The translations under genes and the position numbers were made by a program. 64,000 bases of DNA from Flavobacterium suncheonense GH29-5 = DSM 17707. Lineage in GTDB: Bacteria > Bacteroidota > Bacteroidia > Flavobacteriales > Flavobacteriaceae. The notes under the pieces are model-generated. The model ran no database searches and had not been told where the DNA came from. It saw only the letters and a program-made list of their open reading frames with translations. Where the stretch lies: the NCBI RefSeq assembly GCF_000430025.1, contig NZ_KE387020.1:1-64000 (forward strand). Reading direction: 5' to 3'. Shown here piece after piece: positions 1 to 64,000 of the stretch (the stretch's first letter is position 1; every line of letters starts with the position of its first letter).

Positions 1-2657
1 CCTCCACCCAATGTCATCGTAATAGCTGTCATGGCACTGTTCATACAAACTGTTTGATCAGAGCCTGCTGTAATAGTATGTACTGGATTAACAACTACAG
101 TGTTAGTAATTGCCAAAGGTGTTGTACATCCCACAGGAATATAAGTATACTGCACTCCATCTACCCAAACAATACCTCCTGTCCTTGTGATGACAATTGT
201 ATTTGTAGCAACTGTAGTTGTAACTGTTATATATTGAAGTACATCATTAGTACCTGAATTAAAAGTTCCAATTGTTGCCGTACCATCTGAAATATTAACT
301 GCACCTGGATTCGTATCTTTTGCTATACTCACAGTTATATTAGTACCAGCCGGAACAGTATGTTGCAGTGTAATTGTTAAAGTTGTTGCCGAACCGTCAA
401 CAAAAGCACAATTAGTTGCATTAGCCGCAGCTCCAGAAGCAGATATTGCACCTGTTGCATTAGCAGGCGTATTACCTCCTGTGGCCGAAAGCCCTAAACC
501 GATTAAAGGGGTTCCACTTGATGCTACCGAAGTACCATTAAATGTTGTATTAGCAACTACAGACGGAACAGTCACTGTTGCTGTACCTGCAGCACTCAAT
601 ACAACTGTTTGAGCAGCTCCTCCGTTGATATTATATGTCACTGTGGCATTAGGAGTTCCAGTTACATTGAATACAGCATTATTTCCCGAACATATTGGCG
701 TAGTCGATGTTACCGAGGCCGTTGGAGTCGCAGAAATTGTAACTGAAGTAGTTGCATTAATAACCGGACACCCTCCGCCTGGAGTTAAACTGTAGGTAAC
801 AGTATATGTCCCCGGTGTACTCGCACCTGTATTAATTGCCCCTGTAGTAGTATTTATAGATAATCCCGCAGGAGTAGCACTATAAGTACCACCCGTATAA
901 CTTCCAACGCCGGTAAGTGTTACTGCTTGAGAACCAGCAACATTACAGAACGGTGAGCCGGTATAGCTAATAGATGCTGACGGACAAGGACAGGTAACAT
1001 TAATCGTTACATTTCTTCTGTACTGACAGCCAAATTCATCCGTTACAGTAAAGGAATATACATATGATCCAGCCGTCGGGAAAGGTCCGATTGTAACATT
1101 ATTCGCCAAACTGTTACCAACACATGGTCCTGGTGGCGGACATGTTGGTCCCGGATTGTTAACAACAGTACTTGTAGTCGTTTGTGCAGGAACCGCTGGC
1201 CCTGAACCGGTAGTTGACCATGTAGCAGTAGTTAAATCTGGTGTAGCCGATTGTAAACTGCCATAACATGAGGCCGGAAAAGTTAAAGACCAGTTCGACA
1301 AAACACCATCATCTAAAGTTAAATTATCTTTCACCTGTAACGTCCAGACACCATTCATTGTAGCTCCATTAAAAGCAGAAAACGGATTTGTGGAGTTGTA
1401 TGTTTGAGAAATATAATAATTTCCCGTTTCGCATGCTCCTCCATAAGTACCACACGTTGAAGTTGCCGTGGTTGTTACTCCTGCAGCAGTCCATGCAACA
1501 CCTCCTGAATTTACAACGGTATACGTCGCAACACAGCCCGGAACACCGTTATCTGCGGCGTTGGCACAAGTACCAAAATGAGTTCCTCCACCATGCTGGT
1601 CGTATACCATCACCGATTGACCGGACGGAGCTATTAAAGTAATCTCCAAATCTCCCGAATAAGAATGTTCCAAATTAAAAGTTAAAGTCGGATAACACCC
1701 TGCTGTCACAGTCGAACCAGCTGGAAACAATCCCGAAAAATCAAGACTTGATGTATAACTGGACCCTGATCCGTCTGGTAATGATACCGGACTTGAAACG
1801 ATCGAAGGTGTTGCCTGTACAATTGTCTGCGAAAGCGCCAATCCGTTTAAGGTAACCGAATCTCCACAGTTTACCGGAATTGGGCCGGTGGTAGTTCCGG
1901 CAAAACTTGGTTCCGGCATCACCCTGACGACTCTTGTGACCGAATTGGTACTCAAACAGCCTAACGGATCAGTTGTGGTTATATTATTTCTTACCTTCAA
2001 TCTAACAATGTAGTATCCACCAGTACTAGGAAAGGTATGTGTAGTGTTAGGGCCTGCCGTAATACTTGATGTTCCATCACCCCAATCCCATTCGTAACGA
2101 ACAATACTTCCGGATGCAGTTGTTGAATTTGAAGCATTAAACGGAACCGTAAAGGAACCCGGCGACAAAGACGTAGAAGGACATAGGTCTACAGTTGCTG
2201 TACTCACCATTGCAGCAACCGGAGGTGTACAAGGTGTCACACATGAAATAGTTGCTGACCATCCTGAATATTGAATTAAAGAATCTGAGGTAAAACGAAA
2301 TGTTAAACAGCCGTCAGGACTTGACGAGGTTACAACAAACGCTCCCAAAGTTCCCATAAAAGTATCGGCTGCAGCTCCAGAAACTGTATTTCCGTTCCAT
2401 ACCTCTAAATAGTCATATCCATCTTCAGTATCAAAAGAAGTAAATGAAACCCGGATTAAACTTCCCGGAGTTGAAGGACAAAACGTAATTGTACTGGATT
2501 GATTGCTGGCATAGTTACCATTTCCGCCTCCGTCTTTAAAAGTTCCGGAACACGTACTAATTGTACCGTTAGCACCGCTAGCCATATTATAAGTCTGTCC
2601 AAAACTTATGCAGCTAATCAAAAAGAATACAAAACTTAAAAAGTAGTTATTTCTCAT
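1..2657 (-). CDS. Giant CUB/PKD/SprB-like secreted surface protein (3' end missing)
   Basis: The minus frame starts with ATG at 2657 and appears to stay open to the window edge, so at least 885 residues are visible and the C-terminus is missing. The first 21 residues are a signal peptide (MRNNYFLSFVFFLISCISFG). A CUB-like domain follows at about 25-135 (DGYDYLEVWNG, then FRFTSDSLIQYSGW). A PKD domain lies near 160-240 (YEWDWGDGTS). A proprotein-convertase P-like domain lies near 315-460 (LEHSYSGDLEITLIAPSGQS, later MNGVWTLQVKD). Beyond about 550 there are Thr/Ser-rich SprB-like Ig repeats, ending at the edge with TITAGSDQTVCMNSAMTAIT. This architecture is typical of T9SS-exported adhesins and gliding proteins of Flavobacteriia; the sorting domain should lie beyond the window. 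It starts 6 nt after the stop of the small secreted gene, so the two are probably cotranscribed. Export and adhesion roles are inferred from the family. Confidence 0.85.
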   Translation of the reverse strand, partial: MRNNYFLSFVFFLISCISFGQTYNMASGANGTISTCSGTFKDGGGNGNYASNQSSTITFCPSTPGSLIRVSFTSFDTEDGYDYLEVWNGNTVSGAAADTFMGTLGAFVVTSSSPDGCLTFRFTSDSLIQYSGWSATISCVTPCTPPVAAMVSTATVDLCPSTSLSPGSFTVPFNASNSTTASGSIVRYEWDWGDGTSSITAGPNTTHTFPSTGGYYIVRLKVRNNITTTDPLGCLSTNSVTRVVRVMPEPSFAGTTTGPIPVNCGDSVTLNGLALSQTIVQATPSIVSSPVSLPDGSGSSYTSSLDFSGLFPAGSTVTAGCYPTLTFNLEHSYSGDLEITLIAPSGQSVMVYDQHGGGTHFGTCANAADNGVPGCVATYTVVNSGGVAWTAAGVTTTATSTCGTYGGACETGNYYISQTYNSTNPFSAFNGATMNGVWTLQVKDNLTLDDGVLSNWSLTFPASCYGSLQSATPDLTTATWSTTGSGPAVPAQTTTSTVVNNPGPTCPPPGPCVGNSLANNVTIGPFPTAGSYVYSFTVTDEFGCQYRRNVTINVTCPCPSASISYTGSPFCNVAGSQAVTLTGVGSYTGGTYSATPAGLSINTTTGAINTGASTPGTYTVTYSLTPGGGCPVINATTSVTISATPTASVTSTTPICSGNNAVFNVTGTPNATVTYNINGGAAQTVVLSAAGTATVTVPSVVANTTFNGTSVASSGTPLIGLGLSATGGNTPANATGAISASGAAANATNCAFVDGSATTLTITLQHTVPAGTNITVSIAKDTNPGAVNISDGTATIGTFNSGTNDVLQYITVTTTVATNTIVITRTGGIVWVDGVQYTYIPVGCTTPLAITNTVVVNPVHTITAGSDQTVCMNSAMTAITMTLGG

Positions 2658-2663
2658 AATTAC

Positions 2664-3068
2664 TTATTTTATAGTTGTTAGTTTATTTTTCAACTTCTGA
2701 TCAAATGCATATATGTACCACAATTCCTCTTTCGAGTATATGGATTTGACTTTGGATGACAGCGAATTAATAAAATCGGTTCCTTTTTTGTAGTAGTTGT
2801 AATAGTCCGGAGCCTGATCTTTATATTTTTCCAACTCTTCATCTGAAATCCTTTTTAAGAATTTCAAATCCTCTGAGGTATACTTTTCTTCCGAAAGTTT
2901 ACCGGTAAGTTTATGGGACAAATCATAAACCTTCATTTTCAAAGGCATGCGATACCCAGGAGGTAGATTAAATTTACCACTATCACTGTTCAAATCTTGC
3001 GTTTGCGCAAAAACGACAGAAGAAAATGAAGTAAACAACAAAGCCAGCAAAAAGTACAAATGCTTCAT
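2664..3068 (-). CDS. Small secreted protein of unknown function, upstream of the surface protein
   Basis: A 134-residue protein with a clear signal peptide (MKHLYFLLALLFTSFSSVVFAQ, cleavage near residue 22). The mature part is Lys- and Tyr-rich and probably helical; it has no Cys and no motif I recognise. Its stop lies 6 nt before the start of the giant surface protein, so the two likely form an operon. A partner or periplasmic helper for that protein is possible, but only position suggests it. The ATG at 3068 is the only start that keeps the signal peptide. Confidence 0.75.
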   Translation of the reverse strand: MKHLYFLLALLFTSFSSVVFAQTQDLNSDSGKFNLPPGYRMPLKMKVYDLSHKLTGKLSEEKYTSEDLKFLKRISDEELEKYKDQAPDYYNYYKKGTDFINSLSSKVKSIYSKEELWYIYAFDQKLKNKLTTIK

Positions 3069-3114
3069 AAAATTTATTTTAAAAAATTGAGAAAAATATT
3101 AATAGCCAAAAAAC

Positions 3115-3137
3115 CGCTTCGAGAATGATTTGAAGCG
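3115..3137 (-). promoter_or_regulatory. Hairpin plus T-run in the leader of the secreted-protein operon
   Basis: On the minus strand the 6-bp arms CGCTTC and GAAGCG enclose an 11-nt loop and are followed at once by GTTTTTT. This resembles a small intrinsic terminator placed 47 nt before the start codon at 3068. It could be an attenuator in a leader starting near 3205, but the stem is short. Confidence 0.3.
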
Positions 3138-3211
3138 TTAAGAAGAAATATCGGAAAAGGAATAACTGCCAACATAATTATCCCTTTGTAAAATCAGTTA
3201 GAAATGTAACA

Positions 3212-3219
3212 CAAATGTA
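3212..3219 (-). promoter_or_regulatory. Candidate -7 box for the 3068 gene
   Basis: On the minus strand this reads TACATTTG, an exact match to the Bacteroidetes TAnnTTTG element. No TTG is seen at the expected -33 distance, so the call is tentative. It implies a leader of about 140 nt. Confidence 0.35.
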
Positions 3220-3493
3220 ATGTTGAGCCATACGTTTCGGAAATATTAAAATTATGTTAATTAACAAATATGCAAAAATTTATAAAAAACACAAAAAAAT
3301 ATTTACTTATTTCAAAACAACAAACAACAAAAACAATACAAAGCCAGCAAATACAAGGATTCTGACAAATACAATAGTTATTAACAATATAACAAATTAA
3401 CCTCATTTTATTAAAAACAAAGCTGTTTCACGGCTGTATTTGTCGTTAAAAGATTTCATTTCACCGACAGAACGATGTATAATTTTTATTAAT

Positions 3494-3501
3494 TATCTTT
3501 G
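3494..3501 (+). promoter_or_regulatory. Candidate -7 box for folE
   Basis: TATCTTTG matches TAnnTTTG exactly and lies 32 nt before the folE ATG. No good TTG is present at the -33 position. Confidence 0.5.
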
Positions 3502-3533
3502 CTACAATTATTTCATAAATCAAAACCTTTATA

Positions 3534-4205
3534 ATGATTCATAACGACGATTTGAACGATCAATTAGGAGACGACCATATTGCCACAAGTGCCGAAACTC
3601 CTTTGCGTTCTGATGCTTTTGAAATGTCTGATGAAGAGAAAATCAACTCTATCAAAAAAGATGTCGAAAACATACTAAATACACTTGGTTTAGACCTTAC
3701 AGACGACAGCTTAAAAGGCACACCAAACCGAGTGGCCAAAATGTTTGTAAAAGAAATTTTCGGCGGTTTGCATCCTCATAAAAAACCGGGTTCTTCCACT
3801 TTCGAAAACAAATACAAATACGGTGAAATGCTGGTGGAAAAAAACATCACGGTTTATTCTACCTGCGAGCACCACTTACTCCCTATAGTTGGTCGCGCCC
3901 ATGTGGCATACATTTCCAACGGAACGGTTGTAGGTTTATCCAAGATGAACCGAATTGTCGATTATTATGCCAAACGACCTCAGGTTCAGGAACGTCTGAC
4001 CATTCAGATTGTTCAGGAATTACAGCGTGTTTTAAACACCGAAGATGTGGCGTGTGTAATCGATGCCAAACACCTTTGCGTCAATTCAAGAGGTATCCGC
4101 GATATCGAAAGCAGTACGGTAACGGCAGAATTCGGCGGAAAATTCAAAGAAGACAAAGTACGTCGCGAATTTTTGGATTACATTAAACTGGACACTACCT
4201 TTTAA
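3534..4205 (+). CDS. folE: GTP cyclohydrolase I
   Basis: Converts GTP to 7,8-dihydroneopterin triphosphate, the first step towards folate and other pterins, in the cytoplasm. The 223 residues comprise an acidic N-terminal extension of about 35 residues and the full type I domain. Family hallmarks are the zinc ligands in STCEHHLLPIVGRAHVAYI (about 110-130) and KHLCVNSRGIRD, plus SKMNRIV and RPQVQERLT. It is followed after 68 nt, with no terminator, by cysS, so the two are probably cotranscribed. Confidence 0.95.
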   Translation: MIHNDDLNDQLGDDHIATSAETPLRSDAFEMSDEEKINSIKKDVENILNTLGLDLTDDSLKGTPNRVAKMFVKEIFGGLHPHKKPGSSTFENKYKYGEMLVEKNITVYSTCEHHLLPIVGRAHVAYISNGTVVGLSKMNRIVDYYAKRPQVQERLTIQIVQELQRVLNTEDVACVIDAKHLCVNSRGIRDIESSTVTAEFGGKFKEDKVRREFLDYIKLDTTF

Positions 4206-4273
4206 ATGACAGAGATTTTGAAGTTTTAATTTTTTTTTAATCTTTCAATCTTTAAATTTTTCAATAATTTTCT

Positions 4274-5755
4274 ATGCAACTATATCAAAATCAACCGTTA
4301 AAGATTTACAATTCGCTTTCCGGAGAAAAAGAACTTTTCAAACCCATCCATGAAGGACACGTGGGAATGTACGTCTGTGGACCAACAGTTTACAGCAATG
4401 TTCACTTGGGAAACTGCAGGACTTTTATTTCGTTTGATTTGGTATACCGCTACCTGAAACATTTGGGGTACAAAGTGCGCTATGTGCGTAACATTACCGA
4501 TGTAGGTCATATTGTGGATGACGAAGACGAAGGCGAAGACAAAATCGCCAAAAAAGCACGCGTAGAGCAGATTGAACCGATGGAAGTCGTACAGAAATAT
4601 TCGGTCGATTTCCATCAGATTATGGAACTGTTCAACAATTATCCGCCAAGCATTGAACCCACAGCAACCGGACATATTATCGAACAGATTGAAATCATCA
4701 AGCAAATTATCGATAACGGTTTTGCTTACGTTTCGAACGGTTCGGTATATTTTGATGTGGCAAAGTTTAACGAAGCGCACAATTACGGGAAGTTGAGCGG
4801 ACGCAACATCGAAGACATGATTTCCAACACCCGGGATTTAGACGGTCAATCCGATAAACTAAACTCGTTGGATTTCGCTTTGTGGAAAAATGCCGAACCG
4901 CAGCACATCATGCGTTGGCCTTCTCCGTGGGGCGACGGTTTTCCGGGCTGGCACTTGGAATGTACCGCTATGAGTACCAAGTACTTAGGCAAGCATTTCG
5001 ACATTCACGGTGGCGGTATGGATTTAAAATTCCCGCACCACGAATGTGAAATCGCCCAAAACGAAGCCTGTACAGGCGAAACTCCGGTAAATTACTGGAT
5101 GCACGCCAACATGCTCACGCTTAACGGAAAGAAAATGGCGAAATCGACCGGAAACAACATTCTTCCGAGAGAACTTTTTACCGGAAACAATTCGGTTCTG
5201 AGTAAAGCCTTTTCGCCTTCTGTGGCCCGTTTTTTTATTTTACAGGCGCACTATCGCAGCATTTTGGATTTTTCCGATGAGGCAATTTTAGCTTCCGAGA
5301 AAGGTTTCAACCGATTGATGGAAGCTATTGACAGTTTGGATAATGTTGAAGCTTCAGCAAGTTCTTCCCTAAACATTTCCGACTGGAAACAGTCGTGTTA
5401 TGATGCCATGAACGACGATTTTAACAGTCCGATTTTAATTGCGCAGTTATTTGAAGGCGTTCGTTATATCAACCTGCTGAGAGAAGGAAAAGAAACCTTA
5501 ACCGCAAGCGATTTGGAACTTTTCAGAAAGAGTCTTCACACCTTTGTATTTGATGTTTTAGGTTTGCAAAGTGAAAAAGAAACCGCAGCCAACAGCAACA
5601 AACTCGAAGGCGTGGTAAACATGCTTATCGGGATGCGTGACGAAGCCCGGGCGAACAAAGACTGGAGTTTGTCCGACGAAATACGCGACAAGCTTTTAGC
5701 GTTGGGCATTCAGCTGAAGGACGGAAAAGAAGGTACTTCGTTTACAATTCAGTAA
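4274..5755 (+). CDS. cysS: Cysteine--tRNA ligase
   Basis: Class Ia aminoacyl-tRNA synthetase that charges tRNA-Cys. The 493-residue length is normal. The zinc and HIGH region reads [19 protein letters not shown] (HIGH is HLGN), followed by [10 protein letters not shown]. The remaining zinc ligands are in [10 protein letters not shown] and [15 protein letters not shown] appears as KMAKSTGN near residue 292. The C-terminal half is the helical anticodon-binding part. A strong terminator follows at 5784. Confidence 0.97.
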
Positions 5756-5783
5756 ATCATTTACATAACAATAATTTTTACAA

Positions 5784-5817
5784 AATGATGGAGTACCTTT
5801 ACTTCATCATTTTTTTT
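5784..5817 (+). terminator. Intrinsic terminator after cysS
   Basis: AATGATGGAGTA (5784-5795) pairs with TACTTCATCATT (5800-5811), with one G-U pair, and runs into a T-tract. The tract ends only 5 nt before the yidD ATG. Confidence 0.85.
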
Positions 5818-5822
5818 GAAAC

Positions 5823-6047
5823 ATGCTGAAACAGATTCTTATTTTTCCGTTTATCGTACTCGTACGGTTTTATCAGGTGGCGATTTCTCCCTTCACTCCG
5901 GGCGTTTGCCGCTACTCGCCTACCTGTTCGCATTATACGGTGGAAGCGCTGAAAAAACACGGTTTGTTTAAGGGCGGATGGCTGGCCGTGAAGCGAATCA
6001 GCAGTTGTCATCCCTGGGGCGGAAGCGGTTACGACCCTGTTCCGTAA
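5823..6047 (+). CDS. yidD: Membrane protein insertion efficiency factor YidD
   Basis: A small 74-residue membrane-associated protein that assists YidC-dependent insertion of inner-membrane proteins. It shows the family core: an N-terminal hydrophobic/amphipathic helix ([18 protein letters not shown]) and the cysteine motifs [15 protein letters not shown] and [15 protein letters not shown]. It lies directly behind the cysS terminator with almost no leader, so it may depend on read-through or a promoter inside cysS. Confidence 0.92.
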
Positions 6048-6078
6048 AATTTCTGATTAAATTAACCCTTTTTAGTCG

Positions 6079-6106
6079 TTGTACTATTTTTCATTTCTTA
6101 TTTTTA
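6079..6106 (+). promoter_or_regulatory. Candidate promoter for lgt
   Basis: TTG at 6079-6081 and TATTTTTA at 6099-6106 (7 of 8 to TAnnTTTG), with a 17-nt spacer, 25 nt before the lgt start. Confidence 0.5.
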
Positions 6107-6131
6107 CCGAAATAAAGCTTACATTTTTAAT

Positions 6132-7058
6132 ATGACACAACCGCTATACTTTGTATGGAATCCTTCTGAGGGAATCGATTTAGGATTTTTCATGATTCGT
6201 TTTTACAGTTTAATGTTTATTGTCGCTTTTGGTTTAGGGTGGTACATCATGAAACACATTTACCAGAGAGAAGGCGAATCACTTGAAAAATTAGACTCCT
6301 TATTCATTTACACGGTCTTTGCAACGCTTTTAGGTGCACGATTGGGGCATGTTTTCTTTTACGACTGGGATTATTTTAAAGATCATAAACTTGAAATTTT
6401 GCTGCCGTTCCGGTTCAGTCCGGAATTTGAATTTACCGGGTTTGCCGGATTAGCCAGTCACGGCGCTGCAATTGCCATTATTCTGGTGATGTTTTATTAC
6501 AGCAAAAAGATTATCCACCGCCCTATTTTATGGATTTTGGACCGTATTGTGATTCCGGTTTCCAGCGGTGCGATTTTTGTGCGTTTGGGTAATTTTTTCA
6601 ACTCTGAGATTGTGGGTAAAGAGACCACTTCTTCATTAGGAATCAAGTTTATCCGCGACCAATATAACGCGAGAGAAGCCGTTGAAAAAACAGGCATTTC
6701 CGATCCTAAAGCCGCTTACAAAGCCATAGAATCTGATCCGCAGTATGTTAACCTGCTGAATGATGTGGTCGTAAAACATCCTGCACAACTTTACGAAGCG
6801 TTTGGCTACGTAATCGTGTTTGCGATTTTATTCTATTTGTACTGGAAAACCAACGCCCGGGAAAAACAGGGTTACCTTTTTGGTCTGTTTCTGGTAATGC
6901 TTTGGACTATTCGTTTCCTTGTGGAGTTTGTAAAAGAGAGTCAGGGTGGTTTTGAGAGCGCCTTAGGGCTTTTCTCTACCGGACAATGGCTAAGTTTACC
7001 TTTTATTGCAATTGGCGCTTATTTGGTCTCCAGAGCTTTAAAAACAACTACAAAATAA
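6132..7058 (+). CDS. lgt: Prolipoprotein diacylglyceryl transferase
   Basis: Inner-membrane enzyme that transfers diacylglycerol from phosphatidylglycerol to the lipobox Cys of prolipoproteins. The 308 residues form about seven membrane segments. Family motifs are visible: MIRFYSLMFI near the N-terminus, GLASHGAAIAI carrying the catalytic His, the Lgt signature RLGNFFNSEIVG, and HPAQLYEAFGY. A charged insert of about 35 residues sits between the last two motifs; I recall this from other Bacteroidetes Lgt proteins. Terminator at 7082. Confidence 0.95.
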   Translation: MTQPLYFVWNPSEGIDLGFFMIRFYSLMFIVAFGLGWYIMKHIYQREGESLEKLDSLFIYTVFATLLGARLGHVFFYDWDYFKDHKLEILLPFRFSPEFEFTGFAGLASHGAAIAIILVMFYYSKKIIHRPILWILDRIVIPVSSGAIFVRLGNFFNSEIVGKETTSSLGIKFIRDQYNAREAVEKTGISDPKAAYKAIESDPQYVNLLNDVVVKHPAQLYEAFGYVIVFAILFYLYWKTNAREKQGYLFGLFLVMLWTIRFLVEFVKESQGGFESALGLFSTGQWLSLPFIAIGAYLVSRALKTTTK

Positions 7059-7081
7059 ATTACAATTGTTTGTATATTATG

Positions 7082-7107
7082 AAAGCCGGTCTTGTACCGG
7101 CTTTTTT
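7082..7107 (+). terminator. Intrinsic terminator after lgt
   Basis: AAAGCCGGT (7082-7090) and ACCGGCTTT (7096-7104) form a perfect 9-bp stem with a CTTGT loop, followed by T's. Confidence 0.9.
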
Positions 7108-7333
7108 ATGGCTTACTTTTTATGACTGATTACTCAAAAGTATCATGAAAAAAAAATTCCTTCAGCTTCCGCACAGAATACCCTGCTGGTAAGAAAATGG
7201 CTTCCTACTACTCCTGAAAGCAGAGGAAATCCTTTTCAGGGCTTGTTTGCCTGCAAATAAGCCCTGAAAAGATTGCAACGTATGGCAGAATTACCATTCC
7301 AAAAAAGCCCAAACAATACTGTACTGAAAACAA
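7108..7333. other. Convergent intergenic region holding a repeat element
   Basis: The space between the lgt and secDF terminators. Apart from the repeat element at 7197-7300 I see no gene or signal. An ATG frame at 7273-7515 runs antisense into secDF and has no coding character. Confidence 0.6.
7197..7300 (+). repeat. Intergenic repeat element, copy A (with long hairpin)
   Basis: This stretch is homologous to 16406-16480. Over the first 30 nt (from ATGG to GCAGAGG) I count 22 identities with copy B, and the right flank also matches (TTCCAAAAAAGCC against ATCCAAAGAAGCC). The centre of copy A is an inverted repeat: 7232-7250 pairs with 7253-7271, 19 nt with one mismatch and a 2-nt loop. Copy B lacks this. 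It resembles an intergenic repeat I recall from Flavobacterium genomes (CCCTGATAGCAGCGGCA, hairpin, GCGGATAGCAGG), but that is memory, not a search. It may be a REP/MITE-like element or a structured RNA. Confidence 0.6.
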
Positions 7334-7361
7334 AAAAGCCACCCATTACTGAGTGGCTTTT
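7334..7361 (-). terminator. Terminator after secDF (bidirectional)
   Basis: AAAAGCCAC (7334-7342) and GTGGCTTTT (7353-7361) form a perfect 9-bp stem flanked by A's on the left and T's on the right. It lies 17 nt past the secDF stop and can also act on the plus strand. Confidence 0.85.
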
Positions 7362-7378
7362 CTTTATCATTAAAGCAA

Positions 7379-10333
7379 TTATGCGTTTGCTTCTTCATGA
7401 AGTCTTTCTACTTCATCCTTGTCTGATTTTGGCATTGAATCTACCAACACCGGTGTCGCTAAGAATAAAGAAGAGTAAGTACCTACTGCAATACCGATTA
7501 ACATCGCAAAGATAAAGCCTCGGATTGATTCCCCGCCGAATATGAACATGATTAACAATACGATAATCATTGTTAAGGAAGTATTGATGGTTCTTGACAA
7601 TGTTGTATTAACAGAGTCGTTTACAATCTTGTTGAAATCTCCTTTGGTGTTCCCTGCAATAAACTCACGGATACGGTCGAATACGATTACAGTATCATTC
7701 ATCGAGTAACCGATAACGGTAAGAATCGCAGCAATGAAGTGCTGGTCCATTTCCATGTGGAACGGCATATACTTGTAAAGCAATGAATAAGTACCCAATA
7801 CAAAGATAACGTCGTGCGCAACCGCAGCAATCGCTCCTAAAGAGTACTGCCATTTGCGGAAGGATACCGCCAAATACAAGCCTACTACCAGCATGGCACC
7901 GATAACCGCCCAAAACGAGTTGGTTTTGATATCGTCGGATACTGTAGCACTTACTTTTGATGAAGACACCACGCCCAGTGTTTTTCCTTCAGCAGTATTG
8001 ATGAAATCCTCATAAGAAATATTGCTGGCTGTATAGTGTTTTTTCAAACCGTTGTACAATTTCTCGTTCACTTCTTTGTCTACACCAACTCCGTCTTCCA
8101 ATACTTTGTACTTCGTAATGATACGCATTTGGCTTGAATTACCAAATTCTTTTACCTCTACGTTTACTCCAAACTCTTTGGAAAGTTCTTCTGAAATTTC
8201 AGATGGCACAACCGGTTTTTCGAATTTCACCTGGAAGGTTCTACCACCGACAAAATCAACCCCCTGATCCAAACCATTCACAAAGAAGGAAACACAACTT
8301 ACAATTACAACTAAAGAAGAGATCATATACGTCCATTTTTTAGCTTTCAAAAAGTCGAAATGGAAGTTTGTAAACCAGTTTTTAGTAATGTTAGTAGCAA
8401 ACATTAGCGATCTTCCGGCTGCAATATCTCTGTCGATAAAGATTCTCGCAATAAAAATTGCCGTGAACAAGGAGGTAAAAATACCTATTAACAAAGTAGT
8501 GGCGAAACCTTTAATCGGTCCTGTTCCAAAAATGAATAGAATCAAACCGGTTAAGATGTGCGTTACGTTCGCATCAATAATAGAACGCATTGCTCCATGC
8601 CAGCTATATGAAGCCACAACGGAATCCGCTAAGGATTTACCATGGCGCAATTCTTCTTTGGCACGCTCATAGATAATGATGTTCGCGTCTACCGCAGTAC
8701 CCATTGTCAATACGATACCTGCAATACCCGGCAACGTTAATACAGCTCCTAAGCTTGCTAAAATTCCGAATAAGAACAATAAGTTAACAATCAAAGCAAC
8801 ATTGGCATACCAACCAGCTCTTCCGTAATAGAATACCATCCACAAACATACCAGTGCCAATCCTACTAATGATGACATGATACCGTTATCAATAGCCTGT
8901 TGTCCTAATGACGGACCTACTACTTCTTTTTGTACAATTTCCGCAGATGCAGGTAATTTACCGGCTCTTAAGATATTGGCTAAGTCTTTAGTTTCAGAAA
9001 TCTCAAAAGAACCTGAGATTTCACAACTTCCGCCAGGAATTGGTTTTTCAACACGTGGTGCAGAGTGAACCGTGTTGTCTAAAACGATAGCAATAAAACC
9101 TACTGTTTTAGCAACTTCTCCTGTGAAATCTTCCCATTTTCTCGCTCCCGCTGCATTAAACTGAATTGTTACACATGGTTTACCTAACTGGTTGAAATCG
9201 TCTTTAGCGTTGGTTACCACACCACCACCTACCGGAGGCACACCGTCACGAGTAGTTTTTAAAGCGAAAAGCTCTACCACATCAGGAGTTTTTGGATTTA
9301 CTTTACCCCACGCAAAACGGGCAAAACGCTGTTCTGCAGGCAATAAAGCTCTGATATCTTCTCTTTTTAAATAACTGTTAACTTTCGCCGTATCTTTTGG
9401 ACTGAAATAAGCCAAAACCGGACCACCTTGTTGTCCGCCGCCTTTTACCAATCCTAATAACGGGTTATTTGCAGCAGCTGCAGCAGTTGTAGTATCTTTT
9501 GCTGTTGATCCTGTTAATAAGGAATCAATTTGTGAAGTTTTCGGTGCTTCTTTTACGGCAACCGGTTTCTCAGTTTTCTTCAAAGCATCGTTAGCCGCCA
9601 AAAGGAAACTCCCGATTTCCTCCATTTTATAGGTTTGCCAGAACTCCAATTGAGCTGTACTCTGAAGTAATTTTGTGATACGGTCTACATCTTTCGCACC
9701 CGGTAATTCCACTAAAATTCTTCCGGATTCTCCAATCTTCTGGATGTTTGGCTGTGTAACTCCGAATTTATCGATACGCTCTCTCAATACGTTAAAAGCA
9801 CTTTCAACAGACTCTTTTACTTTTTGCTTGATAATTGGTTTTACCTGAGCATCGGTCATTTTGGAAGTAATCTCGGTAAGATTTCTGTTGGCAAAAATCT
9901 CCGGAGATGATAACTTAGTGGTACCGTTGGAAACTTTATCAAAAGCAATGAAGAACGCATCCAGATAATCCTGATTTCCTTCTCTGTTTTTGGTAGCTTC
10001 CGATAATGCCTGGTTGAAAACCGGGTTTTTCGAATTATTCGCTAATCCTTTTAAAACGTCTTTAACCGAAATCTGAAGGGTAACATTAATACCTCCTTCA
10101 AGGTCAAGACCTTTGTTAATTTGTTTTTCTCTTACTTCATTAAAAGTATGACCTAAAAACACTTTCTCTCTGCCAATTGAATCCAAATAGGCCAACTCTT
10201 TTTTGGAATCGCCACCGGAAGCCGCTTTCGCTTTGCTCTCGATATTATTGGTAACAACTGTGAAGGAAAGCTGGTAAATACTTACCAACGCAAACAAAAT
10301 TGCAAAAAATTTAATGAGTCCTTTATTCTGCAT
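7379..10333 (-). CDS. secDF: Fused protein translocase SecDF
   Basis: Inner-membrane Sec accessory protein that uses proton-motive force to pull preproteins out of the SecYEG channel. Here SecD and SecF form one 984-residue polypeptide, as is common in Bacteroidetes. The order is: an N-terminal membrane helix; KGLDLEGGINVTLQ (SecD D1 motif, near residue 80); a large periplasmic P1 region interrupted by a low-complexity Ala/Thr linker near 280; SecD membrane segments with GTAVDANIIIYERAKEE; then a second helix, a SecF periplasmic domain with VDFVGGRTFQV, and SecF membrane segments with GYSMNDTVIVFDRIREF. It has its own promoter at 10370-10400. Confidence 0.96.
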   Translation of the reverse strand: MQNKGLIKFFAILFALVSIYQLSFTVVTNNIESKAKAASGGDSKKELAYLDSIGREKVFLGHTFNEVREKQINKGLDLEGGINVTLQISVKDVLKGLANNSKNPVFNQALSEATKNREGNQDYLDAFFIAFDKVSNGTTKLSSPEIFANRNLTEITSKMTDAQVKPIIKQKVKESVESAFNVLRERIDKFGVTQPNIQKIGESGRILVELPGAKDVDRITKLLQSTAQLEFWQTYKMEEIGSFLLAANDALKKTEKPVAVKEAPKTSQIDSLLTGSTAKDTTTAAAAANNPLLGLVKGGGQQGGPVLAYFSPKDTAKVNSYLKREDIRALLPAEQRFARFAWGKVNPKTPDVVELFALKTTRDGVPPVGGGVVTNAKDDFNQLGKPCVTIQFNAAGARKWEDFTGEVAKTVGFIAIVLDNTVHSAPRVEKPIPGGSCEISGSFEISETKDLANILRAGKLPASAEIVQKEVVGPSLGQQAIDNGIMSSLVGLALVCLWMVFYYGRAGWYANVALIVNLLFLFGILASLGAVLTLPGIAGIVLTMGTAVDANIIIYERAKEELRHGKSLADSVVASYSWHGAMRSIIDANVTHILTGLILFIFGTGPIKGFATTLLIGIFTSLFTAIFIARIFIDRDIAAGRSLMFATNITKNWFTNFHFDFLKAKKWTYMISSLVVIVSCVSFFVNGLDQGVDFVGGRTFQVKFEKPVVPSEISEELSKEFGVNVEVKEFGNSSQMRIITKYKVLEDGVGVDKEVNEKLYNGLKKHYTASNISYEDFINTAEGKTLGVVSSSKVSATVSDDIKTNSFWAVIGAMLVVGLYLAVSFRKWQYSLGAIAAVAHDVIFVLGTYSLLYKYMPFHMEMDQHFIAAILTVIGYSMNDTVIVFDRIREFIAGNTKGDFNKIVNDSVNTTLSRTINTSLTMIIVLLIMFIFGGESIRGFIFAMLIGIAVGTYSSLFLATPVLVDSMPKSDKDEVERLHEEANA

Positions 10334-10369
10334 TATTACTAAAAATTAATTATTTTTTTCAAAAACGAG

Positions 10370-10400
10370 CAAATATATACTTTACAATACTATTTACCAA
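10370..10400 (-). promoter_or_regulatory. Promoter of secDF
   Basis: On the minus strand TTG (10400-10398), a 20-nt spacer, then TATATTTG (10377-10370), an exact match to the Bacteroidetes consensus. The start codon is 37 nt downstream. The -7 region shares 15 identical bases with the gyrB promoter. Confidence 0.8.
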
Positions 10401-10425
10401 TTTATTTCTTAATTATATCAAAAAA

Positions 10426-10446
10426 AAGACTGCATGGAGCAGTCTT
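10426..10446 (-). terminator. Terminator after mdh
   Basis: AAGACTGC and GCAGTCTT form an 8-bp stem with a 5-nt loop. On the minus strand it is followed by eight T's, 22 nt past the mdh stop. Confidence 0.9.
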
Positions 10447-10468
10447 CCTTATTATTATGTGATTTGGA

Positions 10469-11404
10469 TTACACCAAAACTGATTTCAAATCACCGTTCA
10501 TCGCGCGGACTGCATCGGCACTTTTTGCAAATAAGGCTTTTTCGGCATCGTTTAATTTGACATCTACTATAGATTCGATTCCGTTTTTCCCAATGATGCA
10601 CGGCACGCCTAAACAAATATCATTCTGACCGTATTCGCCTTCCAAAAGCACCGAGCAAGGAATCATTTTACGCTGATCGTTTAAGATACTGTCTACTAGA
10701 TAGGCTACAGATGCACCCGGAGCATACCATGCTGAAGTCCCCAACAATCCTGTTAAAGTCGCACCGCCTACCATCGTATCGGCAGCCACTTTATCCATTT
10801 CTTCCTGAGACAAATAGGTTGAAACCGGAGTTCCACAATATGAAGCCAAACGGGTTAAAGGAATCATGGTTGTATCGCCGTGACCTCCGATTACCATACC
10901 ATCCACATCGTTAGAAGGCTTGTTTAATGCTTTAGACAAGTAATATTTAAAACGCGAACTGTCTAACGCACCACCCATTCCGATGATACGGTTTTTAGGC
11001 AATCCGGTTGCTTTTAACGTTAAATAGGTCATGGTATCCATTGGGTTGGAAACCACAACAATAATAGCATCTGGAGAATGTTTCAGCACATTTTCCGCCA
11101 CACCTTTCACAATTCCGGCATTGATTCCGATTAATTCTTCACGTGTCATGCCCGGTTTTCTCGGAATACCTGAAGTAATCACTACCACATCGCTTCCTGC
11201 CGTTTTAGTATAATCATTTGTTGACCCTACTACACGGGTATTAAATCCTGTGGTAGTGGCGCATTGTGAAATATCCATCGCTTTACCTTCGGCAAAACCT
11301 TCTTTGATATCCAACAATACAACTTCGCTTGCAATTCCTCTGTAAGAGATAACATCTGCACAAGTGGCCCCTACATTTCCGGCGCCAACTATTGTTACTT
11401 TCAT
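10469..11404 (-). CDS. mdh: Malate dehydrogenase (NAD-dependent, LDH-like type)
   Basis: Cytoplasmic TCA-cycle enzyme that interconverts malate and oxaloacetate. The 311-residue length fits the LDH-like MDH family. The N-terminal Rossmann motif is VGAGNVGATCADV (6-18). The substrate-loop arginines lie in GIPRKPGMTREEL, which marks MDH rather than LDH specificity, and the catalytic His is in GGHGDTTMIP near residue 174. An mqo gene for the quinone-linked alternative lies at the right edge of the window. Confidence 0.96.
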   Translation of the reverse strand: MKVTIVGAGNVGATCADVISYRGIASEVVLLDIKEGFAEGKAMDISQCATTTGFNTRVVGSTNDYTKTAGSDVVVITSGIPRKPGMTREELIGINAGIVKGVAENVLKHSPDAIIVVVSNPMDTMTYLTLKATGLPKNRIIGMGGALDSSRFKYYLSKALNKPSNDVDGMVIGGHGDTTMIPLTRLASYCGTPVSTYLSQEEMDKVAADTMVGGATLTGLLGTSAWYAPGASVAYLVDSILNDQRKMIPCSVLLEGEYGQNDICLGVPCIIGKNGIESIVDVKLNDAEKALFAKSADAVRAMNGDLKSVLV

Positions 11405-11452
11405 GATTAATATATTTTTTTGGGTTGGTTAATTCGGTTCTAAATATAGGAA

Positions 11453-14399
<2,947 letters not shown>

Positions 14400-14434
14400 T
14401 TATTCTTCTGAATGTATAATTTTTGTCTAACGAG

Positions 14435-14468
14435 CAAATATATGAAATTGAAGCTGATTTACCATCAA
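14435..14468 (-). promoter_or_regulatory. Promoter of gyrB
   Basis: On the minus strand TTG (14468-14466), a 23-nt spacer, then TATATTTG (14442-14435), an exact consensus box. The start codon lies 39 nt downstream. Confidence 0.7.
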
Positions 14469-14524
14469 ACACAACCCTGATTAGGCGGTAAGTTATCAAC
14501 AAAATGCTAATGTTTTCCACAAAA

Positions 14525-14550
14525 AAAGCGCCGGTTGACACCGACGCTTT
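14525..14550 (-). terminator. Terminator after asnB
   Basis: An 11-bp stem with one mismatch (14525-14535 with 14540-14550) and a 4-nt loop. On the minus strand it is followed by seven T's, 27 nt past the asnB stop. Confidence 0.9.
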
Positions 14551-14577
14551 GAACAAACAAACTAATCACATTGTAAA

Positions 14578-16209
14578 TTATGCGACTGCTTTTTCTGCGG
14601 AAACCGCTATGCTGGTATCGGCCTGTACGTGTGCTGCATTGGCACGGCCACTCGGATCTTGATTAACCTGCCATTTCGGAATCCATTTTCGAACGGTTTT
14701 CGCAGCGCTTTCCTGAGGGAAATGCTTATGAAAGATCGTTCTGTAGAAAAAGGCTTCTTTGGTGGCCGGTGTGTTGTACGGAAACAGAATTTCCGCTTTG
14801 GCAAATTCATCATCGGAAACCTGTGACGCACAATGTTCGATTAAGGCATCAATCCAGTGGTAGCCTACGCCATCGGAAAACTGTTCTTTCTGACGCCATA
14901 AGATATGTTCCGGTAAATACGGCTGTTCCAGTGTGTCAAAGGCCTTTCTGAGGATGTATTTTTCGATTCCGTCGTAGGTTTTCGGCATTTTCTCTTTCGG
15001 CTGGATTTTGATGGCTAATTCCAAAAAGGCTTTGTCTAAAAATGGCACTCTTGCCTCTAAACCATGCGCCATTGTTGACTTATCCGCACGCAACAAATCA
15101 GCGGTGGAAAGGAGTTGGACGCGTTCGATGGTTTCTTTCTGAAAATCGGCTACACTTGGCGCGTTTCGGAAGTACAGATATCCGCCGAAAATCTCATCGG
15201 AACCTTCGCCGGAAAGCACTACTTTGATGCCCCTGTCGGTAATCGCCTTGGAAAGGAAATACATCGGAGTGCTCGCACGGATGGACGTTACATCATAGGT
15301 TTCCAGATGCCAGATCAATTTTTCCAGAATCTGAATACCCTCTTCTATCGTGAAATGTATTTCGTGGTGTTCAGTGCCCAAGAACTTCGCCACTTCCCGT
15401 GCCGCGATAGCGTCCGGAGCAGCGGCATCCAAACCGATGGAAAACGAATGCAGTGGTTCTGCTCCCGTTTCTTTTATCAGGCGTGATGCTATGGAGGAAA
15501 TCAGAGAAGAATCCAGTCCTCCGGAAAGCAAGACACCAATTGGCACATCGCTCATTAGACGTTTGCGGACGGCTTCAGTTAAGGTTTCCCGAATGACTTG
15601 TAAATCCAGTTTTTCAACGGCTAAAGTTTCGTCTTCCCATTTGGGCTGATAGTATTTTACAAAACCGGTTTTCGGCGTGTAATAGTGTCCGGGCGGAAAA
15701 GCTTCAAAGGTTTCGCATTGGTCTGCAATGGCTTTCATTTCGGATGCAAAATACAGGCGTCCTGCTGCGTCTTTTCCGTAATACAATGGTTTTACTCCCA
15801 GCGGATCACGTCCTGCAATAAAATCATCGCCGTCGATGACCATGAAGGCAAAAATTCCGTCTAACCTACCGCAGAAATCATAACCAAATTCTTCGTAAAG
15901 GCGCACAATAACTTCAGAATCGGAAGTGGTGCGGAAAGTATGATGTTTTAAAACGGTTTCCCGCAGTTGTTTATGGTTGTAGATTTCGCCGTTGTGTACC
16001 ATCCAGGCCGAGGACGTTCCCTGAATGGGTTGTTTGCCGCTTTTTAAATCGACGATGGATAAACGTTCGTGGCTTAGGACATGGCCTTTTTCCGTGAAGT
16101 GTAAATCGCTTTCGTCGGGTCCGCGGTGGGACATTCTTTTGGATAGTTGTTGGACTAAAGTCGTATCTAGTTTTTGTTCTGTTTCAAGGATTGCTAAAAT
16201 TCCGCACAT
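14578..16209 (-). CDS. asnB: Asparagine synthetase B (glutamine-hydrolysing)
   Basis: Makes asparagine from aspartate, ATP and glutamine. I place the start at 16209, not at an in-frame ATG 33 nt upstream, because the protein must begin Met-Cys-Gly (MCGILAIL): Cys2 becomes the N-terminal glutaminase nucleophile. The 543 residues comprise the class II glutaminase domain (SHRGPDES, HNGEIYNH) and the synthetase domain with the PP-loop LLSGGLDSSLISS and LSGEGSDEIFGGY. The tail beyond the core is Ala-rich and variable. Monocistronic, with its own terminator. Confidence 0.95.
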   Translation of the reverse strand: MCGILAILETEQKLDTTLVQQLSKRMSHRGPDESDLHFTEKGHVLSHERLSIVDLKSGKQPIQGTSSAWMVHNGEIYNHKQLRETVLKHHTFRTTSDSEVIVRLYEEFGYDFCGRLDGIFAFMVIDGDDFIAGRDPLGVKPLYYGKDAAGRLYFASEMKAIADQCETFEAFPPGHYYTPKTGFVKYYQPKWEDETLAVEKLDLQVIRETLTEAVRKRLMSDVPIGVLLSGGLDSSLISSIASRLIKETGAEPLHSFSIGLDAAAPDAIAAREVAKFLGTEHHEIHFTIEEGIQILEKLIWHLETYDVTSIRASTPMYFLSKAITDRGIKVVLSGEGSDEIFGGYLYFRNAPSVADFQKETIERVQLLSTADLLRADKSTMAHGLEARVPFLDKAFLELAIKIQPKEKMPKTYDGIEKYILRKAFDTLEQPYLPEHILWRQKEQFSDGVGYHWIDALIEHCASQVSDDEFAKAEILFPYNTPATKEAFFYRTIFHKHFPQESAAKTVRKWIPKWQVNQDPSGRANAAHVQADTSIAVSAEKAVA

Positions 16210-16526
16210 AATCGTTTCATTTGAAGTTTTATTATGAAACAAAATTGCGTTTTAAAGTTTTATATTGAAATCTTAAAATTTATTTTAATTACAATTTTAA
16301 ATTAATAAATCGCTTTATATGATAACAATGCAATTTCAAAGTAATGTATTTATGGTTTTGGATTACAGATTGTAATTTTCAGCTAAAAACTTTACAAAAA
16401 ACAACATGGTTTCTCCCTAGCCCTGATAGCAGCGGCACGAAGTAAAGCGGATAGCAGGAAAACGGTATCCAAAGAAGCCTGAACCTTTCGCTCCAAAAAA
16501 CCCCAAACTTTGACTTGGTGTAATTA
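16210..16526. other. Intergenic region between the amidohydrolase and asnB
   Basis: About 317 bp. The half next to asnB is extremely AT-rich and should hold its promoter, but no convincing TAnnTTTG box is visible. The half next to the amidohydrolase holds repeat copy B (16406-16480). I see no RNA gene or small ORF. Confidence 0.6.
16406..16480 (+). repeat. Intergenic repeat element, copy B (short form)
   Basis: Homologue of copy A at 7197-7300 in the same orientation. It contains CCTGATAGCAGCGGCA, a short centre (CGAAGTAA) and GCGGATAGCAGGAAAACGG. Relative to copy A it lacks the central inverted repeat. The internal similarity of GATAGCAGCGG and GCGGATAGCAGG is notable. Confidence 0.6.
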
Positions 16527-18158
16527 TTATTTCACTTGTTTGCCTTTTATGAACGTATTGACCGGTTTCACATACGGCACGGCATCAATATCCATAGTCA
16601 TGATATCCACGTCAAAAATCGTGAAATCGGCCCATTTTCCGGGCTCCAGACTTCCTTTTTCGGTTTCTTCAAAATTGGAATAAGCCGCCCAAATCGTCAT
16701 CCCTTTGAGTGTTTCTTCGCGCGTTAAGGCATTTTCAGGCTGAAAACCGCCTTCCGGATAGTTTTTCAGATCTTTTCGGGCTACAGCCGCGTAAAAGGTG
16801 TACATCGGGTTGACTTCTTCGATAGGGAAATCGGTTCCTAAAGCAATCAGGCCGGCGTGGTTCAGTATTTTTTTATAGGCGTAGGCATTTTTGATGCGCT
16901 CCTTTCCTACCCGATCCTGCGCCCAATACATATCCGAAGTCGCGTGTGTGGGCTGAACCGAAGGTATAATACCCAATTTGAAATATTCAAAATCCTGTTC
17001 CTGCATGATTTGAGCATGTTCGATTTTCCAACGGCGGTTGGGTTTATCGGCTAAAACGTCTTTGTAAATTTTCAGTAAAACAGAATTTGTCGAATCGCCG
17101 ATGGCATGAGTGTTCATCTGAAAGTCGGAATCGGCGATTTGCCGTGCGATGACACGAATGTCTTTTATAGGGGAAAGTAACGCTCCGAAGTGTTTGGGCT
17201 TATCGGAATAGGGCTGATGCAGACACGCGCCACGCGAACCTAAAGCGCCGTCTCCCATGAATTTGAAGGAACGGACATTCAGCTTATCGGTTTTGTAAAT
17301 GCCTAATTGCGTGTAATAATCGACGTTTTCTTTGGACGCCATCACCATGGCGTAGATGTTGATGTCCAGCTTGTTTTCTTCCTGAAGCTCATTAATTAAA
17401 TCAATCGTTTCGCGCTCCAGTCCCGCTTCGTTGATGGTGGTTAAACCGTAATCGAACATTACTTTTTCGGCATCCTGCAGGGCTTTTATCTGCGCTTCTT
17501 TGGAGGGTTTCGGAATGCTGTTATACACGAGTTCCATTGGGTTGTCGATAAGAATTCCTGTCAGCTGACCGTTTTTGACTTCCACTACACCGCCTTCCAC
17601 TTTGGTTTTTACCGTGATTCCGGCCAGCTGCAAAGCTTTGGAATTCGCTAACAACGCATGACCGTCTATTCGGGTGATGGCAACCGGGGTGTTGGGAAAA
17701 AGTTTGTCGAGTTGTTCCTTATTCGGAAATTCTTTTACCGTCCAGTCGTTTTGGTCCCAACCTCTTCCCTGGATGTAGTCGAGATTGTTTTCTTTTTGGA
17801 AAGCTACAATTTTAGCGATAACTTCATCGAAACTTTTGGTGCCGCGCAAATCGACGCGCTGAAGATTTAAACCGTAGCTGTAAAAATGCGCATGGGCATC
17901 AAAAAAACCGGGGTAAATGTATTTTCCGGTGGCATTTATGGTTTTAGGTGATGAAAAGCGTTTTAGAATTACGGAATTTGTTCCGACTTCTAAAATTTTA
18001 CCGTCCTTTACCGCAAGGGCTTGTGTTACTTCAAAATCTTTATTGACCGTATAGATTTTGGCATTGGTCACGATTAAATCTGCCGGTATTTTCTTTTGAA
18101 TTTTCTGGGCAAAAGCCGAAGTGGTCAGTAAAACTAAAAGATATATTTTAAAATTCAT
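16527..18158 (-). CDS. Exported amidohydrolase (YtcJ-like, amidohydrolase_3)
   Basis: 543 residues with a signal peptide (MNFKIYLLVLLTTSAFAQK), so probably periplasmic. The metal-dependent hydrolase fold is shown by the N-terminal HxH motif in GFFDAHAHFYSYG (about 85-97), NTHAIGDST, KIEHAQIM, and the late Asp motif GTDFPIEEVNPMY. Relatives of YtcJ hydrolyse N-substituted formamides or other amides, but the substrate cannot be told from sequence. It lies 31 nt after the Gre-like gene on the same strand and may be cotranscribed with it. Confidence 0.85.
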   Translation of the reverse strand: MNFKIYLLVLLTTSAFAQKIQKKIPADLIVTNAKIYTVNKDFEVTQALAVKDGKILEVGTNSVILKRFSSPKTINATGKYIYPGFFDAHAHFYSYGLNLQRVDLRGTKSFDEVIAKIVAFQKENNLDYIQGRGWDQNDWTVKEFPNKEQLDKLFPNTPVAITRIDGHALLANSKALQLAGITVKTKVEGGVVEVKNGQLTGILIDNPMELVYNSIPKPSKEAQIKALQDAEKVMFDYGLTTINEAGLERETIDLINELQEENKLDINIYAMVMASKENVDYYTQLGIYKTDKLNVRSFKFMGDGALGSRGACLHQPYSDKPKHFGALLSPIKDIRVIARQIADSDFQMNTHAIGDSTNSVLLKIYKDVLADKPNRRWKIEHAQIMQEQDFEYFKLGIIPSVQPTHATSDMYWAQDRVGKERIKNAYAYKKILNHAGLIALGTDFPIEEVNPMYTFYAAVARKDLKNYPEGGFQPENALTREETLKGMTIWAAYSNFEETEKGSLEPGKWADFTIFDVDIMTMDIDAVPYVKPVNTFIKGKQVK

Positions 18159-18189
18159 CGCGTTGGTTTTGAAACGCTAAAGTAGTAAT

Positions 18190-18639
18190 TTACTGAATAT
18201 CTTCAACGGTAAATTTTGAACCGTTTACTTCCACCACGGCGCCGGTTTCTTTTCCGACTAATTGCGAACCCAAAGGTGATTGCGGGGAAAGTGCCAAAAC
18301 GGAAATGCCGTCGAGGGTAACTTTCGGAAGCGCTGCGCTGATGAACAGGTGCAAACCGTTGGCTTTTACCAAACTGCCTAATACTATTTTTTTGCTTTCG
18401 GCAGTGACATCAATTTTCCCCAAAACTTCTTTCAGATGAATGGCTTCCTGTAATTTGGCACTGAGTTTTTCCTGTTCCAGATGCATCATAGACAAAGCCG
18501 TTTCATGTTTGTCTCCAGCTGAACTTTTGGCGTCGTTTTGGGCATCATCGGCCAGACCGGAAATCATATCACGGTAGACATCAATTTTGTCCTGCAATAG
18601 GGTTAAATGATAGTGCAGTATTTTCTGTTTGAAAGTCAT
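18190..18639 (-). CDS. GreA/GreB-family-like protein
   Basis: 149 residues. An N-terminal helical hairpin of about 75 residues would correspond to the Gre coiled coil. The C-terminal part (about 85-149) carries LGSLVKANG and ALSPQSPLGSQLVGKETGAV, matching the FKBP-like Gre C-terminal signature (SP.SPLG..LLGK). The presumed coiled-coil tip reads SSAGDKHETALSM, so acidic residues are present but not in the canonical arrangement. It may bind the RNA polymerase secondary channel without full cleavage activity. Proteins like this are often mislabelled 3-oxoacyl-ACP synthase in flavobacteria, as far as I recall. Confidence 0.75.
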   Translation of the reverse strand: MTFKQKILHYHLTLLQDKIDVYRDMISGLADDAQNDAKSSAGDKHETALSMMHLEQEKLSAKLQEAIHLKEVLGKIDVTAESKKIVLGSLVKANGLHLFISAALPKVTLDGISVLALSPQSPLGSQLVGKETGAVVEVNGSKFTVEDIQ

Positions 18640-18650
18640 GTTATAAATAA

Positions 18651-18677
18651 AAGCGCGAAAGAGTTTCTTCCGCGCTT
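18651..18677 (-). terminator. Terminator after the outer-membrane barrel gene
   Basis: AAGCGCG and CGCGCTT form a 7-bp stem, extended inside by A-T/G-C pairs after one mismatch, followed on the minus strand by TTTTATTT. It separates the barrel gene from the Gre-like gene, whose start is 12 nt beyond. Confidence 0.75.
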
Positions 18678-18701
18678 CAAATTTAGTTTTTATAAATCGA
18701 T

Positions 18702-20453
18702 TTAGAAATCAAATTTGTAATTCGCTCCGATTAAAAACTGGAAGCCCTGCACCGGATAATTTAACCAACGCTCGTATTGTTGGTTGGCAATATTGTTCAG
18801 CTTTAAGAAACCGGTTAGTCTTTCGTTGTGTTTGTAGCCTAAATGGGCGTTTAAATCGAAATAGCTGTCCAGAGTTACTTTATGTGTAGTGAATGTTGGC
18901 GGAAATACTGCTGTTGCGTCCTGAATAATCATTCGGTCTTTACGTTCCCCAACAAAGAAAATATTGGTTCCCGCATACCATTTTTTGGTAATATTCACAT
19001 CCAGATTCGCGCCAACTTTCATGGACGGTAAATTCCAGGCTTCGTCCTGATCGGTGGTATAAGAATTGAACGTTCCGTTGATTCCGAAGGTTGCGTTTTT
19101 TGAAAAATCCATTTTCAGTTCGCCGAAAACGCTGATAGTTGTCAGGTTATCGTAAATCACATCGAATGAGTTTCCGTAGGCATAGCCTTCTTCATTAGTG
19201 GTTACTGCTAAAGGATTAGCCGCAAAAAAGACTCTGTCGTCTTCCGCCATATACGAACCTCTTACGTTAAAAGTAACCGTATTGGCTAATTTCCCTTTCA
19301 GTCCCACATAAATATCATATTGCTGGTTGGTTGGCGCAATGGCTAAGGTTGGGGAAATGAATTTGTTTTCGTCGACAAAATCGGCAAAGGTGTTTTGTTT
19401 TAAGGTTCCTTCGGCTCCGGCGTAGGCAATCATGATGTCGCCCACTAACTTGTACGATGCTTTTACCTGCGGAAAAATGTAAAACTTGTTATCACTTCCT
19501 TCGTTGTATTTCCCTACACTGTAGAAAAAACCTGCTCCGGCCTGTACCGATAAATCGTCCTGCTGCAGTAAGATAGCCGGTTGTGCTCCGAAATTCAGGT
19601 AAGAATATGAAATATCCCCAGTGTCAAAATAATTTTTCTCGAAACTTCCGCCCACGTAATCCACTACAAAACCGGTTTTGAATTTGAAATTGTCCACCTC
19701 AAAATTAATGGCCGGTTTTACGAAAAATCGGTTTTCCTGAGAACCATGCGAATCCCAAAAACGTTTGAACTGTAAAGATGTATCGTCCAAAACACTTTCT
19801 TTCATGCCTAATTTTGCACCTAAGGTAAGGGTTTGATACGTCTGTTGTTCATCGATTAACTTTATGGCATCGTCTGTAAAAGTTACGAATTCCGTTGGCA
19901 AGCCGTACCAGTTGTACATTTGATGCTTGTAACCCAAATCAGCATTCCAGTCCATGTCGCGGGTTCGGCTTCCGTAGGTTAAATCTAAGGACGTATTGTA
20001 ATATTTATCGTCTAATTTTACGTCATTGATTCCGCCTTGTGACGACAGATGGCGCAACATTCCGCCCACATAATCGGTACTGCTTAAATTTTCGGTGATG
20101 AACAATTCGCCGTTGATGGTTCCGTAGTTTCCAACACCTAAAGTGGCATAATTTTTAAAGATTCGCTCTTTGGCTTCTTTATCCACAGCCGCAGCACGGC
20201 CTTTTGCGGGTGTAAAGGTCGAAGCTACCGGAAAAGAGAAAATATTGTACTTGATTTCCTCTTTATCGGTATTGGTTTCGTCTTCAATTACCGGGGTTTC
20301 TTTTACTTTAAAGGCATCGGAAATCGTTGGCGTATACGGTTTTACCACATTTACTACTTCGGTTCCTATGTTTTCGTCTCTCTTTTGTGCAAAGTTTTTC
20401 ACTCCTGCAAAAAGCAACGTCATTACGGTTATATATCTGAAAGTCTTACTCAT
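18702..20453 (-). CDS. Plug-less outer-membrane beta-barrel, TonB-receptor-like
   Basis: 583 residues from the ATG at 20453, chosen because it gives a proper signal peptide (MSKTFRYITVMTLLFAGVKN, cut after FAQ); a longer start at 20501 would bury it. After a Pro/Glu-rich, probably unstructured N-terminus of about 90 residues, the chain is a series of amphipathic strands ending in ANYKFDF, an aromatic outer-membrane insertion signal. I find no TonB plug domain and no carboxypeptidase-like N-terminal domain, though such genes are usually annotated TonB-dependent receptor. It follows the TPR gene by 79 nt on the same strand. Confidence 0.75.
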   Translation of the reverse strand: MSKTFRYITVMTLLFAGVKNFAQKRDENIGTEVVNVVKPYTPTISDAFKVKETPVIEDETNTDKEEIKYNIFSFPVASTFTPAKGRAAAVDKEAKERIFKNYATLGVGNYGTINGELFITENLSSTDYVGGMLRHLSSQGGINDVKLDDKYYNTSLDLTYGSRTRDMDWNADLGYKHQMYNWYGLPTEFVTFTDDAIKLIDEQQTYQTLTLGAKLGMKESVLDDTSLQFKRFWDSHGSQENRFFVKPAINFEVDNFKFKTGFVVDYVGGSFEKNYFDTGDISYSYLNFGAQPAILLQQDDLSVQAGAGFFYSVGKYNEGSDNKFYIFPQVKASYKLVGDIMIAYAGAEGTLKQNTFADFVDENKFISPTLAIAPTNQQYDIYVGLKGKLANTVTFNVRGSYMAEDDRVFFAANPLAVTTNEEGYAYGNSFDVIYDNLTTISVFGELKMDFSKNATFGINGTFNSYTTDQDEAWNLPSMKVGANLDVNITKKWYAGTNIFFVGERKDRMIIQDATAVFPPTFTTHKVTLDSYFDLNAHLGYKHNERLTGFLKLNNIANQQYERWLNYPVQGFQFLIGANYKFDF

Positions 20454-20532
20454 ACTTATTTGTTTAGTAAAAAGGGATAAGGGATAAGTAAAAAGTCCCA
20501 TTCTGTTATTTACCTGTTCTCTTTTATGATTT

Positions 20533-23500
20533 CTAATTGGTTATCGAGGAATTGCGTTTCGCTTCTTCTCCTTTGATGAAATCCAGTTCGGTTTGTGCTT
20601 CGGCTACTACATCTTCAAACTGCGTGAAATTTTTAATTACACTTTCCAGAATGTACGTGGCCTGGAAGCTGTCTTTCAGTCCGTAGAAATTCTTCGCCAT
20701 GACGATTAAGCCTTTGGCACCGAAATATTTATAACCGGAATAATCTTTGGCTAACTTCTGAACCACCGTGTTGGACGCTTCGAATTTGCCTTCTTTGTTT
20801 TTGAAATAGGCGTCGTAATACAGAGCCTCGGCGGCTAATTCGCCTTTGGCTATTTTCTGCAGTTGGGTGTAGGCTTCTTTCGCTTTTACTTCATCGTTGG
20901 TTTTAATCGCGGATCGGGCTACGATGATTTGCGCGTCACTCTTTACTTTGTCATCCGTTTTGGAATTGGCTAATACTTTATCGGCGTAAATTACCGCATT
21001 CGGATAATCCTGACCTTCGTAGTAGCACTTCATTAAATTCGATTGGGCAAAGGTTACGTTTTGCGGAAAATCGGCTTCGGTTTCCAGACGTTTCAGCACC
21101 GGAATTGCTTTGTCGTAGGTTTTGTTTTTCAGATGGATTTCACTCAAACGCGCCAACGACTGTTCGGTATATTCGCTTCTCGATTTGCTGATTACATATT
21201 CGTAATTCGGAATCGCGTTGTTGGCCAAACCGTCTGCAAAATATAACTGTGCCAAGTAGAAATTGGCTTTCAGCGCGTGCAATCCATTCGGAAAATTGGC
21301 TAAATAACCGCTGAAACCGGAAATGGCCTGTTTGGCATTGTTCTGCAGATATTGTTTTTCGGCTGCGTTGTAGGTATCGTTATCCAAATCGGCATTAGAA
21401 ACCTCAACAAAATCGAGTGTTTTTACCCAAGCGGCGTATTCGTCCACTTTGTTTTCATCCATGTAGATTAAACGCGCGGTCGCCACGGCTTCATTGGCTT
21501 CTTCCGTTCTCGGATATTTCGCCACCACTTCTTTGAATTTCGTAAGCGCTGAAGCATTGTTATCATTGTTGTAATACACCAATCCCTGACGCAAAATTGC
21601 TTTCGAAACATACGAACTCGACTTGTATTCGTTTTTCAGGCGGTCGTAGGTTTCAACAGCTTTGCTTACGTTGTTCTGTGTTACATAAGTGTTTCCTAAT
21701 TCGTATAAAGCATCGTCTGCATATTGGGATTTCGCGTGCAGTTTCATAAACGAATTCAGGTCTTCGATTTTTTTGTCGTTTTTGCCTACGAAGCCGTACG
21801 AAATGGCTTTCTGGAAATGCGCGTAATCGGCATCCACGCTTCTTAATTCAATGGCTTTGTTGTAGGCGTCCATTGCCGGCCAGTATTTGGTGGATACAAA
21901 ATAACTGTCCGCCATTCTTAAATAAGCATCGGTTAAACGGACATTGTCGTCTTTCGTTGCTGTTACATAATCCAGAAAATGTTTCGCCGCACTTTCGTAT
22001 TCTTTTAATTTAAAATAAGTATATGCGATGTTGTAATCCGCATTTTTCGCTTCGGGAACGTTTTTCGCTTCTGCGGAACCGGCAAATTGCTTGAAACTGA
22101 TTAAGGCTTCATTAAACTGATCTAAATTGTATTCGGTTTCGCCTTTCCAGAACGTGGCTCGGGCGGTGAATTTCGCATCTCTCGGCTCGGCGATTGATTT
22201 TTTGAACAAGGCTAAGGCTTCCTGATAATTGCCGTCTGTGTACAACTCCAAACCTCTGTAAAAAGCCACTTTCTGATACGCCTGACGGTTTTGCGGATTT
22301 TTGTTTTTCTCCAACAACGACAACGCTTCTTTATAGTTTTTAGAAGTGATGTACGAATTAATCAACAGGTTTTCGATTTCCTGTTTGTACGGTGTGTTCG
22401 GGTATTTGTTCAGGTAGCCCATCAGCACTTCCGGCACACTTTGGTACGGATTTCCGATTTCGTAGCTCAGTTTGGCGTAATTCAGATAGGCGTCTTCCTG
22501 GATTTTGGCTTCAAATTCCATTTCGGAGGCATTTTTGAAGGCATTCAGGGCCTCCTGTTTTTTGTTCAGTTTCAGGTAACTTTCTCCCAAATGGTAATAG
22601 GCGTTTTGTGCCACACCATCCTGACCGCCAATGATTTTATTGAATTCACCGATGGCATTTTCATAATCCCCGGCTTTGTAATACGCATAGCCCAACTGAT
22701 AAAAATCGGTGTTGTTCCACTTCCCTTTTTTACCACGATATTCTTTCAGATACGGCAGCGCTTTGTCGTATTGTTTCAGGTTGAAATAACTCTCCCCGAT
22801 GATTTTGTTCAGCTCGGATTTTTCTTCGGCGTTGGATTTGGACAATTGCGGAACACCTAAATCGATGGCTTTCTGGAAATTGCCCAATTTGAAATTCATA
22901 TCCGCCTGAAAATAGGACATTTTCTCTTTATACTTATCCTGATCCTGCACCTGATCGAAATATTGGGTGGCTTCTTTATAATTGTCGGTTTCGTATGCCA
23001 TGTAACCCAAATAGTATTTGGCCTGTGAACCGTATTCTTTTGAGTTCACCACCTTATTGAAGTATTTATCGGCTTCTTTCTTGTTTTTAGCCGAAAAGAA
23101 GCAATATCCTTTCTGAAAATTGAACTTTTCTCTTTCGTCGTTGCTCATTGAGCCTTCATCGACTCTGTCAAAATATTTCAACGCCTGCGGATAGTTTCCC
23201 TGATCAAAATAGTAATGGGCTACTTCGATGAACGCTTGGTTTTGTTTTGACGATGTCGGATATTTTTCCACGAAATCCTCCATCATGGCATCGGCTCCGG
23301 ACTGTTCCAGACGAATGGCACAATTGGCGCTGTAATAAGCGCAATCGGATTTTACCTCATCGCTCGAAGCACTGCTTTTTACCTTATCAAACAAAATCTG
23401 AGCGGCCTGATACTGCCTGTCTTTATAGAGTGACACCGCCTTATCAAAGTCTGTAAGTTCGTGCGTATAGATGTTAGATTGTTGTGCGGAAAGATTTATA

Positions 23501-23547
23501 GCACTCAAAATGAGTGATGTACAAAGAAACCTGTTCAGTTTTCGCAT
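20533..23547 (-). CDS. Large periplasmic TPR-repeat protein
   Basis: 1004 residues with a signal peptide (MRKLNRFLCTSLILSAINLSAQ). The rest is almost entirely tetratricopeptide-like repeats about 34-37 residues apart, for example YYKAGDYENAIGEFNKIIGG and YFDQGNYPQALKYFDRV, so more than twenty helical repeats. There is no enzymatic motif. It is probably a periplasmic or outer-membrane-associated scaffold. The adjacent barrel gene is the obvious partner. A -7 box lies at 23568-23575. Confidence 0.85.
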   Translation of the reverse strand: MRKLNRFLCTSLILSAINLSAQQSNIYTHELTDFDKAVSLYKDRQYQAAQILFDKVKSSASSDEVKSDCAYYSANCAIRLEQSGADAMMEDFVEKYPTSSKQNQAFIEVAHYYFDQGNYPQALKYFDRVDEGSMSNDEREKFNFQKGYCFFSAKNKKEADKYFNKVVNSKEYGSQAKYYLGYMAYETDNYKEATQYFDQVQDQDKYKEKMSYFQADMNFKLGNFQKAIDLGVPQLSKSNAEEKSELNKIIGESYFNLKQYDKALPYLKEYRGKKGKWNNTDFYQLGYAYYKAGDYENAIGEFNKIIGGQDGVAQNAYYHLGESYLKLNKKQEALNAFKNASEMEFEAKIQEDAYLNYAKLSYEIGNPYQSVPEVLMGYLNKYPNTPYKQEIENLLINSYITSKNYKEALSLLEKNKNPQNRQAYQKVAFYRGLELYTDGNYQEALALFKKSIAEPRDAKFTARATFWKGETEYNLDQFNEALISFKQFAGSAEAKNVPEAKNADYNIAYTYFKLKEYESAAKHFLDYVTATKDDNVRLTDAYLRMADSYFVSTKYWPAMDAYNKAIELRSVDADYAHFQKAISYGFVGKNDKKIEDLNSFMKLHAKSQYADDALYELGNTYVTQNNVSKAVETYDRLKNEYKSSSYVSKAILRQGLVYYNNDNNASALTKFKEVVAKYPRTEEANEAVATARLIYMDENKVDEYAAWVKTLDFVEVSNADLDNDTYNAAEKQYLQNNAKQAISGFSGYLANFPNGLHALKANFYLAQLYFADGLANNAIPNYEYVISKSRSEYTEQSLARLSEIHLKNKTYDKAIPVLKRLETEADFPQNVTFAQSNLMKCYYEGQDYPNAVIYADKVLANSKTDDKVKSDAQIIVARSAIKTNDEVKAKEAYTQLQKIAKGELAAEALYYDAYFKNKEGKFEASNTVVQKLAKDYSGYKYFGAKGLIVMAKNFYGLKDSFQATYILESVIKNFTQFEDVVAEAQTELDFIKGEEAKRNSSITN

Positions 23548-23567
23548 AATTTTGGCTTTTAAACTTT

Positions 23568-23575
23568 CAAATATA
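23568..23575 (-). promoter_or_regulatory. Candidate -7 box for the TPR/barrel operon
   Basis: On the minus strand TATATTTG, an exact match, 20 nt before the start at 23547. No TTG is visible at the right distance. Confidence 0.5.
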
Positions 23576-23725
23576 TCAAATTCCCGTGGTTAATAACGCG
23601 CTGTTTTTGGGGTTTATTATATATGTTTTCAACAAATTTCAGGCCAGAAACGGAAAATTCCAAATAACCATGTTAATCCTTTAAGGAAGAATCTTTCAAT
23701 CTTTTCAAAACAAAAATAATTTTAT

Positions 23726-23756
23726 TTGAAAAAGTTCGTTGTACTTCTTACTTTTA
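23726..23756 (+). promoter_or_regulatory. Promoter of ftsE
   Basis: TTG at 23726-23728, a 20-nt spacer, then TACTTTTA (7 of 8) at 23749-23756. It lies inside the N-terminal extension that an upstream in-frame start (23726) would give, which supports the start at 23777. Confidence 0.55.
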
Positions 23757-23776
23757 CCAAAATTAAAAGCTACAGT

Positions 23777-24460
23777 ATGTCACAAACGATTCTTTCTCTT
23801 AAAGATGTAACGATATTTCAGGAAGGTAACGCCATTTTATCCAATGTTAATCTGGATGTTAAACACGGTGATTTTCTGTACATTATTGGTAAAACCGGTT
23901 CCGGAAAGAGTAGTTTGATGAAAACACTGTATGCTGATTTGGATTTAAACAACGGCGAAGGTACCATTGTCGATTACGATTTAAGAACCCTGAAAGAGAA
24001 AGATATTCCGTATCTGAGACGTAAATTAGGTATTGTTTTCCAAGATTTTAAATTACTGCCGGACCGCAACGTACACGACAATTTAGAGTTCGTATTAAGA
24101 GCTACGGGCTGGTCTGAAAAGGAAGAAATTCAGGTAAAAATCGAAGAAGTTTTAGACAAAGTAGGCATGAAATCGATGACGGGAAAAATGCCGCATCAAC
24201 TGTCCGGAGGAGAACAACAACGCGTTGCCATCGCCAGAGCTCTACTGAACGACCCGGAATTAATTTTAGCCGACGAACCAACAGGAAATTTAGACCCACA
24301 AACCAGCGTGGAGGTTATGGAAGTGCTGAAAAGTATCAACCAGAACGGTAAAACCATCATTATGGCGACGCATGATTATGCTTTAATCATGAAATATCCC
24401 GCTAAAACACTGAAATGTGAGAACGGGCAGTTGTTTGAGGTGGTGCAGCGTACGGTGTAA
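23777..24460 (+). CDS. ftsE: Cell-division ABC transporter ATP-binding protein FtsE
   Basis: 227 residues from the ATG at 23777 ([11 protein letters not shown]). Complete ABC ATPase: Walker [10 protein letters not shown], signature [10 protein letters not shown], Walker [14 protein letters not shown], and the switch His in MATHDYAL. The [13 protein letters not shown] stretch is typical of FtsE rather than LolD. With FtsX it would control septal peptidoglycan hydrolases. ftsX is not adjacent, which is usual for Bacteroidetes as I recall. Its stop overlaps the next start (TAATG), so it is translationally coupled to a glycosyltransferase. Confidence 0.88.
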
Positions 24461-25365
24461 TGCTTTCCATTCTGATTCCGACATACAATTACAATGTTTA
24501 TCCGCTGGTTGAAGAATTAAAAAAACAGGCGGATGCACTACAGATAATGTATGAAATTCTGGTTCAGGATGACCACAGTACTTTATTTTTAAAAGAAAAT
24601 TCCGAAATCAATACTTTAGTAAATTGTTATTATACATTAAACACTAAAAATCTTGGTAGAGGAAACAATATCAATGCATTACAGTTAAAAGCTAAATTTG
24701 AGTATGTTTTAATTCTGGAAGCCGATGCACTTCCTAAAGACGGGAATTACTTAGCAAATTTTATAAAGAACATTTTCCCTACTACGGAAGTGATTTTCGG
24801 AGGGGTTGTCTATCCTGAAACAAAGCCCCAGCCTAATCAATTATTGCGATGGAAATACGGTTGTAAACGAGAAAGTATCGCCTTACAAACACGTTTGAAA
24901 AAACCATTTCATTTTGTTTTCACCTGGAATTTACTTCTTAAAAAGGAGATTTTAAACCAGAATCCGTTTCCAAACTCAGTCCGGGAATACGGCTATGAAG
25001 ATGTGGTTTTTCTTAAAAAACTGAAAGAAAAGAAAGTTCACATTCAGCATATTGATAATCCATTGATTCATTATAATCAGGAATCTAATCTTGTTTTTAT
25101 AAATAAAACAGAAACTGCTATCCGTACATTAAAACAACTCATGGAAAACAAAGAACTAGATAGTGATGATACACGAATAGGGAAAACATTTTTTTTACTG
25201 AAACAACTGGGTTTTGATACAATTTTAAGGTTTTTATTTCTAAAATTTCATAATAGAATTCTGTCTAATCTTACTTCGACAAATCCTAGTTTACTTCTAC
25301 TTGATTTGTATAAATTAGGATATTTGTGTAATCTTGATAATCCGCTTCAATCCAAAAAAAAATAA
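24460..25365 (+). CDS. Glycosyltransferase family 2
   Basis: 301 residues, cytoplasmic face. GT-A signs are the N-terminal SILIPTYNYN, a DDHST motif at about 37-41 (VQDDHST), and LILEADALPKDGNY as the likely DxD region. The C-terminal 70 residues are hydrophobic and Leu-rich. The acceptor is unknown. It overlaps the ftsE stop by one base and opens the polysaccharide locus. Codon use is visibly more AT-rich than in ftsE. Confidence 0.85.
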   Translation: MLSILIPTYNYNVYPLVEELKKQADALQIMYEILVQDDHSTLFLKENSEINTLVNCYYTLNTKNLGRGNNINALQLKAKFEYVLILEADALPKDGNYLANFIKNIFPTTEVIFGGVVYPETKPQPNQLLRWKYGCKRESIALQTRLKKPFHFVFTWNLLLKKEILNQNPFPNSVREYGYEDVVFLKKLKEKKVHIQHIDNPLIHYNQESNLVFINKTETAIRTLKQLMENKELDSDDTRIGKTFFLLKQLGFDTILRFLFLKFHNRILSNLTSTNPSLLLLDLYKLGYLCNLDNPLQSKKK

Positions 25366-25367
25366 CT

Positions 25368-26558
25368 GTGAAGGTTTTATTAATAAATAATTTTAGTATT
25401 GAAAACAATCCGGGAGGAGTGGAAAACTATCTTTTGGAATTGACTGATTATGCGCAAAGAAGTAACACAGATATCACTTTTAAATGGTTCGGAAAAGGGA
25501 ATAAGAAAACCCATTGGTTCCAAAAATTGCATAACCGGGAGGTTACAAAAGAAATCATAGCCGAAATCGACTCATTTCAGCCCGATTTGATTCATTGTTT
25601 CAGTATTGGAGCACCAATTACTCCTCATTTCATGAATTATGCCAAATCAAAGTCAATTCCTGTTCTTCAATCGTTTCGGGATTATTATTACATCTGCCCC
25701 AAAAACTATATGTTAACAGATTCAGGTAAAATTATTGAACGACACGAAAATGCTTTGGAATGTATATTTTATCATCACCCTAGAAGAAACATAGTTTTTG
25801 ACAGTTTGCTGTATTTAAAACAACAATATCATAAGAGAATCATTAATAAAAACATCTGCTATTTCTTATCTCCTTCTGATAATTTAACCCAATTCATCAG
25901 AAAGCATTTTAATGTTCCGGGAAGGACTTTACCTAATCCGGTGCTATTATCCAATCCATCGTTGGAAACAGCCTCCGATTACTTACTTTATGTAGGTCGA
26001 TTGGATAGGGAGAAAGGCGTATTAACCCTTTTAAAAGCTTTTCAAAATGTTGTTTTAAGATTTCCAAACGAAAAATTGCTAATTGCAGGTTCAGGAGCAG
26101 AAAAAGATGTACTTCTGAACTATGTTGAGACGAACAAAATCCCTAATGTTCGTTTCTTAGGAGCACAGAATCGTGACCAACTTAAAAAGTTGTATGCTAA
26201 AGCAAAATTCACATTGGTACCCAGTGAGTTTTTAGAATCATATGGCAATGTTATCCTGGAAAGTTTTGCATTTCATAAGACAGTGATTATTAGTTCGCTT
26301 TTAGGTTTAGTCGATGAAGTAGCATCCAATCATTGTGGGTTGATTTTTCCCTATGGTGATGACACAGAACTGGCAAAAAAAATGGAACTATTACTGGTCG
26401 ATAAAACACTGAGGTTTGAACTGGAAACTAATGCCTATTCGTATGTTCAGAACAAATCCTTCAGCAATCATTTTAAGGAACTCAGAGCTATTTATATCCA
26501 AATACTAAAAGATAATCAACCAACAGTTTCAATAAATTCTTCAAAATCACGGATGTAG
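25368..26558 (+). CDS. Glycosyltransferase family 4
   Basis: 396 residues with a GTG start (25368). GT-B fold: the N-terminal acceptor domain has NPGGVENYLLEL; the C-terminal GT1/GT4 domain has YVGRLDREKGVLTLLKAF, IAGSGAEKDVL, and the EX7E-like VPSEFLESYGNVILESFA. The last 43 nt overlap, tail to tail, the convergent FdtA-like gene. The 2-nt gap to the preceding GT2 gene indicates one transcript. Confidence 0.9.
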   Translation: MKVLLINNFSIENNPGGVENYLLELTDYAQRSNTDITFKWFGKGNKKTHWFQKLHNREVTKEIIAEIDSFQPDLIHCFSIGAPITPHFMNYAKSKSIPVLQSFRDYYYICPKNYMLTDSGKIIERHENALECIFYHHPRRNIVFDSLLYLKQQYHKRIINKNICYFLSPSDNLTQFIRKHFNVPGRTLPNPVLLSNPSLETASDYLLYVGRLDREKGVLTLLKAFQNVVLRFPNEKLLIAGSGAEKDVLLNYVETNKIPNVRFLGAQNRDQLKKLYAKAKFTLVPSEFLESYGNVILESFAFHKTVIISSLLGLVDEVASNHCGLIFPYGDDTELAKKMELLLVDKTLRFELETNAYSYVQNKSFSNHFKELRAIYIQILKDNQPTVSINSSKSRM

Positions 26559-26908
26559 TCCGATTCATCAAAAACATCGGAAGCTACCACCAAACAAACA
26601 GCTCCAGAAGAAAAATTTTTGAGCTCCCTCCAGATTCCATTGGGTATAAGCAGGCCTTCAAAAGGTTTATTCAAAACAATTTTTTTTTCTTCTTTACCAT
26701 CGTTAACAATTACATCAAAACTACCGGAAAGTGCCACTAAGAACTCATGCTGCTCTTTATGGGAATGCCCTCCTCGTTCTGCTCCACCTGGCACATCGTA
26801 TAAATAATACACCCGTTTCATTGCAAAAGGCAGAATGTCTTTTTCGATGACCGAAAGATTACCTCTCGGATCTTCAATTTTGGGTATTTTTATAATCTTA
26901 GTTTTCAT
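26516..26908 (-). CDS. FdtA/QdtA-family sugar 3,4-ketoisomerase (WxcM-like cupin)
   Basis: 130 residues from the ATG at 26908, which overlaps the upstream glycosyltransferase stop as ATGA. Cupin domain with DPRGNLSVIEK, RVYYLYDVPGGAERGGHSHK, and LVVASDVFDESDYIRDF, all hallmarks of dTDP-4-keto-6-deoxyglucose 3,4-isomerases (FdtA, QdtA, TylM3-like). It would make the 3-keto sugar used by the DegT aminotransferase at 30777. FdtA and QdtA differ in product stereochemistry and cannot be told apart by eye. Its last 43 nt overlap the opposing GT4 gene. Confidence 0.85.
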   Translation of the reverse strand: MKTKIIKIPKIEDPRGNLSVIEKDILPFAMKRVYYLYDVPGGAERGGHSHKEQHEFLVALSGSFDVIVNDGKEEKKIVLNKPFEGLLIPNGIWRELKNFSSGAVCLVVASDVFDESDYIRDFEEFIETVG

Positions 26909-27978
26909 TTTTCTAATAATTCCAACCATTGTTGGGCTACTTCATTTTTTTCAAACCGGCTTACACTGCTTTTAGCCTTCTCACAACAACTCTGGTATAG
27001 GATTTGGTTTTGAGCAAAGGTATTCATTTTGGAAGTCAAAGCTTCAAAATTTTGATTTTCAACCAAAAATCCGTTTTCACCGTCAATTACCATTTCACTA
27101 GGACCTGTTGGACAATTAAAAGCAATTACCGGTTTGCCGAAACTTAACGATTCTAAAATAACTAATGGAAATCCTTCATACTGGCTTGATAGGACCAAAA
27201 ATTTAGCATTCTTAATATAGAAATAAGCATTCTCTTTAAATCCTAATAAATGAACAAATCCTTCAAGATTATTCTCTTTAATCTGCTTATGTAATTTATG
27301 TTCCTTTTCCCCTTTTCCTAAAATCACCAAATGAATCCCCTTTTCCGGTAAAAGCGATTTTTGGTAACTTTCAATCAATTTATCAAACTGTTTGAGTTCG
27401 GTCAATCTACCGACAGCAATGCAATATTCAAAAGGAAGCGATAATTCATTGTGATTAAAGTTTACATTTAAAACATCAATAAAATTTGGGATTACTATTG
27501 CTTTTTCAAAATGATACTTGGTTTTCAGCTTTTCATACAAACCTTTGGAAACCACAACAACGCTATGGGCTTTTCTGAGCAAAAAGTTTGCAACCCACAC
27601 TTTATCAGTCAGATAAGTTTCCAGGCGACTACTATGAATCGTGTAGATGAATTTCGTCCGAAAGTAAATAAAAAAAACAAATACCAGTTCCATAAACGGA
27701 TTTATACGATGGCGAAAATCTACTACGTAGTCAAATTTCTCCTGACTAACATACTTTCGCAGACGAAAATATTTCCGGTATTTTGGATAATGTCCAAGGT
27801 TAACCAACTTCCCTTTAAAACTATAGGTGACATTATCTTCCAGTACAATAAGGTGAACGTCAAAATTCAGTGACTGAAACATTGCTGATGTCAAACCCAA
27901 CATCCTTTCTAAACCGCCTTCGGCCAACTTATATCCTACAAGTGCGATTTTAAGATTCTTTTTTTGGGGGATTACCAT
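26905..27978 (-). CDS. Glycosyltransferase family 4
   Basis: 357 residues. The N-terminal GT-B domain begins LKIALVGYKLAEGGLERML. The GT4 donor half shows AVGRLTELKQFDKLIESY, LVILGKGEKEHKL and the EX7E motif SSQYEGFPLVILESLSFGKP, then NCPTGPSEMV. It precedes the FdtA-like gene with a 4-nt overlap, so the two are cotranslated. It probably adds one sugar of the repeat unit. Confidence 0.9.
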   Translation of the reverse strand: MVIPQKKNLKIALVGYKLAEGGLERMLGLTSAMFQSLNFDVHLIVLEDNVTYSFKGKLVNLGHYPKYRKYFRLRKYVSQEKFDYVVDFRHRINPFMELVFVFFIYFRTKFIYTIHSSRLETYLTDKVWVANFLLRKAHSVVVVSKGLYEKLKTKYHFEKAIVIPNFIDVLNVNFNHNELSLPFEYCIAVGRLTELKQFDKLIESYQKSLLPEKGIHLVILGKGEKEHKLHKQIKENNLEGFVHLLGFKENAYFYIKNAKFLVLSSQYEGFPLVILESLSFGKPVIAFNCPTGPSEMVIDGENGFLVENQNFEALTSKMNTFAQNQILYQSCCEKAKSSVSRFEKNEVAQQWLELLEK

Positions 27979-28032
27979 TCCGTTCTGACTAGGATTCTTA
28001 TTTTAGCATAAAAATAGATTTAAAATCCTAAT

Positions 28033-28908
28033 ATGCAAAATTTCCCACTGGTTAGTGTCATATGTTTAGCATACAATCACGAAGCGTATGTAGAGGAAGC
28101 TCTGGAATCGGTACTTAATCAAAATTATCCTAATATTGAACTTTTAATTGCAGACGATAACAGCCAGGATCGTACAGTTTTCGTTATTGAAAAATGGCTA
28201 CATAAGCATCCAGAAATCCCATTTTTTCGCAATACTGAAAATTTGGGCAACACCAGAACGTTCAATGCTGTGGCAAAACATGCCAAAGGTGAATTTATTA
28301 TTGATTTAGCGGCGGATGATGTTTTGTTTTCAGATTGTGTTTCCCGTCAGATTAACACCTTTCAGAACACAACATACACAAATTTAGGGGTTGTGTACGG
28401 AAATCTTATACAGATGGATGAAAACGGAACCTATTTAAACGATTATTATACAGAAAAGGACAATCCGGAAAGTGGAAACATTTATAAGATGGTCATCGGC
28501 CGTACCACTAAAATCTGTTCCGTTTCTTCCATGGTTAAGAAATCTGTTTTTGACACTGTTGGCTATTATGACGAAGATCTGGCTTATGAAGATCTGGATT
28601 TTTGGATTCGGGCTTCGCGAATTTTTGATTTCGAATATATCCCGGAGATTTTAGTCAAAAAAAGAGAACTTACCAGTTCTTTAAGCGCCCATTTTACCAG
28701 GAAAAACAATCAAAAGTCCAGACATCTTAACGAATCTTCTTACCTGATTTTAAAAAAAGCAGTCCAATTCAACAAAAACAAAGAGGAGCACAAACTATTA
28801 TTAAACCGTATTCGGTTTGAACTGTACAAATCCATTGCCACTAGAAACTTTGCATTAGCTGCAAAACTAGTTTTACTGCATTTAAAAGTGAGGTTAAAAA
28901 GTTTGTAG
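28033..28908 (+). CDS. Glycosyltransferase family 2
   Basis: 291 residues. Classic GT-A N-terminus: VSVICLAYNHEAYVEEALES, QNYPNIELLIADDNSQD, and the DxD-like DLAADDVLF. A later EDLDFWIRASR fits the catalytic base region. Divergent from the GT4 gene at 27978 and convergent with wzx, it stands alone on its strand. Confidence 0.9.
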   Translation: MQNFPLVSVICLAYNHEAYVEEALESVLNQNYPNIELLIADDNSQDRTVFVIEKWLHKHPEIPFFRNTENLGNTRTFNAVAKHAKGEFIIDLAADDVLFSDCVSRQINTFQNTTYTNLGVVYGNLIQMDENGTYLNDYYTEKDNPESGNIYKMVIGRTTKICSVSSMVKKSVFDTVGYYDEDLAYEDLDFWIRASRIFDFEYIPEILVKKRELTSSLSAHFTRKNNQKSRHLNESSYLILKKAVQFNKNKEEHKLLLNRIRFELYKSIATRNFALAAKLVLLHLKVRLKSL

Positions 28909-28946
28909 ATGATATACTTTACCCTATTTTATATTTTTTCGAACGG

Positions 28947-30218
28947 TTAATTGTTGCTAAGGAAAAGTTTGCGAAAAAACAACAACACCACTATAAGAGA
29001 AAGAAAATTTGCTATAAAGTATGCTTTTACTACACCTTCAACCTGTTGTGTTTGCATAAGGAAGTACGATAATACTAAATACGATAGATTGAAAACAACT
29101 TCTACCGCAATATATTTTTTTGTCATGGTTTTAACCAAAATCTGATACCCGAAAGCCAAAGTTATCATTCTCAAAAAGTCTCCTGTCAGCTGCCAAATCA
29201 TTAGAGAGTTCACTTCCTTAAACTCATTAGTTAGCGCAACGCTGATAATAAAATCTTTCAACAAATACACCAAAATCAGCACCACCGTAAAAAGTGGAAT
29301 TAGAGTTTTAAAATAATACCTGAGTTCTTCTCTGAATTCGGCATCGGTTTTAAGTTCCGCCAATTTTGGCATGTAATACAAAGACAATCCTGAAGTAAAA
29401 AACATCATGTAAAATCCTGATATTCTATTGATTGCCTCCCAAATTCCTGCTTTTTCCACCGATTGAAAATCTATAATCAAATTCCGGATCAAGATTAAGG
29501 TAACAGGTACAATAACTGCGCTCAAAAGCGCCATTTTGGAAAATTCTCCAATTACGGATAAATACGGTTTACTTATGGTTTTTTCTAATTGGAAGCTGAA
29601 ATCGGATTTATTCCTGTAAACAAAAAGTGCCGTAATAATAAACATTATCAAATCACAAACGGCAATAGAAATCAAGGCTCCCGTCAACTTGCCATAGTAA
29701 ATCAGGCTTACCGTCAATACAAAAACGATTACCGAGGACATCATCTGAATAATCACTATGTTTTTAAAACACTGCAATCCGTTGTAAATAGCAATCCAAA
29801 ATGCATTTAAAACGAATAACGGGAGTAAAAGCCCAAATAATTGTACTGCAAAACTGTACTCAGAAGTTGAAAAAAGATAATTGCTTATCGGATTTGAAAA
29901 CAATAAAATCATTACTCCTACAAAGACTGAGACCAAAGTCAAAAGCCAGAAAAATGTAGAATAAATTTTCGTAAGGGCTTGCTTATCCTCTTTGTTTTCC
30001 ACAAATAGACGTACAACCGATGCGTTAATTCCTAAAGATGAAAACGATTTGGATAACGCTGTAAAATTCCGGAAACTTCCCATGAGCGCCATTCCGGAAG
30101 GTCCAAGAAGTTGAGCAACAATGTTCACTGAAACCAACCCCAAAATAAAATTAAGACCTACTGAAAGCGAATTCAGTGACAAAACTTTGACTAATTTATT
30201 TTGAAAAAGTAATTTCAA
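28947..30218 (-). CDS. Wzx-type O-antigen/polysaccharide flippase
   Basis: 423 residues with about twelve hydrophobic helices and a few charged loops. N-terminal SLNSLSVGLNFILGLVSVNI and LLGPSGMALMGSF are typical of the polysaccharide-biosynthesis/MVF-like fold. It would flip an undecaprenyl-linked oligosaccharide across the inner membrane. It lies 1 nt after the hexapeptide acyltransferase, as the last gene of a four-gene minus-strand operon. No polymerase (Wzy) is evident. Confidence 0.85.
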   Translation of the reverse strand: MKLLFQNKLVKVLSLNSLSVGLNFILGLVSVNIVAQLLGPSGMALMGSFRNFTALSKSFSSLGINASVVRLFVENKEDKQALTKIYSTFFWLLTLVSVFVGVMILLFSNPISNYLFSTSEYSFAVQLFGLLLPLFVLNAFWIAIYNGLQCFKNIVIIQMMSSVIVFVLTVSLIYYGKLTGALISIAVCDLIMFIITALFVYRNKSDFSFQLEKTISKPYLSVIGEFSKMALLSAVIVPVTLILIRNLIIDFQSVEKAGIWEAINRISGFYMMFFTSGLSLYYMPKLAELKTDAEFREELRYYFKTLIPLFTVVLILVYLLKDFIISVALTNEFKEVNSLMIWQLTGDFLRMITLAFGYQILVKTMTKKYIAVEVVFNLSYLVLSYFLMQTQQVEGVVKAYFIANFLSLIVVLLFFRKLFLSNN

Positions 30219-30219
30219 C

Positions 30220-30780
30220 TTAAAGATTTCGGATTACTTTAGCAGGATTACCGGCAGCCACAACATTCTCAGGAATCGAACCGGTGACAACTGAATTACT
30301 GCCAATCACAGAATTTTCGCCTATTACGGCTCCTTTGAGTATTGTTACATTGTTCCCAATAAAAACATTATTCCCAATACTAACCGGACTTGACGGAGGG
30401 TTATGAGCTAATCGTTTATCTAGTTCCAAATAATGAAAATCACTGTCTGCTACTGAAAAATGCAACCCTATTAACACATTGTCCCCAATTGTAATGCTCT
30501 TATTTGAAACTATAGAAAAACCATTATTCATACGAACATTGTTTCCAAAAACGATTTTACTGTCTGACGTTCTGGCTTCGATGTAACCATAACCAGAGTA
30601 AAAATCCGGAGACAATTCCACTCCAATTCGGACTTCGTCACCAAAAACAATGGTACCTTTTCCTTTTAACAAAGTCGGATAAATAAAAAAAGGTTTTCCT
30701 GTAATTCGTACATCGGACAACAAGCGGTATTTAAGAATCCGCATCCGAACTAAAATAAAATGATATAACTTACCTATCAT
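30220..30780 (-). CDS. Left-handed beta-helix (hexapeptide) acyltransferase
   Basis: 186 residues. Imperfect [LIV]-G-x4 hexapeptide repeats start near residue 45 and end with [20 protein letters not shown] and [15 protein letters not shown], the signature of the WbbJ/NodL/CysE-like O- or N-acetyltransferase group. It overlaps the aminotransferase gene by 4 nt (ATGA). It could N-acetylate the 3-amino sugar (as FdtC or QdtC do) or O-acetylate the glycan. Confidence 0.85.
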
Positions 30781-31856
30781 AATTTATACGAATTAACAAC
30801 TTTGATGATGTGATTCAACTCTTCCTCCGTTAAAGCCGAACTCATCGGCAAACTTAGTACCTCCTGGTGTATTTTTTCCGTAACCGGTAACGCTAAATGA
30901 TGAAAAGCTTTCATGGCTTCCTGTTTATGCGGAGCCACCGGATAATGAATCTGGGTCTGAATGCCGTTATCGGCTAAATACTTTTGAAGAGCTTCCCGGT
31001 TTTCGGTACGGATAACAAACAAATGAAACACGTGATCAGCTGAGCAAACAGGCAATGTTATTTTCTCATTCTTAATTTCAGAAAGATAACGCTTGGCAAC
31101 TGCTTTTCGCTTTTCGTTTTCCAGATTCAAATACGGCAATTTCACCCGTAAAAAAGCCGCCTGAAGTTCGTCTAATCGGGAATTGAAACCCAAATAACCG
31201 TTATAATACTTTTGCTGTGAACCGTAATTGGAAAGCGATTTGATGGTTTGGGCCAATTTTTCATCGTTGGTTACCACCGCTCCTGCATCGCCTAAAGCGC
31301 CTAAATTTTTTCCGGGATAGAAGCTAAACGTTCGGGTATGACTTCCTTTGAAAGACAACCCGTGTGCCTGTGCCGCGTCTTCCACAATCAGTAAATTATA
31401 TTTGTAAGCGATGTTCATAACCGCATCCATATCCGCCAGTTGACCGTACAAATGAACCACCATAATTCCTTTGGTTTTTGCTGTGATTTTTGCCTCAATA
31501 AGCTTTGGATTGATGTTGAAAGTGTTGGCGTCCGGTTCAACCAAAACGGGTATCAGTCCGGCATGAATGATGCCTAAAATGGAGGCTATGTAAGTATTGG
31601 CCGGAACAATGATTTCATCACCTATCTGAAGATTGCCCATTTCAATATAGGCCTTAAACGTTAAAGTGATGGCATCCAAACCATTTCCTACACCAACACA
31701 ATATTTTGAACCACAATAAACTGCAAATTCTTCTTCAAAAGCTTTGACTTCATCGCCCAAAATGTACCAGCCTTTTTCAAGAAACAGGTCCATTTTTTCA
31801 CGAAAGGCCTCCTCATAAGGCTTGTTGATGGCTTTTATGTCTAAAAAAGGAATCAT
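30777..31856 (-). CDS. DegT/DnrJ/EryC1/StrS aminotransferase (FdtB/QdtB-like)
   Basis: 359 residues from the ATG at 31856, which overlaps the upstream stop as ATGA; an upstream in-frame start would enter the GNAT gene. PLP-dependent sugar aminotransferase: [14 protein letters not shown], the VEDAAQAHG Asp motif that contacts the PLP ring nitrogen, and the Schiff-base Lys in [19 protein letters not shown]. Together with the FdtA-like isomerase it should convert a dTDP-3-keto-6-deoxyhexose into the 3-amino sugar. The sugar identity (Fuc3N or Qui3N) is inferred. Confidence 0.9.
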
Positions 31857-32830
31857 AGCAATACGTTTTCCAATAAAGTATAATTTGACGTTTCCACTTC
31901 GTAAAAATCCTGAGTGACCATACCGCATCCGAAACTTTCTTTCCAGTAGGACAATCCTGAATTTACATTTTTTCCCTGATTTTCGTTGGAAATTCCGAAA
32001 TCAAAATACTTTTTACCGGCAAAAACCTCTGAAATCAACTTATAGTGAAGAAAGTCCAGACTTCCCAATTCATTTTTATCCGAATTGGATGAAATATACT
32101 GGGAATGAGCCACATAATCGGTTTCAAAAATAGTGGTTCCTGCCACAATTTTCCCCTGATGGTAAACATTAAACTGACGAATGTCTTCTGGAAATTTTGA
32201 TTTCAGAAAAGTGATTTCCTCCAAACTGTGCACTGGTGAAACTTTATGTTTCTGGGACAAATTCGGAATAAGGATTTCATTCCAGAATTCTGTAAAATCG
32301 TGAGTCTCCTGTACCTCAAGATTATTTTTCACGCCTCGTTTGACTCCTTCTTCACGGTTTTTTGACAGTTTCAGCTCTTGTGACAAATCCAAAACAGCAA
32401 ACAAATCTCTTCGATACAATTTTGAATTGGCAGCAAAAAGCAGGTATTTTAATTCATCTGACAGCTTCCCGGTATAAAAAAAAGGCAATTCTTTAATGTG
32501 TAGCTTTTGTATTCCGGCCTGATTCAAAAACATCAAAATTTCTTTCAGTGCGGCAAGTGTTTCTTTAAATTTTACTTTTCCAGAAGTCACAAGGCTTCCG
32601 TATGTAAGGCCCTGATGGGAAAAAACAGTTTTTTCATTTCGGTTGGCCGGCAAGACCGCGATGAGCGAATCTTCATCAAAAACCAATAGGGAAAAATCTT
32701 CAAACCGGTCTTTATGATACTCCATAAAATCGCGATGAAACAGAAAAGTAGCATTCTTGGCCTGACCTATAAAATCATTCCAAAACGTATAATCGGAGGG
32801 TTGGTATTTTCGAACGGTGTATTTTTTCAC
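31853..32830 (-). CDS. GNAT/FemAB-like acyltransferase
   Basis: 325 residues. N-terminal [20 protein letters not shown] and a central [20 protein letters not shown], followed by [20 protein letters not shown] and YWKESFGC, fit the FemAB/GNAT acetyltransferases found in surface-glycan loci. It heads the four-gene operon GNAT, aminotransferase, hexapeptide transferase, flippase. Acetylation or aminoacylation of the amino sugar is plausible. Confidence 0.75.
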
Positions 32831-32946
32831 AAGGCCTTGATAAACTTCGGAAAAGTACTAATTTTTATTGAAAAGCGAGCAATTATTTGCACACGGCAGT
32901 CGGTTTATAATCAAATATTTGCTATTTTTAGCCAAACAAACTACCT

Positions 32947-34725
32947 GTGAAATCAAAATTACTTTGTTTTTTCTGTCTTTTTCTGCTGTTTTTTTCCGGG
33001 GAATCAGCAGCTCAGAATGTTGCTTTATACGAGCAGTTTGCAGGGCGTTATGATTTTACATTTGTGGGAAATACTTTGAATCCGGCTGAAAATGGTGTCG
33101 AATGGCCAACCTATATTTTAACCAGTTCTTCCGCTGATTTAAACCTAAATCCTGGCGATAGTGTTTTACGTGCTTATTTATATTGGGCAGGTTCCGGAAC
33201 CGGAGATTTTGACATCAAATTAAACGGTGTCGATATTACCGCACAACGTACTTTCAGCACACAACAATTAAGTAGTGAAAAATTTTTTTTCAGTGCCTTT
33301 TGTGATGTAACAGACCTGGTTCTTGCTACCGGAAATGGTATTTATACCGTATCTGATTTTGATCTGAATCATCTGGTAAATGAATACAACGATAACGGGA
33401 CCAACTTTGCCGGATGGGCTATTTTAATTGTGTACGAAAACAGCAATCTTCCTTTAAATCAGGTTAGTATTTATGATGGGTTACAAAACGTTCCGACCAG
33501 TTTAGAAATCAACCTGACGAACTTATATGTTCTGGACAACCAAAATTCAAAAGCAGGCTTTATCGCTTGGGAAGGCGATGCAGGTTTACCAACTGAAACG
33601 TTTATAATCAATGACATATACACATTAAGCAATACGCTTAATCCTGCAGATAATGTTTTTAACGGCACCAACAGTGTAACCAATTCTAGTGATCTTTACA
33701 ATATGGATTTGGACATTTATCCTCTTGATCCATACATTCAGATTGGCGACACCAGCATGAATTTCAAATTAACTTCCTATCAGGATTTTATTATGATTAA
33801 CACGGTGGTTATTAAGCTTAACAACCAACTTCCCGATGCCACCGTTTCCATCGACAATTTTACTTTAGAATGCAATTCCCGCGAAATTCCAATCGAATAC
33901 ACCGTTTACAACGTAAACAGCACCGATCCTTTACCGGCCGGAACGCAAATCGGGATTTATGCGGATGGCGAACTGATCGCGACGAATCAAACACCAACTA
34001 TATTACAAATCGGTGAAAGTGTAACCTTATCGCAAATCGTTACAATTCCAGACAGCATTCCAATCGACTTTACTTTAATGATAATGGCCGATTACGATAC
34101 TGCCGTTACCGAATTAGTAGAAACCAACAATACAGACACGGAAGCTATTAGTTTGTGGGTTTCACCTGCGTTTAACCAGCCACAGGATATCATTAATTGT
34201 AATTTAGGACTAACTGCAGCTTATTTCGACTTTTCGGCTTATGAAGAAAGCATCAAAACCGATGCAACACAATTGGTTTCGTTCCATGAAAGTCAATCGG
34301 ATGCGGAACTTAATCTGAACCCTATTACAAACGCGTTTAACTATTACGCTGCCACAACACCGCATCAGATTTTTGTCCGCATTGAAGGAGAACACGGGTG
34401 TTATTCGGTAACGTCTTTCTTTTTGCGTACGCGAAACTGTCCGCCAATCATTTACAATGCCGTTTCTTCCAATGGTGACGGTTTGAATGACACTTTTTTC
34501 ATTGAAGGCTTGCGCGATATTTTCGTAAACTTCGAATTGTTCGTATACAACCGCTGGGGACGCTTAATCTGGACCGGAAACAACTCTAAACCCGATTGGG
34601 ACGGTTATGTAAAAGACGGTATCGGCAATAATCTGGCTCCGGATGGTACTTATTTTTATGTACTAAAACTGAATGATGCCGATTATCCGGATGCGCTAAC
34701 CGGTTATTTATACCTGAATCATTAA
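32947..34725 (+). CDS. T9SS cargo protein with type B gliding-motility C-terminal domain
   Basis: 592 residues with a GTG start and a signal peptide (MKSKLLCFFCLFLLFFSGES, cut near AAQ). Residues about 30-290 form a beta-rich module resembling DUF3344 (VLRAYLYWAGSGTGDFDI, GWAILIVYEN). About 295-395 is CARDB-like (VTELVETNNTDTE). The last 85 residues are the gliding-motility-associated C-terminal domain (SSNGDGLNDTFFIEG, ELFVYNRWGRLIW, DGTYFYVLKL), which directs export through the type IX system. It is divergent from the polysaccharide operon and ends exactly next to the convergent TRIC gene. Confidence 0.9.
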   Translation: MKSKLLCFFCLFLLFFSGESAAQNVALYEQFAGRYDFTFVGNTLNPAENGVEWPTYILTSSSADLNLNPGDSVLRAYLYWAGSGTGDFDIKLNGVDITAQRTFSTQQLSSEKFFFSAFCDVTDLVLATGNGIYTVSDFDLNHLVNEYNDNGTNFAGWAILIVYENSNLPLNQVSIYDGLQNVPTSLEINLTNLYVLDNQNSKAGFIAWEGDAGLPTETFIINDIYTLSNTLNPADNVFNGTNSVTNSSDLYNMDLDIYPLDPYIQIGDTSMNFKLTSYQDFIMINTVVIKLNNQLPDATVSIDNFTLECNSREIPIEYTVYNVNSTDPLPAGTQIGIYADGELIATNQTPTILQIGESVTLSQIVTIPDSIPIDFTLMIMADYDTAVTELVETNNTDTEAISLWVSPAFNQPQDIINCNLGLTAAYFDFSAYEESIKTDATQLVSFHESQSDAELNLNPITNAFNYYAATTPHQIFVRIEGEHGCYSVTSFFLRTRNCPPIIYNAVSSNGDGLNDTFFIEGLRDIFVNFELFVYNRWGRLIWTGNNSKPDWDGYVKDGIGNNLAPDGTYFYVLKLNDADYPDALTGYLYLNH

Positions 34726-35328
34726 CTATTTGCGTTCCAGAGCCGGCAACGACCAGTGAAAAATAACTGCCATTAAACGGATACCGATTATCAGTACAGA
34801 GGTTAGCAGGTACAAAATATCTTTCGGAACATTCAACCCTTTCATCGCAAAAAAGAAAATCCCGCCCACTATGCAAATGGTGGCATAAATCTCCTTTCGG
34901 AAAATCACCGGAATTTCATTGCAGAGAATATCGCGGATTACCCCGCCGAAACAGGCCGTCATCGTTCCTAAAGCGATACAGATTACCGGGTGAAGACTGG
35001 TTTCCATGCCTTTTTCCAGTCCGATTAAAGTAAAAACACCCAATCCGATAGTATCAAACAAAAACATCGAGGTGCGGAAACGATCCAATTTTTTTCGGAA
35101 AACAACTGCAAGAAAATAGCCCAGAATGATAACGTAAACGTAGTTGAGATTGAGCATCCACCCTACCGGCGTTCTTCCGATGAGAATATCCCGCAACGTT
35201 CCGCCGCCAACCGAGGTTACAAAAGCAATGATAAAAACGCCAAAAGGATCCAGTTTTTTGTTCATGGCCGTAAGCGCGCCGGAAACCGCAAACGCCATAG
35301 TACCCAATATGTCGAGCAATTCATACAT
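34726..35328 (-). CDS. TRIC/UPF0126-family cation channel
   Basis: 200 residues, seven predicted membrane helices in two similar halves. Each half has the Gly-rich kink: VTSVGGGTLRDILIGRTP and TACFGGVIRDILCNEIP. Prokaryotic homologues of trimeric intracellular cation channels conduct K+ or Na+; the physiological role here is unknown. Its start overlaps the RDD gene stop by one base. Confidence 0.9.
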   Translation of the reverse strand: MYELLDILGTMAFAVSGALTAMNKKLDPFGVFIIAFVTSVGGGTLRDILIGRTPVGWMLNLNYVYVIILGYFLAVVFRKKLDRFRTSMFLFDTIGLGVFTLIGLEKGMETSLHPVICIALGTMTACFGGVIRDILCNEIPVIFRKEIYATICIVGGIFFFAMKGLNVPKDILYLLTSVLIIGIRLMAVIFHWSLPALERK

Positions 35329-36071
35329 TACATGTTACGGGTATAGTAGTTATAATCTTTTAAAACAGTTCGGATAAAATCCGTGTCATTTCCGGATTGG
35401 TTTTTGATGCCGGTTACCGATTCTATTTTCTCCCGAAGTTTGAAAACCAGCTTGTAATCTTTGTTCTTCACGGCCGCTTCAAAAGTTTCCTTGATGATGC
35501 GCGCATCGTTATCGGAAAGTTTAATCACCAGCGGATAAGTAGGCACATAATCATCGTTAACTTCCTGAAGAATCGTATGATTGATGCTGATATCGTTTTT
35601 GAGTGAAATCACAGCCGTTCCTGCTGCCATATCGCCCAAACGCTGGTTTTTACTGCTTACCACCATCGCTATGAGTCCGACAATTCCGTTTCCGATACTG
35701 ATTTCAATAAGGCGGAACAACCAGCGAATCAGATAGTCACCAAATCCGGCCTGATAACCGTCCAATTTGATTACTTTAATTTTCGTGAGTTTCTTGCCGA
35801 ACGTTTGTCCTTCCCACAAACTCTCCTGAACAAGCGAATAAAAAATCACCGGCAGTCCGAACAGCATGATAACAGCCATGACCGACCACTGATCGGCGTC
35901 TTTCATATAATCATTAAGGCCTATCCAGTAGAAAAAAAGGAAGTACACGACAATCAGGTAGGCTATTTTTACCAATAAATCAACAAGTTGCGCCACCAAT
36001 CGCTCGCCTACCGAAGCAGCCTTGAAATTAATGTTCACATTTTGAGTGGTTGTTATTGATAATTCTGACAT
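35328..36071 (-). CDS. RDD-family membrane protein
   Basis: 247 residues. The RDD domain covers about 20-165 with GERLVAQLVDLLVKIAYL (the Arg/Asp-bearing first helix), GQTFGKKLTKIKVIKLDG, and a third helix ending in NQRLGDMAAGTAV. The C-terminal 80 residues are soluble and charged. It is divergent from the SpoIIM-led operon with only 21 nt between starts; the RDD-SpoIIM-MoxR association recurs in Bacteroidetes. Confidence 0.88.
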   Translation of the reverse strand: MSELSITTTQNVNINFKAASVGERLVAQLVDLLVKIAYLIVVYFLFFYWIGLNDYMKDADQWSVMAVIMLFGLPVIFYSLVQESLWEGQTFGKKLTKIKVIKLDGYQAGFGDYLIRWLFRLIEISIGNGIVGLIAMVVSSKNQRLGDMAAGTAVISLKNDISINHTILQEVNDDYVPTYPLVIKLSDNDARIIKETFEAAVKNKDYKLVFKLREKIESVTGIKNQSGNDTDFIRTVLKDYNYYTRNM

Positions 36072-36092
36072 ATTTTATATTTTAGCCTCTTT

Positions 36093-37073
36093 ATGAGAGA
36101 AGTTGCGTTTATAAGACAAAATAAAGAAAAATGGCTTGAATTTGAACGAGCTATTTTTGGCAAAGCTAAAAAAAATCCCGATGAATTGGCGAGTTTGTAC
36201 ATTCATTTGGTGAATGATTTGTCGTATGCGCAAACCTACTACCCTAAAAGCAAAACCACGGTTTATTTAAACTATCTGGCCTCTCAGATTTACCAGAAGA
36301 TTTACAAAACCAAACGCGAAGAAACCAACCGTATTGTTCATTTCTTTAAAACCGAAGTTCCTTTATTGCTTTTTGAATACCGAAGATATTTGCTTTACGC
36401 TTTCATCCTGGCCTTTCTGTGTACCGGAATCGGAGTGCTTTCCGCGCATAACGATGCTACTTTTGTGCGCCTGATTATGGGTGATGAATACGTAAACATG
36501 ACTTTGGAAAACATCGAAAAAGGAAATCCGGTGGCGGTTTACAAAAGCGGCAGCAATTGGGGAAGTTTTATCGGTATTACCCTGAATAACCTTATTGTTG
36601 GAGCCAAATGTTACATCTACGGAATTTTTGCCGGAATAGGAACCTTTCTGGTGATGATTCAGAACTTTATCATGTTGGGATCGTTTCAGTACTTTTTTTA
36701 CAAGGAAAATGTGTTTTGGGAAAGCGTTCGCGGTATCTGGATTCACGGTGCGATGGAGATTTTCGGTATTGTGATTGAATCGGCGGCGGGTTTTGTGCTG
36801 GGTGCCAGCATTTTGTTTCCGAAAACCTATTCCCGCATGCATTCCTTTAAAATCGGATTTAAAAACAGTCTGAAAATATTTTTGAGTACAGTTCCTTTTA
36901 CCATTGCTGCCGGCTTTCTGGAAGGTTTCATCACCCGTTATTCCATCGATATGCCGCGTGTTTTGAACGTTGCCATTATTTTGGGAACTTTAGCACTCAT
37001 TTCCTATTACTATCTGGTTTATCCGTTTATTGTTAACCGAAAATTTAAAAAGAATCATGTTCCAACTCTATAA
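36093..37073 (+). CDS. Stage II sporulation protein M family membrane protein
   Basis: 326 residues: a soluble N-terminal part (MREVAFIRQNKEKWLEFERA) and five or six membrane helices with the SpoIIM-type FIGITLNNLIVGAKCYIYGI and GIWIHGAMEIFGIVIESAAG. It is not evidence of sporulation: the family is common in non-sporulating Bacteroidetes next to MoxR operons. First gene of a six-gene run; its 3' end overlaps the next gene by 17 nt. Confidence 0.88.
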   Translation: MREVAFIRQNKEKWLEFERAIFGKAKKNPDELASLYIHLVNDLSYAQTYYPKSKTTVYLNYLASQIYQKIYKTKREETNRIVHFFKTEVPLLLFEYRRYLLYAFILAFLCTGIGVLSAHNDATFVRLIMGDEYVNMTLENIEKGNPVAVYKSGSNWGSFIGITLNNLIVGAKCYIYGIFAGIGTFLVMIQNFIMLGSFQYFFYKENVFWESVRGIWIHGAMEIFGIVIESAAGFVLGASILFPKTYSRMHSFKIGFKNSLKIFLSTVPFTIAAGFLEGFITRYSIDMPRVLNVAIILGTLALISYYYLVYPFIVNRKFKKNHVPTL

Positions 37074-38016
37074 AAAAAGAAACTTCAGCGACTTTGTTGG
37101 CGATACGTTTGCGTTTTTCAAAACCTACGGAAAACATTATTACCGCAATTATTTCATCATCAACGGAGGATTTCTGTTGGTGCTTTTGGTGCTGATGTAC
37201 TTTTTGGGAAAAATATTTTATGAAGGGATTTTTTCTAATCTTTCAGGTGGTGCAAACTACAATACCGACAATTCAGCCGATGTATTCATTAACGAGAATC
37301 TGCCTATAATTATCGGACTGGGAATATTTGCAGCTATTGCAGCCCTATTTTTAAGTATTTTGAGTTACGCGTATCCGGTTGCCTATTTGAAATTAATCGA
37401 AAAGAAAACGGATTTCACTACCGAAGAAATCATAACTGCTATCAAAAGCAAAGTGGGGAAAATCATTGTTTTCTTTCTAGCATCCATTTTCATCATGTTC
37501 CCGATTATGGCTATTGTAATGGGATTGAGTTTCTTATTGGTTTTTATCATCATTGGAATTCCGTTGCTGTTTATCGTGATTCCGGCTTTAATGTGCTGGT
37601 TTTCCTTAGCCTTTTACGATTATATATCAACAGATAAAGGTTATTTTGATGCCTTAGGCGGCGGTTTTTCCTTATTAAAACAAAAATTCTGGCCTTGTGT
37701 GGGTTCTACGGCTGTAATGTACATGATTATGCAGATTGTGGTGGGTTTTGTTTCGATGATTCCTTATCTGATTGGGATTTTTTCCATGTTCACCACTTTG
37801 GAAAATCCTGAAAATGCAGGCAATCTTAATAACGAAGGATATTCTTTTTTCCTGATTATGATGGGGGTAACCATGGTTTTATCGCTGTTGCTGAATTTTA
37901 TTTTTCAGAACTTCCTCCTTATAAATCAAGGGATTATGTATTACAGCATCCGTGAAGAGAATGAAAACAATACATCAAAAAGCGAAATCGATTTAATCGG
38001 TACCCAAGGTGAATAA
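37057..38016 (+). CDS. Polytopic membrane protein of the MoxR operon
   Basis: 319 residues from the ATG at 37057, which overlaps the SpoIIM gene end by 17 nt; a start 27 nt earlier is possible. It has about six hydrophobic helices separated by short loops (for example FLASIFIMFPIMAIVMGLSF). I recognise no catalytic motif. Operon position suggests a membrane partner of the MoxR/DUF58 machinery. Confidence 0.75.
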   Translation: MFQLYKKRNFSDFVGDTFAFFKTYGKHYYRNYFIINGGFLLVLLVLMYFLGKIFYEGIFSNLSGGANYNTDNSADVFINENLPIIIGLGIFAAIAALFLSILSYAYPVAYLKLIEKKTDFTTEEIITAIKSKVGKIIVFFLASIFIMFPIMAIVMGLSFLLVFIIIGIPLLFIVIPALMCWFSLAFYDYISTDKGYFDALGGGFSLLKQKFWPCVGSTAVMYMIMQIVVGFVSMIPYLIGIFSMFTTLENPENAGNLNNEGYSFFLIMMGVTMVLSLLLNFIFQNFLLINQGIMYYSIREENENNTSKSEIDLIGTQGE

Positions 38017-38755
38017 ACTTCTTGTTTCCATAGTATTTTTCTTTACGACAACGGTTTTCGGTCAGGCCGATACGCTTGTTGCGGAACCTCCTGCAGCAGA
38101 AAATTTTGAGGTTTATGCAGAGGAAGACGATTTTGTATCAAGGTCGTTCCGTGAAAACTTTCAGAAAGACTACACGTCGGAAGATTTCATCTACGAAACC
38201 ATCGCGCCGAAAGAAACCTCAAAATGGGACAATTTTAAAGCCTGGCTGCAACATTGGTTAGACCGTATTTTTTCGTTTGGCGGCGAAGGCAATGCAACAG
38301 CTTTTGAAATCATTCTGAAAACCTTAGCCGTTCTGGTGGTGCTTTTTGTGGTCTATCTTATTGTGAAAGCAATCATCAACAAGGAAGGCGGCTGGATTTT
38401 CGGAAAATCGTCTAAAAAGAAAATCAAAATCGCGGAATTTCAGGAAGAAGACATTCACAACATCGACTTCAAAACTATCATCGAAAAAAGCAAATCGGCG
38501 AACAATTACCGCCTTTCCATCCGTTATTATTATTTGTGGTTGCTCAAACGGATGTCCGACAGTCATATCATCGAATGGGATATTGAAAAAACGAATTCCG
38601 ATTATTTGTATGAGATTCAGCGCAATAGCTTAAAAGAAGAGTTCCAGTACCTTTCCTATATCTACGATTACAGTTGGTATGGCGAATTTACCATCGATGA
38701 GGCCTTGTTTCAGAAAGCCGAAAAAGCCTTTATTAAAACCATCAATTCCGTATAA
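38009..38755 (+). CDS. DUF4129 domain protein
   Basis: 248 residues with a GTG start overlapping the previous stop by 8 nt (GTGAATAA). Signal-like N-terminus (LVSIVFFFTTTVFGQ), an acidic periplasmic stretch, one membrane helix near 105-125 (TLAVLVVLFVVYLIVKAII), then a cytoplasmic DUF4129 region with YRLSIRYYYLWLLKRMSD. DUF4129 often accompanies MoxR and transglutaminase-like genes. Confidence 0.82.
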   Translation: MNKLLVSIVFFFTTTVFGQADTLVAEPPAAENFEVYAEEDDFVSRSFRENFQKDYTSEDFIYETIAPKETSKWDNFKAWLQHWLDRIFSFGGEGNATAFEIILKTLAVLVVLFVVYLIVKAIINKEGGWIFGKSSKKKIKIAEFQEEDIHNIDFKTIIEKSKSANNYRLSIRYYYLWLLKRMSDSHIIEWDIEKTNSDYLYEIQRNSLKEEFQYLSYIYDYSWYGEFTIDEALFQKAEKAFIKTINSV

Positions 38756-39951
38756 TGAACAAAACACTGAAAATATACATTGCTATTTTGGTGCTGATCA
38801 TCGTCGGAATTATCTTCCTTGATGCCAATCGCCCGAAACCCATTAACTGGACGCCAACCTACGCCGTGCAGGACAAAATTCCTTTCGGCATGTATGTATT
38901 GGACAAGGAGATGAAACATCTCTTTCCGGGTGAGAAAATCGAGCGGTTCGGCACCACGCCTTACGAATACTTTCTCGACAAATACAACTACGAAGATTCC
39001 ACCTATACCGTAAAAGGAAATGTGCTGATTATATCCGAAACCAATCAGCTGGATAAAAGTTCACTGGACGAACTCATTTGGTTTACACAGCACGGAAACT
39101 CGGTTTTTCTGAGCATGAAGGATTTTCCGCAGGCATTACAGGACTCATTGGGATTTGAGTTTTCCAATCAGTTTTACATGGGTGACAGCATGCATTTTAC
39201 GTTAACCGACAAAGCGTTGAAAGGTAAAAAATACGTTTTTGAAAAAGGCTACAGTCTTTCCTATTTCAACAAAATCGATACGCTTACGACTACTGTTTTG
39301 GGTCATCAGGAAATGGATACAGTAAAGAATGTAAACTTCATAAAAGTACCTTACGGAAGAGGCCATTTTTATCTGCACACCCAACCGGCCGCTTTTTCCA
39401 ACTATTATCTGCTGAAGAAAAACAATCCGGAATATGCCGCTAATCTTTTGTCGTACATTCCGAAAGGAAACTTATTCTGGCAGGCTAAAAGTTACAGCGA
39501 CGACAACATTTCCGGCTCGCCGATGCGTTACATTTTGAGCCAGCCTGCTTTAAAATGGGCTTGGTATCTGTCGCTGATTGCCTTATTTGTTTTCATGATT
39601 TTCAACGCCAAACGTCGACAGCGTATTATTCCGGTAAAAGTTCCGTTACAAAACACAACCGTCGATTTCACCAAAACCATTGGAAATTTATACCTTCAGG
39701 AAGGCAATCATCATACCATCATCGATAAAAAAATCATTTACTTTCTGGAAAAAATACGAACCGATTATTTAATCGATACCTTTAACTTAGACGAAACTTT
39801 CGTGAATCGTCTGCATCAGAAAACCGGAAAGGACAAAACCGATATCGAAAATGTCGTCCGCCTGATCAAACGCCACCGGAACCATCTGGATAGTTCTGAA
39901 AAAGACGTCATTGAAATCAGTAAAGCAATAGAAAAAATCGCTCAGAAATAA
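38755..39951 (+). CDS. DUF4350 domain protein
   Basis: 398 residues; the start overlaps the preceding stop (TAATG). An N-terminal helix (IYIAILVLIIVGIIFL) is followed by a large extracytoplasmic GATase-like DUF4350 region (NVLIISETNQLDKSSLDELI), a second helix near 275 (WAWYLSLIALFVFMIF), and a charged cytoplasmic tail. A membrane-tethered accessory in the MoxR operon. Confidence 0.85.
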   Translation: MNKTLKIYIAILVLIIVGIIFLDANRPKPINWTPTYAVQDKIPFGMYVLDKEMKHLFPGEKIERFGTTPYEYFLDKYNYEDSTYTVKGNVLIISETNQLDKSSLDELIWFTQHGNSVFLSMKDFPQALQDSLGFEFSNQFYMGDSMHFTLTDKALKGKKYVFEKGYSLSYFNKIDTLTTTVLGHQEMDTVKNVNFIKVPYGRGHFYLHTQPAAFSNYYLLKKNNPEYAANLLSYIPKGNLFWQAKSYSDDNISGSPMRYILSQPALKWAWYLSLIALFVFMIFNAKRRQRIIPVKVPLQNTTVDFTKTIGNLYLQEGNHHTIIDKKIIYFLEKIRTDYLIDTFNLDETFVNRLHQKTGKDKTDIENVVRLIKRHRNHLDSSEKDVIEISKAIEKIAQK

Positions 39952-39961
39952 ACAAAGTACT

Positions 39962-40972
39962 ATGGAGACTTTTGACAATAACCACACCCCGGAAACGGAA
40001 AACGTAAATTTTGAAACGCGCATCGATTTAGCACCGCTGTTGCAAAGTGTAAACGAAATTAAAGCCGAATTGAGCACCGTAATCGTAGGACAGCAAAAAA
40101 TGATCGACCAGCTTCTGGTGGCTGTTTTATCCAACGGACACGTCCTTTTGGAAGGAGTTCCCGGTGTCGCCAAAACGATTACCGCCAAATTATTATCCAA
40201 AACGCTGGCTTTAGACTTCAGCCGGATTCAGTTTACCCCGGATTTGATGCCGTCTGATATCATCGGAACTTCTATCTTTGATTTGGCAAAATCGAAATTT
40301 GAATTTAAAAAAGGACCGGTTTTCTCCAATTTTGTCCTGATTGATGAAATCAACCGTGCTCCGGCCAAAACGCAGGCCGCGCTTTTCGAAGTGATGGAAG
40401 AACGCCAGATTACCGTGGACGGTCAGGCTTATAAAATGGATACACCGTATTTGGTAATCGCTACACAAAACCCGATTGAACAAGAAGGAACGTACCGTTT
40501 ACCGGAAGCGCAGTTAGACCGTTTTCTGTTCAAAATCAGCATCGATTATCCTAATCTGGAAGAGGAAATTCATATTTTGCAGAAGGAAAATGCGTTGCAG
40601 GATCGTAACAAGCTGGACAACATCCGACAGATTTTATCGAAAAGCGAAATCGGCACCTACCAAAATCTGGTAAAGCAAATCAAAATCGAGCAGCATTTGG
40701 TGGAATACATCGCCAAAATTGTGATGAATACCCGTGAAAATGCTTTCTTGTATTTGGGCGCTTCGCCTCGTGCTTCCATCGCGATTTTAAATGCGGCTAA
40801 AGGATTTGCAGCTCTTCGCGGTCGTGATTTCGTTACGCCGGAAGACATTAAAGACGCAGCCGTTCCGGTATTACAGCACCGCGTTATGGTTACTCCGGAG
40901 CGTGAAATGGAAGGTATTACGTCTTCCGAAATCATCCGTCAGATTATTGATACCGTTGAAATTCCGCGCTAA
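39962..40972 (+). CDS. MoxR-family AAA+ ATPase
   Basis: 336 residues. AAA_3 core: Walker A LLEGVPGVAKTITAK, Walker B FVLIDEINRAPAKTQAALFE, sensor 1 ATQNPIEQEGTYRLPEAQLD, and an arginine-bearing C-terminal lid (LGASPRASIAIL). MoxR ATPases act as chaperones that mature protein complexes, usually with a DUF58/VWA partner. That partner follows with a one-base stop/start overlap (TAATG). Confidence 0.95.
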   Translation: METFDNNHTPETENVNFETRIDLAPLLQSVNEIKAELSTVIVGQQKMIDQLLVAVLSNGHVLLEGVPGVAKTITAKLLSKTLALDFSRIQFTPDLMPSDIIGTSIFDLAKSKFEFKKGPVFSNFVLIDEINRAPAKTQAALFEVMEERQITVDGQAYKMDTPYLVIATQNPIEQEGTYRLPEAQLDRFLFKISIDYPNLEEEIHILQKENALQDRNKLDNIRQILSKSEIGTYQNLVKQIKIEQHLVEYIAKIVMNTRENAFLYLGASPRASIAILNAAKGFAALRGRDFVTPEDIKDAAVPVLQHRVMVTPEREMEGITSSEIIRQIIDTVEIPR

Positions 40973-42303
40973 TGCAGTTTTTTAAGAAATTATACCTGAA
41001 CAACTTCTTTTTCTATGTGCTCATGGGCATCATAGCAGGCTTTGTTCTGGCTTATTTTTTCCCGAGTTTGTATCGTGTCTGCTGGCTTTTGGTAATCATT
41101 TTGATTGCTTTTCTGTCGATTGACATCTTATTGTTGTTCGGAACGAAACAATATGTGAAAGCCAGTCGCCAAATGCCGGAAAAACTGTCTAATGGCGACG
41201 AAAACCCGATTACGATAAAAATCAAAAATCATTATTCGTTTACCGTTTTTGCCAAAGTTATTGATGAGATTCCGTTTCAGTTTCAGCTGCGGAATTTTGA
41301 GATTCACCGCAAATTGGACGCCAACGGAAAAGACCAGTTTGTCTACCACTTACGGCCAACCGAAAGAGGCGAATACAGTTTCGGAAATCTGAACGTTTAC
41401 ATCGCCTCGCCTTTGCGTTTGGTGTCGCGTCGTTTTAAATTTGCCGAAAGTCAGATGGTGCCCACCTACCCGTCTTACATTCAGTTGCGCAAATACGATT
41501 TGATGGCGTTTTCCAATAATTTGATGCAATACGGGTTGAAAAGAATCCGCCGCATCGGGCATACCATGGAATTTGAGCAGATTAAAGAGTATGTTCAGGG
41601 CGACGACATCCGTACCTTGAACTGGAAAGCTACTGCCAAACGCAATCAGTTGATGGTAAATCAGTTTCAGGACGAAAAATCGCAAACGGTGTACATGCTG
41701 ATCGACAAAGGCCGTGTGATGAAAATGCCGTTTAACGGACTGAGTTTACTGGATTATGCTATTAATGCCAGTCTGGTTTTATCGAACGTTATTCTGAAAA
41801 AAGGCGATAAAGCCGGAATGCTTTCCTTCTCGAAAAAAGTGGAAAACCGGGTGATGGCCGAACGCCGCCAGTCGCAGATGAACCTGATTCTGGAAAATTT
41901 ATACAACATCAAAACCGATTTTTTCGAAAGTGATTACAGCCGTTTGTATGTGGATGTAAAGAAAAACATCAACCACCGCAGTCTGATTTTGCTGTACACA
42001 AATTTCGAAACACTTGACGGATTGCACAGACAATTGCCTTACCTGAAAGGAATCGCCAAAAACCATTTGCTGGTAGTCGTTTTCTTCAACAATACGGAAC
42101 TGAACGATTTAATCCACAAAAAAGCAACCACCATTCAGGATATTTACGACCAGACCATCGCCGAAAAATTTGCTTTCGAAAAACGTCTGATTGTAAACGA
42201 ATTGCGCAAATACGGTATTTATTCTGTCTTGACACAACCGGAAAACCTTACATTGGATACCATCAATAAGTATTTGGAGATTAAAGCGAGAGGAATTTTG
42301 TAA
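40972..42303 (+). CDS. DUF58 (VWA-like) domain protein
   Basis: 443 residues. Two N-terminal membrane helices, a beta-rich segment, then the DUF58 core GDDIRTLNWKATAKRNQLMV followed by a VWA-like fold (VYMLIDKGRVMK in place of the DxSxS MIDAS). The MIDAS motif looks incomplete, as is frequent in DUF58. Last gene of the MoxR operon. Confidence 0.9.
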   Translation: MQFFKKLYLNNFFFYVLMGIIAGFVLAYFFPSLYRVCWLLVIILIAFLSIDILLLFGTKQYVKASRQMPEKLSNGDENPITIKIKNHYSFTVFAKVIDEIPFQFQLRNFEIHRKLDANGKDQFVYHLRPTERGEYSFGNLNVYIASPLRLVSRRFKFAESQMVPTYPSYIQLRKYDLMAFSNNLMQYGLKRIRRIGHTMEFEQIKEYVQGDDIRTLNWKATAKRNQLMVNQFQDEKSQTVYMLIDKGRVMKMPFNGLSLLDYAINASLVLSNVILKKGDKAGMLSFSKKVENRVMAERRQSQMNLILENLYNIKTDFFESDYSRLYVDVKKNINHRSLILLYTNFETLDGLHRQLPYLKGIAKNHLLVVVFFNNTELNDLIHKKATTIQDIYDQTIAEKFAFEKRLIVNELRKYGIYSVLTQPENLTLDTINKYLEIKARGIL

Positions 42304-42323
42304 TCGTTTTCAAATTTTACGTG

Positions 42324-42331
42324 TAATTTTG
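42324..42331 (+). promoter_or_regulatory. Candidate -7 box very close to the SpoU start
   Basis: TAATTTTG matches TAnnTTTG exactly but ends 4 nt before the ATG at 42336. A transcript from it would be leaderless. A TTG at 42298-42300 gives a 23-nt spacer. Confidence 0.35.
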
Positions 42332-42335
42332 CTAG

Positions 42336-43124
42336 ATGAAACAAATCACTTCCGTACAGAATCCGTATATAAAATCGTTGGTACAGCTTCAGGAAAAAGC
42401 GAAAACCCGAAAACAAACCGGTACGTTCCTCATTGAAGGACAACGCGAAATCATGCTGGCGCAAAAAGGCGGATATGAACTGGAAACGATTTTGTTCTTA
42501 CCTGATTTAATATCGGAAACCGAAATCCGTCAGCTCACCCGACAAAACGTTGAGTTAATTGAGATTTCAAAAGAAGTATACCAAAAGTTAGCGTACCGTG
42601 ATACCACGGAAGGAATTCTCGCCGTTGCCAAAACGAAATCGCTGCAATTATCCGATTTACAGCTTTCGGGAAATCCTTTAATTTTAGTAGCCGAAGCAAC
42701 CGAAAAACCGGGCAATATCGGCGCCATTTTACGCACGGCCGATGCCGCCAATTTGGACGCGGTGATTATCGCCAATCCGAAAAGCGACCTGTACAACCCA
42801 AATATTGTGCGTTCCAGCGTGGGCTGTTTGTTTACCCGACAAATCGCAGTCGGTTCAACCGATGACGTAATCGCCTATCTGAAAGAAAAAAATATTGCGA
42901 TTTACTGTGCCACCTTACAGGATTCGACGTTGTATCACACCCAGAATTATACTACGCCAACCGCATTAGTCGTTGGAACGGAAGCCACCGGTTTAACCGA
43001 AGCCTGGAGAACGGCCAGTTCGCAAAACATCATTATCCCAATGCAGGGCGAAATTGATTCGATGAACGTTTCCGTAGCCGCGGCCATTCTGATTTTTGAA
43101 GCCAAAAGACAGCGCGGGTTTTAA
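42336..43124 (+). CDS. SpoU/TrmH-family RNA 2'-O-methyltransferase
   Basis: 262 residues. An N-terminal substrate-binding domain (LIEGQREIMLAQKGG) precedes the SPOUT knotted domain with all three motifs: motif 1 EKPGNIGAILRTADA, motif 2 LVVGTEATGL, motif 3 IPMQGEIDSMNVSVAAAI. It methylates a ribose in rRNA or tRNA with S-adenosylmethionine; the exact target cannot be told. Confidence 0.92.
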   Translation: MKQITSVQNPYIKSLVQLQEKAKTRKQTGTFLIEGQREIMLAQKGGYELETILFLPDLISETEIRQLTRQNVELIEISKEVYQKLAYRDTTEGILAVAKTKSLQLSDLQLSGNPLILVAEATEKPGNIGAILRTADAANLDAVIIANPKSDLYNPNIVRSSVGCLFTRQIAVGSTDDVIAYLKEKNIAIYCATLQDSTLYHTQNYTTPTALVVGTEATGLTEAWRTASSQNIIIPMQGEIDSMNVSVAAAILIFEAKRQRGF

Positions 43125-43144
43125 CCATTATAATTTTTTGAATT

Positions 43145-44689
43145 ATGAATTTTAAATTGTTCCTTCTGGCATTTTTAACCTCTTCCGGTTTATATGCGCA
43201 AATGACTGCCAATGAAATTGATGCTTTGGTGGAAAAAACCATGAAAACGTTTGATGTACCGGGCATTGCTGTGGCTGTTGTTAAAGACGGAAAAGTGATT
43301 CATTCAAAAGGGTATGGCGTTAAATCGATACTTACCAAACAGAAAGTTGATGAAAATACGTTATTTGGCATTGCTTCTAACAGTAAAGCTTTTACCACCG
43401 CCGCTTTAGCAATTTTAGTGGATGAGGGTAAATTAGACTGGGACGACCGCGTTAAAAAACACATTCCCGAATTCAAAATGTACAACGAATATGTAACCGA
43501 TGAATTCACCATCCGAGATTTACTGACCCACCGCAGCGGTTTAGGTTTAGGCGCCGGCGATTTAATGATTTGGCCCGACGGACACGACTTCACGCCGAAA
43601 GACATCATCAACAACATTCATTACCTAAAACCGGTTTCGGATTTCAGAACCAAATACGATTACGACAATCTGCTCTATGTTATTGCCGGCGAAGTCATTG
43701 AACGTGTAAGCGGAAAATCGTGGGCCGAATTTGTGGAAACCCGTATAATGAAACCGTTGGAAATGCACAACAGCGTAGGAACTTGGTCGCGTTTAAAAGA
43801 CACCGCCAACACCATTGTTCCACACGTTCCGATTGACGGCAAACTGAAAGTCATCACCCGTTACAAAAGCCGCATTATGGATGCTGCGGGCGGGATTTAT
43901 TCCAGCGTGAACGATTTGAGTAAATGGATGATTGTTCAGATGAACAAAGGAAAATACGGCAACAGTCAGCAACTTTTCAGCACCAAACAACACGCCGAAA
44001 TGTGGTCGCCGCAAACCATTCTGCCGAACCGCACTTCACCGCCATACAATACACTTTTTAAAGCCTACGGATTGGGCTGGCAGTTGCAGGACATCAAAGG
44101 AAAATTACAGGTTTCCCACACCGGAGGTTTGGAAGGTATTGTAACCCAAACGATTATGATTCCGGAACTACAACTGGGCATTGTCGTTTTAACCAACCAA
44201 CAGTCCGGGGCGGCTTTCAACGCGATTTCCAATACAATTAAAGACAGTTATTTAGGCATTGCAAACGAAGATTGGGTAACGAAATATGCCAAACTAATGC
44301 AGGCCAACGTTTCCGAAGCAGATAAAGTAACCGGAGAAGTCTGGGCAACGGTAGCCAAAAACAAACAGGACAAAAAATTAAAAATCGACTTCGATAAGCT
44401 AACCGGTACTTTCAAAGACAACTGGTTGGGCGAAATTACCATTACCGAAAAGAAAGGCAAGCTGATTTTCACTTCCAAACGTTCTCCAAAACTGACCGGG
44501 GAAATCTTCTTTTACAAAGACAATACGTTTGCCGTAAAGTGGTTTAACCGTTATTTTGATGCCGATGCTTTTATGTTCATCACCTACGACAATCTTGGCT
44601 ATGCAACGAATATCAAAATGAAACCGATTTCGCCGATGACAGATTTCAGTTACGACTTTCAGGATTTGGATTTTAACAGAGCCCGTTAG
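43145..44689 (+). CDS. Exported serine hydrolase (class C beta-lactamase fold) with DUF3471 tail
   Basis: 514 residues with a signal peptide (MNFKLFLLAFLTSSGLYAQ). Catalytic motifs of the beta-lactamase/DD-peptidase fold: SNSK as SxxK in FGIASNSKAFTTAA (near 79), YDN as YxN in KYDYDNLLYVIAGE, and HTGG in VSHTGGLEGIV. The last 100 residues match the DUF3471 lipocalin-like domain. The substrate is unknown (peptide or ester); annotation as a true beta-lactamase is not justified. Confidence 0.88.
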   Translation: MNFKLFLLAFLTSSGLYAQMTANEIDALVEKTMKTFDVPGIAVAVVKDGKVIHSKGYGVKSILTKQKVDENTLFGIASNSKAFTTAALAILVDEGKLDWDDRVKKHIPEFKMYNEYVTDEFTIRDLLTHRSGLGLGAGDLMIWPDGHDFTPKDIINNIHYLKPVSDFRTKYDYDNLLYVIAGEVIERVSGKSWAEFVETRIMKPLEMHNSVGTWSRLKDTANTIVPHVPIDGKLKVITRYKSRIMDAAGGIYSSVNDLSKWMIVQMNKGKYGNSQQLFSTKQHAEMWSPQTILPNRTSPPYNTLFKAYGLGWQLQDIKGKLQVSHTGGLEGIVTQTIMIPELQLGIVVLTNQQSGAAFNAISNTIKDSYLGIANEDWVTKYAKLMQANVSEADKVTGEVWATVAKNKQDKKLKIDFDKLTGTFKDNWLGEITITEKKGKLIFTSKRSPKLTGEIFFYKDNTFAVKWFNRYFDADAFMFITYDNLGYATNIKMKPISPMTDFSYDFQDLDFNRAR

Positions 44690-44690
44690 G

Positions 44691-44802
44691 TGATTTGATT
44701 GTTTGGTGATTTGGTTATTCGATTATTTGGTTATTCGATTATTTGGTGATTTGGTTATTCGATTATTTGGTCATTTGGTCATTTGGTTATTTGGATTTTT
44801 GG
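44691..44802. repeat. Tandem array of 14 degenerate 8-bp units
   Basis: 112 bp, exactly 14 units of 8 bp starting 2 nt after the serine hydrolase stop codon. Units are variants of TTATTTGG: TGATTTGG, TTATTCGA, TCATTTGG and ATTTTTGG occur. TTATTCGA alternates with TTATTTGG over part of the array, giving a 16-bp higher-order period. No spacers, so it is not CRISPR. Confidence 0.85.
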
Positions 44803-44901
44803 AAGATTATATTTTAAACGGTTACGAACTTCTATGACTTATATGGTTTCTTTAATAAATAACAATCGCTGTCTTTAAATCTTAATTTCATAACTAACTA
44901 T

Positions 44902-44932
44902 TTGGAGATTCACTCAATTTCGCTTATTTTTA
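44902..44932 (+). promoter_or_regulatory. Promoter of the (p)ppGpp synthetase gene
   Basis: TTG at 44902-44904, a 20-nt spacer, then TATTTTTA (7 of 8) at 44925-44932, 18 nt before the ATG at 44951. Confidence 0.55.
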
Positions 44933-44950
44933 GGTACTGAATGAATTACC

Positions 44951-47173
44951 ATGACAGAAATCGATTTAGAAGCTGAAAACAAAGCTATTGCCAAAGAATA
45001 CAAAGAACTGCTCCGCATCAGTTACCAAACACTTTCCGAAGACGATAAAAAGCTAATCCGAAAAGCTTTTGATGTGGCCGTTGATGCTCATAAAGATCAG
45101 CGCCGCAAATCTGGGGAAGCGTATATTTTCCATCCGATTGCCGTAGCCAAAATTGTGGCTTCTGAAATTGGTTTGGGCGCCACTTCCATTGCTGCAGCTT
45201 TAATGCACGATGTGGTGGAAGATACCGACATTACGGTGGAAGACATCGAACGAATGTTCAATCCTAAAATCGCGAAAATTGTCGATGGATTGACCAAAAT
45301 GGCCAAGGTAAAAACCGATCAGGAGATTTCGATGCAGGCGGAAAACTTTCGTAAAATGCTTTTAACCCTGAATGACGATGTCCGCGTAATCCTGATTAAA
45401 ATTGCCGACCGTCTGCACAACATGCAAACCATGGAAAGCATGGTCGACTACAAACAGGCGAAAATAGCTTCGGAAACGCTTTATATTTATGCGCCGCTCG
45501 CCCATCGTTTAGGACTTTACAACATCAAAACCCAACTTGAAGATTTAGGCTTAAAATACACCGAACCTGCTGTTTACAACGATATTGTAAGCAAAATGAA
45601 GGAAAGTAAGGAAGAACAGCAGGCGTATATCAAGTCTATCGCGGATGTCCTTAAAAAATCGCTTGATGAGGAAGGTATCGAGTATACCATGAAAGGCCGG
45701 CCAAAATCAGTGTATTCCATCCGCAGAAAAATGCTGGCTCAAGGCGTTACTTTCGATGAAGTATACGACAAATTTGCCTTGCGCATCATTTACAAATCCG
45801 ACGATCCCCACGAAGAAAAATTTCTGGCCTGGAAGATTTATTCGATTGTAACCGATCATTACCGCCCTTCGCCGAGTCGCTTGCGCGATTGGATTTCATC
45901 ACCAAAATCGACGGGTTATGAAGCATTGCACATTACCGTTATGGGACCGAAAGGACGTTGGGTGGAAATTCAGGTTCGCAGTGAACGCATGGATGAAATT
46001 GCCGAAAAAGGATACGCAGCCCACTACAAATACAAACAAGGTGCTACGGAAGAAAACAGTTTAGACGTTTGGTTAAACCAATTAAAAGAAGCCCTGGAAA
46101 ATGCCGAAAGCAACGCGGTTGATTTTGTGGAAGATTTTAAACTGAACCTGTATTCGAAAGAAATTTACGTTTTCACTCCGAAAGGAGAAATCAAATCGTT
46201 GCCGAAAGGCGCGACTACCTTGGATTTTGCCTTCAGTATTCACTCGGAAATAGGCGTAAAAACCAGAGGAACAAGAGTTAATGGTAAATTAGTGCCGCTT
46301 AACCACGTTTTGAACAGCGGTGATCAGGTGGAAATTATTACTTCGGCCAATCAAAAACCAACGGCACACTGGCTGGATTATGTTACCACTGCACGGGCCA
46401 AAAATAAAATCAAAAACGTTCTCAACGAAAGTACCAAAAAAATTGCCGAAGACGGAAAAGAAATCCTCACCCGAAAACTGCGTCATTTAAAAATAACGCT
46501 GAACGAACAAACGGTAAATGAATTGGTTAACTATTTCAAATTACAAACCAGTTTAGACTTATTTTACCGTGCCGGTTTAGGAACCATCGACAACCAGAAA
46601 CTTAAAGATTTCGCCGCGCAAAAAAGCAATACGCTGGTTAATTTCTTCAAAAAAACTATCAAACGTTCGCCAAGCGCACATCCGGAGCACATCCATAAGG
46701 AGGAAATCAGCAAGAATTACGATTTACTGGTTTTCGGTGCCGAGCAGGACAAACTGGATTACAAACTTTCCACCTGCTGTAACCCAATTCCCGGAGACGA
46801 TGTATTTGGTTTTGTAACGATTAACGAAGGAATTAAGGTGCACCGAAAAGACTGTCCGAACGCCATCAGTTTACAGTCCAACTTTGCGTATCGCATCATT
46901 CAGGCGAAATGGATTGACTCGTCTCAGGAAGAATTCAAAGCCACACTAAAAATCACCGGAATGGATACTTTAGGCCTTACCAACGAACTCACTAAAGTGA
47001 TTTCGAACCAAATGAACGTGAACATCCAGAGTATTTCCCTGAGTGGTGAAGCCGGATTGTTTAACGGTCAGGTTACGGTTATCGTTCAGAACAATGTCAT
47101 CCTTAAAAAACTGATAGATAATATCAAAAAAATAGACGGAGTCGATAAAGTAATTCGCGTGAATAATTCATAA
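44951..47173 (+). CDS. Bifunctional (p)ppGpp synthetase/hydrolase (RelA/SpoT family)
   Basis: Makes and degrades the stringent-response alarmone (p)ppGpp. 740 residues with full Rel architecture. The HD hydrolase has HPIAVAKIVAS and ALMHDVVED (about 60-90). The synthetase has GRPKSVYSIRRKM and STGYEALHITVMGP. TGS is KEIYVFTPKGEIKSLPKG. A zinc-finger-like CCNPIPGDDVFGF is followed by a C-terminal ACT domain (ATLKITGMDTLGLTNELTKV). The intact HD motif argues for a bifunctional enzyme, and it is probably the only long Rel in the genome. An unknown secreted protein starts 5 nt after its stop. Confidence 0.95.
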   Translation: MTEIDLEAENKAIAKEYKELLRISYQTLSEDDKKLIRKAFDVAVDAHKDQRRKSGEAYIFHPIAVAKIVASEIGLGATSIAAALMHDVVEDTDITVEDIERMFNPKIAKIVDGLTKMAKVKTDQEISMQAENFRKMLLTLNDDVRVILIKIADRLHNMQTMESMVDYKQAKIASETLYIYAPLAHRLGLYNIKTQLEDLGLKYTEPAVYNDIVSKMKESKEEQQAYIKSIADVLKKSLDEEGIEYTMKGRPKSVYSIRRKMLAQGVTFDEVYDKFALRIIYKSDDPHEEKFLAWKIYSIVTDHYRPSPSRLRDWISSPKSTGYEALHITVMGPKGRWVEIQVRSERMDEIAEKGYAAHYKYKQGATEENSLDVWLNQLKEALENAESNAVDFVEDFKLNLYSKEIYVFTPKGEIKSLPKGATTLDFAFSIHSEIGVKTRGTRVNGKLVPLNHVLNSGDQVEIITSANQKPTAHWLDYVTTARAKNKIKNVLNESTKKIAEDGKEILTRKLRHLKITLNEQTVNELVNYFKLQTSLDLFYRAGLGTIDNQKLKDFAAQKSNTLVNFFKKTIKRSPSAHPEHIHKEEISKNYDLLVFGAEQDKLDYKLSTCCNPIPGDDVFGFVTINEGIKVHRKDCPNAISLQSNFAYRIIQAKWIDSSQEEFKATLKITGMDTLGLTNELTKVISNQMNVNIQSISLSGEAGLFNGQVTVIVQNNVILKKLIDNIKKIDGVDKVIRVNNS

Positions 47174-47178
47174 TCTCA

Positions 47179-47856
47179 ATGAAAAAAACATTTACACTGT
47201 TAAACATCCTTTTAATAACCCTAACGATTCAAGGCCAAAAAAGAGACGTAAAATACAAATTAGACCCTTTTGGTAAAAAAACCAATAAAAGTTTTATGAG
47301 TCTTGCTTCTCAGTATCCGGATAATGCCATGGCTTTCAGAATAACTGCCGATAGCGGCCGGGTGTATCAATTTAATGCTCCAAAGTATGCCGCTTATAAA
47401 GTTAATTATGTCAATTTCAGAGAAAAGTTGGAGGATATTACCGGAAGAAAGTTATCCGATTCAACAATTTTCATTATCAATTACAAATATAAAGATGATG
47501 TATGCTCTGACTCCTATTCAAATGTTTTAACTGATGAAATGATTGCTTCTAAAAAAAACTATTTCGATATTCATAAAACATTTATCGAAAAAACATATAA
47601 AAACACAATGTTTATTTGCTTGTTTGAAACCGGCATAACACTTTCCAAAAAAGGCCACACGGAAGAGGAATATTTTTTTACTGATTTAAACCATTTTTTC
47701 AGAAAAAACATCTTTTTAAACACAATTGTTTGCGGTTCTGATGCTATTATCAGACCCGAAGGCTTGGTTTTGGTTCACAATGGAGAAAGCAGACCGGATT
47801 GGATAGCTAATCACTTAAATTCAGATATTTGGAATTCTTTGTTTCAAACAAACTAA
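47179..47856 (+). CDS. Secreted protein of unknown function between spoT and fur
   Basis: 225 residues with a signal peptide (MKKTFTLLNILLITLTIQGQ). The mature part is Lys/Tyr/Phe-rich and has three Cys. I recognise no domain. Base composition is clearly more AT-rich than in the neighbours, and it starts only 5 nt after the Rel gene stop, so it would ride on that transcript. fur has its own promoter after it. The position between genes that I believe are usually adjacent suggests a lineage-specific insertion. Confidence 0.75.
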   Translation: MKKTFTLLNILLITLTIQGQKRDVKYKLDPFGKKTNKSFMSLASQYPDNAMAFRITADSGRVYQFNAPKYAAYKVNYVNFREKLEDITGRKLSDSTIFIINYKYKDDVCSDSYSNVLTDEMIASKKNYFDIHKTFIEKTYKNTMFICLFETGITLSKKGHTEEEYFFTDLNHFFRKNIFLNTIVCGSDAIIRPEGLVLVHNGESRPDWIANHLNSDIWNSLFQTN

Positions 47857-47863
47857 ATAAACT

Positions 47864-47893
47864 TTCACCTCAAAAAAAATAACCTTATCTTTG
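47864..47893 (+). promoter_or_regulatory. Promoter of the Fur-family gene
   Basis: TTC (for TTG) at 47864-47866, a 19-nt spacer, then an exact TATCTTTG at 47886-47893, 23 nt before the ATG at 47917. Confidence 0.6.
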
Positions 47894-47916
47894 CCGGTCT
47901 TTCATAGCAAACCTCA

Positions 47917-48357
47917 ATGGAAAATAGTAAGAATCAGGAAATTGTAAAAAACGTATTCACCAAATACCTTGAAGAAAAAGGGCATCGGAAAACACCGGAA
48001 CGCTACGCCATTCTTCAGGAGATTTATGAAAGTCAGGAGCATTTTGACATTGAATCGTTGTACATTAAAATGAAAAACAAAAACTATCGTGTGAGCCGTG
48101 CCACGCTTTACAACACGATAGAATTGCTATTGGAATGCGGTTTGGTGCGTCGTCATCAGTTTGGTCAGAATCAGGCACATTACGAGAAATCGTATTTCGA
48201 CAAACAACACGACCACATCATTATGAGCGACACCGGCGAAGTAATCGAATTTTGTGACCCGAGAATCCAGACGATTAAACAAACCATCGAAGAAATTTTC
48301 GGTATTGAAATCCACAACCATTCGCTTTATTTCTACGCCACCAAAAAACAGGAGTAA
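47917..48357 (+). CDS. Fur-family transcriptional regulator
   Basis: 146 residues. The N-terminal winged helix shows [17 protein letters not shown] and [20 protein letters not shown], the family DNA-recognition region. The metal-binding half has [15 protein letters not shown] and HNHSLYFYA. The usual structural-zinc CxxC after HDH (ICxxCG) is absent: it reads IMSDTG here. Regulatory and Mn/Fe-type metal sites seem partly kept. It could be Fur, PerR or Zur; I leave the symbol open. A weak hairpin separates it from purA. Confidence 0.88.
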
Positions 48358-48361
48358 ACAA

Positions 48362-48377
48362 AGCCGGTTTTTCGGCT
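48362..48377 (+). terminator. Weak hairpin between fur and purA
   Basis: AGCCG and CGGCT form a 5-bp stem with a GTTTTT loop but no downstream T-tract. It may only stabilise the fur mRNA end. Confidence 0.3.
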
Positions 48378-48411
48378 CAACAATAACAACAACTAAAACA
48401 ACAACAACACA

Positions 48412-49683
48412 ATGACAGTAGACTTACTGCTAGGCCTACAATGGGGCGATGAAGGAAAAGGGAAAATCGTAGACGTTCTAACCTCAAAATACGACATTAT
48501 TGCTCGTTTTCAGGGCGGACCAAACGCCGGACACACTTTGGAATTTGACGGAATCAAACACGTTTTAAGAACGATTCCTTCCGGTATTTTCCACAAAAAT
48601 TCCATCAACATCATCGGAAACGGCGTGGTAATTGATCCGGTGGTTTTCCAGAAAGAACTGGAAGGTTTAGAGAAATTCAACATGGATTTAAAATCCAAAT
48701 TACTGATTTCCAGAAAAGCACACTTAATTTTACCGACACACCGCCTGTTAGACGCCGCTTCGGAAGCTTCTAAAGGAAAAGCGAAAATCGGTTCCACTTT
48801 AAAAGGAATCGGGCCAACGTATATGGATAAAACCGGAAGAAACGGAATCCGTGTGGGCGATATCGAATTGACCGATTTCAAAGAACGATACCGAAACCTG
48901 GCCGACAAACACGAAGCCATGATTGCCTTCTACGACATAGATTTGCAGTACAACTTAAAAGAAATGGAAGACGAGTTTTTCGCGGCTGTGGAAGTACTGA
49001 AAACCCTGAAATTCATTGACAGCGAAGAATATCTGAACAACGCCTTAAAAGAAGGAAAATCCATTTTAGCGGAAGGTGCCCAAGGTTCGTTATTAGACAT
49101 CGACTTCGGAACGTATCCGTTTGTGACTTCTTCCAACACAACGGCTGCCGGAGCTTGTACCGGATTAGGAATCGCGCCGAACCGTGTAAAAGAAGTTTTC
49201 GGAATTTTCAAAGCATATACTACCCGCGTTGGAAGCGGCCCATTCCCTACCGAATTGTTTGACGAAACCGGACAAACCATCGCCAGAGTAGGAAACGAAT
49301 TCGGTTCGGTAACCGGACGTGCGCGTCGTTGCGGATGGTTGGATTTAGTAGCTTTGAAATATGCCGTCCAGGTAAATGGTGTTACCGAATTGTACATGAT
49401 GAAAGGCGATGTACTTTCCGGATTCGACACCTTGAAAGTTTGTACCGGCTATAACTATAAAGGTCAAATCATCAACCACTTACCGTATAACATTGAGGAA
49501 GAAAATGTTACTCCGGTATATGTGGAGAAAAAAGGCTGGAAAGCCGATTTAACAGGTATGACCAAATACGAAGAACTTCCTGTTGAAATGAAAGAATACG
49601 TGGAATTCATCGAAAGCGAAGTGGGTGTGCCAATCCGAATTGTATCGGTTGGACCGGACCGGACACAAACGATTGTAAAATAA
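48412..49683 (+). CDS. purA: Adenylosuccinate synthetase
   Basis: GTP-dependent conversion of IMP and aspartate to adenylosuccinate, the committed step to AMP. 423 residues, normal length. P-loop-like LLLGLQWGDEGKGKIVD, then GGPNAGHTLEF, STLKGIGPTYMDKTGRNGIR, and the loop TTRVGSGPFPTEL. The preceding 54 nt are rich in AAC/CAA. It ends with a UUCG terminator. Confidence 0.97.
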   Translation: MTVDLLLGLQWGDEGKGKIVDVLTSKYDIIARFQGGPNAGHTLEFDGIKHVLRTIPSGIFHKNSINIIGNGVVIDPVVFQKELEGLEKFNMDLKSKLLISRKAHLILPTHRLLDAASEASKGKAKIGSTLKGIGPTYMDKTGRNGIRVGDIELTDFKERYRNLADKHEAMIAFYDIDLQYNLKEMEDEFFAAVEVLKTLKFIDSEEYLNNALKEGKSILAEGAQGSLLDIDFGTYPFVTSSNTTAAGACTGLGIAPNRVKEVFGIFKAYTTRVGSGPFPTELFDETGQTIARVGNEFGSVTGRARRCGWLDLVALKYAVQVNGVTELYMMKGDVLSGFDTLKVCTGYNYKGQIINHLPYNIEEENVTPVYVEKKGWKADLTGMTKYEELPVEMKEYVEFIESEVGVPIRIVSVGPDRTQTIVK

Positions 49684-49688
49684 ATTTT

Positions 49689-49717
49689 AAAACGCTTTCT
49701 TCGGAAGGCGTTTTTTT
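49689..49717 (+). terminator. UUCG-loop terminator after purA
   Basis: AAAACGCTTTC (49689-49699) and GAAGGCGTTTT (49704-49714) close a TTCG tetraloop with one mismatch and are followed by T's. Confidence 0.9.
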
Positions 49718-49774
49718 GTGTATCAGCGAATTATAAATAATTCTTAACAAAAATCATCATTCGCGGATTTTAGT

Positions 49775-49782
49775 TAAATTTG
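49775..49782 (+). promoter_or_regulatory. Candidate -7 box for the OstA-like gene
   Basis: TAAATTTG, exact TAnnTTTG, 16 nt before the TTG start codon at 49799. No TTG at the -33 distance. Confidence 0.45.
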
Positions 49783-49798
49783 GGCAAAATTTCAAGCA

Positions 49799-51454
49799 TT
49801 GAAGAATCGTATCCTCTTTATATTTTTCACACTTTTCATCAGTTTGTCGTTAACGGCACAGGAAAAGAAAATTATCAAAATTCTCCACTCGGATTTCATC
49901 GACATGGACCAAACGGAAATTCCGGGTGCGATTTTGTTTACCGGAAATGTTCAGGTGGAGCACGACGGTGTTTTAATCAGCTGCAACAAGGCGTATCACT
50001 TTAAAGATGAAAATTACGTGAAAGCGTTCGGAAACGTGCGTTTAAACCAAGGCGACACCATCACGATGTCAAGTAAATACGCCGAATACAACGGAAATCA
50101 AAAATTTGCCTTTGCAACAGGCGATGTGGTTTTGCGTTCACCGGAATCGACTTTAACTACCGACACCATCAACTTCGACCGAGGCATTCAGCAGGCTTAT
50201 TACAATACTTACGGAACCATCATCAACAAGGAAAATACGCTTCGAAGCAAATCGGGACGTTACTTTGTCAACGAAAAAAAATATCAGTTTACGACTGCCG
50301 TAACGGTTACCAATCCGGAATCCACCATTAAAACCAATCATTTGGATTATTATGAAGATTCGGGTCACGCCTATGTTTTCGGGCCATCCACCATCAACAA
50401 CAAAGGCAACGTAATTTATACGGAAAACGGATTTTACGACACCAAGAACCAAACTTCAAATCTGTCGAAAAACTCCACCATTTACTATCAGAACCGGAAA
50501 ATTAAAGGCGAAAAAATTTATTATGACGGCAAGCGGAATTTCTCGTCTGCCACCAATAATGTAAAAATCACGGATTCCATCAACCGCATGGTTGTGACCG
50601 GTCATTATGCGGAAATGCATCGGGCGAAAGATTCGATGTTTATCACCAAAAAAGCGCTGATTGCGAGTTTTGTGGAAAACGATTCGGTTTACATTCACGC
50701 GGAAAAACTGCTGGTAACTGGAAAACAGGGCGAACGCGTGATTCGCGGATTCAAAAATGCCCGGATTTTTAAATCGGACATGAGCGGAAAGTGTGATTCC
50801 ATTCATTCCGACCAGACCAAAGGCCTGACCCAATTAATCGGAAGACCGGTTTTATGGAGCCAGAAAAGCCAGCTTTCCGGTGATGTGATGCATCTTATCG
50901 GAAATAACACCACCGAAAAGCTGGATTCCCTGAAAGTACTGAACAACGCGTTTATCATTCAGAAAGATACTATCGGGAATGGTTTTAATCAGGTTAAGGG
51001 CGTGAATCTGTACGGAAAATTTCGGGACAACAAACTTTATGAAGTCGATTTGGTCAAAAACACCGAAATGATTTACTACATGTACGACGATAAAAATGAG
51101 TTGGTGGGAATCGACAAAGGAGTGGCCAGCTCCATTCATCTGGAATTGAAAAATAATCAGATACAAACGGTTACCAAATTCGTAAATCCGGAAGGACAGA
51201 TTTATCCGGAGAATGAATTTCCGGAAAACGCCCGAAAACTAAGAGGATTTATCTGGCGCGGCGATGAAGAAATAAAACGACTGGAAGATATTTTCCCTAA
51301 AGAAGAACTAGCGCTGGACGAAAAGGCCCAAATAGAAGCCAAAAAAGACGCTGTTGAAGCCGAAAAGCCAATGGAAATCAAGAAAGAAACCTTGGAATAC
51401 GGAAAACCTAAGAAAGCCGAAAGTCAAAAGTCGAAAGTCAAAAATCGAAAGTAG
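49799..51454 (+). CDS. OstA/LptA-like protein
   Basis: 551 residues with a TTG start. Signal peptide MKNRILFIFFTLFISLSLTAQ. Residues about 25-250 hold OstA-type repeats (GAILFTGNVQVEHDGVLISC, NVRLNQGDTITMSSKYAEYN), the jelly-roll that carries lipopolysaccharide in LptA/LptD. The C-terminal half continues the beta pattern. The final 15 residues are coded by a 7-bp repeat (51418-51459) and look non-conserved. It is probably the periplasmic LPS-transport bridge. Confidence 0.85.
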   Translation: MKNRILFIFFTLFISLSLTAQEKKIIKILHSDFIDMDQTEIPGAILFTGNVQVEHDGVLISCNKAYHFKDENYVKAFGNVRLNQGDTITMSSKYAEYNGNQKFAFATGDVVLRSPESTLTTDTINFDRGIQQAYYNTYGTIINKENTLRSKSGRYFVNEKKYQFTTAVTVTNPESTIKTNHLDYYEDSGHAYVFGPSTINNKGNVIYTENGFYDTKNQTSNLSKNSTIYYQNRKIKGEKIYYDGKRNFSSATNNVKITDSINRMVVTGHYAEMHRAKDSMFITKKALIASFVENDSVYIHAEKLLVTGKQGERVIRGFKNARIFKSDMSGKCDSIHSDQTKGLTQLIGRPVLWSQKSQLSGDVMHLIGNNTTEKLDSLKVLNNAFIIQKDTIGNGFNQVKGVNLYGKFRDNKLYEVDLVKNTEMIYYMYDDKNELVGIDKGVASSIHLELKNNQIQTVTKFVNPEGQIYPENEFPENARKLRGFIWRGDEEIKRLEDIFPKEELALDEKAQIEAKKDAVEAEKPMEIKKETLEYGKPKKAESQKSKVKNRK

Positions 51455-51459
51455 AACGT
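51418..51459 (+). repeat. Six degenerate 7-bp repeats across the end of the OstA-like gene
   Basis: CGAAAGT, CAAAAGT, CGAAAGT, CAAAAAT, CGAAAGT, AGAACGT: five good units and one poor one, with a 14-bp higher-order period. The array encodes the Lys/Ser-rich tail and its stop codon TAG (51452-51454). Confidence 0.75.
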
Positions 51460-51527
51460 TATTGGCTATTGATATTCTTTTCAGTATCCCGAATAACCAA
51501 ACATCAAATCCACGAATAACCTACAAA

Positions 51528-52727
51528 ATGCTTAAAGATTTCTATAAATACCAGGCGCAAACCTCCCCTTACCCATTAGGCATGGAAGTGTCTCACGCCA
51601 AAGGATCTTATATTTACGACACCAACGGAAAAGCTTATCTGGATTTTGTGGCCGGAGTTTCCGCTTGTACACTTGGTCATCAGCATCCGCGAGTGCGTGA
51701 AGCTATTGTAAACCAATTAGACAAGTATGCTCACGTGATGGTGTACGGCGAATACGCACAAGATCCCGCTGTGGAATTGTGTAAACTTTTAGCCGAAAAC
51801 ACACCCGCTCCCTTAGACAAAGTCTATTTGGTTAACTCCGGAACAGAAGCTACAGAAGGTGCTTTAAAATTAGCCCGACGTGTAACCGGAAGGAGCCAAT
51901 TGATTTCGTGTTATAACGCTTATCACGGCAACACCATGGGCTCAATGAGCGTAATGGGCTTTGAAGAGCGCAAACAGATTTTCAGACCGTTAATTCCCGA
52001 TGTGGATTTCATCACCTTTAATAATGAAGAGGATTTACTGAAGATTACCGAAAAAACAGCCGGAATCATCATGGAAACGATTCAGGGAGGTGCCGGATTT
52101 ATCCAACCTCAGAATGATTTCCTTAAAAAAGTTCGCCAGCGTTGTGATGAAGTAGGTGCTTTACTGATATTAGACGAAATTCAGCCCGGATTTGGGCGTA
52201 CCGGAAAACTGTTCGGTTTCCAAAACTACGACATCGTTCCGGATGTGGTGGTTATGGGAAAAGGCATGGGAGGCGGAATGCCGGTTGGTGCCTTTATGGC
52301 AAAATCCGAATACATGGATTTGTTGAGCCATGATCCGAAATTGGGACACATTACCACTTTCGGTGGTCATCCTGTAATCGCAGCAGCCTGTTTAGCCACA
52401 CTGAAAGAATTGTTAGAAACCGATTTAATGGCTCAGGCTCTGGAAAAAGAACAGTTAATCCGCAAACTGTTAGTGCATCCGCTAATCAAGGAAATTCGCG
52501 GCGAAGGCTTAATGCTGGCGCCCATGACAGAAAGTCCTGAAATCACCAACAAGGTCATTTTCAAATGTCAGGAAAAAGGACTGATTCTGTTCTGGCTGCT
52601 CTTTGAAGGCTGTGCCATCCGCATTACACCACCTCTAACCCTTTCCAACAAAGAAATCGAAAAAGGTTGTGGCATCATTCTTGAAGCTATGAATGAAGTG
52701 ATGGAAGAGTTGAAAGCTAACAGCTAA
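51528..52727 (+). CDS. Class III aminotransferase (acetylornithine/succinylornithine-like)
   Basis: 399 residues from the ATG at 51528 (MLKDFYKYQAQT). A much longer in-frame reading from 51354 overlaps the OstA-like gene and has no homologous N-terminus. Fold-type I PLP enzyme: NSGTEATEGALKLAR, the NAYHGNTMGSMS loop, LILDEIQPGFGRTGKLF, and the Schiff-base Lys in VVVMGKGMGGGMPVGAFMAK. ArgD, ornithine-oxoacid and related aminotransferases share these motifs. No arginine genes are nearby, so the substrate stays open. Confidence 0.88.
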   Translation: MLKDFYKYQAQTSPYPLGMEVSHAKGSYIYDTNGKAYLDFVAGVSACTLGHQHPRVREAIVNQLDKYAHVMVYGEYAQDPAVELCKLLAENTPAPLDKVYLVNSGTEATEGALKLARRVTGRSQLISCYNAYHGNTMGSMSVMGFEERKQIFRPLIPDVDFITFNNEEDLLKITEKTAGIIMETIQGGAGFIQPQNDFLKKVRQRCDEVGALLILDEIQPGFGRTGKLFGFQNYDIVPDVVVMGKGMGGGMPVGAFMAKSEYMDLLSHDPKLGHITTFGGHPVIAAACLATLKELLETDLMAQALEKEQLIRKLLVHPLIKEIRGEGLMLAPMTESPEITNKVIFKCQEKGLILFWLLFEGCAIRITPPLTLSNKEIEKGCGIILEAMNEVMEELKANS

Positions 52728-52842
52728 AAGCCGACAGTTGGAATCAATTGTTAATTAAATTGTTTACAACCTACAAACGTTCATCATAAAAAGGCTGTAA
52801 AGTCTTAGTAATTTTAATAAGGATAATTTAAACAAAAGGAGT

Positions 52843-54246
52843 ATGTATTTGAGTAACGAGGAAGAGGAAAACAGTTTATCCTTATCAAAGTTCGAATCTA
52901 TGTTGAAAACCAACAAGGTATTCTTCTTTGACTCCGAAGAGTTTGAAGACATCATTCTTCATTATCTTGACACGGGGCGAATAAACTTAGCCAAAAAGGC
53001 TCTGAAATTAGGTTTAGAACAACATCCCAAATCTACCGGTTTGAAGTTGGTTCAGATTGAACTGTTAGTGTTTGAAGACAAACTCGACATGGCCGACCGA
53101 CTGTGCAACGAGCTATTTGCCATCGAACCGACCAATGAAGAAGTGTACATCCAAAAAGCGAATATCCACTCTAAACGGGACGAGCACGAAAAAGCAATAG
53201 AAATGCTGAAAATTGCTTTACGCTATACCGATGATTATGCCGATGTGTATAATCTGATTGGCATGGAATACCTGTTCATGGACGAATTGGAACTGGCGAA
53301 AGAGAATTTCATCAAATGTCTGGAGGAAGATGTTGAAGATCATTCCGCACTTTACAATGTCGTGTATTGCTTTGATTTCTTAGACCAGAACAACGAAGCC
53401 ATTTTGTTTTTGAACAGTTTTATTGACAGAAATCCGTACAGCGAAGTGGCATGGCATCAGTTAGGACGTCAATATTATGCTGTTAAGGATTATGATCAGG
53501 CCGTAAGAGCATTCGATTATGCCACGCTTATCGATGAAAATTTCTTAGGCGCCTATCTGGAAAAAGCAAAATCTCTGGAAAAACTGAAAAAATATCAGGA
53601 AGCCATCGATTGCTATACTATTACCATGGAATTGGATGATGCTACTTCCTTCGCTTTATTACGCGTGGGGAAATGCCATGAACGATTAGGCAATGCCGAA
53701 TTGGCGCTGCAGTTTTATCAGAAGACGGTTCATGAAGACCCATTGTTGGACAAAGCCTGGATTGCGATTACCGATTTTTACATCCGTCAGAAGAATTTTC
53801 AGAAGGCGTTGTATTATGCTAACAAAGCCATCAGTATCGACAACGAGAACAAGCTGTACTGGAAGCGTTATGCAACCATCAACAAAGCCTTAAACTTTTT
53901 CGAAGAAGCCGAATACGGGTATCGAAAAGCGGTGGAATACGGAGATTACGAATTAGACACCTGGCTGTTCTGGACAGACATTTTACAGTTTTTAGGGGAA
54001 TTTGAAAGTGCGGTACAAACCCTTTTACAAGCGGCAGAGTACTTTCCGGAAGAATACGAAGTTGAATACCGTTTGGCCGGCCTGTATTTTATGCTTCAGG
54101 ACGACATCAAAGGGAAATTTCATTTGGCCAACGGATTGCGCCTGAACTTTGAAAACAGAACCCTTCTAGAGGAATTGTTTCCTGTAATCTGGAACCGAAA
54201 AACCGTGCAGGATTTCATTAAAAAACATAAAAAAGCAGACGAATAG
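52843..54246 (+). CDS. Cytoplasmic TPR-repeat protein
   Basis: 467 residues, no signal peptide. An acidic start (YLSNEEEENSLSLSKF) precedes about ten TPR units, for example YYAVKDYDQAVRAFDYATLI and AKSLEKLKKYQEAIDCYTI. It is preceded by AAAGGAG 3 nt before the ATG, a rare visible Shine-Dalgarno sequence in this window. A scaffold function is likely; the partner is unknown. Confidence 0.88.
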   Translation: MYLSNEEEENSLSLSKFESMLKTNKVFFFDSEEFEDIILHYLDTGRINLAKKALKLGLEQHPKSTGLKLVQIELLVFEDKLDMADRLCNELFAIEPTNEEVYIQKANIHSKRDEHEKAIEMLKIALRYTDDYADVYNLIGMEYLFMDELELAKENFIKCLEEDVEDHSALYNVVYCFDFLDQNNEAILFLNSFIDRNPYSEVAWHQLGRQYYAVKDYDQAVRAFDYATLIDENFLGAYLEKAKSLEKLKKYQEAIDCYTITMELDDATSFALLRVGKCHERLGNAELALQFYQKTVHEDPLLDKAWIAITDFYIRQKNFQKALYYANKAISIDNENKLYWKRYATINKALNFFEEAEYGYRKAVEYGDYELDTWLFWTDILQFLGEFESAVQTLLQAAEYFPEEYEVEYRLAGLYFMLQDDIKGKFHLANGLRLNFENRTLLEELFPVIWNRKTVQDFIKKHKKADE

Positions 54247-54317
54247 TAAACCAAATACCACGATTTACTAGTATCTTTATGGTCGGTTATTTAACGTAAC
54301 TGACCATATTTTTTTTT

Positions 54318-55067
54318 ATGAGGAAGCAGAAAAAGAAAAAATTCGGGTTGCTGGGGAAAAATATCAGTTATTCTTTCTCCCGAAAATACTTCACGGAGAA
54401 ATTTGAAAAAATTGGCGCCGATCGTTTTTCCTATAAAAATTTCGATGTGGAAACGGTAGAAGATTTTAAAAAAATTGTTGCCAAAACCAAGAACCTCAAA
54501 GGAATGAACGTAACCATTCCGTATAAAGAAGCCGTTATTCCCTATCTGGACAAGCTTTCCAAAAACGCTGAAAAAATCGGAGCGGTTAACACGATTTCCG
54601 TTTCCAAAAAAGGAAAATTAAAAGGCTACAATACAGACTTTTACGGTTTTAAAAAATCACTGAAACCTTTATTACAGCAACACCACCGCAAAGCGTTAAT
54701 TTTAGGAACCGGTGGCGCCAGTAAAGCCGTGGCATTTGCCCTGCGGAAGCTTAAAATGGAGTATGATTTTGTTTCCCGAAACCCATCGGAATACCAATAT
54801 TCCTACGACGAACTGAATCAGGAAATTTTCAGCGAATACCAGATTATCATTAACACTACTCCTGTTGGTACATATCCGAATACTGAGGACTGTCCGCCGC
54901 TGGACTATTCACTTTTCACAGACAAACACATCGCCTACGATTTAATATACAATCCGGAAGAAACAAAATTCCTGAGATTAGCAAAAGAAAGAAGAGCAAT
55001 TACAAAAAACGGGTACGACATGCTCGTTTTTCAGGCCGAAAAAGCCTGGGAAATCTGGAACAGATAA
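54318..55067 (+). CDS. aroE: Shikimate dehydrogenase
   Basis: NADPH-dependent reduction of 3-dehydroshikimate in aromatic amino-acid synthesis. 249 residues. The substrate domain has YSFSRKYFTEKF, GMNVTIPYKEAVIPYLD (catalytic Lys), GAVNTI and GYNTDFYGF. The nucleotide domain has ILGTGGASKAVAFAL and INTTPVGTYP. The N-terminus is rich in Arg/Lys (MRKQKKKKFG). A partial -7 box (TATCTTTA) lies at 54272-54279. Confidence 0.95.
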   Translation: MRKQKKKKFGLLGKNISYSFSRKYFTEKFEKIGADRFSYKNFDVETVEDFKKIVAKTKNLKGMNVTIPYKEAVIPYLDKLSKNAEKIGAVNTISVSKKGKLKGYNTDFYGFKKSLKPLLQQHHRKALILGTGGASKAVAFALRKLKMEYDFVSRNPSEYQYSYDELNQEIFSEYQIIINTTPVGTYPNTEDCPPLDYSLFTDKHIAYDLIYNPEETKFLRLAKERRAITKNGYDMLVFQAEKAWEIWNR

Positions 55068-55196
55068 ACCACTTGCTTTACATTTCATTCCTCTGGCTCA
55101 CATTTTAACAAATGGCGATTTTTGAGAACGCAATTTTTTCAACAAAAAACAATGTGTATTTAAACAGAAAAAACCGTTTATTTAACCGAATTTCTT

Positions 55197-55226
55197 TTGA
55201 TTTTACAGGCTGCTTCACTATCTTTC
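55197..55226 (+). promoter_or_regulatory. Promoter of the DUF349 gene
   Basis: TTG at 55197-55199, a 19-nt spacer, then TATCTTTC (7 of 8) at 55219-55226, 34 nt before the ATG at 55261. Confidence 0.55.
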
Positions 55227-55260
55227 GGCTCAAATTTGTTAAACTTAAGCATTTATCGCA

Positions 55261-57147
55261 ATGTTAGAAGAAAAGAATGATAACCTGCCTCAGGCAGACG
55301 GACAGGAAGAAATTATCCAGGAAGAAACTGTTCAGGACGAAAATCAGTCGGCTGTAGAAGCGATTGAAAACTCGAATGCGGAAGAAAGTGAAGACGACTC
55401 CATAGGAGAAGCGCACAATATTCCGATGAAAAATTACGAAGCTATGTCGATGGACGAGCTTACGGACGAACTGAACCGCCTGGTTTCTCAGGAAAAAGCC
55501 ATGGCCATTCGCAATCACGTGGAAGAAATCCGCAAGGAATTCATGGCAAAATACCATCATTTTATTGATGAAAAGCGCGACGAATACAGTCATGAAAACA
55601 ACGGCGACACCACCGGTTTTGACTATCATTTTCCGCTGAAAAACAAATTCGATTCCATTTACAACGAATACAGAGATCATAAAAACCAATATTTCAAACA
55701 GCTTCAAAACAACTTAAACGCGAATTTAAAAACCCGACTTTCGCTTATTGAAGAGCTGAAAAATCTGGTGGACAACTCGGATGAAACCATTCAGGATGCT
55801 TTAAAACACGTAAACGATATCCGTGAGCGCTGGAAAAAAGCCGGTGCCATTCCGCGGGACAAGTACAACCATGTCTGGAACAATTTCCATTTTCACATTG
55901 AACGTTTTTACGATCATCTGCATTTAGACCGTGAAGCCCGCGATTTAGACTTCAAACACAATTACGAGCAAAAACAGAAAATTATTGCCCGTGTGGAAGA
56001 ACTGGTTAACGAAGCGGACGTTTCCAAGGCTTTCCGTGAATTGCAGTCGTTACATAAAATCTGGAAAGAAGAAATCGGACCGGTTTCCAAAGAACACCGC
56101 GAAGAGTTATGGAACCGTTTCAGTGAACTGACAAGACAGTTACACGACAAACGCGAAGCCTTATTTGTCAAAGCAAAAGAGTTGGAAGTTGCCAATTTGG
56201 CCAAGAAAAAAGAAATTATTGCCCAAATTGATGCCGTATCGCACGAAGAAGTAACGTCACACAGCCAATGGCAGGGGCAAATCGAGAAAATTGAAGCCTT
56301 ACGCAACGCTTTCTTCCAGGCAGGAAAAGTGCCGATTGAAGTAAACGAAGAAATCTGGGCTGCTTTTAAAGAAGCTGTCCGCAACTTTAACGCGCAGAAA
56401 AATGCGTTTTACAAAGACATCAAAAAAGACCAACAGGAAAACCTGAATAAAAAACTTGCTTTAGTGGAAAAAGCCAAATCGCTTATGAACAATGAGGATT
56501 TTAATGCCACCACGCCAATCATGAAGCAGATTCAGGAAGACTGGAAGAAAATCGGTCATGTGCCGCGAAAGTATTCTGATGCTGTCTGGAAAGATTTCAA
56601 GGAAGCCTGCAACCACTATTTTGACCGATTGCACGCGAAACGCAACGAATCCAGTGCCGAAGAAAACGAAACTTTTGAAAAGAAAAAAGGCTATCTGGAA
56701 TCCTTAAAAGAGTTTCAGTTGGTTGGTGAGCACAAAACCGATCTGGACGCCATTAAAAAGCACATCGAAACCTGGAAATCTTTCGGAAAAGTGCCGCACA
56801 ACAAACGTCATATCGAAGGAAAGTTCAACAAGATTTTAGATGCGTTGTTCGATAAATTGAGCTTGTCTAAAAAAGATGCTGAAATGGCGAAATTCTCCAA
56901 CCGTTTAGGACAATTGGCCGAAGGTGACGAACGTCAGTTGCAAAACGAGCAGTTGTTCATCATGCGTAAAATTGACGAAGTGCAGAATGAAATCTTCCAG
57001 TTGGAAAACAACATTCAGTTCATTTCCAATGCCAAAGCCGATAATCCTCTGGTTAAAGAGGTCAACAAAAGTATCGACCGTCACAAAGACGAATTAAAAT
57101 TGTGGAAAGAAAAACTGAAACAAATCAGAAGTCTGAAACAGGAATAA
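55261..57147 (+). CDS. DUF349 repeat protein
   Basis: 628 residues. A very acidic, low-complexity N-terminus of about 55 residues is followed by helical DUF349 repeats, each about 70 residues with a conserved W..G..P core: RWKKAGAIPRDKYNHVWNNF, EDWKKIGHVPRKYSDAVWKD, ETWKSFGKVPHNKRHIEGKF. A coiled-coil tail closes it. The role of the family is unknown to me. It is soluble and monocistronic, with a strong terminator. Confidence 0.9.
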   Translation: MLEEKNDNLPQADGQEEIIQEETVQDENQSAVEAIENSNAEESEDDSIGEAHNIPMKNYEAMSMDELTDELNRLVSQEKAMAIRNHVEEIRKEFMAKYHHFIDEKRDEYSHENNGDTTGFDYHFPLKNKFDSIYNEYRDHKNQYFKQLQNNLNANLKTRLSLIEELKNLVDNSDETIQDALKHVNDIRERWKKAGAIPRDKYNHVWNNFHFHIERFYDHLHLDREARDLDFKHNYEQKQKIIARVEELVNEADVSKAFRELQSLHKIWKEEIGPVSKEHREELWNRFSELTRQLHDKREALFVKAKELEVANLAKKKEIIAQIDAVSHEEVTSHSQWQGQIEKIEALRNAFFQAGKVPIEVNEEIWAAFKEAVRNFNAQKNAFYKDIKKDQQENLNKKLALVEKAKSLMNNEDFNATTPIMKQIQEDWKKIGHVPRKYSDAVWKDFKEACNHYFDRLHAKRNESSAEENETFEKKKGYLESLKEFQLVGEHKTDLDAIKKHIETWKSFGKVPHNKRHIEGKFNKILDALFDKLSLSKKDAEMAKFSNRLGQLAEGDERQLQNEQLFIMRKIDEVQNEIFQLENNIQFISNAKADNPLVKEVNKSIDRHKDELKLWKEKLKQIRSLKQE

Positions 57148-57156
57148 AAATAAAGC

Positions 57157-57192
57157 AAAGCAAAAGCCGTAATTTTAATCAAATTACGGCTT
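57157..57192 (+). terminator. Terminator after the DUF349 gene
   Basis: AAAAGCCGTAATTT (57157-57170) and AAATTACGGCTTTT (57176-57189) form a perfect 14-bp stem with a 5-nt loop, then T's. It ends 24 nt before the OsmC ATG. Confidence 0.92.
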
Positions 57193-57216
57193 TTTTATCC
57201 TTTAAATTTAGGTATC

Positions 57217-57723
57217 ATGACAGGTGAAGAATTAAAAAAAATACAAACTCCGTTAAAAGAAAAATACACCAACGACGGTGCTTCCGCTTTGATAACCTTA
57301 AAAGCAAAAGGGCGCATTGGAGAAAATGTTTCCTGTAAAATAGAAACCGGATTACAAATTTCAGAAGCAGGACTTCATCCGGCAACAGGTGGAACCGGTC
57401 TGCAATTATGCTCCGGAGATATGCTTTTAGAAGCCCTTGTAGCCTGCGCAGGTGTAACCCTAAGTGCCGTGGCAACTTCCTTAGAAATCCCATTAGAGGA
57501 ATGCATTATCAAAGCTGAAGGCGATTTGGATTTCCGGGGAACTCTGGGTATTTCAAAAGAAGTTCCGGTTGGTTTCAGACAAATACGTTTAATTTTTGAA
57601 ATCAAATCAAACGAAACCGATGAAAAGATTCAGACGCTGTTGAAACTAACAGAGCGCTATTGTGTCGTTTATCAAACCCTGATTAATGCAACTCCGGTGG
57701 ACGCTAAAATTATCAATTTATAA
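57217..57723 (+). CDS. OsmC-family peroxiredoxin-like protein
   Basis: 168 residues. OsmC/Ohr fold with the two redox cysteines in LLEALVACAGVTLSAVA (near 75) and LTERYCVVYQTL (near 148). These proteins reduce organic hydroperoxides with thiols. The gene sits between the DUF349 terminator and a convergent unknown gene that begins 3 nt beyond. Confidence 0.88.
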   Translation: MTGEELKKIQTPLKEKYTNDGASALITLKAKGRIGENVSCKIETGLQISEAGLHPATGGTGLQLCSGDMLLEALVACAGVTLSAVATSLEIPLEECIIKAEGDLDFRGTLGISKEVPVGFRQIRLIFEIKSNETDEKIQTLLKLTERYCVVYQTLINATPVDAKIINL

Positions 57724-57726
57724 ACG

Positions 57727-58863
57727 TTACTTTCTCGTATAATCAAAAATAGCCGGAAATGTTCTCGTAGTAATTGCGGGTTCCGACACGATTTTCTTTT
57801 CGTATTTCGGCATAATCTGCACATCGGTATACGTTTCTGTTTTGTATTTTTTATGCTCTACAATGGCCGATATTTTCACGTTTACGTCAATAGCCTGCAC
57901 ATAGTTATCATTTTTCAGCATCACGAAATACTTGCCCTGCAACAAATTGGGCTCGGTAAATCGTTTGTAAGCGGCTATGCCTTTTCCAAAATCATAAGAC
58001 TTCACAGGTTTACTTTCTAAAAAAAGCTTCTTGTTTTCTTCGTTTACCAAAGCGTATTCCACATCTTCCCCATTTGACGGCAACGCCAAATTGGTTATGG
58101 CTCCGGCAGCAATTCCTCCCAACGGTGTGGTAAAATAAGATGCCACGCCCTGCACCGCACCCACAATCATTTTGCGGTTTTGATTCCAGTATTCGTTGCT
58201 TTCTTTACCAACACCAATCCAATATGCCCAAGCGATTACTTTCTTGGTTTCGGCTTCGGAGATTTCATTCTTCGGCAAAGTGAAAAATACGCTCGTTGTA
58301 CTGGAATCGAAAGTGGTTTTGGCATTCACGCGTTGGCTTTTATCCAACACCATTTCTTCGTATTTCTTTTCGTAATAGGCCACTTTTCGGGTTTTCTGTA
58401 CTTTCAGCGTGTCATAACCCACTACAACCTCTTTCGTTGCGGAATTCCAAACGGTGTCCTGTTCTGTTACCCATTTTACCGAAGTATTGAAAGCAGACAG
58501 GTTTTCACTTGCCGGGATACGCTGAATCAGCAAATTCCCTGTTAACGGTTCGTCATGGTCATTTTTGAACTGAAATTTATAAACCGATTTATGAGACACA
58601 TCAATTGCTTCTTTCTTCACTCTCTTAACGTCCAGAACCTTGAATCTGGTTACATCCGGAAATTCCGAAACCGAAACTTCGCTGATTTTCTTTCCGTTTT
58701 CTTCTGTGAAAGTGAATACGATTTTATCACCTTCGTTAAATCCAAACAACAATTCTTCAGTAGTATTTGGCTTTATTCTTAAAGTTTGCTCGGTTACTTT
58801 AACGGTTTTTTGGGCAATGATACTGTTTGCAAATAGCAGGAACAGTAGTATGAATTGTTTCAT
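57727..58863 (-). CDS. Secreted protein of unknown function
   Basis: 378 residues with a signal peptide (MKQFILLFLLFANSIIAQ). Beta-rich first half: NEGDKIVFTFTEENG suggests a GOLD-like or carbohydrate-binding sandwich. A short Gly/Ala hydrophobic stretch lies near 238-260 (ASYFTTPLGGIAAGAITNLA), followed by a second beta region. I recognise no family. It follows the monooxygenase-like gene by 10 nt and so is last in the mazG operon. Confidence 0.75.
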   Translation of the reverse strand: MKQFILLFLLFANSIIAQKTVKVTEQTLRIKPNTTEELLFGFNEGDKIVFTFTEENGKKISEVSVSEFPDVTRFKVLDVKRVKKEAIDVSHKSVYKFQFKNDHDEPLTGNLLIQRIPASENLSAFNTSVKWVTEQDTVWNSATKEVVVGYDTLKVQKTRKVAYYEKKYEEMVLDKSQRVNAKTTFDSSTTSVFFTLPKNEISEAETKKVIAWAYWIGVGKESNEYWNQNRKMIVGAVQGVASYFTTPLGGIAAGAITNLALPSNGEDVEYALVNEENKKLFLESKPVKSYDFGKGIAAYKRFTEPNLLQGKYFVMLKNDNYVQAIDVNVKISAIVEHKKYKTETYTDVQIMPKYEKKIVSEPAITTRTFPAIFDYTRK

Positions 58864-58873
58864 TCTTATTTAA

Positions 58874-59191
58874 TTATTTCGTAAAATCATAATCGCGTTC
58901 CACTTTAGCGATGCGCACTTTGAACGCTTTGTACCAATCACTTCGGCCGGTTTCGCGGGCAATCGTGTGTTCCGCATTCATTTTCCAGTTTTTGATGGCT
59001 TCCAAATCCTGCCAATAGGAAACGGTTATCCCGATGTCATTCCGGGCCGATTCAACGCCTAAAAAACCGGGTTGTCCGGCAGCTAATTCCACCATTCTTT
59101 CTGCGGTTTGCGAATATCCGGCTTCCACTTCCGTTCTTACAGATGTAAAAATCACGGCATAGTAAGGCGTTTCCGGTGTTTTAGCTATCAT
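58874..59191 (-). CDS. Antibiotic biosynthesis monooxygenase (ABM) domain protein
   Basis: 105 residues of ferredoxin-like ABM fold: YYAVIFTSVRTE, AAGQPGFLGVESARNDIGIT, VSYWQDLEAIKNWKMNAEH. These small dimeric proteins include haem- or quinone-modifying enzymes, but most are uncharacterised. 23 nt after mazG on the same strand. Confidence 0.88.
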   Translation of the reverse strand: MIAKTPETPYYAVIFTSVRTEVEAGYSQTAERMVELAAGQPGFLGVESARNDIGITVSYWQDLEAIKNWKMNAEHTIARETGRSDWYKAFKVRIAKVERDYDFTK

Positions 59192-59214
59192 ACTTATCCC
59201 TTTTTACTTATCCC

Positions 59215-59988
59215 TTACAACTTCTTCGCTTCTTCCCAAAACACATCCATTTCCGCTAAAGTCATGTCCGACAACGGTTTTCCGATTTCATTCGCCTTGC
59301 TTTCCAGATACATGAATCGTTTCATAAACTTCTTGTTGGTGCGTTCCAGAGCGTCTTCCGGATTCACCTTCAAAAACCGTGCATAATTAATCATCGAGAA
59401 CAAAACATCGCCAAATTCGGCTTCTATTTTATCCTGATTGGCGGTTGCTACTTCGTGTTGCAGTTCGGACAGTTCTTCCTGTACTTTTTCCCAAACCTGA
59501 TGCGGTTCTTCCCAGTCGAAACCCACGCCTTTCACTTTGTCCTGAATGCGGCTTGCCTTTACCATGGCCGGCAAACTCTTCGGCACGCCTTCCAGAACGG
59601 ATTTTTTGCCTTCCTTCAGCTTTAGTTTCTCCCAGTTTTGTTTCACTTCTTCTTCATTTGCCACTACTACATCGCCGTAAATGTGCGGATGACGGTCAAT
59701 CAGCTTGTCGCAGATCGAATTCGCCACATCGGCTATATCAAATGCCTTTTTCTCGCTTCCGATTTTGGAATAAAAAACGATATGCAGCAACACATCGCCT
59801 AACTCTTTTTTGATTTCGTCTAAATCGTTGTCCAGAATCGCATCGCCCAATTCGTACACTTCCTCGATGGTTAAATGGCGTAAACTTTCCAGGGTTTGTT
59901 TTTTATCCCACGGACATTTTTCGCGCAAATCGTCCATGATGTCGAGCAGGCGGCTGAATGCGTCTAATTGTTGCTGGCGTGTGTTCAT
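59215..59988 (-). CDS. mazG: Nucleoside triphosphate pyrophosphohydrolase MazG
   Basis: 257 residues from the ATG at 59988 (MNTRQQQLDAFSRLLDIMDD); a longer frame to 60081 runs through the upstream terminator and is unlikely. Tandem MazG domains: REKCPWDKKQTLESLR, EEVYELGDAI and KKELGDVLLHIVFYSKI give the first metal-binding EExxE/ExxD site, and EAEFGDVLFSMINYARFL the second. Hydrolyses (d)NTPs to NMPs, possibly limiting aberrant nucleotides or alarmone levels. Confidence 0.93.
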   Translation of the reverse strand: MNTRQQQLDAFSRLLDIMDDLREKCPWDKKQTLESLRHLTIEEVYELGDAILDNDLDEIKKELGDVLLHIVFYSKIGSEKKAFDIADVANSICDKLIDRHPHIYGDVVVANEEEVKQNWEKLKLKEGKKSVLEGVPKSLPAMVKASRIQDKVKGVGFDWEEPHQVWEKVQEELSELQHEVATANQDKIEAEFGDVLFSMINYARFLKVNPEDALERTNKKFMKRFMYLESKANEIGKPLSDMTLAEMDVFWEEAKKL

Positions 59989-60015
59989 AGTTTCAGAATT
60001 TGTGTAAAAATAAGA

Positions 60016-60037
60016 AATCCCGCCCGAAGGCAGGATT
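60016..60037 (-). terminator. UUCG-loop terminator after the DUF5606 gene
   Basis: A 9-bp stem with one G-U pair around a 4-nt loop (TTCG on the minus strand), then TTCTTATTTTT. It lies between DUF5606 and mazG. Confidence 0.75.
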
Positions 60038-60061
60038 ATATTCGAGTTTCTTTTAAAAGAA

Positions 60062-60484
60062 TTACTCTTCTGTATTTTCAACTTCAGCAGCAGCCGGAGC
60101 GTCTTTGGAAACCATTCCTTTTGCCTGAAGCATGTTGTACCAGTTTAATACTTTTTTGATATCGGAAGCATAAACTCTGTCCTGGTCATAATCCGGCAAC
60201 ACTTCAGCAAAATACGCTTCTAACTTAGCGTTATCTTCTTTGTGAGAAATAGCAGGACCGTTGTTTTCTTTTTCGGCAATTCTTCTGAAAACTTCAGACA
60301 AACGTACTTCACCACTGTTGGTATAAATGGAAATTTCAGATAACAAACTCACGTTACTTCTCATACCTACGGTGATTTTCTTACCGTCAATCAAAGATTC
60401 CGCAACGAAACCGGTTCTGGTTTGTAATTTTAAATCGTATAATCCCGGTTTACCTGAAATCGCTAATATTCTTTCTATGCTCAT
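60062..60484 (-). CDS. DUF5606 domain protein
   Basis: 140 residues. An N-terminal SH3/Tudor-like barrel (ILAISGKPGLYDLKLQTRTG) is followed by a helical part (LPDYDQDRVYASDIKKVLNW) and an acidic tail. A small soluble flavobacterial family next to def; no function is known to me. The position between def and mazG recurs, so it may belong to translation or nucleotide quality control. Confidence 0.85.
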   Translation of the reverse strand: MSIERILAISGKPGLYDLKLQTRTGFVAESLIDGKKITVGMRSNVSLLSEISIYTNSGEVRLSEVFRRIAEKENNGPAISHKEDNAKLEAYFAEVLPDYDQDRVYASDIKKVLNWYNMLQAKGMVSKDAPAAAEVENTEE

Positions 60485-60507
60485 TGTGTGTATTTTTTAA
60501 AAGGTAG

Positions 60508-60537
60508 CAAATATCTAATCTTTCCCTTGAAAAACAA
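60508..60537 (-). promoter_or_regulatory. Candidate promoter for the DUF5606 gene
   Basis: On the minus strand TTG (60537-60535), a 19-nt spacer, then GATATTTG (60515-60508, 7 of 8), 24 nt before the start at 60484. Confidence 0.5.
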
Positions 60538-60540
60538 AAA

Positions 60541-61128
60541 TTATCGGCCTTTTTTGGCGGCAAATTTCATTTTATAATCCGGACGGGCTTTCCCTTCCAT
60601 GATGTTTTGCAATTTCTTGGAGATTAAACGTTTTTTCAGCGAAGATATTCTGTCGGTAAACAAAATGCCTTCGATATGATCGTATTCGTGCTGTATCACT
60701 CTGGCAATCAAGCCATCATACACTTCGGTATGTTTGTTGAAATCCTCATCGTAATATTCAATGGTGATTTGCTCATGACGGAACACATCTTCACGCACAT
60801 CCGGAATGCTCAGACAGCCTTCGTTGAAACCCCACTCTTCGCCTTCTTCTTTTAAAATTTTAGCGTTAATAAACGTTTTCTTAAACGTTTTTAATTGTTC
60901 GGCCTCTTCTTTCGACAAATCGTCGCTATCACTGAACGGTTCACAATCGACAATAAAAAGACGAATGGCCAAGCCTACCTGTGGAGCTGCCAAGCCTACA
61001 CCATGCGCATGATACATGGTTTCATACATGTCGGCAATCACTTGTTTAAGGTTCGGATAATCTTTGGAAACTTCTTCCCCAACCTTACGCAATACCGGAT
61101 CGCCATATCCTATAATCGGTAAAATCAT
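60541..61128 (-). CDS. def: Peptide deformylase
   Basis: Removes the formyl group from nascent N-terminal Met. 195 residues from the ATG at 61128 (MILPIIGYGDPVLRKV); a longer frame to 61167 crosses the likely promoter and is rejected. Metal-site motifs: GVGLAAPQVG (motif 1), EGCLSIPDV (motif 2, Cys ligand) and QHEYDHIEG (motif 3, two His ligands and the catalytic Glu). Confidence 0.96.
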   Translation of the reverse strand: MILPIIGYGDPVLRKVGEEVSKDYPNLKQVIADMYETMYHAHGVGLAAPQVGLAIRLFIVDCEPFSDSDDLSKEEAEQLKTFKKTFINAKILKEEGEEWGFNEGCLSIPDVREDVFRHEQITIEYYDEDFNKHTEVYDGLIARVIQHEYDHIEGILFTDRISSLKKRLISKKLQNIMEGKARPDYKMKFAAKKGR

Positions 61129-61147
61129 TTTGTACTTAATTATGCCG

Positions 61148-61155
61148 CAAAAGTA
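61148..61155 (-). promoter_or_regulatory. Candidate -7 box for def
   Basis: On the minus strand TACTTTTG, an exact TAnnTTTG, 19 nt before the start at 61128. No TTG at a standard distance. Confidence 0.5.
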
Positions 61156-61239
61156 ATCAAAAAACAAACAAATAGACAGCCTTTCAACGGTTTTGACTTT
61201 TTTTAAACATAATATGTGAAATGATTCTTAAATTTATAG

Positions 61240-61267
61240 TTGCTTTTCTTACAAGCCCCTACCTTTG
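61240..61267 (+). promoter_or_regulatory. Promoter of the FUSC-family gene
   Basis: TTG at 61240-61242, a 17-nt spacer, then an exact TACCTTTG at 61260-61267, 13 nt before the ATG at 61281. It lies inside the longer reading from 61221, which supports the later start. Confidence 0.7.
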
Positions 61268-61280
61268 CAGCCGTAAATTT

Positions 61281-63494
61281 ATGTTGTACAAAATCAGAAA
61301 ATACACGGATAACACCAATTTTGCCAATGCTTTTAAAGCTACTTTTTCCTGTGTTTTGCCGTTACTTATTTTAGCACAGCTTGGTTATTTCCAGGAAGGT
61401 TTTGTGGTGGCTCTGGGAGCTTTACTTACCTTTCCGAGCGATGTTCCGGGCAACTTGAATCACAAAATTAAAGGGATACTGATTGCCGTTTTTTTAATCA
61501 CAGGAACGAATCTTTTATTAGGGCTTATTCAGAATTTCACTTTTATCGTTTATCCGGTTTTACTGCTGCTGGTTTTCTTTTTCTCGATGCTTTCCGTTTA
61601 CGGACACCGGGCCAATATGATTTCGTTTGTCTGCCTGATTTCGGTTACGCTGGTGTTCAGCCATTCGTATACCGGAATTGAACTTTTGAAACATTGCGGT
61701 TACATCCTAACCGGCGGATTGTTTTACCTCTTTGTTTCGCTGTTGTTTTACTTTTTACGACCCCATCGTTACATCGATTTGCAATTGGCCGATTGTTTAC
61801 GACTGACTTCCAAATACTTAAAACTTCGAGGCGATTTATGGAATATCGATGCCGATCGCGCCAAAATAACCGAAAAGCAACTCGAACTTCAGGTGGAAAT
61901 CAATGCCATTCACGAGAACATTCGGGAATATCTTATCCGGAATGCCGTCAACTCCAACAATTCCAATCAGAACAGACGGAAACTGATTGTGTTTACCAAT
62001 TTAGTGGAAATTCTCGAAATCGCGCTGTCGTTTGCCTTCAACCATGAAAACCTTCACCGGAAATTCGACCAACATCCCGATGTCCTGAAAACCTATCAGC
62101 ATCTGGCGTACACGATCGCTTCAACGCTTAAAAAATTATCCCTGAGTCTGGAAACCGACACGGAATATGTTCCTAACAACGTTTTATTCGACGCGCTGGA
62201 AAATCTTGAAAAAGTGATTCGGCAGTATCAGGAGAAAACCGGTAAAAATCAGGAAGCGGAAGGCGTTTTGATGCTCAAAAACATGCAGCACTACGCGCAA
62301 AAACAAATCGAAAAAATAAAAGTAATCGAACAGGCACTGACCGGCTCAATGAATCCCGAAGTGCTGAAACGCAAAAACAAAGAAATCGAAAAATTCCTGA
62401 CACCGCAAAATTACCGCATCGGCACCTTGCTGGAAAACCTCAGCTTTTCGTCTACCACTTTCAGACATTCGCTGCGCTTGTCGATTACGATTTTGATTGG
62501 GTTTATCATTGGGAAACTGCTTCCGTTTCAAAACGGTTACTGGATTTTACTGACGATTGTGGTGATTATGCGGCCGGGTTACGGTCTTACCAAACAACGT
62601 TCTTTCGAGCGTATCTACGGAACACTTTTAGGCGGAGCGATTGCCTTCGGAGTGATGTATTTCACACAGAATCATTACGTTTTGGGGATATTATCTGTCG
62701 TTGCCATGATTTTGGGATACGCTTATTCACAAACCAACTACAAAGTCGGAGCGACCTTTGTGACCGTTTACGTGATTTTTATTTACGGAATGCTTACGCC
62801 GAATGTGCTGGAAGTAATCCAATATCGGGTGATTGATACTGTTTTGGGTGCCGCTCTGGCCTTTTTGGCGAATTACTTTTTATGGCCTTCGTGGGAATTT
62901 CTCAACCTCAACAAATACCTTGAAAAATCCATAGCTGCCAACCGGGATTACGTGAAGGAAATTACGGTTTATTACAATAAAAAAGGCGAAGTGACCACCG
63001 CTTACAAACTGGCGCGAAAACAGGCTTTTATTGAAATCGGGAATTTGATGGCTTCGTTTCAGCGCATGAAGCAGGAACCGAAATCGAAACAAAAAAACAT
63101 GGCGGAAGTGTACAAACTGGTCGTGCTCAACCATACGTTGCTTTCCTCGGCGGCTTCTTTAGGCACTTATGTCCAGTCGCACAAAACCACAAAAGCTTCG
63201 GAAGCGTTTAATATTGTGGCCAATTCCGTGGTTCGGAATCTTAATCTGGTGATTCAGTCGCTTAACAGTAAACACCATTTTTCTTTATCCGAAGACGAAA
63301 AAGAACGTCTGGATTTAAGTTTCACCGAGCTGAAAAACATCCGCGCCAGCGAGCTGAAAAACGACGGATTGGAAGACGATGATTTCCGTCAGAAAATGGA
63401 AGAAGCCCAACTCGTAATTGATCAGCTGATCTGGCTCATCAATTTATCGGAAAACCTGCTGAAAGTTTCCAAAACACTACAGAAAGAAGCATAA
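61281..63494 (+). CDS. FUSC-family (YccS/YhfK-like) membrane protein
   Basis: 737 residues from the ATG at 61281 (MLYKIRKYTDNTNFANAF). Two half-modules, each of about five or six membrane helices followed by a cytoplasmic helical domain. The first helices lie near 25-185. The second set starts near 395 with LRLSITILIGFIIGKLL, then YWILLTIVVIMRPGYGLTKQ, the FUSC signature. Relatives such as AaeB export aromatic acids, but no substrate can be given here. Confidence 0.9.
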   Translation: MLYKIRKYTDNTNFANAFKATFSCVLPLLILAQLGYFQEGFVVALGALLTFPSDVPGNLNHKIKGILIAVFLITGTNLLLGLIQNFTFIVYPVLLLLVFFFSMLSVYGHRANMISFVCLISVTLVFSHSYTGIELLKHCGYILTGGLFYLFVSLLFYFLRPHRYIDLQLADCLRLTSKYLKLRGDLWNIDADRAKITEKQLELQVEINAIHENIREYLIRNAVNSNNSNQNRRKLIVFTNLVEILEIALSFAFNHENLHRKFDQHPDVLKTYQHLAYTIASTLKKLSLSLETDTEYVPNNVLFDALENLEKVIRQYQEKTGKNQEAEGVLMLKNMQHYAQKQIEKIKVIEQALTGSMNPEVLKRKNKEIEKFLTPQNYRIGTLLENLSFSSTTFRHSLRLSITILIGFIIGKLLPFQNGYWILLTIVVIMRPGYGLTKQRSFERIYGTLLGGAIAFGVMYFTQNHYVLGILSVVAMILGYAYSQTNYKVGATFVTVYVIFIYGMLTPNVLEVIQYRVIDTVLGAALAFLANYFLWPSWEFLNLNKYLEKSIAANRDYVKEITVYYNKKGEVTTAYKLARKQAFIEIGNLMASFQRMKQEPKSKQKNMAEVYKLVVLNHTLLSSAASLGTYVQSHKTTKASEAFNIVANSVVRNLNLVIQSLNSKHHFSLSEDEKERLDLSFTELKNIRASELKNDGLEDDDFRQKMEEAQLVIDQLIWLINLSENLLKVSKTLQKEA

Positions 63495-63496
63495 AA

Positions 63497-63521
63497 AAAA
63501 GCACCAAATATGATGCGTTTT
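63497..63521. terminator. Weak bidirectional terminator between the FUSC gene and mqo
   Basis: AAAAGCA and TGCGTTTT flank a loop with two more possible pairs; A's and T's sit on both sides. Convergent genes end 2 and 24 nt away. Confidence 0.4.
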
Positions 63522-63545
63522 CTATCTATTGCAATATGGTTTTGT

Positions 63546-64000
63546 TTATACGGTCGCTACGTCGCGCAGTTTTAAAACGGTTCCTGTTCTGTATCGGATT
63601 TCGTCGGCTAATTGCGGATTGGCGTTTAACGATTGTCCGTACGACGGAATCATTTCTTTCAGTTTTGCCTGCCATTCCGGAGTGGCCAATTCGTCTTTAA
63701 AACAACGGCTTAGCAAATCCAACATGATGGAAACCGCTGTAGACGCGCCCGGAGAAGCTCCTAAAAGCACTGCTAACGAACCGTCGGCACAGTTTACCAC
63801 TTCGGTTCCGAATTCCAAAACGCCTTTTCCGTTTTTGTCTTTTTTGATGACCTGAACGCGTTGTCCGGCATTTTCCAGTGTCCAGTCTTCCGGTTTGGCG
63901 TCCGGTAAATATTCTCTTAACGCTTTCATTCGGTCTTCCGACGATTGGAAAACCTGCTCAATCAGATATTTGGTAAGCGGAATATTGTTGATTCCGGCAG
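63546..64000 (-). CDS. mqo: Malate:quinone oxidoreductase (5' end missing)
   Basis: The last 151 codons of the gene; the N-terminal part lies outside the window. The visible part begins AGINNIPLTKYLIEQVFQSS, continues with LPDAKPEDW, GQRVQVIKKD and GSLAVLLGASPGASTAVSIM, and ends with RTGTVLKLRDVATV, all typical of the Mqo C-terminal region with its FAD-contact loop. It oxidises malate to oxaloacetate at the membrane, passing electrons to quinone, in parallel with the NAD-linked Mdh. Confidence 0.93.
   Translation of the reverse strand, partial: AGINNIPLTKYLIEQVFQSSEDRMKALREYLPDAKPEDWTLENAGQRVQVIKKDKNGKGVLEFGTEVVNCADGSLAVLLGASPGASTAVSIMLDLLSRCFKDELATPEWQAKLKEMIPSYGQSLNANPQLADEIRYRTGTVLKLRDVATV

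Follow-up and report, generated by a model that had tools for sequence, protein, structure and literature searches.

The window, a stretch of 64,000 nucleotides of the Flavobacterium suncheonense genome, carries two diverged copies of one repeat, both on the + strand and both members of an already known family, Flavo-1 (Rfam RF01705, known since 2010), each scoring at or above the gathering score of 42 bits. In copy A the Flavo-1 core (positions 1-76 of the Rfam model) occupies 7206-7296 with 51.3 bits, pairs 13-64 and 19-58 being broken in the Rfam alignment. Within it lies an apical hairpin whose left arm (7232-7250) is complementary to its right arm (7253-7271) with one mismatch and a loop of 2 nt, exactly as the first-pass annotation had described it, and the fold of 7203-7300 (z -5.25 as DNA, -5.60 as RNA) was equalled by 0 of 200 shuffles. 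The position of the right-hand box, 7320-7324, has decayed to TGTAC, judging by eye against orthologues, three of which (L074, L075 and L077) have GGTCC or GGTTC there, likewise by eye. In copy B (16415-16465) the same core carries only a minimal apex; this copy scores 42.0 bits, exactly the gathering score, and folds no better than shuffled sequence (16412-16512; z 0.16 and -0.15). It is preceded by an A-rich left arm with the 3' end GGTTTCT (16385-16414; assigned from the sequence and a profile of 35 copies), which resembles the left-arm consensus of copies in the same genome (profile, n=35), and is followed by a right-hand GCTCC box and A-run (16490-16500), the box itself (16490-16494) lying 32 nt past the core stem.

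The homology that the annotation had proposed for these two places (7197-7300 and 16406-16480) is not due to chance, since both reach the gathering score of a single Rfam family, and the limits it drew were approximately right, apart from a right end that lies farther out and a core confined to the coordinates given above. Also correct is its reading of a single repeat family whose ends are conserved and whose stem varies, but it overlooked that the family had been described. In the excerpt available, the 2010 account of Flavo-1, from Bacteroidetes, reads "RNA: probably; cis-regulatory: probably not; riboswitch: probably not" (PMC2864571); Rfam gives its type as Gene; sRNA, and a 2022 review counts it, in the part accessible, among the most abundant bacterial sRNAs (PMC9029176). 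According to the accessible text of a 2021 transcriptome study of F. psychrophilum, Flavo-1 matches lie sense or antisense in transcribed regions and many lie in none, several 5' transcribed regions coincide with matches, and that text holds no clue to function (PMC9723704). The literature on bacterial repeats, in its searchable excerpts and among the matches listed (most are not), mentions Flavo-1 only in the 2010 paper.

Further copies are plentiful. With the Rfam model, this genome gave 43 matches up to E 1; of these, 42 reach E 3.2e-4 or better and 31 exceed the Rfam cut-off. The 42 include one contig end that occurs twice in identical form, which leaves 41 distinct copies. Similar sequences in other Flavobacterium genomes, which the annotation had mentioned, do exist: among the matches listed, 24 such genomes hold from 0 to at least 88 copies each, high per-genome numbers being lower bounds since no more than 89 candidates were scored in any one genome, the family was detected in 26 of 40 relatives at E 0.001, and one closed genome (G010) has about 57-59 copies (two scans). 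Farther afield, plasmid p74 of the spirochaete Leptospira biflexa carries a copy (L326:2498-2556, 58.9 bits) with the outer stem GCGCC/GGCGC. Plasmids and phages gave no match at E 1e-3 in an insensitive search with a single 96-nt query; at E 10 there were seven plasmid records, including the p74 copy and a match on a Riemerella plasmid that is below the cut-off (40.2 bits), the other places being short or unread, and 71 phage records, none spanning 80% of the query. The pattern scan of viral contigs yielded one match in one scan, a real Flavo-1 copy (62.6 bits); since no more than 16 of the 147 known copies fit the pattern, absence from such contigs means little. Matches to other Rfam families were weak and all under the cut-offs of those families.

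These copies share a basal stem, interrupted by two 3x3 internal loops, and above it an apical stem that varies. This fold covaries both in 72 copies (74 minus copy A and one duplicate contig end) and in 147 distinct copies; copy A is absent from both counts because its core has decayed. The compensatory changes for which the annotation had suggested looking are strong across the 72 copies: seven basal pairs form in 69-72 of the 72 with bases freely exchanged, pair 14-63 being AT in 30, TA in 21, GC in 18 and other in 3, and pair 10-67 being CG in 45, TA in 18, GC in 8 and AT in 1. Farther up, pairs 23-54 and 24-53 form in 68 and 69 of 72 copies, and in a fixed register pairs 25-52 and 26-51 are formed by only 52 and 30. 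The basal pairs of the 147 copies comprise 996 Watson-Crick, 16 G-U, 4 A-C and 13 others, counts in which broken copies are under-represented since the position-weight detector required at least 4 of the 7 standard pairs. Tried on a set of 72 copies that included copy A, this detector recovered 65; the seven that escaped it were copy A, L055 and five of type II. Reversed sequence (1.59 Mb) yielded 0 matches under either setting used. Set within the exchangeable pairs are four purine mismatches that are kept: 15.62 is G.A in 72 of 72 copies, 12.65 is A.G in 71 and G.A in the remaining one, 17.60 is A.G in 69 and 20.57 is G.A in 67. These core mismatches are thus conserved in 93-100% of copies, in a set mostly selected by a model that rewards pairs, not mismatches, while Watson-Crick pairs vary freely, G-U pairs are rare and the middle positions of both internal loops are variable (n=72).

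The element extends past the Rfam model to a GCTCC-like box and an A-run, and an outer stem whose sequence varies closes it. The box is present in all 35 type I copies of this genome (type II, copy A and one duplicate excluded), 6 nt past the core stem in six and 30-33 nt past it in 29, and the A-run stands behind it in their profile. Among 113 other copies, orthologues included, 99 have it (77 at the short spacing, 22 at the long) and 14 have no box inside the scanned stretch. Pairing is possible between the AGC at the left end and the GCT in the right-hand box, which in type I amounts to 3 bp only (AGC/GCT). All nine type II copies examined form 5-6 bp there, with four sequences that are clearly distinct (L197 and L218 are close relatives of each other), and with shuffled right flanks 5 bp were reached in 1.65 of nine on average and in 6 at most. 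L189 has GCAGC/GCTGC. At the copy A site, by eye, L074 and L077 carry ACC/GGT instead of AGC/GCT and L075 carries ACT/GGT; L076 and the window copy are not fully paired any more. We dropped a pairing of the right-hand GCTCC with GGAGC in the 5' half, GGAGC being missing there in many copies. Compared for direct repeats, the sequences to the left and right of the hairpin in this genome are only slightly more similar within a copy (8.0) than between copies (7.4; permutation 0.008), and the idea was set aside.

A longer form of the element accounts for nine 5'-half motifs without a listed Rfam match and for four listed matches in G010. Its apical domain is conserved and of fixed length, and the internal loops and unpaired motifs are conserved as well. 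The exact apex pattern AGCGACCNNNGGAAGCT occurs at 110 places in 15 of the 40 relatives (0 in the reversed control), and exact search did not find it in the F. suncheonense genome. Forty of the 48 distinct apices found in loci are flanked on either side by a Flavo-1 core when scored loosely and with orthologues counted, and the length between model positions 4 and 70 is 133-137 nt in 38 of these, the others measuring 145 and 182. Rfam puts 10 of 17 long forms below its cut-off: when the 13 from G010 were scored directly, 5 were over it (47.9-59.1 bits), 7 below (30.8-40.4 bits) and 1 had no match at E 0.1, and among four from elsewhere L265 and L195 were over, L134 and L282 below. Two examples gave folding z of -5.9 and -8.3 as DNA and of -6.6 and -8.2 as RNA. 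In G013, 17 of 20 long-form apex matches lie on the contig minus strand, contig orientation being arbitrary. Separately, three Flavo-1 copies, each from another genome (L076:1448, minus; L077:1443, minus; L282:1555, plus), two of them copy A orthologues, contain a module GATTACTTCAC...GGAGTTC.GTGAA located 3' of the apex.

The two forms occur together at one orthologous site, that of L041, where the 30 best-matching loci include 15 with the short form, 6 with the long form, 2 with altered forms and 7 that are empty; the apical part is therefore replaceable while the core is kept. Core identity there is 95.7% over 91 pairs of 14 copies, as against 64.5% in the apex, 73.1% in the left flank (shuffled baseline 52.4%) and 90.3% in the end of the downstream gene. 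A second repeat, TTTGTCATTTCGACGAAG... (L041:1088-1185 and related loci), adjoins Flavo-1 and also matches elsewhere in johnsoniae-like genomes.

Other places bear on spread and age. Within this genome the apex GGCTGAGGNNNTCGAAG is common to L002-L005 and L007, and CACGAAGTA to L024, L025, L028, L061 and L071, all at different places, as expected of spreading subfamilies. Between gyrB and mdh, 9 of 73 loci are filled, eight found by the detector and one by eye (L215, a variant with flipped basal pairs); 12 of the 73 have an intervening gene and their sequence was examined only at its ends. In several filled loci the copy begins 1 nt past the gyrB stop and runs to GCTTC, the point at which the sequence flanking empty loci picks up again; L195 and L208 deviate on the left side. 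No target duplication was seen there, at junctions that are inexact because the empty loci differ by about 20% in the flanking genes. Between folE and cysS, 8 of 43 loci are filled, L195 with a long form directly after the stop. In both L276 and L289 the upstream reading frame has its stop codon in the TAG of TAGCCC (distance -2). Orthologues of copy A lie between lgt and secDF in four other species (G009, G188, G095 and G241), with pair 14-63 exchanged between A-T and C-G and with differing apices; copy A is thus old. In G011, the nearest relative, a different sequence occupies that place; since neither L077 nor the window copy was picked up by the detector, absence from further genomes is not established. 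Copies show no replication-strand bias in closed G010 (permutation 0.64 for all copies, 0.25 for the long form).

Does the fold act as DNA or as RNA? Among folded Flavo-1 pairs the G-U share is 3.3% (4.2% on the other strand; 4.3% in the long form), compared with 11.3% (other strand 11.0%) in 30 TPP riboswitch matches from the same genomes, of which 14 are below the Rfam cut-off and the 16 over it give 13.7%; shuffles gave 16.4% for apical parts, 14.6% for the long form and 15.4% for TPP. The low share favours a fold at the DNA level as an indication and not as proof, TPP being the sole control and A/T-rich perfect stems reducing G-U by themselves. Nor is there a sense-strand preference where both neighbours were called: the orientations to the upstream and downstream gene (--, -+, ++, +-) number 15, 10, 8 and 6 for 39 copies of this genome, 11, 6, 9 and 2 for 28 copies of relatives and 13, 6, 8 and 4 for 31 long forms, with a lean to antisense over all three sets (-- 39 against ++ 25). 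The gene calls behind these counts are crude longest-ORF calls, by which L001 and L029 fall inside a reading frame. In the accessible parts of the literature searched we met no earlier description of this lack of sense preference, of kept mismatches beside free Watson-Crick exchange, of the extension past the Rfam model and the outer stem, of the 133-137 nt long form with its conserved apical domain, or of filled and empty orthologous sites with apex exchange in place.

Our preferred reading, to which we give an even chance of being correct, is that Flavo-1 is a non-autonomous mobile hairpin of Flavobacteriaceae whose working form is a single strand, of DNA more probably than of RNA. In its favour are listed copy numbers that run from 0 to at least 88 within one genus, apices shared between places, orthologous sites that are filled or empty, copies lying right at stop codons, the lack of sense preference, the kept mismatches and the few G-U pairs, and, in the available text on F. 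psychrophilum, matches in either sense, with many outside transcribed regions (PMC9723704). The fold consists of an outer stem, formed by TAGC with GCTCC or by an equivalent that covaries, then a 3' bulge and the basal stem, its two internal loops closed by G.A-type purine mismatches, with a replaceable apical stem or domain on top. We infer an enzyme that would act in trans, recognise the mismatched base of the hairpin and insert copies into A/T-rich intergenic sites, at times exactly at a stop codon, probably without evident target duplication; any host benefit would be conjectural. Against this reading speak the failure to find an enzyme, the inexact junctions at empty sites, a core at the L041 site that is kept better than the neighbouring gene end, the insensitive null result for plasmids and phages, the lack of replication-strand bias and the antisense lean.

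What might move such an element? The genome has a RAYT, a Y1 transposase with the motif YIHQNP, which is like subclass 2.6 in the accessible part of PMC6006769. It lies outside the window at G000:C3:32840-33391, between perfect inverted copies of a different 36-nt repeat (region G000:C3:32741-33431, L104:2742-3432), and the start of that repeat, CCCGATAGCGCGG, resembles the Flavo-1 core CCCGATAGCAGCGG. It is this likeness that could make Flavo-1 a REP element moved by the resident RAYT, which we consider very improbable: only 2 of 20 regions around Y1 matches contain Flavo-1, about 1.3 and 1.6 kb from the gene, and none has it abutting; profile and protein searches found no Y1 in G004, G011, G012 and G025 (12 to at least 88 copies); and no relative of this RAYT was found in G004, G006, G010, G011, G012 and G025 (also 12 to at least 88). 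A SINE-like retroelement, that is, a folded RNA with a 3' A-run that a trans-acting reverse transcriptase would copy into the genome, is a little less improbable, as it would suit the RNA-like fold, the A-run after the GCTCC box and the lack of evident target duplication, yet RVT_1 was not found in G001, G003, G008, G012, G013, G023 and G025, with 10 to at least 79 copies (several of them drafts), and G-U pairs are few. Copy-rich genomes lacking Y1 or RVT_1, several of them drafts, therefore indicate that neither enzyme is required today; on this ground, and for the RAYT also because no copy abuts a Y1 gene, we set both aside as requirements. The Y1 and RVT_1 searches thus yielded no moving enzyme, and a search for Y2 transposases (PF04986) matched nothing anywhere, controls included, and is uninformative. 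No autonomous element with Flavo-1 ends and a gene inside was found among 12 places with a 5' half and no listed Rfam match (in G000 and G010; 9 long forms and 3 short variants).

The weightier alternative is that Flavo-1 acts as RNA, either a structured small RNA or a protein-bound UTR element, its fold selected in transcripts and its dispersal a by-product. The covariation, which includes the outer stem, speaks for this, as do the strong folding z of the long form, the core at the L041 site, better conserved than coding sequence, the compensatory change from A-T to C-G at the copy A site and, in the part of that study available, the several 5' transcribed regions of F. psychrophilum that overlap matches (PMC9723704); the long form's fixed length and its conserved internal loops and unpaired motifs would also suit RNA. 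With no sense preference, few G-U pairs, genomes of many species that each hold tens of divergent copies and, in the same accessible text, many F. psychrophilum matches outside transcribed regions (PMC9723704), we nevertheless regard it as possible and on the doubtful side. A reading without any selection would see inert old palindromes kept perfect during replication. Quasipalindrome correction is template switching in replication, and it could explain why Watson-Crick pairs change jointly and G-U pairs are rare; such switching would repair mismatches, yet the four purine mismatches are among the best kept positions, which leaves this account scarcely credible.

The annotation had left open whether the element is MITE/REP-like or a structured RNA, and as alternatives these stood, except that Flavo-1 does not resemble the REP of the resident RAYT. 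What it had named as refuting its reading, a lack of further copies or of stem covariation, did not come about, given 42 copies at E 3.2e-4 or better in this genome and strong covariation. For the mobile hairpin we offer, tentatively and as something short of probable, a more specific version: not an RNA gene but a folded-strand mobile element of a new kind, whose hairpin would be recognised through its purine mismatches and outer stem, with a long form that has its own apical domain and short forms without it, apices swapped in place while the core is kept, and movement by a single-strand enzyme that is neither a resident RAYT nor a resident reverse transcriptase. Rfam has listed Flavo-1 since 2010, as a probable RNA with no assigned function. 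Should it prove to be a mobile hairpin, each Flavobacterium genome would carry tens of wrong sRNA annotations, and the enzyme would be a new single-strand recombination system; if it is RNA, the outer stem and the long form supply a fuller molecule.

Among known systems, SINE-like retroelements are structured short repeats with a 3' A-run, both of which Flavo-1 shares; it differs in its copy-rich genomes without a detected RVT_1 protein and in its few G-U pairs. MITEs are short, non-coding and present in many copies, with filled and empty sites, and in all this Flavo-1 is like them, whereas its ends pair over 3-6 bp only, its internal mismatches are kept, no target duplication was seen and no autonomous relative was found. 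With the REP/RAYT (TnpA-REP) systems, as far as the accessible portions of PMC6006769 and PMC2817692 describe them, it has in common dispersed intergenic hairpins, many copies and a presumed mobilisation in trans; unlike them it is longer, four copy-rich genomes have no Y1 match, and in 20 regions it never abuts a Y1 gene. The closest comparison is with Flavo-1 itself as excerpted from PMC2864571 and modelled in RF01705: the window copies share its core fold and score at or above its gathering score, and the 76-nt model omits the outer stem and the right-hand box and puts 10 of the 17 long forms under its cut-off.
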